A stretch of 64,000 nt of DNA from Owenia fusiformis (Eukaryota; Annelida; Polychaeta; Sabellida; Oweniidae): assembly GCA_903813345.2 (NCBI GenBank), contig CAIIXF020000006.1, positions 16,992,348-17,056,347 of the forward strand, given 5' to 3'. The translations under genes were made by a program, and so were the position numbers. Of this stretch, positions 1 through 64,000 are shown one piece after another (position 1 is the stretch's first letter; the number at the start of each line of letters is the position of its first letter). The notes under the pieces are model-generated. The model saw only the letters and a list, made by a program, of their open reading frames with translations. It ran no database searches and was not told the origin of the DNA.

Positions 1-206
1 AACAAAAAGAATGATGAGATCATATGAATGTGACATAATAGTAATGTACTAATAATATATCGAGTGTGTCTGGTGTGCCCAGTTTACAAAATATGCCATG
101 TATATCTATTATGCCTAGTATATATAAAAAATATATGCCAAGTAAACATAGTATGCATGAAGGATATTGATGTCAATACCAGAATATTAGCAGATTCCTA
201 GGAGAG

Positions 207-392
207 CAAAGTAAAACCTGTCTAAGTGAACACCTCTCTCTACTTAACACCTGTCTCGAGTAGTCCAGTAAACACCATTCCTCCACACATACTCTATTGA
301 CTACTGTACAAATTACCCTCTCTGCAGTGAACACCTACCAAAACTGAATGTTTTTTCTTGGCAAAAAAATCTTCAATATACATAGGTTTTAC
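207..392. mobile_element. pogo/Tigger-like MITE, copy 1
   Basis: The left end reads like GTAAAACCTGT and the right end like AGGTTTTAC, so the ends are inverted. Inside are repeated AGTGAACACCT and CTCTCT blocks shared with the copies at 3166, 18691, 20933, 27836 and 56982. The better copies have TA at both outer edges, as expected for the Tc1/mariner-pogo superfamily. The right end here runs directly into the TTAA of the next element, so the last bases are disturbed. No transposase is present. Confidence 0.6.
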
Positions 393-396
393 TTAA

Positions 397-1094
397 CCTT
401 TAGCAGACCACCGGCGACCGCGTCCGCCCATTAAAATTTACCGCCAGAATCCACCGGCGGATCCGGACAACACAAATCTAACTTTTGAAAACTTTACTTT
501 TTCCCGCCATTCTTATGATCCAATTAGATTGCCCGATTTATTCAGTCCTTAGTAGGTGACTTCCTGTTGACCTAGAAATGGCGATGTTTCGAAAAATATT
601 TCTCAATTCAACAATTTAAACAGTGTTTAAGTCGTTTTTAGTGAACAAATCGTACAAAATGCCGGCCAAATACGATCACAACGAAAATGTGGAGGAAACG
701 GATTGCGATTTCGAGCTCTTTAGGCTCTTGGAAGCCGATAATGGCCATCGAAAATAGAAACTAGAATATTTTCTGAACTGAAAAGAAGAACATTCGATCG
801 CTGCAAATTCAGTTTTGGATTCTGACCAGACGTTGAATCTCCCCAGGGGCGAAACGGCGGATTCCGGAGGAGTATTCATGGTATATTTATGCCCAGTCGT
901 GTTTATGTACGAAAAAAATTCATGAGAAAATTTTTCTCATGAGCCAGGCTAGTGTATCTTCCCTTTGTGAAAATTTTATCCAGATTCATTCAGTAGTTAT
1001 TAAGATATTAATTATTTAGTCCAGACATATCATTTTTGAAAAATAAGTCAGATGCGTGGGATATATTTGCTGAAATAAGTCAGAGTGCAGAAGG
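397..1094. mobile_element. piggyBac-like deleted element
   Basis: TTAA occurs at 393-396 and again at 1095-1098. Just inside are inverted ends CCTTTAGCA (397-405) and TGCAGAAGG (1086-1094). TTAA duplication with CCY-type ends is the hallmark of piggyBac. The interior is more GC-rich than its surroundings. It holds a 32-codon ORF on the + strand (659-757) with an acidic N-terminus, but no catalytic domain, so this is a non-autonomous deletion derivative. A 21-base palindrome (CATGAGAAAA arms) sits at 921-941. The superfamily call rests on the TSD and ends only. Confidence 0.7.
659..757 (+). pseudogene. short acidic ORF inside the piggyBac-like element
   Basis: ATG at 659 and TAG at 755 enclose 32 codons beginning MPAKYDHNENVEETDCDF. 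The ORF is rich in Glu and Asp, and several piggyBac-type transposases have acidic N-termini. It lies within TTAA-flanked ends and is cut off after the acidic stretch, so I read it as a transposase 5' remnant. It could be a chance ORF. No DDD catalytic motif follows. Confidence 0.35.
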
Positions 1095-1098
1095 TTAA

Positions 1099-2384
1099 TT
1101 TATTCTGCCAACCCTTTAGAATGGGTCTAATGTAAATGTAATAGATTGTGAGGGGGGGGGGTTAACAGACCATGCATGACTAAGGAAGAACAAAAAGATT
1201 AGATACCAGATGAAAAAAGACATTGCATTGATAAGACTTATATGTAAATACTCACCTACAGTGTGTACATTTACAACACTACATAATGTGTGAATGATCT
1301 TAAATCAAGCAGTATGTTCACCAGAGCCATGCATCTAAATTGAGTTATTTCGATTTGAAGGCATCTCTGCAAGCAAGGTGATTATCTTTCTTCTATTTCC
1401 AAATCATCACAGAAGACAAATTTGATCCCACCACTATGGAATTGAGGAAAACATAGGTATTTAAGGTAATATAACTGACGTGATCTTGTTAACAGAAAAA
1501 CAAAACTCAATACCACAGAATAGCATAACAGATAGCAAAGATCCCAAGAGCTACTAATTCTACTCCTTTATAAAAGGGGATATTTAGATACAAATTTAAG
1601 ATAAAACAAGGGGAGGTCAATATATAAACCAATCCAAGGCATCATTTTACCCTCGTATATTCTTTGTAAAATACAATTTCTACTGCTCTGAACTTAAGTC
1701 ATCAAATCATCATTATGTTCAAAGCTTCAGTGATAGCAGATCAGCTCAGGAGAACAGTAAACAGCAGCTAAATCTTGTCTAAGTCAGCTAACTCTCAGAC
1801 CTCCTCCTCACTGATCTAATGCCTCGTTTCTTTGTTTGTAGTTTTACATACACGCCAGCATTTCAAAATTTTAATGGTTTTTCTGAATTATATGCAGGAC
1901 TATTATGATTAGAGGAAATATATGGAGTGAAATTGTGAAATCCAAAACATACAGGGACGGGTCAGCATCCTGGATTCTGACTTTAAAATTGCCTGTGTAG
2001 GCAGACTATATTAATTTGATTTGTAACAAGGTGTAGGCTACAATAATTTAGTTTTATAGTAGGGTAGGCAATATTCATTAATTCAATTTATAAGAGGCGG
2101 TAAGTATTAACATATAGTTAGTCTCATTTGAAGCATCTTATTACTTCATTTACTGTCATTGATTCAATTTATTCTAGTTATTTTAGATAACAAATATTGT
2201 ATAGATTACATAAAACTGAAATCCCCTGGGATATAAAAAGAACATCTAGCAGCACCAGTAAATAAATAAACGAAAATAAATTTCATTAACAATTACTCAG
2301 AAATTTAAATTCAATCCTGTGTGATTTTGTTAAATCATTTTGTTAAGGGGACATGGGTATTAACCAGACCCGATGATACCCTGA
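1099..2384. other. AT-rich non-coding stretch
   Basis: No convincing coding region. A poly-G run lies at about 1152-1162. One - strand donor-like GTGAGT reads off near 1250, but it has no convincing exon behind it. Nothing else seen. Confidence 0.5.
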
Positions 2385-2553
2385 ACTTGCCCAAGATTTT
2401 GAAAATAGGCTTGTACCCACCTGAAAATCCATTTGCACCCACTTGAAAATGAGAAAAATAATGAAAAATGGGCATATTTTGACCAATTTCGGTCTAAATT
2501 GTGAAAATTAGAATTTTGCACCCACTTGAGAAATAATCCTGGGGAGAACACTG
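2385..2553. mobile_element. fragment of the CAGTGATCTCC hAT-like family
   Basis: It shares the body of the intact copy at 9455-9630: a block reading CACCTGAAAATCCATTTG, then TATTTTGACCAATTT, then TTTTGCACCCA. The right end is GGGGAGAACACTG, a diverged form of GGGGAGATCACTG. The left terminus could not be located, so this is a partial or old copy. Confidence 0.55.
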
Positions 2554-3165
2554 TGAAATGTAGTTACTGTATTCACAAAATACACAATGCAATACATGTA
2601 CAGTGTATTATTATATTCATATTATTACATCTATACTTCAATGATCCCGTTAGATCTCCAGACAAGAAATACCAAGTCTGAGAGATTCCTAGGCATTACA
2701 CCCACAAAGGAATACAATCATAAAAATAGAGTTTTCTTCATGCTGGATTAACAAGTCAAATTGCATACAGCTTATACAAATCATGGGCCGCCTTCTACAA
2801 CTCTTATTCTGTAATAATATCAGAAGCTTTCTACAAGAATTTATCATTTTGTTGATCTGGCAGAATGAAACGGAGATATCCCCAAATCGAATTTTTTTAA
2901 TTGACTGAAAAGCATCATGTTTTATCCAATTAAGAATTCACAAATTATTATGTAGTACCAGATGGAATTTGCTGTTGGAAACACTGGACAATCCACAAAA
3001 ACTTCTCAGGTTAACTACCACTAGTTCAGCATATTTGTACCTTTGAGTACATATGTACTTTCCAAACAAAATTTTTAAGGTAAAAGCTGCTTAGTATAAG
3101 CATTTTTCTTCATATACCTGGAGTCTACATATATCCTACTTGAAGTAGGTGGATCATTCCAAGTA

Positions 3166-3333
3166 CAGTATAAAATCTGTCTTAGTGAACACATCTCTCT
3201 AGTGAACAACTGTCTCTAGTAAACACCCTCCACATATATTCTACTGACTTGTATATAAATTACCCTCTCTGTTGTAGACACCTAACAACACTGAACGTTT
3301 TTTCTCAATGTTCAATATACACAGGTTTTACTG
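3166..3333. mobile_element. pogo/Tigger-like MITE, copy 2
   Basis: Inverted ends CAGTATAAAATCTGT and ACAGGTTTTACTG are flanked by TA on both sides (3164-3165 and 3334-3335). The 168-bp body contains repeated TAGTGAACA and CTCTCT motifs. This is one of the cleanest copies of the family. There is no ORF. Confidence 0.7.
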
Positions 3334-3732
3334 TAATGTTCAGGTAAAAACTTGAGGCTGCGGAAATGTCAGGGGAAGTAATTCAAAGTACAAAAGTAAC
3401 ACATACTTTATATTGGGAAAATTGTAACATTTCCAAAACCTGAGTGTAACGCTATGTTAGAATCATGATATCCTACATGTTACTGTAATAACTCATGAGT
3501 TGCATGATTCTAATGAGAAGAATGCTTTGAAGAAAACATAAATTTGATAACCCAAAGCCACATACAATAAACATACAATGAACCAAATGAAAATTGAAAT
3601 ATAAACATGAAATTTAGATCAGTTACATTTACAATATACTGATAAGGGCCATGTGTAACACAATCTCAAAGGTGTAAGTCATTAATTAAGGCACATGTAC
3701 AAATATAACATGTTATTTTCACTCTGTTTCAG

Positions 3733-3836
3733 ATGAAGATGATCAATTCAGATCATACTCCCACCAACAACCTTTCAACAACACATGAGCCACAGAGAGG
3801 ACTTATGGTCTACACAATCAAATCATTAGGAGACAG
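3733..3836 (+). CDS. candidate internal exon of an unrecognised gene
   Basis: A strong acceptor (TTTTCACTCTGTTTCAG) ends at 3732 and a donor (CAG|GTTAAT) starts at 3837. Between them exactly one frame is open throughout, 34 codons plus two bases, beginning MKMINSDHTPTNNLS and ending KSLGD. It ends in phase 2. If the next exon starts at 4925, its first A completes an Arg codon and the frame continues without a break. The residues are polar with no recognised domain. The leading ATG may be internal or the start codon. Seen: splice signals and open frame. Inferred: that it is transcribed and joined to the next exon. Confidence 0.5.
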
Positions 3837-4924
3837 GTTAATTCGGTCATATAATGCAATCTACACTGACAAACAAAGGAAACATAATTAAGTTGGTTAA
3901 GCAAGCAACCTAAATGTACATTAACACAAGACTTGACAATCGAACAAGTGATGCAGTAATGGAATAAAAATACTCGAGGAACAATCAAGCGATTTAGCCG
4001 TACAGGTCAGTGTGAACCTGCACCACAGAATTGCATGTTATAACAGAATTATTCATCAAAGACCATTCCAAACCTAGAAATCCAATAAAAACACACTTGA
4101 AGTGTCTTAACAGATTAAAATTGATCGACAGAAATTGAAGAAGTTAATGATCTACAACTGACAAACAATGAGATAGAATGCAACGATTGTACGTTATAGC
4201 TCATATATTGGGAAGAACATTAGTTAATATGGAATGAATACAATTACAACAAGAAGCTAGTAATCAAACGTGTCAAACCAGACCAAGCATATACTCTGGA
4301 GTAAATGTGATGATATCTCCATCACTATCTTCTTTATTCATGTAAACAGGATTTGGAAAAATTAGAAAGGTGTTGAAAATTATAATGGGATGAATTCCTG
4401 AAGGATACTAGTTCGTGGTGCTAGTCGCTTCATGGTTGCATAATTTGGAGAATTAAGGAGAAAACAAAAATATTCAAATTAATTTGACGAAATTGATTTT
4501 TGTAAGAACAAAATTTTGAGTGGCCCTTTATGTAATGAAAATATTGTAGGCTAATAGTTTCTTCCTAATTCACAGATAAGTCGCAAACAAAACATGTCGG
4601 AAAGTGCCAGTCACTTATGCTATTTCTTTAAAGTATTAATCTAACGCATTGGAGTTTTATACTTAATAGACCTACATCTAAGGTGGTGTAAATACTAGGA
4701 ATCAGAATTGATTCAGGCGTAAAATGTAAACCTAAAATCTGAATTGAAAATAAGCCCCTAAAGAGTGCATTGAATCAAAATACATGTAGATATAAAATAA
4801 GTCTCAAAGTGTTTTATAAGGAGAAGCCCATCACGAGGGGTCTATTGGATATAATTTGGATTGTGCTTGACAAGTGTCAGGCTGGAATAGCATGCCCTAT
4901 GCCGGCTATCGATCCCCATATAAG

Positions 4925-5473
4925 ACGGGACTACCTAAAGAAGGGGAAAGCCCCAGGTGGATTAGGAGTGAAAGATGCCGCCACAAACAGACGAGTTAGC
5001 CTCCCTACGCTACATGTTCCCCATGGGACCCACCGCAGCAGGGAGAGGTCCCCTACCCCCAGTGCTGTCTCGGCATCAAGTCTCTTTCTGGAGCAACCCA
5101 CACCCCCTCTGCATCCCAGTCCCTATATGCCGCACAAAGAACGCAGACACTCTTCATTTACTCCACAACCATCAGTGGCAGCAGGTGCTATATATGGATC
5201 ACATGGCAAGCTGCCGAAACTCACAGAAAGCTGCTGCAGTAGTCGAAGTGATGTAAGAAGTAGTGCTTCAAGGGATAGTTTTGATGTTAGCTCACATGTT
5301 GGACTACTCAATAGCTGTATAGAAGAATTGTCTGAAGACGAAATGTTGACTGCTGGGTGCAAGCTCAATAACAATCTCCCTCATCCCCAAGATAGGTCAC
5401 ATAATCAAGACCATGGGGGGTCAGGATCTTATACTAATCTTATCGCACTTCAAACGAAAGACAGATTAGACAG
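4925..5473 (+). CDS. large exon, Ser/Pro-rich protein of unknown function
   Basis: One frame is open for over 180 codons and ends at a donor (GACAG|GTCAGT). GC content is clearly higher than in the flanks. The product is rich in Ser, Pro, His and Arg, with segments such as RRVSLPTLHVPHG, RSRERSPTPSAVS and PTPPLHPSPY, then a Ser-rich stretch and an acidic EELSEDEM. RxxS-type sequences could be kinase sites. The acceptor is uncertain: AG at 4923-4924 gives phase agreement with the exon at 3733, while an ATG at 4909 in the same frame would allow an alternative start. The same frame reads through the donor to a stop at about 5496. No family recognised; it looks like a disordered region of a larger protein. 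Confidence 0.65.
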
Positions 5474-6612
5474 GTCAGTATTGTTTATCACAGATTAATG
5501 ACATATTAATGATAATTTAATTCAATTAAAAAAATATGGATTGAAGTTTATTGAAAATTTATTGATCTTTGAAGGATAAAAAACACGATGGAATAAGGTC
5601 AATTCTTAATTGAGAATCTTAATAACATTATTGGCTATTCTAGAGGCTTCCATATGTTGCTACTAAATATTCTAAGCATGTTTATAATACCCACTACGCA
5701 CCATAACAGCATATATAAGATGTGTATCATGGATTGAAAAATGTTGGCTATAAATACTAGCAGTTCCCTTGACTACATTACTTGATCTTAAATGTTTTTC
5801 TCTATGAATCTGAAAAATCTGCCTTTTTAAAAATGATCCAATTAAATTAGAATGGCACTCAAGAAATTATAGACTTCATTTCTGAATTATATCTCTCAGT
5901 CTCAATTTCATTAATTTCGGTTGAAAAGTATGAAGACTAAAGTTATATTTACAAGTTACATAATCTTACAAAAATTATGAATTGTTTTTGAGTTTTTCTC
6001 TAAGACAACCTCAAAACAAACAAACATGAAATGAATAAACACATGATGAAAATGAAAAAGTATTAAGTTAAGATATTAAACCATCCTGCCCTGGAAATAC
6101 TCAAGTGTCTCCTCATAAAATAGACTCAGATCATTTAATGATGAAATTCCACTGTAACCAGGGGGTATCTAAAACATTCCCTAGGCACCATACATGTACT
6201 ATGTATATACAAGATGGTGAATCAGCAATGATCTATGAACACATGTGGCCATGCCTTAGTAAATTTGATTAATGACAAAAAGCAGACTTGAAATTGCTAC
6301 TACAACAGCTGATAATCATTTAAGTTTACGATAATCGCTTAATATCTATTTTGATTTTTGTTCTCAGCTTTGCTATGAAGTCAATATAATGTTCAAAGTT
6401 GTCAAAATATGTTTGGAAATAAGCAAAATATTTCAAACAAAAACAAGTCTAATATGACCTTAACAATATTGAAATAAGACAGGAGTATAATCTTCTGATT
6501 TTCCAGCATGCTTTTCCTTTCAATCAACTCATAAAGGTGGCATAAAATTCATTCATCATCTATTAATCTGTTCATTATCAAACCATTAATAGTTATTCCT
6601 CTGGTCGGGTAT
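5474..6612. other. AT-rich, probably intronic
   Basis: No coding region I can support. A short acceptor-like segment near 6503 opens about 10 codons before a weak donor, which is too little to call. Confidence 0.4.
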
Positions 6613-6621
6613 CAAGTAGAA

Positions 6622-6993
6622 TACCCTTTGCATTCGTTTGACTTCACTTCTTAAAAGAGAGCTTCGTCTTCACTCTTTCAAACCAAAATAAACCTGTGAA
6701 CTCACCGCGCCAATCAGTGTTCGTCGGACAAATTTGACCGACATTCTATATATGGTCATTCCTTCTGACGTCATCGTTAAGCCCGGAATTGACCAATGAC
6801 ATGCGCATATTTAATTAGAACGCATTTGGCGTATGTTTCTCCAAGCTCGCTGATTGGTGGAAGAAAGGTCAGCGCGTAGGTCAAAAGTGATTTATTACTG
6901 TCACCGGTACCCGTCGTGGGGGCGGGGCTGCTAAACTGTAATATGGTCTCTACTAGGCAGAGTGTAGTTTAACTAGACTCTGCACGCAGGGTA
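6622..6993. mobile_element. MITE with 9-bp target duplication, copy 1 (Mutator-like)
   Basis: Ends TACCCTTTGCA and TGCACGCAGGGTA are imperfect inverted repeats. The flanks are a perfect 9-bp direct repeat, CAAGTAGAA (6613-6621 and 6994-7002). Nine-bp duplications are typical of Mutator-like elements. The 372-bp body is nearly identical to 56435-56813. It carries CCAAT at 6710 and 6793, ATTGG at 6853, TGACGTCA at 6766-6773 and a GGGGGCGGGGC box near 6918. There is no ORF. Confidence 0.8.
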
Positions 6994-7002
6994 CAAGTAG
7001 AA

Positions 7003-9454
7003 CTACTCTTCTTCATAAATAAGATAATCATTCCTAATTAAATAAATTATCTCATGTGCTTACCTTAGTCCTAAATTAGCCCAGGAATATTATCATTATG
7101 TAACATAGCTAGATATTATGGTATTGCATTGAGAGAATCTGTACTCTGTTAATTTCATCTCAATAATCTCAATTCAGCTCATCATTATGATGATCTACTG
7201 AGACCATGTTTTTCACTTGGCCTTGAATCAAAACTAGGCCTTCATTGTAATAAAATCAAAAATAAATTAAAAAATACATATATAAAACTAAAATCGGTCA
7301 ATATGGTTTCATCAATTTTTGATAAGTTAACTGAATAATTCCATTTCAATGATGCAGGCGATTTATCAAACTGTGACCACTTCTAAACCCCAATTAGCAG
7401 CAAATGATCTAAATGACAACACGCATGTTTCAACTCATGTATCATGAGCCTACACTGGAAAACATACACAAAGTGTCATATCAACTTAAACAGTTAAAGA
7501 TTCAAAATTCCAAAATTCCAAAAAATCAAACTATCATAAGATGAGATGTGAACAAAATAAATAATTCTCTTATAAGCAAAACAGACTCAAATACTTCGCC
7601 AACAGCATATCTGTTAATCAAAAAGTGAAATTCCCAAATACAAAGAGCAGTCAGATAATCTCTACTATGGATGCCATCTAACATAACTCGCTCCAATCAA
7701 TACTATGAGTGAGTGCCGTGTAAGGTATCCCATTGTTAGTGCTTACATTATTCTGCACTTTCACTCATATCCATCAAGATCGTCAAGTGCTTGGGAAATA
7801 CTCTAAAGGCTTCAGTATAATGCAGTTTCGACATAATGTAAAAGCTAATTTCATGGTTCTACACATAAAAGCACAAGGTATTCCTGAAAATTGAAACTTT
7901 CATGACTGATTTTTTTTATCTTGGGAGTTTTTTTTACTTCTTTGCATGAGCTAAACTTCATCAATGCTCTTTGTATAATATAATCATAATTCTTCGATTA
8001 AGCCTATCCAATCCGAATATGTACCCAGAAAAACATGTCATGTCACTTTATTGACATTTTTACCTTAAAGAAAATTGCATTCGTTTCATTATCAAACTCA
8101 TTTCATAATCTAACTCACATTAACATTTTACAAGCATCAAAACTGTAAAATCCATTTTGCGTAATAGTTAAAGGGTATAGTGACTGACATATCGAAATCC
8201 AGGGTATTCCAAACTATGGTATTAAGAGTATTCTACAAAGGGAATAAGATTGCATTTGGCCTTTGCAGCATTTATGACTATGTAAAATATTGATGAATTT
8301 TTACTTGAACAATATACAACTCAGCAGGACCACCCTAAAATAATAGTTTTTCAACAGGAACAATTACGATTAAAATCAACAATAAGTTCAGAAAAAAACA
8401 AAGCAATAAAGATACATCAATAAGAACTCATAATACATCCAGCAGTTGATATGAGATTAATTAGAGTATTGCGCCAAATGGATATGACCAGAATATAAAG
8501 TTTAAACAAGGGGACTTGCATGCACTGTTGGTGGCTTTAGTATTCCACCAGTGTTTTACATTGAACAGGATCCTCATTCCTCACAGATCAATATAGACTC
8601 GGGGATACAATTTTTACCTGTATTATAACACATACTCAACAGTATTGAACAATGTGCGATTATGAAGTTGATCTGACGTGATACATTCGGTACACAACGA
8701 CTAAAATCCTACATGTTAGCCAGTTGTTAAGTTAGTACTGAATCAATATAGCATTAAGGCAAGTTTCGGTACTTTGAATAATTATATTAAATTATGTGCA
8801 GAAAATTAGATTAATAATACATACTCAGAGCTGATCAAGCAAGTGACTAGCGATTGTGTTTTACGATGCGATATATAGCAAATAAAAGAAATGAGAGGGG
8901 ATTATGAATACTAGCACTAAGTTCAAAAGAACAAGATGGGATATGTATAAACTAGTATAAACACTTGTGAATTCGGATATTTACGACATTGACCATGGCA
9001 ACTATAGTCACAGCTATGATGAATACGATGTAAGTTCAACTTTACAACATTTAAATTTTTGGTTAATTGTATGTTGCTGTTTCTTATACCAGTTATTAAT
9101 CACCACGTTGGATGGTTCCCACAACATTTGGGTACCTCTCTCACTGTGTAAACTGCAAAATACTAAAGACATAATTTTAATAGAAAACAATGTACATGTT
9201 AAGCTATAGACAGGACGCCCCTAGCTTCATTGTAGTTTTATCAATAGCAATAAAACACTTATTGATCTAAAAACATATATAATTCAATATCAAGTTAGAA
9301 TACCATAAAGCAATAATATAGCATATAATAAGTGGTAAATGTGCCTCAATTTAGAGATCATCACGGCACTATTGGTTCTAATCATTTACTGAAACATGGA
9401 AATAACCGACATGCTATAAGGGTTTAGTTAAAAAGTATTTGTATACATATATAC
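7003..9454. other. AT-rich, no gene called
   Basis: Nothing firm. A Kozak-like ACCATGG at 8993-8999 is followed by a consensus donor GAT|GTAAGT at 9029/9030, reported under findings as a possible short first exon. Confidence 0.4.
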
Positions 9455-9630
9455 CAGTGGTCTCCTCAGCATTAAAGCAAGTGGGTGCACCACCTACCTG
9501 AAAATCCATTTGTACATTGTTGAAAGTGAGAAAAATCATGAAAAATTAGCATATTTTGACCAATTTTGGTCTGAATTGTGAAAATGAGAATTTTGCACCC
9601 ATCTGAGAAAAAATCCTGATGAGATCACTG
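9455..9630. mobile_element. hAT-like MITE (CAGTGATCTCC family) with 5-bp TSD
   Basis: Inverted ends CAGTGGTCTCCTCAG and CCTGATGAGATCACTG are flanked by TATAC at 9450-9454 and 9631-9635. A second copy at 60120-60835 has a different 5-bp duplication, CTTTA, which confirms the boundaries. CAG termini with 5-bp duplications fit the hAT5-type group, but that assignment is inference. No coding capacity. Confidence 0.7.
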
Positions 9631-9897
9631 TATACATATATACAATGCAATTTATTGATATCAGACCAATATACCAATACGCGATAAGGTTTAATTTCGT
9701 TCAGTTAAGCAACCTCTTGTTTGAAGAGCTCTCATGTATGGTACAACTTCATCTGCATCCGGGTTCTTTCCCATTGGATTACACAGGGGTGCTATTTTCA
9801 ATGCCGCACTGCGGCTCTATTAAACATTTATGTAGAGTTTCATTTGCACAAACGATAGGTATGTATGTAATTAAGATATATGACAAAGCTTTTTGAG

Positions 9898-10254
9898 CTA
9901 TAATCCCCAAATCCGAAGTAATGTGTAGTTAAAATGCCATCCAATTCCAGTGACGTCACTGATATCCCATAAATTGCTCAGACGCCATCGAATATCGAAA
10001 AATATAAATAATGTTACTTTGAATCTCCGATTATCTTTCTGATTATTGAATAGATTGGATAATATAACTATGCTTGAGGGCTGATGGAAGATCAGAAGCT
10101 CAGAAACGTTCAGAGTAATCGACTCGTTCGGCGGGCCAATGAAAATTTGTCCCTTCCAAAGCGATGCATCATGGGAGATATTTATGTAAATTACCACCTG
10201 AACTCTTATCGCGAATAGGAGTATTGATAGATATAGGAGGAAGATGGGAGTCAT
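9898..10254 (-). CDS. hypothetical ORF with signal-like N-terminus
   Basis: An ATG-initiated ORF of 118 codons, long for this AT-rich background. The N-terminus (MTPIFLLYLSILLFAIRV) is a hydrophobic run resembling a signal peptide or signal anchor. It is followed by N-glycosylation-type sequons (NIS, NES, NVS) in the first 50 residues and a second hydrophobic-aromatic stretch (KVTLFIFFDIRW). This would suit an extracytoplasmic protein or the first exon of one. The Kozak context is weak (C at -3). No family recognised and no neighbouring exon found, so it may be a chance ORF. Confidence 0.3.
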   Translation of the reverse strand: MTPIFLLYLSILLFAIRVQVVIYINISHDASLWKGQIFIGPPNESITLNVSELLIFHQPSSIVILSNLFNNQKDNRRFKVTLFIFFDIRWRLSNLWDISDVTGIGWHFNYTLLRIWGL

Positions 10255-11556
10255 ACGCGTGTCAGAGGAGAACGTGTATATGAATATGGGAATGGATGTT
10301 ATATCTAGCTGAGCGGCTTCTCATTCAGGAGAGGATGCAATAATTGATGTGGGTACCTCTGTTGCATCACATGACCTGACTAACAACAAAATGTCACTTG
10401 AAAAATGAACAAATGACTAATTTATTTCAGAAACAGAAAATTAGACAAGTACTAAACATTAACAATGTATATAGTTTCCCCGATCTTTCCAATATAGTAA
10501 TTGAACTGAGAGCCTATCTCTAGACCTCTATACATTAGAAAGCTCAGAGAAAATTACTCTCATTGGTCCCTAATTTCATTTCCATCTATACAGATGGTCC
10601 TAATCTAATCAAAATAAAATAACTCTGCCTGGTAGCCATGTACAGAGTTTCTTATTCAGTATTTAAGGCTTGCTTTTTTGACTGCTATGTCTGAATTATA
10701 GATTTATTGGGTTTATGGATTATGTATTATTTGTTCCCAGATGGTTTGTGAGTTTGAATTTAATGTTGAATTGGTTATTCAAAATAGAAATATATGTCAT
10801 GAAATTAATACTTCTAGCTTCAATACATTGCTATTTTTGAATTTCTTTGTTTTTCTCCTATTGCCACTTGTTTTTTGATTCTCCAACACTAGACTTGGTT
10901 GGAAATATCAATAATGAATTTGGTAAACAGTGAACAAATTTATTGTAGAGTCTGGTATTTTTCATTTATATCTATAGAATATACTAAAATCAAATGTATC
11001 ATAGATGATTAGATGGTGTCTATTCATCAACTGTAATGGGAAAATGAAGTCAATATTGAATATTCAATAATTAAAAAATGACATTCAATAATCCTAAATT
11101 CTTGATTTCGAACTGGTAATTCTTGTATATGGTAATTGTAATGAAAAAATATTTCCTATATCTGGATCCAAAAATCGTATTTTTCAAGGACTAATGAGTC
11201 GAGTTCCTCGTAAATTACCATTTCTTTCTATTATTCTTATTTAGGCATTTATGGTTTCATTGTGAACAATGGATTGTTTCATTGTGAACAATCCACAAAG
11301 CCAGTATAATACCTCAATGATGAACTCCCAGAATCAATAACAATTAATTTCCCCCCAAGGGATTCCTCTAATATACATACATAAATAATTTACTTCTCCC
11401 TCCAAGAAATGAAACGCATAGAATAATTGAGATAAATAAAGATAAGTTGTAAAAACGAATGAAAATTCTAGTTTAGATCATATTTATCGCGCATGTGGGA
11501 AGTTATACAGGAGAAATAATATATCCTGAACATGGACCGAAATCTTCAGTACATCA
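10255..11556. other. AT-rich, no gene called
   Basis: An acceptor-like site near 10429 opens about 31 codons, and another near 11244 opens about 20. Neither has a convincing donor. Nothing else seen. Confidence 0.4.
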
Positions 11557-11628
11557 GAGTTGTCCCGTCCCGTCCCGAGACCAAAGTCCTGAGGGACGGG
11601 ACAATATCGGGAAACCGTGACATCCCTA
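11557..11628. mobile_element. short hAT-like end fragment
   Basis: A GC-rich island contains GTCCCGTCCCGTCCCGAG and its partial inverse GAGGGACGGGAC, and ends in CCGTGACATCCCTA. Read in reverse the end is TAGGGATGTCACGG, a typical hAT-Ac terminus. No clear 8-bp duplication was found, so it is probably truncated. Confidence 0.35.
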
Positions 11629-12139
11629 ACAATGTCACATATAAGGAATTACCAAGGTCTCCTACAATAATCAAATAGAAACCAATGTGGAGTCCTTAGT
11701 GTTAATGTCATTTTAAATATATTCTAATCTATAAGAAATGTAAAGGTCAGGTCGCAATGACTAAAAAAGATGACTAAGCTATGATCATGACAATATTTTT
11801 TTCACAAACGCCCAAACCATTCTGCAGAAGAGTACATCGCTTTAAGTATGTTAAAATCTAATAGTATCCTCGTTCTAATTTCTAATTTGTTTCATCATGG
11901 CCAAGTTATAATACCTAGTTTAATATGAGAATAGCTGATGATTGATAATTTAGGAATGTATGGATGCAGACCATAAATTTCGCTAAGGCTTTTGGCAAAC
12001 ATTTTTGAACCTTATCATTTTGATAATCATCATATCTTTCCAATTTCTAACTAGCTAAATGAAAAGAACTCCATGATGTTACTTCAATGACAATAGTCCA
12101 ATGATATAAATATTCCTTCATTACTCACTTCGAGAGCCA

Positions 12140-12612
12140 TGTTAGATTTTGATACTTATGGCTCTCCCACGGAGCAATTGACAGTGACATTTAATTAATG
12201 CGATCAGCAACTTATTTTGGTCTCTAACTGTGCCCTACATCAGTATCATCCATCCTTGCAAGTATTGGAGCACTGAAGTACTTCCTTTTTCTTTTTTCTG
12301 CCCAATTCCAATAGAGTTCTTTGCGTTGTTCTAACCTAATTTATACTCAAAATTCATTTCGTTCATTGCGTATCTCACTATCTAGCAAACAGCCATATTG
12401 GAATTGGGTCGAAAAAACATTCACTCTATGAACAATTTACAAGTCTTGATCAAAAAAGAAGTACTTCAGCACTCCAATACTTGCACAGATGGATGATACT
12501 GATGTAAGATACAGTTAGAGACCAAAAGTAAGCCTCTAATCATGTTTTAAAGGTCACTATCATTCAGTTGTCCAGTGCGCAGTGGGAAAGCTATTATATC
12601 AAAATCCTCAAA
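12140..12612. mobile_element. long foldback element
   Basis: Two arms of about 180-200 bp are inverted copies around a short centre. The best-matched part is 12205-12292 against 12450-12535, including CCAATACTTGCA-type, GGATGATACTGATGTA and TTTTGGTCTCTAACTGT segments. Inner arms CCCAATTCCAATA (about 12301) and TATTGGAATTGGG (about 12396) also pair. No ORF or clear target duplication. It could be a foldback-type transposon or an inverted duplication. The transcript would form a long hairpin. Confidence 0.65.
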
Positions 12613-13431
12613 GCTTTCGCAGGAAGTAACTCCTTCAGCTTTTCAAATAGTCCATTCGGTCTTGAACTACTCCTGTAAAAGTAGAAAAGTAGAAGAAATT
12701 AATGATAGTAGTCAATATAGTTTGAGAGCACCAAATCTGAATTCTATCTACTGAAAGCAATATATGTCAAGTTCGCTTTTTGGTTCAGTTTAATTAGAAG
12801 ACGCCTGCACACATGTCAATCATTCTAAACTATACTTTCATATTCATAAGACGTTGATACAAAAGAGGACTACCCTTCCCATCATTTACATAGCCTAAAT
12901 CATGTACTGAAAAATAAATGCATGTGCATACCCTGCGCTTATACTAATAATCTATCAGCTCTGTAATAAAACACAGTTAAATGGTTAATACAACTGATTC
13001 TTAATGAAAGCCACCAAGAATAATGTGAAGAAAGTGTATCCATATCTGTGCATGCATAAAAATCAAACCAGAAAAAAGCATATCAGGCGCAGATAGGTGC
13101 ATTCATTCACCCTCTGGGTCTCTGAGGATCGTGTTGGCCCCAGGGGTGCATAACGTGCAATGTAAATTTATCAAATATAAGAAATGCTGAAAAGTCCGGA
13201 TCTGATGTTTTTGACTTTTCTCCCAAGATCTTACCTCGATCTTGAAAATTCTTTCACCACTGGATAGGGGGACCAAAAATCTTCAAAATGAACCCATAAA
13301 TGCCTCGTTTTAATACAGTAATTATGTGTAATCGCTGCAGATAAGACGAAATTGCATTTCTGACCGGTCTTCTTGACATTTTCGCTGACCTAATTTCAAG
13401 TGCGCATGCGTTGCATAAATCAGTGTGATGA

Positions 13432-13626
13432 TCACGTGACGTGACGTAATTTGATGATCACGTGTTGTAATGTTTTCCAATAACCAGTTGGTAAAACTGC
13501 TATAGTGGATTCTTGATTCAATATGTTTGTTATCACGTCTTGTATCTGTTCTGGCTTCAAATCAAATCCAAACTTTGGTTTTATGTTATGCGAATAGAGA
13601 TCATTGATTTCTTCCATCGAATACAT
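13432..13626 (-). pseudogene. RecQ-like DNA helicase fragment (5' exon or remnant)
   Basis: The 64-codon ORF contains FGFDLKPEQIQDVITNIL followed by AVLPTGYWKT. This is the layout of the Q-like motif and Walker A (LPTGYGKS) found in multicopy RecQ-like helicase genes of many invertebrates. Read straight through, the Walker A has Trp where the second Gly belongs. Alternatively, a donor reading ACTG|GTTATT lies exactly after LPTG (exon edge at 13485), in which case the Trp is intronic and this is an intact first exon. No helicase motifs II-VI were found nearby. It lies just downstream of SNRNP70 exon 1 on the same strand. Confidence 0.55.
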
Positions 13627-13952
13627 GATGGTCGAATGAATGATATAAACTCTGTATAGTTAAATAGATGGCAGCAATATTCAATGGCTACTCTCGTCAA
13701 ATCTCGTGAGAATAGAAGCCGCCATAAAGATTTTGTGAACAGTAGCGACAAACGGCGATTTTGCTACAAAATTAGCACAATTCAACCTTCAACAACCACA
13801 AAGCTATGGTAATTTTTTGTATAAATCATCAATGTATCCATTTTGTTTATATTTCTCTGTAAATGACGCAGAGATTCTAAGCAGAAGATTAAAATAAAGT
13901 GAACCGTCAAAAATAATCAAGAAAAACTTAGATTGGCATGAATTTACAAGGA

Positions 13953-14012
13953 TAAACACTGCCTCTAATGCAAGTCCTTACGACAATCCAACGCATTAGA
14001 GGCGGTGTTCAC
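13953..14012. repeat. short inverted repeat
   Basis: AACACTGCCTCTAATGC and GCATTAGAGGCGGTGTT pair over 17 bases with one mismatch around a loop of about 25 bases. It lies about 280 bp 3' of SNRNP70 exon 1 within its presumed first intron. Probably a small foldback insertion. Confidence 0.5.
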
Positions 14013-14292
14013 CGTCTAGGCGCAGATTGCCACAATGTTCTAATTCTGACAATATTTAGCGAAGTACAACTTGAAATAATTTCTCCAAAGATAATTATGC
14101 TTTTTTCGTGAATTGTTGATTATTACTCAATGCTAAAAGACAAAAAGAAGTCAATTGTTCTTGTCAATTAAAACAACAGGAAATCTCTATGTCAAACAGG
14201 AAGTTGTTGAAAGTTCAAAATGACTGATCCCTGAAGCTAAAAAATTTCAAATTCTGATGAGCAATTTTACTTTTAGTAAACAGCAGCCTTAC

Positions 14293-14436
14293 CTCGAAAT
14301 CTTTCAAAAACGCTGAAACACCAGCATATTCTCTCTTTCGCTTCTCAATTGGTAGTTTGTCCGCCGGAGGAAGATATGGAATCGGATCTCGAGGTGCAAA
14401 CAAAGCCAATAAATTCGGTGGCAAAAACGCAGTCAT
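14293..14436 (-). CDS. SNRNP70: U1 snRNP 70 kDa protein, first coding exon
   Basis: The N-terminus [18 protein letters not shown], then IPYLPP, is the highly conserved start of U1-70K (metazoan consensus [24 protein letters not shown]). The 48 codons end at DFE followed by a consensus donor GAG|GTAAGG. U1-70K binds stem-loop I of U1 snRNA through a downstream RRM and helps define 5' splice sites. This N-terminal tail is known to contact the U1 snRNP core and U1-C. Only this exon is present: I looked on the - strand to its left for the RRM RNP1 and RNP2 motifs and the conserved DPxDAPPPTR stretch and saw none. Either intron 1 extends beyond the left edge, or this is an orphan exon copy. The reading frame is intact. 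Confidence 0.9.
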
Positions 14437-15523
14437 CTTGCTTCAGGGCGAACCCCGTGTGTCTTTCCCTTCTTCTGATGGTCTTATCACAATCTTTATA
14501 TTTCCTTTAGCACTATCAATTGTCGAAAACAGAGTAAAAATGACGGTGTTTTAGGAATTTTAGTTCTTTTCCACATGTAGCAAAGCAAGCTACCTCCTAC
14601 CTAGAAATCGGACTAGCGGGGAAATTTTCTCATTGCATCCTCAGTTGGATCGTCTTGACTAACACTACTGACTGGGGTAATTTTATGAATCCGCGCAAAA
14701 GTCACTTTATGTTTTTGGTGCGAGATCAGCCGTAATCCGGTACGTTATCCATACTTTGAGGATTCCAAGATAATTATGAACATATATTCCACGTAATTAG
14801 GAACTTTTGTCATTAGGAAAATGGGTATATATTTACGAAATCGTATATAATGCGATCTAATTTCAGCAAGGTGCGAGCCGAATTACGCAGTACTATTTTC
14901 TAGAATTACGCCGGCTTAAGTCTAAATAAAACCTCAACACTGATTGGATGATATTAAATTCTACCACAAATAATAAGTGCCAATCCTTTCATTACTAAAT
15001 TTGTATCAATTAAAATATCATTGCGTATTGATTAACTACGTTCTTTCCAAGCAGTATGTTCTATAAAATACAAGATATTGTGCTAAAATATATCATTTTT
15101 TCCTTTTTCTTTCCCTTGTTTACATTTTTTCTTCAGCCAATCAAATTGCTTCTAATAAGGCCTAATAATAACAAAATTATCATCTTTTCTTGATCCGCGA
15201 TAATCTTTGAATGCTTGTCCAAAACATGGATGATGTTATAACTGGCAAGATACATCGATTTTTCGACGGTACGGCAATCAATAAATGCAGAATTGATCTA
15301 CGGCTTCCAACAAAGAGGTTTACACACGATTCACTGATGCGAGTTTTTCCACAATGACGTCAAGTAGCAATCTCCCAGAGCTTAGAACATCATCCGGGAT
15401 CCAAGGATAATCTTTTCTCTTATCCGCCATATTTGAGAATAACAAACCAAGATTCCGAGGCTAGATTTTTTTGAAAGGTGGGGGTTTACCCCCGTATTAA
15501 GACCCAAAGTGCAAACTATTAAA
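14437..15523. promoter_or_regulatory. head-to-head intergenic region between SNRNP70 and Kv1
   Basis: About 1.1 kb separates the two divergent start codons and must hold the SNRNP70 5'UTR and promoter. It may also hold Kv1 leader sequence. A TATAAAA-like stretch lies near 15063. No CpG-rich block or repeat was recognised. The promoter role is inferred from position only. Confidence 0.4.
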
Positions 15524-17086
15524 ATGGAAGCATGTATGGTCAGTGTAGATCAGGGGAACGGTCAACTTGGATATAATCAACACGCAAGACCTGGCAAAGG
15601 TAACCAAGGTAATATTCCTAATTCCAGGTCTTTTCCAAGGCTGATGGATGACCATGAAACTGTAGTGGAGGACCGGCATGTCACACAAGGAGACTTTGAA
15701 TGCTCGGAGCGTGTCATCATAAATGTAAGTGGTTTGCGTTTTGAAACTCAGCTGAAGACCCTCAACCAATTCCCTGACACGTTATTAGGCGATCCACAGA
15801 AACGAAACATGTACTATGATCCTTTACGTAATGAATACTTCTTTGATCGTAATCGCCCAAGTTTTGATGCTATCCTCTACTATTATCAAAGTGGGGGTCG
15901 TCTGAGAAGGCCTGTCAGTGTTCCAATCGATGTATTCTCAGAGGAAATAAAATTTTATGAACTTGGTGAAGTTGCTATTGAAAAATATAGGGATGATGAA
16001 GGATTTATCAAAGAGGAGGAAAAAATCTTACCAGAAAATGAATTTCAAAGAAAAATGTGGTTGCTGATGGAGTATCCTGAAAGCTCAATGGGAGCCCGTG
16101 TTATAGCAATCATATCAGTTTGTGTAATCTTGCTGTCTATTGTTATATTTTGCTTAGAAACATTACCAGAATTTAAGCATTATCGTGTGGTAAATGCAAC
16201 AGAAAATAGCACTAATTCAAATAAGCTCCCGATAGAGGAAGATGATATTCCAAAATTCACTGAGCCATTCTTTATCATAGAGACTGGATGTATTGTTTGG
16301 TTCACATCAGAACTCCTGTTACGCTTTGCTTCATGCCCAATTAAATTAGACTTCTTCAAAAACATGATGAATTGCATCGACATCGTGGCTATCATCCCAT
16401 ACTTCATTACCCTCGGCACTGTCATCGCAGATGAGAGTAAGTCAAATAACCAAGCCATGTCTTTAGCAATCCTTCGTGTCATAAGACTGGTGCGTGTGTT
16501 TAGAATTTTCAAATTATCAAGACATTCTAAAGGATTACAAATTTTAGGCCAGACATTGAAAGCTAGCATGCGAGAGCTTGGTCTACTAATTTTCTTCTTA
16601 TTCATTGGAGTTATACTCTTCTCTAGTGCTGTTTATTTCGCTGAGGCAGATTCCGACAAGTCACACTTCAAGTCAATCCCTGATGCATTCTGGTGGGCAG
16701 TAGTTACTATGACAACTGTTGGTTATGGGGACATGCGACCTATTGGCGTGTGGGGCAAGCTTGTAGGTTCATTATGCGCCATTGCTGGTGTCTTAACCAT
16801 AGCTTTACCAGTGCCTGTCATTGTCTCTAACTTCAACTACTTTTACCACAGGGAAACGGATTGTGAGGAAAAAGACAAAACTTATCAGCATGTACAAAGT
16901 TGTCCGAATTTTCCTCGCCCAGGCAAGAAAGGTTCTCTTGCTAGTGATAGTTGCTCAGACATCATGGAAATTGAGGAGGGAATACCTCTGACTGACAGTG
17001 AAAGGACTAAATTAAACCATGCAGGTGCAGTAAAGAATAACCCTGGCAACAACCCAAATAACATCAGTATAGAGACTGACGTATGA
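15524..17086 (+). CDS. Kv1: Shaker-type (Kv1) voltage-gated potassium channel
   Basis: Complete 520-residue alpha subunit in one coding exon. I chose ATG 15524 (context AAAATGG, good Kozak); an in-frame stop lies at 15440. The T1 tetramerisation domain spans about 61-155 ([20 protein letters not shown]). S1 is about 191-214, S2 249-269 and S3 280-300. S4 carries R318, R321, R324, R327, K330 and R333 at three-residue spacing. S5 is about 352-374, the selectivity filter TVGYGD is 398-403, and S6 is 413-439 with the PVP gating bend at 429-431. The C-terminus ETDV is the Kv1 PDZ-ligand for PSD-95/Dlg-type scaffolds. N-glycosylation sequons N224-A-T and N228-S-T lie in the S1-S2 loop. R405 occupies the external TEA-binding position (Shaker T449), as in Kv1.5, predicting low TEA sensitivity. 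There is no obvious N-type inactivation ball. Tetramers in the plasma membrane would carry delayed-rectifier K+ current in excitable cells. Confidence 0.98.
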
Positions 17087-18688
17087 CAATGACAGAACAT
17101 GAAACATTAAAGTGTTTAATCCCATTCTTCCATTTTGCTCTCATTTTGTAATTTTTAGTACAGCTATGTGAATGAAGAGACTACCACCTCTAAATGTCAC
17201 ATAGCTGAGAGCTTCTATGGACATTAATCTGTAAATTATGTATAAAATGTAAAAATTCTACCACCATGAGAGTGATCCCTTGCCATTAAGCTCTCTTTTT
17301 AACACCACTGTTTGTTAAGCGTGTAGTGTAAATTAATTCAACCTTTTTATCACAGTTATTGTTTTACAAATATTTAAATAGTATTAAACCATTACATGCA
17401 TTGTATTTAAATTGTGTATATTCAGCCATTTCCATTTTCACAATGGTGAATTAGAAGTTTTTCATTCTACGATTTATTGTGGTTTATTACCGCAATGCAT
17501 TCATATGCTTCGAATCTCATAAGGCCACTACCAGATAATATTAGATATTCAATAGAATCTGCTGTGTAATGTATGATAACTTGGAAGAATCTCTATGCAA
17601 ATGCAGAGTGTATTTTAACGTAATGCAATATGCTGTAAGTCTGTACATCTATAATATATGGTAGCTGGATCAATAATTCTCCAGAGCCAGGGGTCTTCTG
17701 GGCTATAAATAGTGTGTACGCCCTTGCCAAAGTCACTGCTCAGAATTAATGAACCGCTGGGATGGTGGCCAGAGGAGGTGGATGGAGATAAGAATCCCCA
17801 TGGAATATTCATTATTCCATTATGACAGCTATAACATCAGGTAGCTTCTATCATAACAGAAATACAGGATTCGTTACACTTTCCCCACAATTGAATGAGT
17901 TCGTCCTTGGATTTTAACAGTTATCAAGTCATCTCTGCCATACCTAGCTGATCAGAGTGAAATAGTGCAAGGATTGTCTAAAAGATATAAAAGATGTATG
18001 CTAATACTTTCACTCCCATAAGGGATTGACTTTCTGAGAAGATATACGGTGATGACTCTCTAAAGAATCTCTGCAACTTTAAGTCATAATCCTAGCCTAA
18101 ATCATCCAAGCTCTAAGGGAATTTAAATTTTCCATATATATCCTTATTGCATACTTCACTTGATGTTTATAATCATTACAAATGACACACATCAATAGTT
18201 TGGAATTAGAGTCATCACAAATCCCTCCCCCTAAAAATGAAGGAAATATCTAGTGGGTACACTGTTTCATACTTATTTTACTCTCTAGTGAATGTATAAG
18301 CCCAGATAACATGCAGCAGAATTCATGTAATATTCATTACCAATATGGCGATACTTAAGAATATTTGCATCTTATAGACTATCGTCTTATTCTAACTTGC
18401 TCATTTTGCAAACTCTGTCTCAAAGTGATGCTCTCTATAGCTTTTGCTTGTAAAATGCCACCCCATATCTATTTTACAAAAATTAGGTCTATGTATATGT
18501 GTTTGGCTGCTTCTCATCTTATATTGTAAGGTGGTATGCATATTAAATATCCAGTAGGCACTATTTTCAGCAATATTAAGTATTGATTAGTGGATGAGAT
18601 AAAGGCAGTGGTATAATATAAGTGGAGATGGTTAAACCTGGTATAAGGTGCATACCTGTATGTATTAGCTGCACTATGCCGATCAGAT
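17087..18688. other. Kv1 3' flank, probable 3'UTR and intergenic DNA
   Basis: AT-rich and without a further gene. ATTAAA occurs near 17105 and 17380 as possible weak polyadenylation signals; no clear AATAAA follows the stop closely. The 3'UTR length cannot be set from sequence. Confidence 0.4.
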
Positions 18689-18690
18689 TA

Positions 18691-18947
18691 CAGTAAAACC
18701 TATAGATGTGAACACAACCTCTGAAATGAACATCCCAAAATATGAACACTTGGTTGGTTCTGTTTTAAGTGCCCCATTGATTCTAATGTTATTAGAACAC
18801 CTTAATACAATATCTGTAGACACTTTGTGAACATAGAATTAGAAACAAAGCGATTCTTAACATGGAGAGTTATGAAACAATAATTTGTCCTTGATTTAGA
18901 AATGTTCATAAGGGAGAGGTGTTTTCATAAACATAGTAGTTTCACTG
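18691..18947. mobile_element. pogo/Tigger-like MITE, copy 3
   Basis: CAGTAAAACCTAT at the left and TAGTTTCACTG at the right are inverted, with TA on both sides (18689-18690 and 18948-18949). This is a longer 257-bp variant with a diverged interior. Confidence 0.65.
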
Positions 18948-19709
18948 TAAATATGATCTTACCAATTTTATTGGCAACCAGATATGTATGTTAACACTAA
19001 GAAGGCGCCAAGTGACCAGGAATGTATTATTTCAAAGTATTATATTTTGAACTATAGGCTTAAAATGGTATTACAAGTAAACTGTGCTATTTGTGATTTA
19101 CTTCCACAGCTTGGGGTCTATAGTGAAATATATGCAAGACTTTGTCATATATCGACAATCTTGTTTTATTGTGAGTTTATGCAACTGCCTCTCCTAAATC
19201 TCTTCCCCTGTTCTGTTTGAGGAAGAGAATGAAAATGGGAGGTTTAGTTGCGTATATGCATATCACCGGACCATTGTGTACTAAATACATGTACTTCCAT
19301 GTCATCTTTGATATTTCGGTTAAATTTATTTTGGACATTTAGCCATTTTTTCATTGTGTGAGAATATTGCAATGATTTTGCAGTTTTGCTTAACTATAAT
19401 CTGTTCTCTAAGTGTACCCACTCATATTAATATGTACATCAAGATCATTTGGGGGAGGGATGGAATGAACGTTAGTGAAGTTCACTATATAGTTGAGCTT
19501 AGTTGATAACACAAATAATGAAGTACCATATGGATTTACATCAGACCGTCATACTTTCAAATGGACATGGACTTCATTTCTATGGAACAGTTACCAATCG
19601 CAGTCTTCTAACTGAACCAAATCTATCTTGGACTATACATCAGATCCTTGGAATTGAGCTTATCCAACCATGAACTGGGAAGAACACAAAATGAAGCGTT
19701 GCTAAGGAG

Positions 19710-19804
19710 ATGTATGGCATTACCATGGTGATAGATGCAACAAGATGTGCAGGTTACCATAGACACCAGCTGGATGACCTGAAGTTTCAACCACAAAGTC
19801 AAGG
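19710..19804 (+). CDS. candidate first coding exon, unknown gene
   Basis: ATG in context AAGGAGATG (G at -3) opens 31 codons plus two bases ending exactly at a consensus donor CAAGG|GTAAGT. The product begins MYGITMVIDATRCAGYHRHQ. An in-frame stop lies eight codons upstream at 19686. It is downstream of Kv1 on the same strand, so it could instead be part of a spliced Kv1 3'UTR or a separate downstream gene. No family recognised. Confidence 0.3.
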
Positions 19805-20932
19805 GTAAGTCAGTTTTCTTTCTAATCTACATTTCTTTACCAATGTAATCTCTTTAGCAGTGATTAGCATTTTCTCTGAGTGGGTACAAAATTCTCCTTT
19901 CACAGTTCTGTTCAAAGTTGGTTAAAATATTCTTCTTGATTCTTCAGATTTTCAAGTCCTTTCAAATAAGGGTTGTAGGTTTAAATTTGGTGCAACATCT
20001 ACTTGTTTCAATGCCAAGGAGATTATTAGCTTTAAAGTGTGGAATACAGATGAACTATTGAGGGATGAAGAATTTGTTTTATAACATATTGTGACTGTTC
20101 TAGTCATTGATTTAGATATTAGTTCAGTTTCAAAAAATTCAGTCAGTATGCTTACTAAAGAAATCTGTAAACCCCTGCATGTTTTTGTGGTAGAAACAAT
20201 TCCTCATTTATTAGTAAATAACATGAAACTTAACACAATCATATTTTTAGCCACTCAGTAGCATGGTGCACCAAATGGCAAATATCCATTAACCTGTTCT
20301 CAAAATAAACAAGTGCCTGGCCTAGTATCAGTCTTCAGCATAACTCCAGGAAACATGGACTCAATGGAAACCATTTATAAGTGAAAGAACCTGGGGATCC
20401 ACTCAATTTTAGACCCTCTATTGTCATCTTGATTCACAAGGTTTTGACCACCTTGAAAGTCAAAAATGATGGTTGTGTATTATACTAAGCATTTGGTGTG
20501 CTATTACTTAGTGGTGATGTTCTTTATATCTTTAACCTTTATTGATAATTAGGGTTTTAATATAAGACTTAGGGAATTGAAATAATATTGTATTTCAGGT
20601 ATCGTATTTCTGGTTAGGTATTTCAGGTTATAGATGTATTGTATTTCAGGTTAAATTGATTGTATTTCAGGTTATATGTACATGTTTGTAATGTGCATTT
20701 TCTATAGCATATCAGTCTTCTATTTCAATTTGCACTGTATGGGAGATACTCTTGTGAGATTCTCTTCAAATAACTGGGTCAGTTTATAAGTTGGATTTTT
20801 CATTAACATTGATATGACCATGCAGCGAACATGTTATTTCTAAAGAAATATTACAAATACCCCTTTGAATATCTTGAAATGATTAAAAAGTACTAGATCA
20901 TCCAAAATTATGACTAAGATACGAAATCAGTT
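19805..20932. other. AT-rich, no gene called
   Basis: Contains three short tandem GTATTTCAGGTTA-like units near 20590-20680. Nothing else supported. Confidence 0.4.
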
Positions 20933-21090
20933 AAGTAAAACCTGTCCTAGAGAACACCTCTTCTAGTGAACACCTGTGTTCTGTGAACACCACTTCAAGA
21001 CACATTTCTGTATAAAATCACCTCTCTGTAGTGAACACCTTACTACAGTGAACGCTTTTTATGGATCCATAGATGTTCACTACAGGTGTA
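20933..21090. mobile_element. pogo/Tigger-like MITE, copy 4
   Basis: Begins AGTAAAACCTGTCC with AGTGAACACCT blocks inside. The right end (TTCACTACAGGTGTA) is diverged. Same family as 3166-3333. Confidence 0.55.
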
Positions 21091-21316
21091 GCATGCTTGA
21101 CATTTGTATCATGTAATATATACCAAATGGAGATCAATTTTGTAGTACTCAAAATTCCTCAAGTATTGGCCTGTCTTTATCAAGTATGTAGGCTTGCTAC
21201 AAACAGCAGCTGTGGAAGTTTATTTTCATCTGCATTTTACTTATTATTGATTCATAATATTTGTATCAGAATTATCCTTTTGATTCTAAAGGTGATTTCA
21301 TCTCTCACAATTATTT

Positions 21317-21658
21317 CAGTTTAACTCTAAGAAGTGGAACACTTTTGGTACTTCAAAATATGTTTTATTTAGGAAGTGTTCCACCTACAGAGGTTCATTT
21401 TACGCTCCATCATTCCTTTGGGTTACTGGACTTGTTTTGTTTATGGAGGTTTTCCACTTATAGAGGTGTTCCCCTTTAAAGGTTTTCCACTTATAGAGGT
21501 GTTCTCCTTTAAAGGTTTTCCACTTATAGAGGTGTTCTCCTTTAAAGGTTTTTCACTTTTAGAGGTGTTCCCCTTTAAAGGTTTTCCACTTATAGAGGTG
21601 TTCCCCTTTAAAGGTTTTCCACTTATAGAGGTGTTCCCTGTTAAAGGTTTTACAGTGC
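21317..21658. repeat. pogo-like MITE expanded by a 33-bp minisatellite
   Basis: Six head-to-tail 33-bp units starting at 21448, 21481, 21514, 21547, 21580 and 21613, consensus beginning GGTTTTCCACTTATAGAGGT. Degenerate MITE ends flank them (CAGTTTAACTCTAAG on the left, GGTTTTACAGTGCA on the right). Because 33 is divisible by three, the array is open on both strands and encodes an 11-residue repeat (KGFPLIEVFPF on the + strand). I regard those ORFs as a by-product. Confidence 0.8.
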
Positions 21659-22426
21659 AGTAACTCACACATGGCTGAAATTGTGTTCCATGGATGGATT
21701 CACTGTGTTTTTGTCAATATGAGATCATTCCATTCTCTTCTCAATATATTTTAAGTAAGATGAACATTAAAACTGTTATCAGTGAGGGGGGTCTTATAAT
21801 TATGTTGATTACCCATAGTTTTTAGCCTTCTCTCAATCTAAAATTCCCCTTCGGGAGACGAGACCTATATCATGTATATCAACTGGTATTAACCTTGTAT
21901 GGTAAAGCAGTCTTGCATGGAATATTTTTGAGTAAATTATGAGAAAATATTAATGCTCTACTGGCTGACTGGATGAACTTATCTCTTCTAAAGTGGGATA
22001 ATATGAGGAATATATTGGCAATTTCTGCCTCTCGCTTGTAATTCTCTAATCCACTTCTGTTCAGAAAATGAACAATTGAATTTTCATGTAATCTGAATTG
22101 AGAGGAAACTGCGTTATTTGATTATGTTTATCAGTCCATGGACTGGTCTAGTGCTGATAGATTATGAAGCCTCTAAAATTAGAAAACATGACTGACATGC
22201 CGCAACATTTCAACCCACCCTGTTCCATAAATAATACTCGCCTTTAGATCTTAAATGGCACACTTTGAGTCTGAAATGAAATCAGTCTCTTGTTAGATGT
22301 TTGAAGGAATTTGTGATTTATGAAATTGAGTGTTCTCCGAGAATATTGATTTGAAATAGTGACGGTAAAGCTGGTTAGTTGATTCGTAAATTAGCCTTTT
22401 TCTCTTTTTTACCACCTTTACCACCA
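21659..22426. other. AT-rich, no gene called
   Basis: No exon, RNA gene or repeat that I can support. Confidence 0.4.
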
Positions 22427-22792
22427 TTTGCCTCATCTGTTATTATTACCACCTTGCCGGGCCAGTTCTAGGGGTTTTAGTGCTAGTTTAGAAGGCGTTT
22501 ATTTTACTATATCGACCTGAGAAATGTGTGACGTCATAGTGGTGGTCCATATGGACCAGTCTAGAATATATTCTGGACCGGCAATTTTCCCCGGGAAATT
22601 AGATATCGTTCAATGCGTAAGATTTTCTTGCTGTTTCAGTCCTGGTCGTTAACGGTGGTAATAATACTAATAACGTCATTTCTGCGAGCGATATAGTGAA
22701 ATATTGGACCTTGGGCCTTCGGCTCTTGGTCCAATATTTCACTATATCGCCCTTAGAAATGACGTTATTGTACTATTATTTTGCCTCATCTG
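22427..22792. mobile_element. inverted-repeat insertion flanked by 13-bp direct repeats
   Basis: TTTGCCTCATCTG occurs at 22427-22439 and 22780-22792. Inside, TTATTATTACCACC (from 22440) pairs with GGTGGTAATAATA (near 22655). Then comes a hairpin at 22671-22767 with 40-bp arms (37 of 40 matching) and a 17-base loop containing GGGCCTTCGGCTC. The direct repeats look like a target-site duplication. The superfamily is unknown. Confidence 0.65.
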
Positions 22793-23807
22793 ATTTGGGA
22801 TACTGGCTATGCCCCTGCATAACTGCCAGAATTTTTTCAATTAGAAGTGAGGATCTACATCTCCCGGACCAACATAAAGATCTAGATGTATAATTGATTG
22901 CAACAGTTTTGCTTACAGTACTTCAATAGAGAGTTCTTTAGAGAATTTATTACATCACTTTAGACATTCAGCTAATATACTTTTGCCAAATTGCCCAAAG
23001 AAGCCTAAAAAGGAGACTATTTCTCTTTATTCTTTATTGTCGTCCATTTTGAAAGGATATTTCCCTCATTTGTTGAACCATGAAAATGTCAGAAAAATAT
23101 TCAACATCATATTCAATCTGAATATTATACAGTTATATACAATAACATGTTTCCTTATTTGACATACAAATAGTTGTTTGATTTCAATGTTTTCTTCATT
23201 TTCATGATTTTCTTACGTTGAACATGGTGGATCTAATCTCATTTCGCTGTTAATGATAAACAGACAAGACAGCTCTATTATTTTGACATTAGGGGATAAG
23301 CAAAGAATTCAGAAGCAATCTCCTCATCCGAGAGATTTAACATTGGTCCTCAATAAATTGCGATTTCTGTCACAAAATTTGTATCTGATGTTCTTAGTTT
23401 TTGAGACAATTTTGGAGTTTACATAGGTTTCTTACTGGATCTGGTTATTTCTTGTCTTATTTTGTATTCTTTACTGCACTGAAGAAGTATTGTGTTGTAT
23501 CAATATGTCTGCTTCAAATTTCTCGTCGTTTTGTCATTTTAGATGTGTCAATTATTTTGGAGGAATAGCCCAGGATAGATGTATTACATGGTCTACTGGA
23601 TAATTACCACTCTGTGCTTGTTGGCAAGATAACATAGAAAGCATTCTTCAGAGAAAATAGCTACACGATGTTGCAATTCGACTGCTATATGATATGCAGT
23701 AGCAGGTCTAAGTTTGGAAGAATTCATAATGAACCCATTGGTGTTATGGCTAGCTAATATTAGAGGCCAGCCACTATTATCATAAAAGAACGTTCTGGAT
23801 CTGCTTA
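22793..23807. other. AT-rich, one possible short terminal exon
   Basis: An excellent acceptor (CGTTTTGTCATTTTAG) ends near 23542. The frame behind it is open for 18-19 codons (CVNYFGGIAQDRCITWSTG) and then stops. This is too short to call without transcript data. Nothing else seen. Confidence 0.25.
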
Positions 23808-23824
23808 TTGAAAAGATTTTTTAT

Positions 23825-25370
23825 TATCCCATCGAACGAAGTTCGGAGGGATATAGGGAACGCCTCCGTCCGTCCGTACGTACGTCCGTCCGTCCGTACG
23901 TACGTACGTCCGTCCGTCCGGGCAATAACTCAAATACCGTTGGACCGATTTTGTTCATATTTTGTACGCATATACCCTATGGGGGTAGAAGTTCTGCTCA
24001 AAAGCCAATTTTCAAAATGGCCGCTCATTTTAAAATGGCGGCCATTTTAGTGACGATTTTACAGTAATTTAGGTGCTATATATAAAACTGTAATAGCAAT
24101 ATGTTTTAAATGTAAAAAAATTATAAAGGACATTAAAAATGCTACAAATGTAGATATTAAAGAAGCACATGGCAGCCATCTTGAAAAATGGCGGCCTTTA
24201 CTCGTCATTTTACGATTTTGGCTGTAACTCAAAAAATAGTGGAGCGATTTTGTTCATATTTGGTATGTGAATACTATAAGCATTGCACACTGTCTAAAGA
24301 CACTTTTGGTAGAAGGCAGCCATTTTGAAAAATGGCCGCCATTTTAACGTATTTTACTATAACTCGAAAAGTGGTTGAGCGATTTTGTTCATATTTGGTA
24401 TGTGAATACTATAAGCATGGCACACTGTCCTATGACACTTTTGATAGAAGGTGGCCATTTTGAAAAATGGCCGCCATTTTAACGCATTTTACTATAACTC
24501 GAAAAGTAGTGGAGCGATTTTGTTCATATTTGGTATGTGAATACTATAAGCATGGCACACTGTCCTATGACACTTTTGGTAGAAGGTGGCCATTTTGAAT
24601 TTTTTTTTGAAAAATGGCCGCCATGTTAAAATATTTTACTATAACTCGAAAAGTAGTGGAGTGATTTTGTTCATATTTGGTATGTGAATACTATAAGCAT
24701 GGCACACTGTCCTATGACACTTTTGGTAGAAGGCGGCCATTTTGAAATTTTTTTTGAAAAATGGCCGCCATTTTAAAATATTTTACTATAACTCGAAAAG
24801 TAGTGGAGCGATTTTGTTCATATTTGGTATGTGAATACTATAAGCATGGCACACTGTCCTATGACACTTTTGGTAGAAGGTGGCCATTTTAACGTATTTT
24901 ACTATAACTCGAAAAGTAGTGGAGCGATTTTGTTCATATTTGGTATGTGAATACTATAAGCATGACACACTGTCTATTTCTAATGACGCTTTTGGTAGAA
25001 GGTGACCATTTTGAAAAATGGCCGCCATTTTAACGTATTTTACTATAACTCGAAAAGTAGTGGAGCGATTTTGTTCATATTTGACATGTGAATACTTTAA
25101 GCCTGGCACATTGTCTAATAAAACTTTGGGGAGTAGTTGGCCATTTTGAAAAATGGCCACCATTTTTATGTGTGTTATTTTACAAGTACATGTGCGATTT
25201 TTCAAAAATTTTAGAGGTGGCTAATTAAAAGGATATTATTTCTTCTGATGACAACTTGGCTAGTGAGCAACCATTTTGAAAATGGTGGCCTTTCTGGTGT
25301 GTTGTTTTATGCTATTTGCGCTTCGTTTGTAAAAATGCCAGCCATTTCTGTTCGATGGGATTCGCTACGC
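23825..25370. repeat. tandem array bounded by inverted ATCCCATCGAAC ends
   Basis: The left boundary ATCCCATCGAACGAAGTTCG and the right boundary GTTCGATGGGAT are inverted. After the left end lies a CGTCCGTCCGTACG simple repeat. From about 24230 to 25130 there are about seven units of 120-145 bp, each with GGAGCGATTTTGTTCATATT, a segment AGCATGGCACACTGTC, GGCCATTTTGAAAAATGGCC and TTACTATAACTCGAAAAG. Each unit carries its own AAATGGCC palindrome. Units differ by a few bases and small T-run indels. ORFs here are by-products. Confidence 0.8.
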
Positions 25371-25892
25371 TTTGGCGTTGCCGTTGTTCTGGTTTAATTT
25401 TTTTTCGATTGAATAGGACAAAAATTATATGAGAATGCAAGAGGTATAGTTCTGATTTCCGCCTACCCTCCCTCTGGCATGTTGAAGCTCATGCACTAAC
25501 ATTATATTCCACTTTGGTTCAACCGAAATAACACTACACTATACCTGGATAATTATGAAACATAATATTTCAAGATAAGACTTTATCTAACTACTTATTA
25601 TCTGGTATACTTCGAGTTATTTGTTAGATAAAATGAAGACTTTGCCAATTTTGTCGATGCATATATGAAAAACGAAAAAAAATCTTTCTGTTTCCATGGG
25701 TTTTGAACTGAAGAAAGAAGCAAAATAAAAAGCTAGATCAATTTGAAAGGATTCATTTATTTGAAGAATACAAGAAAAAGAACCAGATGATTAATAGACC
25801 AATAACTATGCATTTATGAATCATACCATTTTTATATCAACAACCCCATAACAATACAGCTACCTTTTTCTGTATGTAGTTATGAATAATCT

Positions 25893-26159
25893 CAGGGCTG
25901 TCAACTTGGGACCACCTAATATGAGTGACTTACAAATGTTGGACACCCTAAGTCCAAATCTGAACACTTTTGTCCAAATTTTGAACACCTTTGGCCAACT
26001 TTTAAACACCTTTGGCCAAAGTTTGAGCACCTTTGCCAAACTTTGATCACCTCAAATTTTTCGTGACATTTTCTGTCACGCAAAGAAAACTGGCGTGACT
26101 TCAAATTCTTCAGCAAATGCATGAGAAATACGCAAATTGCGGGACAGTTGACAGGCCTG
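25893..26159. mobile_element. CAGGCCTGTCAACT MITE, reverse-oriented copy (6-bp TSD)
   Basis: Ends CAGGGCTGTCAACTT and AGTTGACAGGCCTG. Flanks TAATCT (25887-25892) and TAATTT (26160-26165) match at five of six bases. The interior contains the GTGACATTTTCTGTCACGC block and GGACACC/GAACACC repeats shared, in the other orientation, with 60283-60791 and 62831-63277. Confidence 0.7.
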
Positions 26160-26239
26160 TAATTTATACATTGGGAATGAATAATTGATAATAAATCAGA
26201 CCATGTGAAAATGATAACCACCAATTAATATAATCTCAT

Positions 26240-26412
26240 GTGGGCCATTCTTTCCCATATGGGTCATTATTTCCCATTTGGGTCATTCCTTCCCATTGGG
26301 ATCATTCTTTCCCATTTGGGTCATTCTTTTCCATTTGGATCATTTTTTCCCATTTGGGTCATTCTTTCCCATTTGGGTCATTCTTTCCCATTTGGGTCAT
26401 TCTTTCCCATAT
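26240..26412. repeat. 19-bp minisatellite
   Basis: About nine copies of TTTCCCATTTGGGTCATTC, with single-base variants such as CATATGGG, CATTGGGA and TTTCCATTTGGAT. CCCATTTGGG is itself palindromic. Since 19 is not a multiple of three, all three frames stay open and encode the same FPFGSFFPIW-type peptide. These are not genes. Confidence 0.85.
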
Positions 26413-27835
26413 GGATCTACTTCATATATAACTAGAAATGAATGTTGCTACAATAAGCAATAAACAGAAAAAAGGAATTTCATGCAAAAAGTTGATAATG
26501 TTATAATGTCATAGAAAGGAAATGATAAAATAATCACTACTTGGGCATTATTATTCCAACCTTGGGTGCATTTAATGTAGATTGCTTAAGTGCTAATTTG
26601 GGATCATATTTTTTTTGTAATGTCATTATCAGTTTTCAGTATGTACAGAAAAGGGACTTTTACATGGAAGAATATAAGATAACTGATTGATGTTTTTTTC
26701 CAGTCATCATCATTAAGAGGTAAAGATCCTGTTATGGGATTGTGTTTATATCAAATATACAGAGGAAGTAATTATTAGTAAGCTTTAGCAGTTCTTGAGC
26801 TAATCACTCTAACTCTTCAAATACGAAACAATGTTTTGTTCAGGAAGGAATCATTTTTCTCTTATTGACAGAAATGAATCATCGATCGTGCTACAATTAT
26901 GACATCACCTTCCTGAATATGGTCACAATCCTAGAACCTAAATCCTAGAAAATGATCAAGTAACTGTTGAATTCAGGCTTTGAATTTGACATTGTTTTCT
27001 CATTTTAGACTTCCAATTTGATGTGCCATGAGTAAGTAACATTATTATGCTTTATTTAGAAGTTAAAATGGATGATTTAATTCTAATTTTACATTGCTTT
27101 TCCTTCAAATAAATTTAAAAGGAAAAGTTATTAAGTCATGTGAGCAGTTAAGAGAGAAAATTCCTGGGTAGTGTATTAATAGTCCAGCTACAAGCCCTAT
27201 AACCCCCCCCCACTACCTGATATCACACCTCACTGGTTAAATCATTGGTTACTAGACCTTGTGGGAGATGCTAAGTGGCGGAAGTTGGGGGGGGGGGGGG
27301 GCAAAAGAGGGCTTGCAGCTAGACTGGTGAAATAAGTGAGTTCTGAATTACCAATTTGAGGTCTTGTTAGTACTCATATGTAATTATTGATTTACTTTAC
27401 ATTGTACAATTATATAATGTTCAATCGATCTATTAACCCACTCTTCAAGTCAGTGCTAACATGTAGTAATGGGATATTATCCTTGCGCACATACTTCAAT
27501 GGATTCCATCCTTTCTCGTATGATCAGCGTGGAGTTTATTTATTACAGAATCCTATGACGCATTTCAAAATTTTTGATTAATGTCATAAAAATATATCAA
27601 CAAATATTGTTATTCATTTTGTGAATTGATTAGAAAATAATCATTTTACTGTTTTTGTTTTGTTTGAGTAAAAATGACGACTCTTTTGTAAGGTGTCACC
27701 TTATATATCATTCATGTCATGTAGGAAATTATTACATTATGTCAAGCCACATTGGGTATTTCTTCATATCATTGACTTTATATGTTGTGATTTATTTTCT
27801 TTATACTGGTACATTAAAGTGAAACATTGTAGGTA
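26413..27835. other. AT-rich with a possible microexon
   Basis: Contains a poly-C run (about 27200) and a poly-G run (27288-27301). A 23-base segment at 27009-27031 has near-perfect splice sites on both sides (see findings). A weaker 16-base one lies at about 26704. No other coding signal. Confidence 0.35.
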
Positions 27836-28083
27836 CAGTAAAACCTGTCCAAGTGGAACGCATTTGGTACCTCTAACAAGTGTTCCACTTCGAAGGTGTT
27901 CCACTTACAGAGGTTCATTTAATACAAAGTCAGTAGGTCTTGGGAGTCTGACAGAGGTGTTCTACTTATAGAGGTGCTCCACTCATAGAGGTGCTCGACT
28001 CATAGAGGTGTTCTACTTATAGAGGTGCTAAACTCATAGAGGTGTTCTACTTATAGAGGTGCTCCACTATACAGGTTTCACTG
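27836..28083. mobile_element. pogo/Tigger-like MITE, copy with 17-bp internal repeats
   Basis: CAGTAAAACCTGTCC and ACAGGTTTCACTG are inverted ends with TA on both sides (27834-27835 and 28084-28085). The interior from about 27955 is an array of about seven 17-bp units alternating GTTCTACTTATAGAGGT and GCTCCACTCATAGAGGT. It is related to the 33-bp array at 21448 but expanded with a different period. Confidence 0.75.
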
Positions 28084-28416
28084 TAGTTGAATTTATCTGT
28101 AACCATAAAATCTAATAAATAATGAAAATTTAATTTAGGTCCAAGAAGATGTATTAAATTACTAGAATAAGGCTTATGATCAAAAGAGGAATGTGATGAT
28201 TCAAGATAGGTGTAGCCATTGATATACTCTAAACCAAAGGTTTGGAAACAAATTAGAACAGTTCGTCGCATACATGTTAAAATTGAAGAAATAAAATATG
28301 ATGTAAATTTTCTAGTACCTTAATTTGCCCCTAAGTTTGCTTATGGATAGGTGTTTAAGAACACTTGTTTTACTGTATTTTATTAATCACTATGAAAGCC
28401 CAGTTTTTCATCAGAA

Positions 28417-28508
28417 TAGAGCTATTCATTCTAGAGTCAGAGGTCTCAATGCAGGAGGAGAAGAAGCTGTTTTTCAAATAGCTATGTGGGATTATGCTCC
28501 AATGATGT
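28417..28508 (+). CDS. candidate internal exon, unknown gene
   Basis: The frame is open for about 30 codons (FHQNRAIHSRVRGLNAGGEE, then AVFQIAMWDYAPM) and ends at AT|GTAATT (28508/28509). Two acceptors are possible: CCCAG near 28416 or TTTTCATCAG near 28427. The peptide looks like real coding sequence (varied, polar, with Trp and Gly) rather than AT-rich noise. The family is not recognised. Confidence 0.35.
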
Positions 28509-28510
28509 AA

Positions 28511-29530
28511 TTGATTTCCTTTTGTGCCTTATAGAACATGAACCTTGGCATACTCTTAATATAAGTAATATACATTTTCCGGGAAGATATGAGTTTTTGG
28601 ATACTTCTTATTTTCTGTAAAACATTTTTAGTGAAGTGGGAATTTAGATTTAAACCTTTAATATATGTTTACAATTTCCAAAACAATGTGATACTGAAAT
28701 TAATAGTAAGCTCTTGCATCTTTCTCAATATCGTAAAGGATTCAGATATTTTTGAATCCCTTTAGATGAATAATGATAGCCACTGGAGTATATCCAGACT
28801 AATGACTTCAATGATCTGCTGGGACATGTCAAGGTTTTCAAACACTACCCTTTGATATACATTTACACACATAAGAAAAAATGAATTCAGATATTTTTGA
28901 AAATTTGTTGAGAATCTAATATAAACGAAGAGGACTATGTTGGGATTGATCCAAACATTTAATTTATTATTCAATTTCTGTATGCTTTTCACGGTGAGTG
29001 CTGTGCCTAGATCAATACCCATATAGGAAATGTGTCACGGCAGGAATGTTTTTAACTGAAAAACAGAGGGGAATCTTCAGGGAATATTAAACATATAGGT
29101 ACAAGGGATACCCTCTTATTTTGTAAAAAAAAATATAATATATAACAAATGTAAAAAAAATAATATATAAAAAAAAGAATCAGTATTTTTTATTCAAATA
29201 TTATGTTTAATACAGGACTAAGTTAGGGCCATTCAGCATAGTTCGATTTGTTGAAGGTCTCTCAAAAATCATAAGGTATATCATCCTAGACTATTCCGAT
29301 GAGTTTCTTATGTAGATATAGAGAAATTCTTCTTGAGTGTTTGCAATTGTAAGTTTGATACACCATTTGAGTTAATTCTGTACTTCGTGAAGAATGCTTG
29401 TGTTTCATCAAGAAATTGACTAACCATGTAAATGTAACTAATAGTTTGTCTAATATAATTTTCTTATTGATCTGATATTTCGGATGAAAGCAAAGGAATA
29501 TCATGTGATATATCTCAAATATCGGAGAAT
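28511..29530. other. AT-rich, no gene called
   Basis: Includes an A-rich low-complexity run at about 29128-29180. ORFs here have AT-driven composition and no supporting signals. Confidence 0.4.
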
Positions 29531-29544
29531 CCAGAGATGAACAT

Positions 29545-29642
29545 TTGCAAATGGATTCTTAGGTGGGTGCAAGTCTTTTATCAAAATCACAGGTGGGCTG
29601 GTGGGTGCTGCGCTTACTTGCTTTATTCTGGGGAGATCACTG
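29545..29642. mobile_element. right-hand fragment of the CAGTGATCTCC hAT-like family
   Basis: Contains GCAAATGGATT, AGGTGGGTGCAAG, ATCACAGGTGGG and the terminus TCTGGGGAGATCACTG, as in 60120-60835. The left half is missing or too diverged to see. Confidence 0.55.
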
Positions 29643-31850
29643 ATATATAATAAACTATACAGCTATTTCGTCCTCATTTGCATGGGTAGATATATAATAT
29701 GTATGCAGTATAGCTGCATTACTGCATGCAGATTAGCAGAGCATCTATTCACAAGCAAATGTGGCAGCATGTAGTATAACAAGCAATCACCCAGGCCAGC
29801 CTAAAAATCAGGTTCTTTATGTAGTCTTCTGTTTTAAATGTTACATCAAATTGCATTGACCTTCTCAAACTAGAAGGGGTCATCTCAAAGTCTCATAATA
29901 TATTCAACTGCATATACGTAGTTCATCTTATTTACCTCTTAAATGTCCTTCTAACCTTGTTGATAAAACAGACATTTTGGAAGTGTGATCTATCTTAGGG
30001 TACTTATGTGCATTCATTGATTGATAAAATAGTCATTTACCACCTACCCACATAGTTATTGTAGAAATGAGAAAAAATATGAGATTGCACCACAATATCA
30101 ATATATCTCTATATTCTCATGCTAACCACAGGTGCAAGTGTACTTTGATTGCTGCATGGTGTGGTGCCATCACTCATTCTAAGATATACTACCACTTTAC
30201 AGTGTTAAGATTTTTGCACTATTTCTGTGCTTTTAGGGCAAGCTATATAATTCAACATTTGAAAATATCTTTTTAATCAGCTTATCGGGATAATTTTTCA
30301 GATTTTCTTAAATCTTGAAAAATAACCATGTGTTTCAGGACTTATTTATTTTATTTATTATTTATTTATTTTATAGTCTTATTTATGTACCATTGAAGGT
30401 TTGCATGAGGGAATTTGACGCACATTATTGTTCCAGGGGCTCTTTAGGTTTATGAATCTGGAAAATTCCTGTTTGGTTAAATAATAGTGAATAATTTTGC
30501 TTAACTTTCATAATATTATTGCCTGAAACCTTTTGAAAATGATAGTTAGAATTCCTTTTAACCCTAATTAATAACCTAGCAGATTGTGGTGTCTGATAAT
30601 TTATCCAAATAAAGATAACTGCTTCTGCAAATTAATAGATGTGGCAAAGGCCATTACTGTTACCTTCTCTACTGCTACCCACACAGACAGACATTCTCTA
30701 AGACATTTTTATAAATATTTGGAACACAATTTTATGTGTTTTCTTATACTTATTGGCTTATATTAATGAGGAGTTGATTGTTCATCACAATATCCCAAAT
30801 AATTAATCAAGAAAAAAGCATTCTCCTCCAAGTATATTTGAGAGATTAGAATTAACAGTATCCTAGATACAGGACTCCTGTTTTAGCCCAAGAATTAAAC
30901 TTCATAGAAATCATGTTTAAAATTGGAAATGTACTGAAAGAGAGGTATCTGGAAAGAACAATCACACAAGCATAATACTAGGGACTAGGGACATAAAAAT
31001 GAAAGAAGTTTATATTCGTCAACTTTGATAGGGAAAATTGTAAAATATAATTTCGGATTAACAATACACATAGTGATTGATTATTCCTCTACATATTCAA
31101 TTTGAGCACATTATATATAGGATAATATAGCCCGTTACTAAAAATTTGACAGATTGAGTTTTGTCTATGGAATTTACTTTTATCTTTTCATATATCATTA
31201 TATATTGTTCAACAGGGGTTTCATGCAAACTAGAAATTGCAGAATGAACAACAGACAAAATAATTGGAAATTGTAATTTTAACATGGAAACATTTGCAAA
31301 ATTCCTCTGATATGTGATTTTGGTTGTACAAACTGCAGAAAAACACTTGTTGCCTTCTGCTCATGAAACCCTTTAATAATAGGTTTGCTTGGTAAATTGT
31401 CTTTTTCTAGATGACTCAGAGAAGAGTGCTCAAGGTACTTTAATAAGTTATATTTTAGTATTATAGAGCTTCATTGATAGATAAGATAATTTCTAGGCCA
31501 AGTGATCGTTATTCAGGATGAACATAGAGTGGTTTAGTTGATATCCTGTTTGTCAAAGAATCAAGGCCATCTAACAGAACCTGGGAAAAGTAGTTCCGGC
31601 CTGTAGTCATTTCTCTTCATCACCTAATAAAGATACCCATCAGAGCCTGGGAAAAAGTAGATCCTGATTGTTCTATATAGCAGGCCCAGTACAATAGCTA
31701 AGTTATTGACTCGAATCTTTTATATACTCTATACTACCATATCAAATTGCACCAGGTCCCTTTTTGCCTCACTTTCATATTCAATTAATTTGTACATTAT
31801 CTTGCTAAATATACTTGCTAAAAATAAAGGATTATTTGTATTTTATAAGA
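29643..31850. other. AT-rich, no firm gene
   Basis: A TTTATT-rich simple repeat lies at about 30343-30376. A 24-base segment at 31411-31434 lies between a strong acceptor (CTTTTTCTAG) and a GTACTT donor (see findings). No other supported feature. Confidence 0.35.
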
Positions 31851-31854
31851 TTTG

Positions 31855-32160
31855 GCTTGGGGCCTGGGGGCCCGCCCCCCCCCCCCCCTTGGGTGGGCCC
31901 AGAAAAAAAATTTGGCCCTAAAAAAATATTGGGCCAAAAAAGGCCTTAAGGCCCCAGAAAGTGGGCCTTTTTGGTCATTAATGGGCCTTTTAAGGCCTAA
32001 TCTTTTAATTTCAGGCCAAATTTTGAAGAAAATGGGCCTCAAAATTTCAAAATTTGGGCCCACTTTTGGGTTTTAGGGGCCCAAAATTTTTTTCCGTGCA
32101 AGCGCGGGCGTTTTTTTCTCTGATCTGAAATTTGGGCCCCCCCTTGTTGATTCTCAGATC
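31855..32160. repeat. GGCC-rich block
   Basis: Dense GGGCC/GGCCC motifs, including GGGGGCCCG, a run of 15 C, AAGGCCTTAAGGCCCC, GGGCCTTTTAAGGCC and GGGCCCCCCC, in otherwise AT-rich DNA. Its many short palindromes give ORFs on both strands that are composition artefacts. Origin unknown. Confidence 0.55.
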
Positions 32161-32439
32161 TGCCCCTGCAATTGGGGAATGAATGAGTGTCTGATGTAAT
32201 GAGTGAGTGAAAAATATGAATAAGTGAGTGCATTTAACCAGTTGATGACACATTAGTTATTTGAATCAGGAAGTGAATAAGAAGGAGTGAGTAAAGGAGG
32301 CATTGACATTAAAATAACTGAGATATGAGTGAGTAAAGAAATATTTGAGCGAGTATAAGAGAAATTATGAGTGTATGAGATATTGGACCATGTAAGAAAA
32401 TGATGCGATGAGTAGCAACATATATTAGATTAGCATATA

Positions 32440-32535
32440 AATCCTGTGTTTAAGTGGAACACATTTGGTACCTCAAAAAGGTGTTCAAATAGTCTCTATA
32501 AAGTGTTCTATTTTAGAGATATTCCATTTTCAGAA
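32440..32535. mobile_element. pogo-like MITE fragment
   Basis: ATCCTGTGTTTAAGTGGAAC followed by ACATTTGGTACCTC and AAGTGTTC matches the left part of the copy at 27836. The right end was not found. Confidence 0.45.
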
Positions 32536-34350
32536 CTTCAGTTCAAGTGAGTCTAACATGGGTAAATAAAACATATAAGTCAGTGTCTGAGAACTTTTGG
32601 CTAGGGAGTATATGAGACCAGCATATTGCAAGTGAATTAGAAATTAGTGAGAGAATTAGACATAAGTGAGTTAATGATGATGAAAGTTGGGCAAAAGTTT
32701 ATTGATTTTGTCTTAATAGCAATTGGTGTTATTTGGTCTAAAACATCTGAACTGAGATAATAGTTAGGTTTCAATATTAGCATTATTGCATGGTAAATGC
32801 TCATGAAACTCTGATATCACAGAGGATATATAAAAAATGTATGATCTGCATTAGATTAAGCCAGAAATCGATGCTTACTTTTACATAGTCAGGCTTACTT
32901 TAGTATAACAAATGCACCCCTTTCTCCTTTGATTTCTTTTCATATTGTATACTTTGAATAGATATAGCATCTTTTACATATTTTACTAGTTTGTATAACT
33001 GTTCTTTAATAGTCATCTGAAGCCTTTTCTATTTGTGATACTTCGATTGATCAGGATGGATATAAACTGTATTTGTTGGAACAGTTTTTGGTCTGCTTTA
33101 CATGTATTGCAACTACTCTTTCGCTGAATTCTGTTGCATCGTGGTTTTCATTCAGGCATTGAGATATCATTGAATCCCCCATTTGGTCTAGGAGTTCAAC
33201 TATGGTGCTGCTAGCTTCATGATTTCAAGAGAATGATGTAGATGATGTTTCCTCAATTTGGCAGATATTTCAAGGAGTTTTGTTTGTGAGATTTCAGTAA
33301 AAGAATTTGTGATCTTACATCTATTTAAACAGTGAATTATGTCCAAATAGGCATTATAGTATTTTTCATTTGCCATCATTCCAGTAGTCGCTAGCCAAAT
33401 TTCCTCTCGTTCAGAAATAGCTTTGATTAAGTTAGGAACTTAATCTGGTTACAAATTGAATTCAACTGAAATTGCAAGTGAATTGGACAGTCAAATTGCT
33501 TGTCCAAATATGTTACTAGCAAAATTGGCACTGCCCATTTCAACCAAAAGTAGACTTTGTAGAGCATTGATTGTAGGACATATAGGAAATAAAGGACCTG
33601 GTTGAAGTTGTCTTTAGTGCTGTAAGAGAGCCTCAAAATACCAGAAGAGATTTAAATTGAAATGTAGATTTATGTAAATAAGATTACTTCCCAACAAATA
33701 GAAATATATTCACATATAATCTTATCCAAAGTAAATATCATTATCGAATTATAACTTTCCTTTATCAAGATAATATAAAGTTACATTTTTACCAGAATGT
33801 AAGTTCATCTGTAGTCTTTATGGAATTTGTTAGAATAAAAATTCCAAACTGATATTTAAATACATAATGAAAACTTACAACATTGATGCCTCAGTCACAT
33901 TTGATTTATGGCAACTGTTCCGTGACAGGAGCTTCCCAAAATCAAGAGAAATATGTAGCATTAACTAATAGGGATAAGCAGTACGATGTAGATTTTGATA
34001 TCGCTTTTGTGAAGCTTTGGCCGTCTTAGAGCAAATGTGCTGAGGCTTTTATAAAACTTGTGGTCCATATAACCTCTAACTCTGGTGGCAAAATACTGTA
34101 AATTCAAAAATGGAACAATATGTAACTTGTAAAATCACTAGACCTTGCATCATGATATACCATGACATCTAATTTCTGCTCAGCCCTGAGATGTTTCAGG
34201 TGAAACAGAAAGATGCTATGAGTATCAGAATGAGACCTTGAGACAAATTTTATTTTCGGTAAATATCTGAAAATTGCTCAACAAGTAAACAGCTTAACAA
34301 GTTTCATAATCAGGATTTTAAAGGGTGATTATAATATATTTTATTTCCAG
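32536..34350. other. AT-rich, no firm gene
   Basis: One acceptor at about 33155 opens roughly 18 codons without a donor. Nothing else supported. Confidence 0.35.
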
Positions 34351-34421
34351 ATGATGTACTTGATGTATTTTTCTTATTTTACAAACCATCTTCAGATGTC
34401 TTTACTTTATGTATTACTAGG
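34351..34421 (+). CDS. candidate internal exon, unknown gene
   Basis: The acceptor TATTTTATTTCCAG ends at 34350. The frame starting with two leading bases is open for 23 codons (DVLDVFFLFYKPSSDVFTLC) to a possible donor AGG|GTGAAT at 34421/34422. The open frame continues about 11 codons past it. The acceptor is good and the donor mediocre. The hydrophobic content may only reflect AT richness. Confidence 0.2.
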
Positions 34422-35007
34422 GTGAATAATGTCTTATTTCTCATTAAGATTATATAGAAAGAGATGAGTAATTCCTTAGCATTTGTTTCTTTCAACAATA
34501 TAAATGTTGATCAATAAAGGTCAGAACCAGTCCGGGTCTAGTCCATATAAGTCATTTAAATTTTCAGGATTGTCATTATATTTCAATAGTTCGATTTCAC
34601 TGGTTTAAAAGAGAGCTTCATCTATTTAGAACTAAGCTCTGTGTATATCATCATATATCTAGACAATGAATGTCAAGTTGATACTGGATATACCAGGATA
34701 TTGATCAGAATTCCTTTTAGATATATTGTAAACAAAGCTCTAAACTCATGAAAAATATTTGCACCTGAAGCTTGAATTTCTCTGCATTGTAAAGGTATGG
34801 CATACTATGCATAGTGGAGTGACTTTTTAACCTGTAACATGTGATTTCCAGGGATATACTTTGGCATGATTCATAAATTCAAAAGTCTATTGTTCTGTAG
34901 TATATTACATCATGATATCAATGAATACAACAATGGAACTATACATTTCTTCAGAATGCTTACAGAAATGTACCTGGATGGAGAATTTTGTTATCAATAA
35001 TTGATGC

Positions 35008-35163
35008 CACATTGTTTAAGTCAACACTTTTGTGACTGGCATATTGTTTAAGCAACCATTTTTGTGACTGGCATATTGTTTAAGCCACCATTTTTGTGAC
35101 TGGCATATTGTTTAAGCCAACATTTTTGTGACTGGCATATTGTCTAAACTACCATTTTGTGAC
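35008..35163. repeat. 32-bp minisatellite
   Basis: Five copies of a 32-bp unit (CATATTGTTTAAGCAACCAT then TTTTGTGACTGG), the outer ones diverged. It lies immediately left of the TIR element at 35205. Confidence 0.8.
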
Positions 35164-35204
35164 TCGTATTCAGTAATTAGAGTTGTCATTTGGAACAATA
35201 TCCC

Positions 35205-35590
35205 AGATGCGAGTAGAAATAATCTTGATCATGAAAAATTCAGTCAAACTGATGTCATATTTTGAATCTACATGTAAAATTACAGCTAGAAATGAGGTTT
35301 TGAAAAAAAGTTTATCAACTTGAAAATTCAATTTTCTTTGAAAATGTGACTTCTAGGTCGGGGAGATTCACAAAAAGTGAAATATCTTTTCTTGTGATGG
35401 GCAGATAATATTTTCTTTTACTGGACACATTTTAATTTGTATGTCTATCACATACATAAGGGTAATATGAAAAGTGAACCACTAAAACTGATGAATATTC
35501 AGGTTTAAGGGAGTTTTGTAATGCCCTGCCATGTTATTTCCCCAGAATCAGCCACCTGGTGGCGAAACTGGTAACTACCTACTCGCATCT
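35205..35590. mobile_element. AGATGCGAGTAG TIR element, copy 1
   Basis: The left end AGATGCGAGTAG and the right end CTACTCGCATCT are perfect inverted repeats. The body shares AAATAATCTTGAT, GATGTCATATTT, CTACATGTAAAA, AAAAAGTGAAATATC and GCCACCTGGTGG with the copy at 38376-38723. No ORF. No convincing target duplication, so the superfamily is open. Confidence 0.7.
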
Positions 35591-35633
35591 GAGTAATTGG
35601 CAACATTATGTCATGTTTTATTCATACATTCTG

Positions 35634-35822
35634 CAGGCCCATAGCCAGGGAGATTCAGGGGGCTCAAGCGAACATACCTTTGGCCACAAATTCTTTCAAA
35701 ATCATGCAGTTTTTCACCATCCAAAGTGATTTTGACTATTTTTGGGCCAAAGTTGTCCAAAGTGAACCTCCCTGGAATTTTTTAAAAAGTGAACCTCCCC
35801 CTTGGCATTCTTGCAGCCAGGG
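35634..35822. mobile_element. CAGGCCCGTAGCC MITE, diverged copy
   Basis: Starts CAGGCCCATAGCCAGGGAG and contains AATTCTTTCAAAATCATGCA and AGTTTTTCA as in 54005-54156, then AAAGTGAACCTCC twice. The right terminus is degenerate (GCAGCCAGGG). Confidence 0.6.
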
Positions 35823-35833
35823 TATATAGTATT

Positions 35834-36106
35834 TTATATAATGTAAGCATAAATGAAGTCCTTTGAAGAAGGATGAATGCCTGTTCTGCCTACCTTAATC
35901 GAAACCCAAAGTACATCAGAAAATGTAAGTAGAACCTGGATGAGAATTAAGTGCAATAAATGCCATACCTTCAAAAGGAATATGTAACCATGCTTGCTCA
36001 AGGCAAAATGATCAAAAAGTATTGAGTTTAAAAAAGAAACAGTGAAAAGTAAAGCAAGGCATATAGGAACTAACCCCAATATCCCGTAAAGTGATTTTAC
36101 ATTCAA
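35834..36106 (-). other. hydrophobic ORF of doubtful status
   Basis: A 90-codon ORF whose first half is strongly hydrophobic (SLYGILGLVPICLALLFTVS), resembling two membrane segments. No homologous family recognised, no splice context and no conserved motif. AT-rich DNA readily gives Leu/Ile/Phe-rich ORFs, so I do not call it a gene. Confidence 0.12.
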
Positions 36107-36686
36107 AGAATAAGAATCCTATGCTGAAAAAGTGAGAATTACAGTAGAATAAAACCAATATCATTAAATAATATCAAAATGTAGAATAGCTAATTCCAAA
36201 TTCTTGAGAGAAATGTGTGAATTATACATGGCCCAAGATAAAGGAAATCAGTATGCAGTTTGCTGGTTAGGTTTATAATAATGATGGTGATCTATTCTGA
36301 AGCGCACTGGGTCAGAACAACATTTAGACTTGTAATTGCTGACTTAATTCATGCTCATTCACCCTAACCAGCACTTTTGATGCCTGGGTTATTTATAATT
36401 CTGAGAATGATGTGATATTTCTGTCCCATGAACAAAATTGGTGAATTTTACTATGTACATGTATAATATAGTATATTAGTAGCTCACTTTAAAAGCAAGC
36501 ACTTAGAGATAAAGTGCTATAAAATAAATGTAGAATTTGCTAATTTCATGTATAGTGTCTAATGTGTTCAATTCCTCGATGACAGTCCGAATTGCGAAAT
36601 TATTATCTTATCATTGAATCATATAAAATAACAGTTCATCCTGGCTTGGTCAAAGGATAAATTTTTATAAAAAGCATGTAGAAAAA

Positions 36687-36859
36687 TACCCTTTGCACTC
36701 ATTTGACTTCACTTCTTAAAAGAGAGCTTCATCTTCATTCTTTCAGTTTACATAAAATATCTTAACTCATAGAACCATTCAGAGTTTGTTGTCGAAATAT
36801 GGACGACTTTCTATATATGGTAATAATCATAATCATAACTAGACTCTGTGCGCAGGGTC
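36687..36859. mobile_element. 9-bp-TSD MITE, internally deleted copy 3
   Basis: The left end TACCCTTTGCACTC and GACTTCACTTCTTAAAAGAG match copies 1 and 2. The middle is deleted or replaced, and the right end CTAGACTCTGTGCGCAGGGT is retained. Flanks GTAGAAAAA and GTAGAACCT share the first six of nine bases, consistent with an older insertion. Confidence 0.7.
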
Positions 36860-38156
36860 GTAGAACCTCTATTTTAAAGAAGCAAGATCGAACCACATGT
36901 ATTGAAAAGAGTTGGTGATGTGCTGGAAGTCTCTACTAAGTAATATTTTAAACAGTGACAGTTAAAGTAGTTTTAGATCATCAATCCACAAGCAGATAAT
37001 TGCAAAATATAGCCCAGGGATGCTTTATGATCAGTGATAAATGTGCAATAGAGCTATTTTAGGATTGTTCTTTCTGAATTTGTTTTTAAATCTGAGGGTG
37101 TCCTTGTTGTGGGAGTCAACTGAATCTATTTCTAGATCAGCTATTTTCTAACTTTATATTTTATTTTTACAAATTCTGTTCTTTATTTCATGATACATGT
37201 ATATCTGTTTTTTAATTGGCTTATTTGCCTCAAAACAATTCATAAAACTTGTGGGTTGTAGAAAGCAATTTGACAACTCTTGAGCTTAGATATTTAGGGT
37301 TTACAATAGAATTTTAAATAGGGGGGTGCATCAGAGTTCTAGATATATCATGGGCATAGCGCCCGGTATGCTTGGTACATGCGTACCAGATGATTGCAAA
37401 TTCGCTCCAAAAACAACCAAATTTCAAAAGTTTTCTGGAGGAGAACCCCCCCCCCCAGATGCCCCTGAATGCTCATTTTTTGCTTCGCTCAACTCTTGTT
37501 CCCATGATGGTGTACTACTTAGAAAAATAGCATTCTGTCCATGTATATCTTCCATTATATAAATATTCGAGGCTATGGAATTTTTTATGTGATTTTCATT
37601 ATTGATATTTATGAGAATTGTCAAGAGAAATAGTAGTGTATTATCATAAAAGAATATGTGTCTCTTTAACTAATATTCCTCCCACTCTCTGTTATTTAAA
37701 GTACACTCATAATACAGATCAGGTTCAAAAGTCGTCCCATTGGGGCCTACCTAATTAAGGCTATACCGTGTACTTACATATTATATTATGCGTTTTAGTA
37801 TTCCCTGGTAGATTCTTCATTGTTATGTTATAAGTCTGTTAGGTAGCATCAGGTACAAAATATTTTGAAGCAAATGCCTGACATTTCACATATTTTGAAG
37901 CAAATACGTGACATTTACGCATTTCGTGTGAAAAGTCTGAATGGAATGCATTCGCTTTTTTTCGATGTTTTTTTTTTTTACCTCTGCTAACATAGTTCGA
38001 TTTACTGTCTACTCACCCTGGCATTAAACGTCAGAAGTCATCATAAACTCTGACTTTAATTTTGCTCCACTTATTGACATCATCAGTTCATATATTCTGG
38101 ATTTCTGTTATTCGAGATATTGTCTGACATTTTTTGGCACACCCCCTCACCTCCAG
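36860..38156. other. AT-rich, repeat fragment, no gene
   Basis: 37320-37480 resembles a low-copy repeat containing an 11-base C run (GAACCCCCCCCCCCAGATGCC), and 37970-37980 is poly-T. No exon supported. Confidence 0.35.
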
Positions 38157-38268
38157 GGTTAGATTTACAAGTATATTATCTTATCATGTCAATGGAAACA
38201 TGAGTAAACATACATATAGACATGAATATACGTATGCAGTAGACCCACACAAAGGAAGTGGAACACCT
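38157..38268 (+). CDS. candidate exon, unknown gene
   Basis: A strong acceptor (CACACCCCCTCACCTCCAG) ends at 38156. The frame is open from there for about 84 codons to TAA 38410, with a GTATGT donor at 38269 giving a 112-base exon (TYRHEYTYAVDPHKGSGTP near its end). The frame stays protein-like beyond the donor (GNIRIAKRKLTPFKNINHFD), so the exon may be longer. The downstream part runs into a TIR element at 38376. No family recognised. Confidence 0.4.
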
Positions 38269-38375
38269 GTATGTTTATGCAGCAGAGCTAGGACAAAGGG
38301 AAACATCAGAATAGCCAAAAGAAAATTAACACCTTTCAAAAATATTAATCATTTTGACAGTGTATCAAATAGACT

Positions 38376-38723
38376 AGATGCGAGTAGAAATAATCTTGAT
38401 TTACATCATTAAATATTCAAAATTCAGTCAAAGTGATGTCATATTTGAAATCTACATGTAAAAGTACGTCTTAAAATATGGTTTCGAAAATAGTTCTAGT
38501 TCGGGTTGATTCCCCATACAAAATTACAAAATCACAAAAAGTGAAATATCTTTTCTTGTATTGGAAAGATAACATTTTCTTTTACTGGACATATTTTAAT
38601 TTGCATAACTATGAGTTACATAAGGGTTATATGAAAATTGAGCCACACTAAAACAGATGTAATTTAAGTTAAAGAGAACTTTCTACCATACCCGCCACCT
38701 GGTGGTGAAACCTACTCGCATCT
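38376..38723. mobile_element. AGATGCGAGTAG TIR element, copy 2
   Basis: Perfect terminal inverted repeats AGATGCGAGTAG and CTACTCGCATCT, 348 bp, clearly related along its length to 35205-35590 in the same orientation. It lies between two candidate exons. Confidence 0.7.
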
Positions 38724-38815
38724 GCATTATTATTCTATGATATCAACGCAGAAAATCAATCAACAATAGAATGTATCATGTATAATTTATGTATATGTAT
38801 TAGAAACTTCTTCAG

Positions 38816-38967
38816 TTCTCAATATGTAGTGTTAAGTGAAGCTGAAGAAGGTCATCCCATTTTGACTAGTGTGAATCTTATCATTACAAAAATTGGTCTA
38901 AAAAGTGTTTATATTGATTTTCCCCAAAATTGCTCCAGGCTTAATGAAATCAGTGCTTGTCTAAAAA
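38816..38967 (+). CDS. candidate internal exon, unknown gene
   Basis: Acceptor ACTTCTTCAG ends at 38815. One frame is open for 50 codons to a possible donor AAAAA|GTAAAC and then a stop at 38988. The peptide (SEAEEGHPILTSVNLIITKI, then GLKSVYIDFPQNCSRLNEIS) looks like folded-domain sequence. The acceptor's pyrimidine tract is short. No family recognised. Confidence 0.4.
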
Positions 38968-39232
38968 GTAAACTAAGAAGTTCATTGTAACTACCACTTA
39001 TAGCTGGTTCATTAGATTTTTAGAGGTTCCCCTCTTCTGATAAAATAAAGAAAATTGAGAAGGAAATATAATTTTGGCTTGAGAATATTTGCCCTTTTCA
39101 AAGGATCAAATGTTTCACCCTAATGTTATTGATGAAATGTTAGTATGATCTGACTGACTGGGGAACTACATAAGTACATAAGAGGGTGATCCTATTTTAG
39201 CATGAGTGATCCCTTACTGAGATAATCCTTCA

Positions 39233-39420
39233 GATTTGTATTTACAATAGATATTGTATCACTAAACAGGAAAAACTCAACGCATTCAGTGAAATCATTC
39301 ATTTAGATAACTCTAAATTCCATGATCTGTTTATATGTTATGAGATCTATGGAATTTGTACTTATCTTTACCTTGTTTTGATATGTGAAACTTAATCAAA
39401 AGTTAATTTAGAAAATCAGA
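39233..39420 (+). CDS. weak candidate exon
   Basis: An acceptor-like ATAATCCTTCAG near 39230 precedes a frame open for about 50 codons (TKQEKLNAFSEIIHLDNSKF, then HDLFICYEIYG), with GTACTT as a possible donor. Composition is plausible but the signals are ordinary. Confidence 0.2.
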
Positions 39421-40639
39421 GCATCTATCCATCTCTATATTATTGACCTATACTGTGTAATGTGTAACCTCCAAATCGGTGGGATCTTGTTTGCTTTTAT
39501 GAAAAACCAGTGAAGTAATGAAGAAAAATCATGGACCAGATGCTGAATTATATGGAAATACCAAAAGAATCTCGCATTTTGATCATGCAAATATTGGATA
39601 GGAGTCTTAAAACATGTGAATTTTTAGTCCTGGTTACTCTGTGATGATTTGGAAGGTAGAGTACATTGGCAAAGCAGTTTCAAAGGTCATGTAATGTTAC
39701 ATCTAGAGTTGTTTAGGCCATTTTGGAGGTTATGTGAGATTTTTGAGGAAACATGAGTTTCTGGGAATGTATGCTATTGAAATGGTGATATCTTGAATAT
39801 TTAGCTTGCCTAATTAGTAACTGTTGCATAATATCACATTTCTCAGAATTTTAGGAAAAACAATATATAGTATAACAGAACTTTTTAGTCTTGTGTCAAG
39901 TTCTCTTATTTATCCCGCATGGAGTATTTTTTGGAAAATAGGGCCCCGTTTTTCAAAATATTGAGCCTATTTTTAGGTCCAAAAATGAAAGAAATCCCTC
40001 AAATTTTTGCAGGGTCCACTGGTCCAATCCTTGGGAGGGCGTTTCAAATATATAATGGTGGGATAACTGCAAGATCTATTGCGGTGAATTATACTATACC
40101 ATATTTACCTCAGCTTTCTGACTAAGATTCTATCGGTTGGCCTGGCTGCATTATGCATGCATGGAATACCAGTAGTCTGCCCCTAAGTAAGCAAAATTGA
40201 ATATATTTAGTGCAACCTTTTCTGCCAAATTAAGATTTACAAATTTGCACCAATTCTGTTATCCTGTCTGGTTTATAGTTCTTACACTTTCAAGAGATGA
40301 ACATGTTGAAATGCAATCCGTTTTCCAATAAAGAGTCACTGTAGGCAGATTTTTTACAGACACGTCCTATTCTATATTACATAACTTGTGATGTACTGTC
40401 TCAAAGGCATTGAAAATCAATATGACTGACATATAAGACTTAATTTTTTTCTCAGACACAACATATTCAAAAATTTTATGATAAAATATGGCAATTAAAG
40501 AATCAATCAGAATATTTTTGTTTCTTTGCTAATGATTTTTGGCTCACTTAATGATTGTATTATTCCCTCTCTCCCGTGGGGTAAAAATCATACATGTAGA
40601 ATCTTATATAAATGACATACTTTATGACCAGTTGTCAAC
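39421..40639. other. AT-rich, no gene called
   Basis: No exon or repeat that I can support. Confidence 0.35.
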
Positions 40640-40642
40640 CAG

Positions 40643-42507
40643 AGGGGTCATTCATCAACCTATCGCAATTACTGTGACGTCGCAGACACTGGGACCAGCG
40701 TGCGACGTCGCAGTGACTGCGACTGCGACCTATTCATTAACAAATCGCAGTTTGCGATGTCCCTGCGACCAGTCGCAGTGATTACCATGTGCACGTACAC
40801 GTGTAATTTTCACTTAAAGAAGATGACACTATTCTGGTATATTGTAGCTACAATATCTACCTATTGTTGCTAAGGTAGTGCATAAAATAAATATAGATAT
40901 TATGTTTTTTCTTGGGGCTATAGTCCGAAACGAAAACGCTTCCAAAAGACCTAATACATGTAGCCTATAGAACATGGCCAATACTAAGCGCTCTATAGAT
41001 TTGATTAAGATTGATTGATTAAACATGTCAGATTGATTGATTTACCATGTCATGCAAGATCAACAACATGGATACTGAGTGGGTACAGCCACGTGGGTTC
41101 AAACCACATGTAGCGCACAATCACTGCGACCGGTCTCATGGTGAAGTACTTAAAGTGTGCGCCTGACCCGGCTACGTATAGCACAGAGTTTATACTGGTG
41201 GATTAGACTAGTTCATTTTTTTATATGTGTGTGAAAGCTTTCTCTTATTTGCGTTTTTTCGTTTAGTACGGTTTTGTTATAATTGCCGAGGTCATATAAC
41301 CGGGATAAAACAATGATTATCGTTGACTGCCCACACACAAAACATACGTTGAGTGAACAGTGTTATTACAAACAACAGGCTTTAGAATACAAAGCGTAGT
41401 GTGATAATAAGCTGCACACTACCACTGCTGCATGTACATATTACTAATTTACTAGGGCTCCCAAAGAGTGGATAGGGAGGTTGTGTTTGTCACTTTTAAA
41501 TTTTGCATTTCAAAATTGTCATTTTACATGTCATAATTTGTTGGTTTCATTCGTTTAGCCAATCAAAACATTGTAAAACAATAAATTGTCTGTTACGTAC
41601 AATCAATTTTGTTCAGTTTTGATTAGTTGTCAGAATAAAGTTACGTTCATCTGAATCCATGTATCAAAACAAAAATCCTATTTTCACTTCAAAATACTTC
41701 AGTGAGATGAAGGCTCGGAATTGTCACATGCAATAACTTATTGTCGTATTCGTTATTTTATCTTCTCGATAGTGATAGTCGCACATTTGATGCCAGGTCA
41801 CCTTGTCGCGTACCTCTTGGGGAACCCCACATTTATGTGTGTACTCATGGAAGTAAATTCCCGGTGTAGCCGAGAGCCACAAACTTTTCAACAGGTTCGA
41901 AATGACCAATTTCTCTCATATATACTCTAAATATTTTATTATTTAGCACCTACAAAGTATTGCTAATAACCATATGTAATTTCAATAAGGAAACTTATCT
42001 GGCTACATATAAATTCAATATCAACGATAGCTGTTCTCTCAACACGTCCTGGCTTACCTTGTGGTGACAAACCCTGGATTTTCGCTATTTATAGTTTATC
42101 AACACCTGGACGCATGCGCATTTTATACTTTATCGGGCACTTTAAAAATACAAACCGAAAACTAGCTGGTTTTGATAGTATCACAAACATGTTAAACATA
42201 ATGCATATGTTGTGCAATTTTAATATATCATGGATCGAATATCGAACTATACATCCTAGAATTTCCATATAATTTCATAAAGAAATTCAACTAATTTAAG
42301 ACATTTTTCGTGAACTGAAATCACTGCGACTGGGTACCACCGGTTGCTTAAATTTGGGCCATTTTGGGGGTATTTCACTGCGACGTTGCAGGAAATTCTA
42401 CCGATCGCAGTCGCATGAGATTGATGAATAGGACGTAATCGCTAAAAAGTGCCCTTGCGACATCGCAGGCTTGCGACGTGCTTGCGATAGCTTGTTGAAT
42501 GACCCCT
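40643..42507. mobile_element. PIF/Harbinger-like element, 1.87 kb, non-autonomous
   Basis: Outer ends AGGGGTCATTCATCAACCTA and the inverse of TTGTTGAATGACCCCT are inverted. Both are flanked by CAG (40640-40642 and 42508-42510), a 3-bp duplication of the CWG type reported for PIF/Harbinger. Both subterminal regions (40670-40790 and 42325-42490) are packed with CTGCGAC/GTCGCAG motifs, including TGCGACGTCGCAG. The centre is ordinary AT-rich DNA with no intact transposase. A pair of ~60-70-codon ORFs on opposite strands at 41721-41930 may be remnants. Confidence 0.65.
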
Positions 42508-42720
42508 CAGAGGTAGTTGTTCAAAATGTTCAAGTGTGGATTTAAATTGCCAGTTTTTCAAAAAAGTCAAATAAAGAAAAAAAATTCAGAATATAAACAA
42601 AAGTTGTTTTTGCAATGGTCGCTGACATATTTTGCCCTGGAGAATTCTTTGATATTTCTCTTTGGATGATGAGTGATATGTTTGCAATAATGTGGAAAGT
42701 TACATTAGTCGGCTCCTCAG

Positions 42721-42990
42721 TCGTGTCACCATGATCTCCTTAAAGTAGAGCAGTTTAATGATCAGTTCAGTAAATTAGCAATCATTCAAATTGAAGTTCT
42801 AAAAACCCGTTCCAAAATCAATGATGGTAGAGTCCCGAACGAGTACTTTGGCAGTGATGCTTGTTTAAAGAATGTGTATGATGAAGGATATTTTGCCAAT
42901 GAAGGATATGAAATATATCTGTTAAGTTCATCAACAAAGTTGATCAAAGAAGAACTAGAGCCAACTATGGATGAACAGACAGGAGGCTAG
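42721..42990 (+). CDS. terminal coding exon of an unrecognised gene
   Basis: The acceptor GTCGGCTCCTCAG ends at 42720 and one frame then runs 89 codons to TAG at 42988. The frame lacks an ATG near its start, so ORF searches miss it. The product is balanced and soluble-looking: SCHHDLLKVEQFNDQFSKLA, a helical stretch IIQIEVLKTRSKI, an aromatic segment (PNEYFGSD, NVYDEGYFANEGYEIY), and an acidic C-terminus ending EELEPTMDEQTGG. It lies 214 bp downstream of the Harbinger-like element, which therefore sits in its upstream intron. The family is not recognised. Confidence 0.6.
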   Translation, partial: SCHHDLLKVEQFNDQFSKLAIIQIEVLKTRSKINDGRVPNEYFGSDACLKNVYDEGYFANEGYEIYLLSSSTKLIKEELEPTMDEQTGG

Positions 42991-43200
42991 TTTAGAGTTT
43001 AGAACCCTGTTAGCCAAATTTAGGCCCCTGTTAGCCTTTAGAAACCTGTTAGACTAGTTTTGGATTTGATTTAGAAAGTGAAGGACCCTGTTAAGCGAGT
43101 GAAGGACCTTATCAGACTAGTTTAGCTGTTCAAACTGTAACTGAAACTGTACAGGACCCTGTTAGACTATTTAAGGACTTTTTGATTAGTATTTTGCCCA
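42991..43200 (+). repeat. degenerate GACCCTGTTAGAC repeats in the presumed 3'UTR
   Basis: At least six related units, such as AACCCTGTTAGCC, CCCCTGTTAGCC, AACCTGTTAGAC, GACCCTGTTAAGC and GACCCTGTTAGAC, several followed by TAGTTTA. They begin directly after the stop codon at 42990. Confidence 0.6.
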
Positions 43201-44528
43201 CATATATTTTATATAGAATGATTGGATGTAAAAGTAATGGAAAGATTAGTGCAAGAATATGTTACCTTACTCCCCATCATAAATTTAAGGTGTTTCGTTA
43301 ATAAGCAGGAAATTGTGTCTATGAGTAGTTTGAATGGAGTAATTGCTGCAACCTATTTTCTCCTAAATTATGTCATACATATTGCTTTTTTTAGAAATCA
43401 GAAAGCAAAATGTATTGTGGAATCATTTAGATTTCTTCACTTAATGTATTTTTTAAGCAGATTATGTAAAAGCTGAATGAAAAAATGAGCTTGAACATTT
43501 CTTGTTCTCTCAGGACATTTACCATTTGTTTCACCCATTTTGCTTTTTTTAAACATTTCTCCTGTCAGCGTATATTACATTTTAGGACATTTGACTTGTT
43601 ACTTCTTCATTGTAAAGTAGATTTCTCTCATTTCCTCAAAAAATGACTAAATGCATAATAATTTATTGATATGCCACGCCTATATTAAATTGAGCAAGTC
43701 CTATGGAAATATTTGCTCACAAATAGAACTTGGATGTATAAGCATCCCTAGGGTATATTTGTGTATATAGCTCAGTTGGCTTCTAGATTGCCTACTCTTG
43801 CTGTTCTTCTCATTACTTTGAGCTTTCTAGATGCATCTAGAAGGTCCACACTCACAATGGATGTTTTTCCAAATTTTGTATATCTAAATAAATATCTAAG
43901 CCAAATTGCCAAAAGGTGAATAACTCAAAATCGGGGGTGGGGGGGGGGGGGTCGGGTTGATAATTGAAGATACTAATCTTATATGACTCATATAATGATT
44001 TACTATTTTGAAGAATAATGTAAATTCACTACTCAGGTCACATGTTTAAGCCTTTTATAATTTGCAATTTTGAAATAACCTATCATATTGAAGAACAAAA
44101 AACAAAATTCAAGTTCATTATATTTATCTGATGAGGACTTTAGTTTGCCAATATTATTTAGGAGGGTGTATATTTGTGTCTACTAAGAGAGTCAAACAAA
44201 TTTGGTTTTTGTCAGATAATATTTTAACCTAATCTCTCGGTATTTGAGAATGACATTATATAATCATAAAATCAAAGCAGCTGTAATTTACACTGATATT
44301 TTTATTCCTCTTTATGAAAATAAAAGCTCTGGTTCGTCATACATGTCACCCTGCTGAAAATGTCACAATTGCCAGACATATAACTCATCCTTCTCTCTTG
44401 GTTTTCAATAAGATGTTCAGTTAGTTTGTTAAGGTACTGACAACAGGCAGTTTTCTTTGGTTGTTTTGGGGGATTTTGTAACTGTTTTCAGTTATTCATT
44501 GTCACATGCCAGTATCTGTTATTTAAGA
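43201..44528. other. AT-rich, no gene called
   Basis: A strong acceptor (TTTCTTGTTCTCTCAG) near 43514 opens about 40 codons in one frame, but the peptide is Phe/His-rich and has no donor. Contains a poly-G run at about 43937-43951. Confidence 0.35.
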
Positions 44529-44694
44529 AATATAGACCGAAGAGCAGGTAATAACGTCAAATGCACCCCACAGGGCTAGGCACAGATGTTTTCTGCACCC
44601 CAATCTTCTGTAGGGAGTGAGGGGTTCGAAAGCCTTTGTGCCTAGCCCTAAGGGGTGTATTTGACGATATTACACCTCCTCTGGGGTCTATATT
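44529..44694. repeat. foldback/hairpin element
   Basis: CGTCAAATGCACCCCACAGG then GCTAGGCACA (44554-44584) pairs with TGTGCCTAGCCCTAAGGGGT then GTATTTGACG at 27 of 30 bases. Pairing extends outward, as ATATAGACC faces GGTCTATAT. A companion hairpin GGGGTAT...ATACCCC follows at about 44791-44818. No ORF. Confidence 0.65.
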
Positions 44695-45243
44695 ACGATT
44701 CGAACATGTAAACTCCCAAAATGTATCGAATATTCATTGTGTTTCACATTGCTACGGCCCACCGTTATGACGTCACATATTACTCGTTTTACCAGGGGTA
44801 TTGTTCGTGAATATACCCCGGATGAAATTTTGACCTTGTTCCCAGTTTATAGGACGTATGAATACAGTGGGTCACATTCTTTTCTGGATTTGTTTTATTT
44901 TAACTATTCATCTAATATCCAATTGTATTCCAAACCAGATTATCTAGTTCATTGCCCAAAATTACAAATTGGAATGACCCAGTTCTCATTTTGTGACATG
45001 ATTTTTCATTTCAGATGTCATCTTCAGTATCATTTGTCTAGTTATTAGTGTATGTAACCTTGGAGATTTTGATTGAATTGCTCTTGAGCAATAAGAATGG
45101 GTGAAATTTCTGTTCAGAGACAGTAAATAAGACAAATAAACTGTCAAAAACATAAGATAGCCAACAAATTCACCAATTTAGTAGAGCATGATTATGTGAA
45201 ATTGATTTCAGCTTGATGGTTGAGTAATTTGAGATACACAGGC
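44695..45243. other. repeat-derived, no gene
   Basis: The 103-codon + strand ORF at 44737-45048 begins in repeat sequence next to the hairpins and has no recognisable motif; not treated as a gene. Confidence 0.3.
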
Positions 45244-45260
45244 TAATACTTACAAGGTAT

Positions 45261-46696
45261 TTTTTTCTTTTCTATTTAGAGTCCTAATGGACCATTTATT
45301 TTTATCAAACGAAACAGAAAATGTGGTGTTTTATTTATTTTTATTTATAAAAGTCTATATAATGCATTTGCATCGATACCCCTTCGGTCTAGCTGCTTAA
45401 TGCTGTCTAGATACACTCTTAGATAATTGATAAATTTGAAAAAGTAAGGTATTTCGCTTTCTAAAAATGATTTGTATATAATATATTTCACAATCAGTAT
45501 GCTGAAGCTTATTTAGTTTCTCTTCATTCTGGATGATACCTAATAAAATATTATTTTCAGTAACCTTTGATTCTTTATTAACTTTTTGTTTCCACCATTC
45601 AATAAATTGCTTCCATATATCTTTTGTTATTCTACTGTTCACGAGCATGTGCTTCATGGTATGGGCATGGGCATTTGTCCGTCTGTGTAATGTTCATCAT
45701 TTTTATTAACTTATTGTTGCATGTTAATGTATTTGTCAATATTACTGTACTTTGATTCTTTATTTACTTTTTGTTTCCACCATTCAATAAATTGCTTCCA
45801 TATATCTTTTGTTATTCTACTGTTCACGAGCATGTGCTTCATGGTATGGGCATGGGCATTTGTCCGTCTGTGTAATGTTCATCATTTTTATTAACTTATT
45901 GTTGCATGTTAATGTATTTGTCAATATTACTGGAAACTCCAAATTTTTGTAATAGTATTTCATTTCTGTTTCCTTTACATCATTTTCTTGAATCCATTTT
46001 CTCAAAGATGTAGGTTTTTCCACTTCTTTTTCAAGGATTTTTATTATATATTGTTTTACATGTCAATTGACTGGGAAGTGGTAATGTTTTAATGTGCATT
46101 TGTTTGTCAATCTGTTATTTTTAAGATTTTTCCATGTTTTGGGAATAGCGCTTAGTATACTCGCATATTTCAAAAAGTCTATATGAATGTTAAATTTTTG
46201 CTCCAGTTCTGTCTTAGATAAGAAGTTGTCATTTCTGTCTAAGATATCATGAATTTTAACAATACCTGCTTGATGCCATTTCTTGAAGTACAGCATTTTA
46301 TTATTGACTAAAATATTTACATCATGATGAGTTACTTCTGCCCATGTTTCTAGCATTGTCAAATAAAAATTTAGGAATTTCGTTATAATTTTGAAAATAC
46401 TTTATTTTTCATTTCTTCAATTTTCTTTGCGATATTCAATTTTGATTTATCATCTGCATCATAGGTAAATGTTATTCCTAGAGCTTTTACACTAGTTATT
46501 GATTTGATTCCATTTATATCTTGCTGTTTTTCCCGATCTCTTCCTATCCACATTATTCCAGTCTTTTCTTTGTTAATTTCTAGACCAGAACATTTTCCAA
46601 ATTTTTCAACTTAATTTAAAGCATTATTTGTTGACTCGTGATCGTTCAAAAAGATGGTTGTGTCATCAGCATACTGACAAAGTTTGACTTCACATT
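45261..46696 (-). mobile_element. 5'-truncated LINE (L1/Tx1-like), degenerate
   Basis: A 17-bp direct repeat TAATACTTACAAGGTAT flanks it at 45244-45260 and 46697-46713. Reading leftwards on the - strand, the start falls within reverse transcriptase: QYADDTTIFL contains the catalytic YADD, followed by SGLEINKEKTGIMWIG. Further on are KKWHQAGIVKIHDIL, SAIPKTWKN and a C-terminal region with DKCPCPY and FIEWWKQKV, as in L1/Tx1-type ORF2. Stop codons (for example after NNALN) and frameshifts break it. A T-rich run at the low-coordinate edge fits the 3' tail. Truncation at the 5' end plus a target duplication is the usual LINE insertion outcome. Confidence 0.85.
45565..45934. repeat. 185-bp tandem duplication inside the LINE
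   Basis: Two adjacent copies offset by 185 bp (45565-45749 and 45750-45934) are almost identical, for example across TTCCACCATTCAATAAATTG and GGTATGGGCATGGGCATTTG. The duplication follows or accompanies the insertion and adds a frameshift to the coding remnant. Confidence 0.85.
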
Positions 46697-46890
46697 TAAT
46701 ACTTACAAGGTATACTTGACATCATTCTGTTTGAATTATTAATTGTTTTCATTTCATTGCATACTTATCCTGACACTGTATCACTAGCAATATTTCTGTC
46801 AGCCTTGACTTATATCAGAGCTCATTTTACATTTAATGTAGCATTTTGAATGCAGTATGTACAGTATAAACTATTTTGTATCATTCATTC

Positions 46891-47242
46891 TAGAGATGTC
46901 ATGGAACAACAAAAAAGTCTGAATGGTTCGGTTCGGAACATTTTGCTTCGGAACAGAACAATATCGGAAAGGTTCGGAACAGAGTGACTGCGTGTATTAG
47001 ATTGAAATAAATTGATCGTCAAGGTCTATTTGGTAGCGATATCAATGAGAAGAGTAAAAAGAATGAATGCAAAATATTGAAAGAAAAATGCTGTTTTATG
47101 GTGAGTTAAGGGCCACAAGTTGTAAAGATAAAGATTTTCTTGTTCCGGAACCGAACCGAAATTCTTAATTTTTGTTCTTTGTTCTGTACTGAGAGCGTAA
47201 TTCTGCGGGTCGGAACACAATCGGGTATCCTTGACACCTCTA
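46891..47242. mobile_element. hAT-type (Ac-like) MITE with 8-bp TSD
   Basis: Ends TAGAGATGTCATGGAAC and the inverse of TTGACACCTCTA match the hAT-Ac pattern TAGRGRTGTCA. Flanks ATTCATTC (46883-46890) and ATTCATTA (47243-47250) are an 8-bp duplication with one change. The interior has inverted GGTTCGGTTCGG and CCGAACCGAA blocks. No transposase. Confidence 0.7.
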
Positions 47243-47250
47243 ATTCATTA

Positions 47251-47610
47251 TGATTTGTGGTAGAAGCAAAATGTATGCAAAATATCATGTCCTTATTTTT
47301 TATCACATTTAAAGAATTTTGGACTGTTTTTTGGTGTAAAATATTTAAATAAATGGTTATAAAGTACATGTATATGTTTATTATAGTTATACAACATTAT
47401 ATGTCAGTCAAATATCAATAATAATTTTAGATTCTCTCAATAATTTGTAAAAGGTCATATTCATTTGTTCTTATAACAGAAAACTATGTTCCCTATTTGG
47501 CTCAATATATTTGATTTGATATTATTCTAGTGACCTTAAAAAGCTATTGTCCAATCAAAGAAAATATGGGGGATGAAATTATGATTCATTTTTTCTGAAC
47601 TTTTATTTAG
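47251..47610. other. AT-rich spacer or intron
   Basis: Nothing supported. Confidence 0.35.
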
Positions 47611-47782
47611 ATTTGATGAAAGCATTGCTATAAGTGAATCATGTACTTACATAAGAGACGATAGACAATTAGATGAGCTCGCTAATTTTGTTGATGTCTC
47701 AATCAAGGGATCAAATTGTCCTCAAGTTGTGTGGGCGAAGCTCTCTTTTAAAGGGGTGAATTCAAACTATTGGGAAGGGTAG
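47611..47782 (+). CDS. candidate exon, unknown gene
   Basis: A strong acceptor (TTTTTTCTGAACTTTTATTTAG) ends at 47610. After one leading base the frame is open 56 codons to TAG 47780: FDESIAISESCTYIRDDRQL, then DELANFVDVSIKG and PQVVWAKLSFKG. The last 40 bases (GCGAAGCTCTCTTTTAAAGG to AAGGGTA) resemble a reversed end of the 9-bp-TSD MITE. The true exon may therefore end earlier, or the stop may come from a captured transposon end. Confidence 0.45.
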
Positions 47783-48550
47783 TGTACTACTCTCTGACTA
47801 GGATCAATTGTGTTATAATTTGGTGTTCAACCAATCAGCGAATATCACAAAATCTATAATAGAGTCATCTGTGAAATATCACACCCAAGTATGTCCATAC
47901 TCAAAATGAACAATAATAGTCGTTGGTCCAAGAGTATTTCACTGAAGGAGAAGTCAAGAGTTTGTAAAATGAAGATCCATATAGAAGTACAATATGATGG
48001 AGTCATTCAAATTCAAAAAAAAATCAAATAGTAGATAAGATTCTCTGTTCCCTAACATAAGTTTCCCTTACTACAGAAGCTTGGTGATTTGTCTTATACT
48101 AAATCTCTGAACCCCCCCCCCCTCACCCACCCAGCCCTTTTTACTATCTTTTATCGAACCTTGTGTTTGAAATAGAGTAGGCCATAATAGATTAATGCAA
48201 AGTACATGCAATGTACAATATGATGCATCCAATATTTTACCAAAAATCCCATGTTGAAAGGTCCATGTAAGAATTTTAAGATGCCCAAAAGAATAATAAC
48301 ATAATTTCAATGTAAATATGAGAAATATTCACTGAAGATTATGTTCACTCATGGTAGCATCTTATTGAATCCTTCTGGGAAGGCTCTAACAATATCATGG
48401 GACAAATATGAAGTAAAATTATAACACTCATGGGACTAACAAGTATTAACCAAATTGATGTAAATTTGAACTTTGCTCATTTAATAATAGAACTGTTCCT
48501 TTTTATCTGTATGTTGGACCATATTGGGAATAATCCTAAATTAATCCAAG

Positions 48551-48670
48551 GGCAAGTATAACGCAACAGCTGGTGCAGATGAACCCTGTAATCAAATGTT
48601 AAAAATATATCTAGCCGTAAATGATGTAAGAACTCCTGTTAATTGTCTAGCTACAGAAAAACTGGAGTTT
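48551..48670 (+). CDS. candidate internal exon, unknown gene
   Basis: Forty codons are open between an acceptor-like AATCCAAG and a strong donor GAGTTT|GTAAGA. The sequence is GKYNATAGADEPCNQMLKIY, then LAVNDVRTPVNCLATEKLEF. The frame remains open 12 codons further, so a chance ORF is not excluded, but the amino-acid mix is protein-like. The acceptor has a weak pyrimidine tract. Confidence 0.4.
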
Positions 48671-48709
48671 GTAAGAGATAACGCTAATTACTGCTTTTTG
48701 GAAATGTGA

Positions 48710-50212
48710 TCCGCACTCTATAGACATGAAACATCGTGAAGTTTCAGGGAGAAAAGACGGGGAAATAGTTGGAAGGGTCTGGTATTTTTATCAGGTCCCA
48801 GATAGCATATTGTTAGAATAATGAAAGCATGAGTCTTGGGTATGGTTTATTGAATTCTATGATTATAATATGAGATTATGCGGTTTGCTGGGAGCAATTC
48901 CCTGAAAGGTAAGAATATGCTGTCAGTTATGTTTCTCCAAATTCCATCATTATTACAGTTTACCCCAGTGTTCTTTCAAAGATTTATACAGAACTTCAAC
49001 TGCAAAAATTCACTCTACCTTTTCTCACTAAGAGGTGCAAACCAGTTAAAGTATAAAATGTGTCTAGTTTTCAAATTGGCTAAAAAGGGGGTGAAATGAT
49101 TAGGCTTAACAGTGCATTTTATATTTTTCATTTTAGTATGTTTTCTAATTCTTTTATGTTGCATTATAAGATGTCATTTGGAGTACAGTACTCGTGTATA
49201 TTTCATGAGAGTATGTATACCTCAGAATGCCTTAGTTCCTTGGTAATGTTCTGGTTGATTAGTTCATGTTTCATCTCTGATCTGTCCCAAAGGTCTCATT
49301 ATATAATTGCATATACACAAGTACATTGTTGAAATGAACAATAAGGTTTCTTCTCATTATGATAACCTTAAAGGCCCCATATAAAGTTTGAAAATAGTTT
49401 TTTATTGTCACATTTTGGTCAAATTGGATAGTTTCTAAATAGCAGAAAAGCAATGAAATCTAGTGCTGCCATCTTTTATTCAGCTTTTAATTTGGGCTAG
49501 AGTTCCATTCACTTACATGCTAATGTCTTGGGAAAGTGGCTTAATTTCATGGTTTATCAAAGAGTGTTTGCTGAATCTGTATAAATTTATGTACATGTTG
49601 TGATTAAACATGCAAATGTTGGTTGACATACAAATAATCCAAGGTTTTAAAGAATCTTAGCATTGCATCTATGGAGATTTGGCCCAAGTTTTTTTTAAAT
49701 TGTCATAGAAAATTATTCAAATTACATAACTGTGTAAATCAAAGCTATTATAGGAGAAAAATTTCACTGAATTCAAATATGCCATTTAAAAGAAGGTAAT
49801 GGAAGTCATTAGAGGTTTAATATGCAAAATTGCAAATCTCTTAAAATCTCATGAAAAACGAGGTTTATCGAGATTTCAAAAGCTATATGGAAACTATACT
49901 ATTGGGTAAGACTTCATGGAAGCCTAAGTGGTTATAACTGTATATGGGGCCTTTAAAGCCTCTAGAGGCAGTGAAAATAGGTCCACAACAGGATAATCTT
50001 TAGAAATGCCTTTATTATATGGAAAATGAGGGGTCATGTTTTTCAGAGTTGTTAGAGTTGAGTTATTTCTTGCATGAAAGAATATGATAAAGAATTCAAA
50101 ATGATTGGCCCATGCTGATTGCAGAAATATGTTTTGAAATAAATACTCGATGAATCTGCCATTTTTATGCAATCTGTAAAATACTCTTTATTCCCTGTCT
50201 GATTTGATACAG
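48710..50212. other. AT-rich, no firm exon
   Basis: A donor CTGAAAG|GTAAGA at about 48909 follows ten in-frame codons (MRFAGSNSLK) but has no clear acceptor. Nothing else supported. Confidence 0.3.
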
Positions 50213-50253
50213 CATCAAGACTCTAAATGAAATAGTAGACATAAGACATCTAG
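50213..50253 (+). CDS. candidate short exon, unknown gene
   Basis: The acceptor ATTCCCTGTCTGATTTGATACAG ends at 50212. The only open frame gives IKTLNEIVDIRHL up to CTAG|GTGTCT. Both splice sites are reasonable, but at 41 bases the evidence is limited and its end phase does not match the next candidate exon unless a weaker donor (ATA|GTAGAC) is used. Confidence 0.25.
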
Positions 50254-50413
50254 GTGTCTCATAAATAATAGGCACTACTACAGTACTGTACTCATTCAGT
50301 GTGTTTCAGTGATAAGCAGATATTCCTCAGATATACGGAAATCTGCTTTGTTAATTGACTAATTCTCTAATAGAATTATGTCTCATGGGAAATAAACCGA
50401 TCAATCATTTTAG

Positions 50414-50481
50414 GTCTGGTATAAGGACACAATATTTAAACCTGTTCTCAGAAAGACCTCTCGACTACCTACCTGTTCCAA
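50414..50481 (+). CDS. candidate internal exon, unknown gene
   Basis: Acceptor CAATCATTTTAG ends at 50413 and donor CCAA|GTAAAT follows 50481. Frame 0 gives VWYKDTIFKPVLRKTSRLPT then CS, ending in phase 2. The next candidate exon (50782) starts with the single base needed, so the two join as Lys without a break. A second frame is also open here, so phase is inferred from the match. Confidence 0.4.
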
Positions 50482-50781
50482 GTAAATGTGTCATGGATTT
50501 ATTTGGATTACAATAACAATCTCTTCATTTGGAATTGTGTCTATTACTAGAAAAGTGACGAGTATCAGAATATATGAATGTCTTTGGAAGAGAAATCTTA
50601 TGAATACCTTTCTCTAGTAAATGCCATTAAATCCGTTGTCTTTAGTATAAGAACGCTTTCTGTAATGAGCACCTACCTTGAATGAACACTTTTTGTGGCT
50701 ATAAAGGTATTCCCTATATATACGAGGTTTTAATGTATATTTGAGAATGATGACACACAATTTCGATTATTTTCTGTTCAG

Positions 50782-50896
50782 ATATTTGAATGCTCCAGGT
50801 TGGGGACAGATTAACAGGATTTATGAGTCTATGGCTAAAATGATTAATTTTCCCAAAGGGCTCAATATAAAAACCTCTTTGTGTAATTATTTATAA
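50782..50896 (+). CDS. candidate terminal exon, unknown gene
   Basis: Acceptor CGATTATTTTCTGTTCAG ends at 50781. One base plus 37 codons are open to TAA 50894: YLNAPGWGQINRIYESMAKM, then INFPKGLNIKTSLCNYL. It is compatible in phase with 50414-50481. The PGWGQINRIYESMAK stretch is well balanced and unlike AT-rich noise. Possible polyadenylation signals lie far off at about 52315 and 52470, so either the 3'UTR is long or the gene splices on from a donor I could not see. Confidence 0.45.
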
Positions 50897-52574
50897 AACT
50901 TTATGATATGTCATGCTGACAAACAAGTCATATCATCATTGATGTATATTATCATGTAAATGACAAAATATCATAGGCTCATTTTGTCTTCAAATATAAA
51001 CATCAACACTTATTTAAGAATCACCCAATAAAGATTATAGAGAGAATATTCAAAGGCAATTTTTTGTTCGACCTATGTCCTGTAGTGATAAAAAATGAGA
51101 TAATACGTTGTGTGTTATTTTCCATAAAGCCCATAGAGAACCACTTGTTTTGCAATGCATCCAATTATGTTGTCAAAACGAGACTATCAAGGGGGTCTCT
51201 CTCCTTGAGTAGAATGTTTCCTAGTTGTTCAGACATCATGAATAAGAAGGCTAAAATTGCAAATAAATGATTTTGGTGTTTAAGTGATTGAAAGCATTTA
51301 TCTGTAAACATACATGTTGTTGATAAGTATACAAAATATTGGATAAGACATCTCTAAATTAGAGATAACTCAGTTTTCCATTCATTCACTGTTCCTTCAG
51401 TTTCTTCAGCAAATGCGTGACAAATTCACAAATTGCGGGATAGTTGGTATTTGAGAATTTCAAAGCTATCTTGCACTTGGTTGAAATTCCATTTACACCC
51501 AGTTGGGATTTGAACAGAATCTTTTGAATCTGAATCTTTTGGATCTGAACAGAATCTTTTGAATTTTTCAGAAAATGTGCCCAATAAATTGCTCTAAATG
51601 ATACAATCTTTGAAATTTTAGAAAATTGTCTGAAACAAAAATGGCGGTCATAAAATGGAAAATAGATCTCTTTTCAATTCATTATCTTGGTTCATTTTTT
51701 TATTTTCTATGGATGACATCAAATTTTCAAAGATTGTATCATTTAGAGCAATATATTGGGCACATTTTCTGAAAAATTCAAAAGATTCTTTTCAGGGACC
51801 TTTCCTAAGCGCCTACTTTTCTAGCTATTTTTCAGTCACATTTTCAGAGGGCTGAAAAAGGTATTTCATCATGTTTGGGGTCATTCTGATCATACAAATT
51901 GTGATCCTGGCCATGTAAATGACATGGGGAACTAATTAAACTGACTGGAGGTCAATACAGAACTCTGTTATCTTGGTTCAAAAAAATGTTTGAATACAAG
52001 CATGGTATTGTCACTTCCTGTTTTAGTCATTTCCTGTTAAGTACCACTGCACCTCAAGTGGTGACTTTTGTTATAGCCACCAATTTTTATTAATTTTTTA
52101 TTATATCTGGCATTCAGCAGTGGCATTGGTTTTGGCATCATATGGTACACTTTTGTAATTGTGCCATGTTCATAGCAGTATTGGTGGTTTTGTTTAAATG
52201 TATTTTGACCCATTTATATATGACTAATTCTTATAGTCAATTTGACATTGTGCCATCTCATAATTGATTTTTTCATTTTGAATATGTCGAGATATGATAT
52301 TGTATGAAAAATGTAATAAATGCAATTGTTTCTATTCCTCTGCATTATAGACATACTTTCACAGCTTTAATAGATAAATTCTAAGGTGCAGATGAATTAT
52401 TGAGATGACTTCTTTTACATGAAATGTTCCCCTATTCATGCTTGTTTTGCACATATTCTCTTACATATGAAATAAATCTGTAATTTCTTGTAATTTTTTT
52501 ATTATATAATTTAGAAAACCCCTGCTATATCCCCTGTAAATTCTCTTCTTCTTTCTACTGTATTTTCAATTTAG
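50897..52574. other. AT-rich; possible 3'UTR or intron
   Basis: Contains an imperfect inverted repeat around 51560-51780 (AAAATGTGCCCAATAAATTG against CAATATATTGGGCACATTTT, and AGATTCTTTT/AAAAGATTC) and a fragment of the CAGGCCTGTCAACT family at about 51405-51450. No exon supported. Confidence 0.35.
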
Positions 52575-52606
52575 AAGCTTTTGCAACGTTTCATTGCTAG
52601 GGCTTG
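52575..52606 (+). CDS. candidate short internal exon
   Basis: The acceptor is excellent (TCTTCTTTCTACTGTATTTTCAATTTAG) and the donor good (TTG|GTATGT). The 32 bases encode KLLQRFIARA plus two bases of a Trp codon. The next candidate exon at 52773 supplies the third base (G), keeping one frame open. The phase match between two independently found exons is the main support. Confidence 0.4.
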
Positions 52607-52772
52607 GTATGTGCCAGAACCCTATACTTTATATTAGAACTGAAATATTAAGTAGATATTCTGATACTCATCACATATTTCTGTTTTACTTGAAACATAA
52701 CTGAGGAGAAATGAGATGTCATGGTTTATCATGATGTTAAGTAGATATCTTCCATCAGGCGTGATATTACAG

Positions 52773-52862
52773 GAGCTTCAAAGATATATCTAAAAGAGAT
52801 TATTTTAACCTGTTGCAACTTGATGATGTTAGAGAGTCTATGATAATTGTTATAAAGCCCCA
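52773..52862 (+). CDS. candidate exon whose 3' part seeds the 50-bp minisatellite
   Basis: Acceptor GTGATATTACAG ends at 52772. After the leading G the frame reads SFKDISKRDYFNLLQLDDVR, then ESMIIVIKPHYN, and is open to TGA 52891. The segment from CAACTTGATGAT onward is the first unit of the tandem array. The exon end is uncertain, with possible donors at GAT|GTTAGA or further right. It is phase-compatible with 52575-52606. Confidence 0.4.
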
Positions 52863-53376
52863 TTACAACTTGATGATGTCACAGAGTCTATGATAAGTGT
52901 TATAAATCCCTATTACAACTTGATGATGCACAGAGTCTATGATAATTGTTATATAGCCCCATTACAACTTGATGATATCAGAGTCTATGATAATTGTTAT
53001 AAAGCCCCATTACAACTTGATGATGCACAGAGTCTATGATAATTGTTATAAAGCACCATTACAACTTGATGATGCACAGAGTCTATGATAATTGTTATAA
53101 AGCACCATTACAACTTGATGATGTCACAGAGTCTATGATAATTGTTATAAAGCCCCATTACAACTTGATGATGTCACAGAGTCTATGATAATTGTAATAA
53201 AGCCCTATTATAACTTGATGATGTCACAGAGTCTATGATAATTGTTATAAAGCCCTATTACAACTTGATGATGTCACAGAGTCAATGATAATTGTTATAA
53301 AGCCCTATCACAACTTGATGATGTCACAGAGTCTTGGATAATTGTTAATTGCCCATCGCAACTGGATGATGTCACA
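52815..53376. repeat. 50-bp minisatellite, about 12 units
   Basis: Unit CAACTTGATGATGTCACAGA then GTCTATGATAATTGTTATAAAGCCCCATTA. Spacing is exactly 50 bp at 53111, 53161, 53211, 53261 and 53311; some left units lack three or four bases (GATGCACAGAG). End units are the most diverged. The first unit overlaps a candidate coding exon. Confidence 0.85.
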
Positions 53377-53560
53377 GAGTCTGTGACTTGTGATTAGTCT
53401 TATGTATATTATTTACTTAACCTATGACACGCAAAATCCATGTATTTATTCCGATGAATTATAATTCAGAGTAAGAGAGCTCGGTACCTAGAGACCTAGA
53501 TAAATTGTTTCAATGTATCAAAAACTGATTCCTAAAAATGTCATGTGAATGTGAGACTTT

Positions 53561-54733
53561 GTAATGATAGTGGTGGTGTTCAAATGGGGAGCCATTTGTG
53601 TTAATTTAGCTCAGAGTCTAATTAAAATTTCGATATTTCATGCATGTGTCAATCACTTAGGAGACATTTGGGGAAAAGTTTTTTTTTACGTATACCAATA
53701 GTTTTACTTTATCAGAACCTCTACTCCTTTGGGGTAATAATCAATTTTACCAGATGAATAAAGACTTATGGCAAGTCTCTATTTACGTCAGTGTGTCCAT
53801 TAGGATTCCTTTATAATAGAACAAAATCCATAAGCTTGCAAGCCACTAGGCTTATCTACTGACCATTTTGATACAATATTAATCATCCATGGTCTGGTGA
53901 TTAGGGATTTATTTTGGCTCAATATGCTGCAAGTGACTTACTTTAAAAATTAGTACCCTGCTATCTTGACAGCAACAGGCTAGTTAGGAATATCCCTTTA
54001 ATGACAGGCCCGTAGCCAGGGGGTTCAATGGGTTCGAGCTCCCCCCCCCATCCCTGGCCAAAAATTCTTTCAAAATCATGCAGTTTTTCATTTTGGGCAT
54101 TTTTGAACAAAATTGTCAAAAGTGAACCCCCTTGGCAAATCCTGGCTACGGGCCTGAATGAGGCAATTCAAATTCCCATAAAGGGTCTAAAGTTTCATTT
54201 CAGATAATTGATTATTATGATTTTATCATATGTAATAGCCAGAGGATGATGTGACTTGTCAAATGGGATCAGGATTCTCTGCAACCATTTAATAAACATT
54301 GGCTGTTTATAAACATTGTCTGTCCCAGTGACTTTGGGATGATAAACCAATGTGAAAACTTATTCTTTTATCATACCATGTACAAGATTATTTCTAACAG
54401 GGGAATACTATGGGATATAAACAACCATCATTTTCCAGGAAGTTGTGTCATGTGGGAGGGCTTGAGCAGGCGCAAACAAATGCATTCATGTTTATGCTAT
54501 TCTTGTATTATTGGCTATTAATGGACTTTTTGATCATAACAACAATCCTAATTGAATATTACAGAAAATACATCCTTATTTGGTGTGATGGGCTTTTTAC
54601 ATCGAATTCCCAATTGTTCTTACGAGAAATCAAATCAAAATAAAATGAAAAGTAAATTATACATTTTCCTGTTTTCCATGTCATTTGATGATAAAGTCAA
54701 AATATAGAATGGTGCTTTATGTAATCAGTATAG
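53561..54733. repeat. source segment A, duplicated at 58369-59537
   Basis: The 1173-bp block from GTAATGATAGTGGTGGTG to ATGTAATCAGTATAG is repeated at 58369-59537 with only scattered base changes, a deletion of about 16 bp near the start and a 17-bp tandem gain near 59100. It includes the MITE at 54005. The small ORFs within are not genes. Confidence 0.85.
54005..54156. mobile_element. CAGGCCCGTAGCC MITE with 5-bp TSD
   Basis: Perfect-looking ends CAGGCCCGTAGCCAGG and CCTGGCTACGGGCCTG are flanked by AATGA (54000-54004 and 54157-54161). The 152-bp body has AATTCTTTCAAAATCATGCA and a C run. CAG termini with a 5-bp duplication suggest the hAT5-type group (inference). Confidence 0.75.
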
Positions 54734-54771
54734 CAATGAATTAGTATTTCTTGCATTTCTCTGCCATACAG

Positions 54772-54858
54772 CCTAAAACACACCAGAATTTCCAAAAAAA
54801 CTCAAAACAAAGGAATTTCTTCTTATATAAACTCTAAGATTTTGTGTTTAGTATTCAG
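54772..54858 (+). CDS. candidate internal exon, unknown gene
   Basis: Strong acceptor TTTCTTGCATTTCTCTGCCATACAG and donor TTCAG|GTATGG. The frame LKHTRISKKTQNKGISSYIN then SKILCLVF is open across it, starting and ending in phase 2. The candidate at 56120 continues the frame. Lys-rich; no family recognised. Confidence 0.35.
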
Positions 54859-56119
54859 GTATGGAATTTGTGTTTCAAAAATCTGCTAGGTCCTCTATTC
54901 TCTAATAGTCTGCCTTATGGATTTTCCATTTGAAATAATAGGGTGATTGATTTCACAGCTCTTGTCAGTATCTGTCACTGGTGTATTGAATCGTAATTCT
55001 GCTGATGGGTAAATGAAGAAATGGTGACACATACACAGTGTGCTATTCTAAAAATTGTTTCTAAGAAGTTTTATTTAGAAAATATTGATTGATATATTTA
55101 TGGCCACAGGGCCTCCCACATTTGAGTGGTATCAAGTCTTATGAAACTCATGCTTAAACACATTCTTACAACGCTATTCTTTAATAACTCATCACAAATA
55201 TGTCTGCACTATTTCATTTGTGGGTGTCTTTACATGATTTTGAGGGTGGACGTCGTGGCTGTTAATTTAATCCTTTAATATTTTATGTATTTTAAACCAA
55301 TTCTTCGTCTTGAAGCATGGGTGCTTTGATATGTTATTCAGAGGTTTAAAGACATGAGGGGAATTGAAGTATTGATAAACCGCTTATATCAGACAATCCT
55401 CAAGATTGTATAATTGTATACTCCTTAATTAGACCTTGTCTTGCACTTAAGAAGCCCATAGAAAATATCAGTGGCTGATTTTTACTTTCAGAAGTTAACA
55501 AATACAAAAAAAATTGAGTGGGAAGAAATTGTTTTATTATTAGAGATCTCTGACAGGACATCTTAAAGTGACAATTTAGATATCTTAAAATGACATGACA
55601 TTTGAAATGGTATGACATCAGTATAATCTCACTGACATAATTGAATAAAGTCTGGTGATTATATTGTATCATTGGGCCTCCAGTGACCAATAATATAGTC
55701 GGAAAGTGTCACTGACCCATCCTTAGAGATAATATAGACAAATGGATTCATCTCCATTGCATTATAGACCAAAAAAGAATATATTTTTACAAATGTCCCT
55801 CTTGAGAGTTTTGTTTCGTCATTCCATTAAGGTCATTGATCTTATAATGAATGTCATTGTAATAATAATATTGCGTCCCTTGTCTTAGGTCAAAATCCTA
55901 TATAGGCTCCATCGACAATTAAAATGTTGGTTATTTTATTTTATAACTATATCCAGTCATAGATGTAGGTTATCAGTCCTATATGGCCTAGCATCAACTC
56001 AACTGTTGGTAGACCATCATTGAATAAACTTACGAGTTATTTAGATCAGAAATAGAATAATTTGCAAATAAATATCTGGGTGATGAATGTTGAATTTTTG
56101 ATTTGTCATCACATTTCAG
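54859..56119. other. AT-rich, presumed intron
   Basis: An acceptor CGTCCCTTGTCTTAG at about 55896 opens about 45 codons (VKILYRLHRQLKCW...) without a good donor. A 96-codon - strand ORF at 55400-55690 has no supporting signal. Confidence 0.3.
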
Positions 56120-56159
56120 GCAAGTTTCTTATGACAAAATGGTTGATAACATAGCATGA
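56120..56159 (+). CDS. candidate terminal exon
   Basis: The acceptor TTTGTCATCACATTTCAG is good. After one base the frame reads QVSYDKMVDNIA and stops at TGA 56157. The start phase matches the exon at 54772-54858. AATAAA near 56301 is a plausible polyadenylation signal about 145 bp after the stop. Confidence 0.3.
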
Positions 56160-56434
56160 TTTATTTAGGGTCATCAACCTAGTCTTACAATCAATGTTGT
56201 TGACTCTTGACTTTTTTGTACTGGTAGAAAATAGAATAGCTTTAACAACATATATCTATTTTGGGACTTTTAACTGTCATCACATATTGTTTAGAATCTT
56301 ATAATAAATGCTTCCCACTGGCAATTCTCCAATCGCAAGATGAAAATGTCCTTGATCTGTAATGTAGATACATAAATAGAGATAATCTATAGATGTATTG
56401 ATGGTTAAGAAACACTCTTTTGTTCATCGTTTTC

Positions 56435-56813
56435 TACCCTTTGCATTCGTTTGACTTCACTTCTTAAAAGAGAGCTTCGTCTTCACTCTTTCAAACTAAA
56501 ATAAACCTGTGAACTCACCGCGCCAATCAGTGTTCGTCGGCCAAAATTGACCGACGTTCTATATATGGTCATTCCTTCTGACGTCATCGTTGAGCCCGGA
56601 ATTGACCAATGACATGCGCATATTTAATTAAACGCATTTGGCGTATGTTTCTTCAAGCTCGCTGATTGGTGGAAGAAAGGTCAGCGCGTAGGTCAAAAGT
56701 TATTTATTACACAAACTGTCACCAGTACCCGTCGTGGGGGCGGGGCTACTAAACTGTAATATGGTCTCTACTAGGCAGAGTGTAGTTTATATCTAGACTC
56801 TGCACGCAGGGTA
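56435..56813. mobile_element. 9-bp-TSD MITE, copy 2 (Mutator-like)
   Basis: Ends TACCCTTTGCA and TGCACGCAGGGTA. A perfect 9-bp direct repeat ATCGTTTTC lies at 56426-56434 and 56814-56822. The body is almost identical to 6622-6993, including TGACGTCATCG, two CCAAT, one ATTGG and GGGGGCGGGGC. Confidence 0.85.
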
Positions 56814-56981
56814 ATCGTTTTCATATTTAGTTTACAATAAATATTTAGAAATAATCACTCACCTCCTTTGATTAGTCTATAATTGATTTTTTTTATATTT
56901 TATAGAATTTTTATTCACTTGTAGGTGGATGACCCCTATCTCATACGTCACTTTAATATGACATTAATACCCTTTGAAATA

Positions 56982-57146
56982 CAGTAAAACCTATGCGCAG
57001 TGCACACCTATGGAGCCACAAATATTTGTTCACTTTAGGTGGGTATTCACTTAGAGAGGCAGTCGATGGAGTATGTCCTGACAAAATTTGTTCACTAGAT
57101 GCAGGTGTTCACTAAAGAGAGGTATTCACTAAGACAAGTTTTACTG
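56982..57146. mobile_element. pogo/Tigger-like MITE, copy at 57 kb
   Basis: CAGTAAAACCTATGCG and ACAAGTTTTACTG are inverted. The left flank is TA and the right flank is TT in place of TA. Contains TTCACTTAGAGAGG and TTCACTAAAGAGAGG units. Its right two thirds were copied into the composite insertion at 59535. Confidence 0.65.
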
Positions 57147-58344
57147 TTATATTGTGATTTCACTTCTTCAAAAGAGAGCTTCATCAACATCGCCAATACT
57201 CAGGAGAGAGCAATAAATACAGTTCACATTCTCAACAGTCCCTGTCTTAATCTCATATGCGCCATTCAAAGGTTTGCGTGAGACTCTCCCACGTGAGGGC
57301 ATTGCTCACAGGGTGGAGAAATTGACTCATTAGGTTGCTCCCAGGGAAGAAAATTTTGACAACACAATTTTTTTTGGAAAATCCCAACCCGTTCTCATGT
57401 GGCCTTTGCTAGAACCATCATGGCAAATACATTACGGACATTTTTTAATGGAAAATGTATTTAGAAAACCATTGGTTATTTTATGTGGGTGCCAGCCCAC
57501 ATATTTACTTTTTTCCTTCCTGATTCTATTATTTTATTTTTCATTTTGCTTTTGAAAGTGCGATCACCAATCTGCCATAATGCCAAGCAGTTTTTTATGT
57601 GGGATTTAGCTTTCAAGATAGAGTGATATTGTGAAGAACCTGCCAAGCATAAAATTAATACAGATAGGATTTAATGTTTAGAGTTGCATCGATTTAATAC
57701 TAAGGTCCCTTAATTGATTCCAGTGATCCTTAAAGTGAGCTGTATTTGAATAGGTTTATAGGTGAGTGACCTCTAAAAAGTCTAAATCGTACCTTTCTCT
57801 GATTTATATAGTACATATGCATACTTTGTGGTAGTTGTATGCCAAAAGATAATGGAATGGTTATCCTTCATGGAAAAATATGCCTTTATGCCTTTTCAGG
57901 CTTTTATTTTTGCTTTATTTTGAAGAAATCATGTCATCAAAATATAAGGAATCACCACTAAGCACACCAAATGGTGCCATTTTTGTTTCCAGGGTTTTAC
58001 AACACCACAAGACTGGCTGTGGCAGCTGCTTGAAACACTATTAAACACAAGTTATGATTATAGTTTAGTTTGAAGAAATATGAGGTTATTATTACATTCT
58101 CTGAAGGTTAGAGAACCTTTGTGAAATAAGCTACAACATATGTTGAAGACTTATCTATACGAGACTGATCAAATATTCATCCAGCAAAATGTTTTATCAA
58201 AGTAATATCTCTTTTCCTTGAATATCACATATTTCAAGTCCTTTTAATTTATATTGAGTAGAAAAATTGATTTTTTATTGATTAAGGTCAGTTTTAGGTT
58301 TGAAGGTCATGTTCAGATGTCTTAACCAAGGTTAATGACATGTG
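57147..58344. other. AT-rich, no gene called
   Basis: 57052-57357 is the second source segment (C) of the composite insertion. No exon supported. Confidence 0.35.
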
Positions 58345-58368
58345 TTTATAATGTTCAGTGTGTGTAGC

Positions 58369-59838
58369 GTAATGATAGTGGTGGTGTTTGTGTTAATTTA
58401 GCTCAGAGTCTACTTAAAATTTCGATATTTCATGCATGTGTCAATCACTTAGGAGACATTTGGGGAAAAGTTTTTTACGTATACCAATAGTTTTACTTTA
58501 TCAGAACCTCTACTCCTTTGGGGTAATAATCAATTTTACCAGATGAATAAAGACTTATGGCAAGTCTCTATTTACGTCAGTGTGTCCATTAGGATTCCTT
58601 TATAATAGAACAAAATCCATAAGCTTGCAAGCCACTAGGCTTATCTACTGACCATTTTGATACAATATTAATCACCCATGGTCTGGTGATTAGGGATTTA
58701 TTTTGGCTCAATATGCTGCAAGTGACTTACTTTAAAAATTAGTACCCTGCTATCTTGACAGCAACAGGCTAGTTAGGAATATCCCTTTAATGACAGGCCC
58801 ATAGCCAGGGGGTTCAATGGGTTCGAGCTCCCCCCCCATCCCTGGCCAAAAATTCTTTCAAAATCATGCAGTTTTTCATTTTGGGCATTTTTGAACAAAA
58901 TTGTCAAAAGTGAACCCCCTTGGCAAATCCTGGCTACGGGCCTGAATGAGGCAATTAAAATTCCCATAAAGGGTCTAAAGTTTCATTTCAGATAATTGAT
59001 TATTATGATTTTATCATATGTAATAGCCAGAGGATGATGTGACTTGTCAAATGGGATCAGGATTCTCTGCAACCATTTAATAAACATTGGCTGTTTATAA
59101 ACATCGGCTGTTTATAAACATCGTCTGTCCCAGTGACTTTAGGATGATAAACCAATGTGAAAACTTATTCCTTTATCATACCATGTACAAGATCATTTCT
59201 AACAGGGGAATACTATGGGATATAAACAACCATCATTTCCAGGAAGTTGCGTCATGTGGGAGGGCTTGAGCAGGCGCATACAAATGGATTTATGTTTATG
59301 TTATTCTTGTATTATTGGCTATTAATGGACTTTTTGATCATAACAACAATCCTAATTGAATATTATAGAAAATACATCCTTATTTGGTGTGATGGGCTTT
59401 TTACATTGAATTCCCAATTGTTCTTACGAGAAATCAAATAAAAATAAAATGAAAAGTAAATTATATATTTTCCTGTTTTCCATGTCATTTGATGATATAG
59501 TCAAAATATAGAATGATGCTTTATGTAATCAGTATAGAGAGGCAGTCGATGGAGTATGTCCTGACAAAATTTGTTCACTAGATGCAGGTGTTCACTAAAG
59601 AGAGGTATTCACTAAGACAAGTTTTACTGTTATATTGTGATTTCACTTCTTCAAAAGAGAGCTTCATCAACATCGCCAATACTCAGGAGAGAGCAATAAA
59701 TACAGTTCACATTCTCAACAGTCCCTGTCTTAATCTCATATGCGCCATTCAAAGGTTTGCGTGAGACTCTCCCACGTGAGGGCATTGCTCACAGGGTGGA
59801 GATATTGACTCATTAGGTTGCTCCCAGGGAAGAAAATT
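58369..59838. repeat. composite templated insertion (copy of A joined to copy of C)
   Basis: 58369-59537 is a near-identical copy of 53561-54733. At a shared TAG it switches to a copy of 57052-57357 that runs to 59840. The whole is flanked by a 26-bp direct repeat, TTTATAATGTTCAGTGTGTG then TAGCGT, at 58345-58370 and 59839-59864. The MITE copy at 58794-58944 came along inside. No transposon end is found at the outer junctions. Confidence 0.85.
58794..58944. mobile_element. CAGGCCCGTAGCC MITE, secondarily duplicated copy
   Basis: Identical in layout to 54005-54156, including AATGA flanks, with one fewer C in the internal run. It arrived by duplication of segment A, not by its own transposition. 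Confidence 0.75.
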
Positions 59839-60119
59839 TTTATAATGTTCAGTGTGTGTAGCGTTTGGAAACTTATAACTTATTTTAAAGAATGATTTAT
59901 CTGTAGACAGACTGTCCATTGTGAAAATATTACTATGTGTATGTGATTTATGAATCAAACTTCAAAAATATTAATGTTTGGGAGATAATTAGAATTTCAT
60001 GTTAAAGATTGGTTATTTGTGAATGTCATAGGTTCAATGAATCTTAACACTTAATAGATCATTTTGAAGGTTAAAACATCAGAATATTTTGTATCCCTCA
60101 TATACCTACTGTACCTTTA

Positions 60120-60565
60120 CAGTGATCTCTACAGGAATTCTTCTCAAATTCTCATTATCACAATTTAGATCAAAATTTGTTCAAAATATACCCATTTTTC
60201 ATGATTTTTCTCATTTTCAAATGGGTGCAAATGGATTTTAAGGTGGGTGCAAGCCTATTTTCAAAATCTCAGGTGGGTGTTACAGGCCTGTCAACTGTCC
60301 CGCAACTTGCGTATTTGTCACGCATTTGCTGAAGAATTTGAAGTCACGCCAATTATTTTTGCGTGACAGAAAATGTCACGCAAATACGCATTTTACCTGG
60401 TAATTGTCAAGCAAAAATATTTCTGTAGAAACATTTCTAAAAAAGATCGTATACACAGCAAAAATACGAACGACGGAAAAAAATGTACGCATTTCGTTCG
60501 GACTTTTCACGCGAATTACGTATATGTCACGCATTCCGTTCAAAATTTTTCCTACCTACCCACCA

Positions 60566-60597
<32 letters not shown>

Positions 60598-60835
60598 ATT
60601 TGATGGATGAATGTTTGAAACGCGAGCGTAGCGAGCGCGAAAAATTTGACAAGATGTAATAAAATTTAAACCAAGGTGTTCAAAATTTGGATCAAGGTGT
60701 TCAGATTTGAACCAAGGTGTCCACATTTTGAGGGGAGGTGTTCAACATTTCCAAGTCACTCATGTTAGGTGTTCCCAAGTTGACAGGCCTGGTGTTATGG
60801 CATGCCCATTTGCTTTAATGCTGGGGAGATCACTG
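60120..60835. mobile_element. CAGTGATCTCC hAT-like element, interrupted by a second MITE
   Basis: Ends CAGTGATCTCTACAG and CTGGGGAGATCACTG with a CTTTA 5-bp duplication (60115-60119 and 60836-60840). Its body matches 9455-9630 in inverse orientation. A different MITE (60283-60791) is inserted inside. Confidence 0.75.
60283..60791. mobile_element. CAGGCCTGTCAACT MITE with 6-bp TSD, nested
   Basis: Ends CAGGCCTGTCAACTGTCCCG and AAGTTGACAGGCCTG. The exact 6-bp duplication GTGTTA lies at 60277-60282 and 60792-60797. It contains GTGACAGAAAATGTCACGC, a C run of about 30 (about 60568-60597), GCGAGCGTAGCGAGCGCG and AAGGTGTTCA/AAGGTGTCCA units. Six-bp duplication with a CAG end fits the hAT6-type group (inference). 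The ORFs ending in poly-Pro are artefacts of the C run. Confidence 0.8.
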
Positions 60836-60840
60836 CTTTA

Positions 60841-62261
60841 TCTCAAATGTATGTCATTACCTCAGTATAAACAGATAGCATATTGTTTTATTTCAAGATA
60901 CAGTATCTTCCTTCAATGCTTTAGGGTGTATTATATTTTGAATGTTGATGAAATACACAGCTTTTTGGTTTAAAAAAAGCTTTTGAAGATAAAATAGAAA
61001 TATATATTCACGATCTGTACTCAAGAATAGAAAAAAGATCAATAATTTCAACATTGTGCCCTATGCCACCGTGCTAGCTGTGAATAACATGTAGATAAAA
61101 AATAAAGAGGATATGATTCTATGCAACTATGCAAGAGCCTTTAATATGTTGGAGAATAATAATCTTATGTAAGGTCAGACCAAAAATACACACAACATAG
61201 ACGAACTTGCAAGGTGTTGTAAGGTGTATAAAAGGAGGGACCATATCAATACCCAACAAAATACAAAATTAATTTCATATTTAGTAGAGTTGTTCCCTCC
61301 ATCAATCAAAAAAAATAAAACATTTAAACAGACTTATTTTAATCAAAATTTACCCCAAAATGAAAACTAGCGTTTTCCCCTTCTAACGAAATTGATGTTG
61401 TAGGGCCTGATACGGTCCATCAAGATGATCCTAGTTTGCTAATATACTATATTAACAATCAGCCTCATATTTGGGCTGTTGAATAGTATTTCGTCTACAT
61501 ATATAATTAGCTCAAATACTCATTAGATGTAGTAAGATACCCCCTGCAATATTATGAGATAAGTGAAATTACCTAAGCTATATTTAAAGGTTTATAGTAT
61601 ATCTCTAGGAAAACTATGGTTATATATTTATACCTTATATACTATATTTTAGGAGGCTCCAGATACCAGTCAAGAATCAGAAATTTCTATCCATATTTTC
61701 TTGTGGCCAGATATGTATTTTGTCTATTTTCCTTCTGGATGTCAGCTTCGAACCATTTGTTTCACAAAAATAGTATCTCTTGAACATATGCTCCACAACC
61801 ATGACAACCATGAGCTTGTATTACTATTCTCTGACTAGGATAAACACAAAAATATATATTTCATTTGCTGAATCAACCAATGAATTTTACTACATGAATT
61901 TACATGTACAATTTATCAATAAAATTGAGATGACTGCCATCTACGTTCACTCGACTCCTGTTGGAGCGTGAAGACCGAGCGTGCAGAGATGTATGATCCG
62001 AGCAACATTAAGAAATATATGACATCAGAAAATTGTATGTGTATTATTTATGTTTTACATTAGCTCCACTCTGTCCTAAGATGACCTAATCATCTCTGTT
62101 CATCATTATAGTCTTCTCCCGACACATTGCTGGGTTATTTATTCTTTTCTGGATCGATGAAAACAAGGTTAACATTTCAAAATCAATAAGTATCTATCTA
62201 GGGGAATAGATTCGATTGTTCGGACACCAATCAGCATTTTAACTGTCACTTTGGATTTCAG
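60841..62261. other. AT-rich, no gene called
   Basis: No exon or repeat supported. Confidence 0.35.
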
Positions 62262-62391
62262 AATGTCTTCGTGGATTTGTGATTATGTTGGATCAGTTGA
62301 TCTCAAGGGTTCTGGTCCAAATTATATTTTGAAGTTTCGTGATAAATTTGATCCGAATCAGTGTTGTTTTTCAGAACTTCTGGTCCAGTGA
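62262..62391 (+). CDS. candidate terminal exon or small protein
   Basis: Acceptor TTAACTGTCACTTTGGATTTCAG ends at 62261. After one base an ATG (62263) opens 42 codons to TGA 62389: MSSWICDYVGSVDLKGSGPN, then YILKFRDKFDPNQCCFSELL and VQ. It could be the last exon of a + strand gene or a small complete ORF. The composition is balanced, with Trp, Cys and charged residues. No family recognised. Confidence 0.4.
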
Positions 62392-62830
62392 TAGGACTGT
62401 ATTGTACATGCAAGGTTCTAATGACCTAGTCCTTATTTTTTGTTGAACTGAGAAATTAATTATGTTCAAGATTTTATTCTATAATAAAACAGTACAGTAA
62501 CCATTATCATATTCAATAATGCTCTTTGTAGTTTTGATATTCAAATTCTCATTAATATCCATTACAAATAACACATGTTTAACCTTTTTAGAATCAGTTT
62601 TAGAATTATTTCATAGACTCATCCATTCTCACCCTACCACATGACAAAAGAAGAACATGTATTTGGCATGGGATTATGATGTTTATAAATTATCTGAAAT
62701 TGTTTGGGAGTAGAGGTCAAGGTCATACTTAGCCCATTGTCTTTACTCTTTGTCTTTTTCCATTTGTTTATTGTGGATTGAAGGAAGATATGATATCTTG
62801 CCTGAGGTTCTACCAGTTATACCCTATCTG

Positions 62831-63277
62831 CAGGCCTGTCAACTGTCCCGCAATTTGCGTATTTGTCACGCATTTGCTGAAGAATTTGAAGTCACGCCAG
62901 TTATTTTTGCGTGACAGAAAATGTCACGCAAATACGCATTTTACCTGGTAATTGTCAAGCAAAAATATTTCTGTACGCATTTCGTTCGGACTTTTCACGC
63001 GAATTACGTATATGTCACGCATTCCGTTCGAAATTTTTCGTACCTACCCCCCCCCCCCCCCCCCCCCCCCCCGTTGATGGATGTTTGAAATGCGAGCGTA
63101 GCGAGCGCGAAAAATTTGAGGTGTTCAACATTTGACAAGATGTAATAAAATTTAAACCAAGGTGTTCAAAATTTGGATCAAGGTGTCCAGATTTGGACCA
63201 AGGTGTCCACATTTTGAGGGGAGGTGTTCAACATTTCCAAGTCACTCATGTTAGGTGTTCCCAAGTTGACAGGCCTG
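62831..63277. mobile_element. CAGGCCTGTCAACT MITE with 6-bp TSD, second full copy
   Basis: Same ends as 60283-60791. Exact duplication TATCTG lies at 62825-62830 and 63278-63283. It has a C run of about 23 (63049-63071) and the same GTGACAGAAAATGTCACGC and GCGAGCGTAGCGAGCGCG blocks, with a 59-60 bp internal deletion relative to the other copy. Confidence 0.8.
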
Positions 63278-63283
63278 TATCTG

Positions 63284-63781
63284 TAACCTCTATTGGCTAA
63301 CCTATATGCACTATGCATCTAATCATACTCTGTTTTCTATGGTGGCTATGGTGCTAATAGGGAATTCATGTCTATCTATCAATGTCTATCTGATGTAGGT
63401 CGTATAAAATCTCCATTGATTAAATACAAGTCTTTAGCCACTAGGCCATTTCAGGCTGCCTCATTGTGCTTAATTACACCAACCAGACCTCTTGGAAGAA
63501 ATATTGTTTAGATGTATAAATAAAAAAATGAATGAATTAGATAGCAATAGGAACATTATACCTGTAATAAGCAGCTGTGACATTGATTTTATTGTGGAAA
63601 ACAATATAACAGCTACTGATAGGCATATAAACAATGCAAAAGATTACCTCTAAGAAAATAAAACTTTGCTCAAGTTGAATTCAGCAATCCAACTTTATGG
63701 TTTCATTGATATATTTTACAGTTTCTTAACAGAATTTTTAGATAAATAATCTGTACCGTTGTTAATTATTCCTCTATAAAT
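63284..63781. other. AT-rich flank of the right-edge gene
   Basis: Lies 3' of the - strand coding segment and may hold its 3'UTR or an intron. No polyadenylation signal stands out. Confidence 0.3.
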
Positions 63782-64000
63782 TCACTGTGTACCATCTTTA
63801 TTCCATACCCGAGGGCCTGAACATCGATACATTTCTGTACAGGCACCATGCAGAGGATGCTTAACTAGAAAATCAATATCATTCACAGGATAGTACAAAT
63901 TGAGAAGAGAAGCAATAGCTGCTCTGGACTGAACTCCAAGGAAAACTGGCTCCACAAATTCTCGATTAACCAACTTTTCTTTTAACGTCACAGGTTCGAT
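63782..64000 (-). CDS. partial coding segment at the right edge, unknown protein
   Basis: An open frame enters from the right edge and runs 72 codons to TGA at 63784-63782. It includes KEKLVNREFVEPVFLGVQSR, then AAIASLLNLYYPVNDIDFLV and KHPLHGACTEMYRCSGPRVW. Composition and local GC are coding-like, with little AT-driven bias. It may be a terminal exon. Alternatively a donor reading GATG|GTACAC just before the stop would make it internal. The start lies outside the window. No family recognised. Confidence 0.5.
   Translation of the reverse strand: MEPVTLKEKLVNREFVEPVFLGVQSRAAIASLLNLYYPVNDIDFLVKHPLHGACTEMYRCSGPRVWNKDGTQ

Follow-up and report, generated by a model that had tools for sequence, protein, structure and literature searches.

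A two-donor chimeric insertion between 26-bp direct repeats in Owenia fusiformis, with a probable origin in break repair by local copying

Serial template switching of the MMBIR/FoSTeS type typically produces large copy-number changes. The closest described relatives of the locus reported here are the repair-mediated duplications of the human genome, of which 824 out of 1,136, in the available text of Pace et al. 2009 (PMC2671141), lie no more than 5 kb from their donor. The same text counts 20 two-donor chimeras, five of them with donors within 3.5 kb of each other, and shows one whose donors match over 3 nt where they meet; a target duplication is listed for 6 of the 39 proximal cases with inspected joins (stated size range 4-21 nt), and the insert maxima are 619 bp for proximal and 3,424 bp for distant donors. 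The model presented there has the two 3' ends of a break extended on different templates, after which the new strands anneal to each other. As far as that text goes, the survey concerned vertebrates and its pipeline took in only insertions inside annotated repeats. Breaks with overlapping 3' ends are also known experimentally to give short tandem duplications (PMC8355091), formed, in the portion of that report available, by fill-in and end joining with overhangs of at least 43 nt.

Here, an insert of this general kind is described in a 64-kb window, the whole stretch of Owenia fusiformis DNA that was analysed (G+C 34%, zero Ns). As in the proximal duplications of the available text of Pace et al. 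2009, both donors are within 5 kb of the insertion and are joined by a few bases, with microhomology at the joins and neither poly(A) nor transposon structure at the ends; a target duplication, which a minority of their cases have, is present. It differs in its host, an invertebrate where that survey dealt with vertebrates, in the length of the insert (1,468 bp, longer than the human proximal cases with their 619-bp maximum) and in the duplication (24-26 bp, outside the 4-21 nt given there), and these two excesses count against reading the locus as a repair product. An overlap of about 26 nt, as break repair would imply here, is shorter than the overhangs of PMC8355091. Class 2 templated sequence insertion polymorphisms, as presented in the part of PMC5110952 available, share the copied patch, the microhomology and the presumed break, but have distant donor loci and no target duplication, whereas here the donors are local and a duplication is present. 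The templated insertions of BRCA-deficient cancers (PMC10482687) also place an ectopic segment between duplicated target copies; in the available text of that study they come from tumours, are mostly long-range and have duplicated segments of 100 bp to 100 kb.

Insert, donors and joins

The mosaic was confirmed by self-comparison of the window using blastn, with more than 1.4 kb aligned and E-values of 0.0 and 1.6e-156, which rules out chance similarity. A composite of about 1.47 kb from two nearby segments, proposed by a sequence-only reading, was thereby borne out at 1,468 bp, with the boundaries given in Table 1. The copy of donor A differed from its source by 19 substitutions and five indels (16, 3, 1, 17 and 1 nt), and the copy of donor C by 1 substitution. 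Donor A starts 4.8 kb and donor C ends 1.0 kb upstream of the insertion, and A, C and the 26-mer follow one another at the insert just as they do in the donor region, with the same orientation. Besides one other full copy of each part of the insert, the window contained short, partial repeat matches: for donor A, 131 nt aligned at 71% with positions 35634-35775, and for donor C, seven other places matched over 30-57 nt. No third place at which A is joined to C was found within the 64-kb window, and the 21-base A/C junction had 0 exact matches in viral_contigs and genome_contigs, which consist of viral and prokaryote contigs and so say little on this point.

Table 1. Positions of the insert, its donors and associated features in the 64-kb window
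Feature	Position	Strand	Remarks
Donor A	53561-54733	+	Aligned with copy 58369-59537; 1,133/1,190 alignment columns identical
16 nt of donor A absent from copy	53579-53594	+	Alignment gap; in a small hairpin (7-bp stem, 4-nt loop)
Small inverted-repeat element within donor A	54005-54156	.	16-bp ends; AATGA on both sides
Small repeat element across left edge of donor C	56981-57147	.	10-bp inverted ends ACAGTAAAAC; only the right part in the copy
Donor C	57052-57357	+	Aligned with copy 59535-59840; 305/306 identical
26-bp duplication, left copy	58345-58370	+	Identical to right copy; final GT shared with start of donor A
Chimeric insert (1,468 bp)	58371-59838	+	Copy of A followed directly by C
Extra 17-nt unit in copy	59089-59105	+	Short tandem repeat; about 2.9 units in copy, about 1.9 in A
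TAG at A/C join	59535-59537	+	Present in both donors; 3-bp microhomology
26-bp duplication, right copy	59839-59864	+	Identical to left copy; initial TT shared with end of donor C

Base-level alignment agreed with the earlier placing of the joins at a GT on the left and a TAG in the middle. Microhomology at the three joins amounted to 2 bp (GT, left), 3 bp (TAG, middle) and 2 bp (TT, right), with no filler; on the right, donor C ends in TTTT, the right 26-mer starts with TTT and the composite has five Ts, giving an overlap of two. The 26-bp direct repeat that had been suggested as the boundary of the insert also held: the two 26-mers match perfectly and no further exact copy was found on either strand of the window. 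As the TT overlap of the right join lies inside the 26-mer, 24 of its 26 bp can be assigned to the target without ambiguity. When joins were placed at random in 53000-60500, the probability that all three would have at least 2 bp was 0.006 and that of a sum of at least 7 bp was 0.026. Microhomology at all three joins is thus modestly unusual, which is suggestive and is no proof.

Direction of copying and pattern of divergence

At its left edge, donor C breaks off within a small repeat element that runs on uninterrupted in the donor region. A relative of this element was found at 20934-21081 on the opposite strand (71% identity), and the alignment with it crosses the donor C edge. The 10-bp inverted ends are weak when taken alone (19 of 2,000 random pairs scored as high), while the donor sequence to the left of the edge, compared alone with the relative, gave a score of 39, a value that none of 1,956 stretches drawn at random from the window attained. 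Since the edge truncates an element that is unbroken in the donor and whose relative aligns across that edge, the copy is derived and the donor is older. The reverse order, with the copy as ancestor and the donor derived from it, was rejected on the same ground; nor, as read from the sequence, does the A/C join represent an ancestral arrangement that was later interrupted in the donor. The small element within donor A, whose 16-bp ends were equalled by 0 of 2,000 random pairs, lies wholly inside the donor and was a passive passenger in the copy.

The copy differed from its donors at 20 of 1,455 ungapped sites (1.37%). These differences were patchy, with 4/720 (0.56%) in the first part of A, 15/432 (3.47%) in 54301-54733 and 1/303 (0.33%) in C, and clustering as extreme was seen in 21 of 20,000 shuffles, for a window size that was picked after viewing the data. 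The low divergence had been taken to mean that the insertion is recent, which is loosely supported; given the patchiness, a single recent date does not simply follow. The cluster could stem from later gene conversion, from use of a template on another haplotype or from error-prone synthesis. The extra 17-nt unit lies in the same stretch as the 15 clustered substitutions, and may be ordinary slippage. That the substitutions and the gain of this unit, both located before the template switch, together form a mutation shower from low-fidelity repair synthesis is a very doubtful reading; if it were true, the scar would record the path of the polymerase together with its errors. Strand-biased mutation in the divergent stretch was also considered and was dropped, as neither the changed source sites there (7 C versus 2 G, p = 0.09) nor the full set of 13 transitions (C/T versus G/A, 10 to 3, p = 0.09) showed a significant bias.

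The 16-nt gap sits 18 nt inside the left join, and a fold of 56 nt that includes the hairpin gave -8.7 kcal/mol under RNA parameters. The missing nucleotides could have been skipped in synthesis or lost afterwards.

Origin of the insert

The locus is probably a repair-mediated local duplication, in which one break-repair event, by SDSA or serial template switching, copied two upstream donors. This reading is favoured by the exact two-donor mosaic with microhomology of 2, 3 and 2 bp, by the absence of the mobile-element, poly(A), splice and endonuclease features that were looked for, by the truncation of C through an element unbroken in the donor, by the location of both donors less than 5 kb upstream, as in the proximal duplications of the available text of PMC2671141, and by the experimental precedent for short duplications at overlapping 3' ends (PMC8355091). 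We infer a break with overhangs, primed from one or from both ends and repaired in a single event. A double-strand break at the left 26-mer would have left ends with an overlap of about 26 nt. From its terminal GT, the left 3' end would have primed synthesis on donor A, some 4.8 kb upstream, and been extended by about 1.17 kb, after which synthesis would have shifted to donor C at the common TAG. Alternatively to such a switch, the right 3' end may have copied C in the other direction, with the new strands annealing at TAG. The product would have been closed at the common TT.

A one-ended series of template switches, as in MMBIR/FoSTeS, yields the same sequence as priming from both ends. The locus resembles MMBIR/FoSTeS in its apparent serial switches with microhomology, local and on the same strand, and is unlike typical cases in that its product is a small closed insertion. 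The two-ended model in the available text of PMC2671141 fits the locus if the left end copied A and the right end C, meeting at TAG, and under that model the 26-bp duplication means that the ends overlapped by about 26 nt. Fill-in of staggered ends, to which the duplication had earlier been attributed, is one route to it; the 26-bp repeat would equally result if the last switch of template came down 24-26 bp behind the break. In the available text of a Drosophila survey (PMC4056370), such models are described as essentially impossible to tell apart by their breakpoints. The same survey reports little support for replication-type templated insertion, which counts against the repair reading. So does the clustering of 15 of the 20 substitutions in 432 of the 1,455 sites, as single uniform copying predicts none.

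Break repair with copying from two nearby donors, as proposed earlier, is the best-supported reading. The collinear order of the donors makes tandem duplication a real rival. Retention of order and orientation, which would have about one chance in eight of arising if both were free, counts against the repair reading and is exactly what is predicted if a 4,810-bp unit (53561-58370) was duplicated in tandem and the second unit later underwent two deletions, one removing the 2,318 bp that separate A from C and the other the 987 bp from the end of C to the final 26 bp. In that case the 26-bp direct repeat would be the surviving end of the second unit, with no target duplication involved. The window contains another little-diverged simple tandem duplication, at 45565-45932 (two 185-bp units, 99% identity), which is in keeping with such an origin. 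This explanation is unlikely and is ranked second, because it takes three events where repair takes one, and because the second deletion has to stop in the final 26 bp of a 1,013-bp span of the unit (2.6%); in addition, a remnant of the intervening 2,318 bp was sought at the copy and no match was found.

An assembly artefact, in which two haplotypes, one of them without both intervening segments, were concatenated, or a chimeric read was included, is quite unlikely. In its favour, differences that average 1.4% and are unevenly spread would be compatible with two alleles of an outbred animal. Such an artefact would, however, need a haplotype carrying both deletions as well as a join with an overlap of only 2 bp, in a window without Ns, and a haplotype of that kind would have a half-element at its A/C join, so that the join would be derived and not ancestral.

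Retrotransposition of a spliced or chimeric RNA by LINE machinery, or movement of a non-autonomous transposon, could account for a flanking duplication of 24-26 bp and for the partly repetitive nature of both donors, and is nevertheless extremely improbable. In agreement with the earlier view that transposon ends are lacking, terminal inverted repeats at the insert ends gave a score of 10, against a chance mean of 12.6 and a 95th percentile of 17 (500 random pairs), and a DNA transposon was rejected on this result. A-runs of more than 4 were looked for at both insert 3' ends and none was found, the roughly 60 bases next to each insert end contained no polyadenylation signal, and the LINE nick motif TTTT/A was absent at both target nick points; a LINE retrocopy or class 1 TSIP, for which poly(A) and a TTTT/A nick site would be expected, was accordingly rejected. 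Intron loss or a spliced template was also rejected, as no GT-AG or GC-AG borders were present on either strand around the missing 2,318 bp at any of the 4 equivalent A/C joins. The absence of a third A-to-C junction from the window likewise stands against a mobile origin.

Scars of this type have already been described in vertebrate genomes, and the locus is a clean, readable example of what is probably local copying in break repair. One case alone changes little; such scars, if found at scale, would show in what way non-coding DNA grows and small transposons and their fragments spread without transposase.

Other features of the window

A minisatellite of 50-bp units (11.6 copies) at 52816-53386 ends 174 bp before donor A, and is possibly a fragile spot near that donor. 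The window looks animal, on the basis of two features. The first, at 15443-17086, is an open frame encoding a potassium channel of the Shaker/Kv1 type (Pfam Ion_trans and BTB_2), whose best solved relative was Shaker (720 bits; Kv1.2, 682 bits), and the second is a full-length match to the Rfam potassium channel RNA editing signal at 16718-16831 within this frame (99.5 bits, gathering threshold 51).

Further repeats were observed elsewhere in the window. One family is present at 6622-6993, 36687-36824 and 56435-56813, with the first and third copies 95% identical and 50 kb apart. Downstream of the insert, at 60283-60791 and 62831-63277, lie two copies of a small inverted-repeat element whose 14-bp ends (CAGGCCTGTCAACT) are perfect, each copy flanked by its own 6-bp direct repeat (GTGTTA at one, TATCTG at the other). 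Each copy contains a long C run (31 and 26 by TRF), and partial relatives of the element lie near 25893-26162 on the opposite strand.
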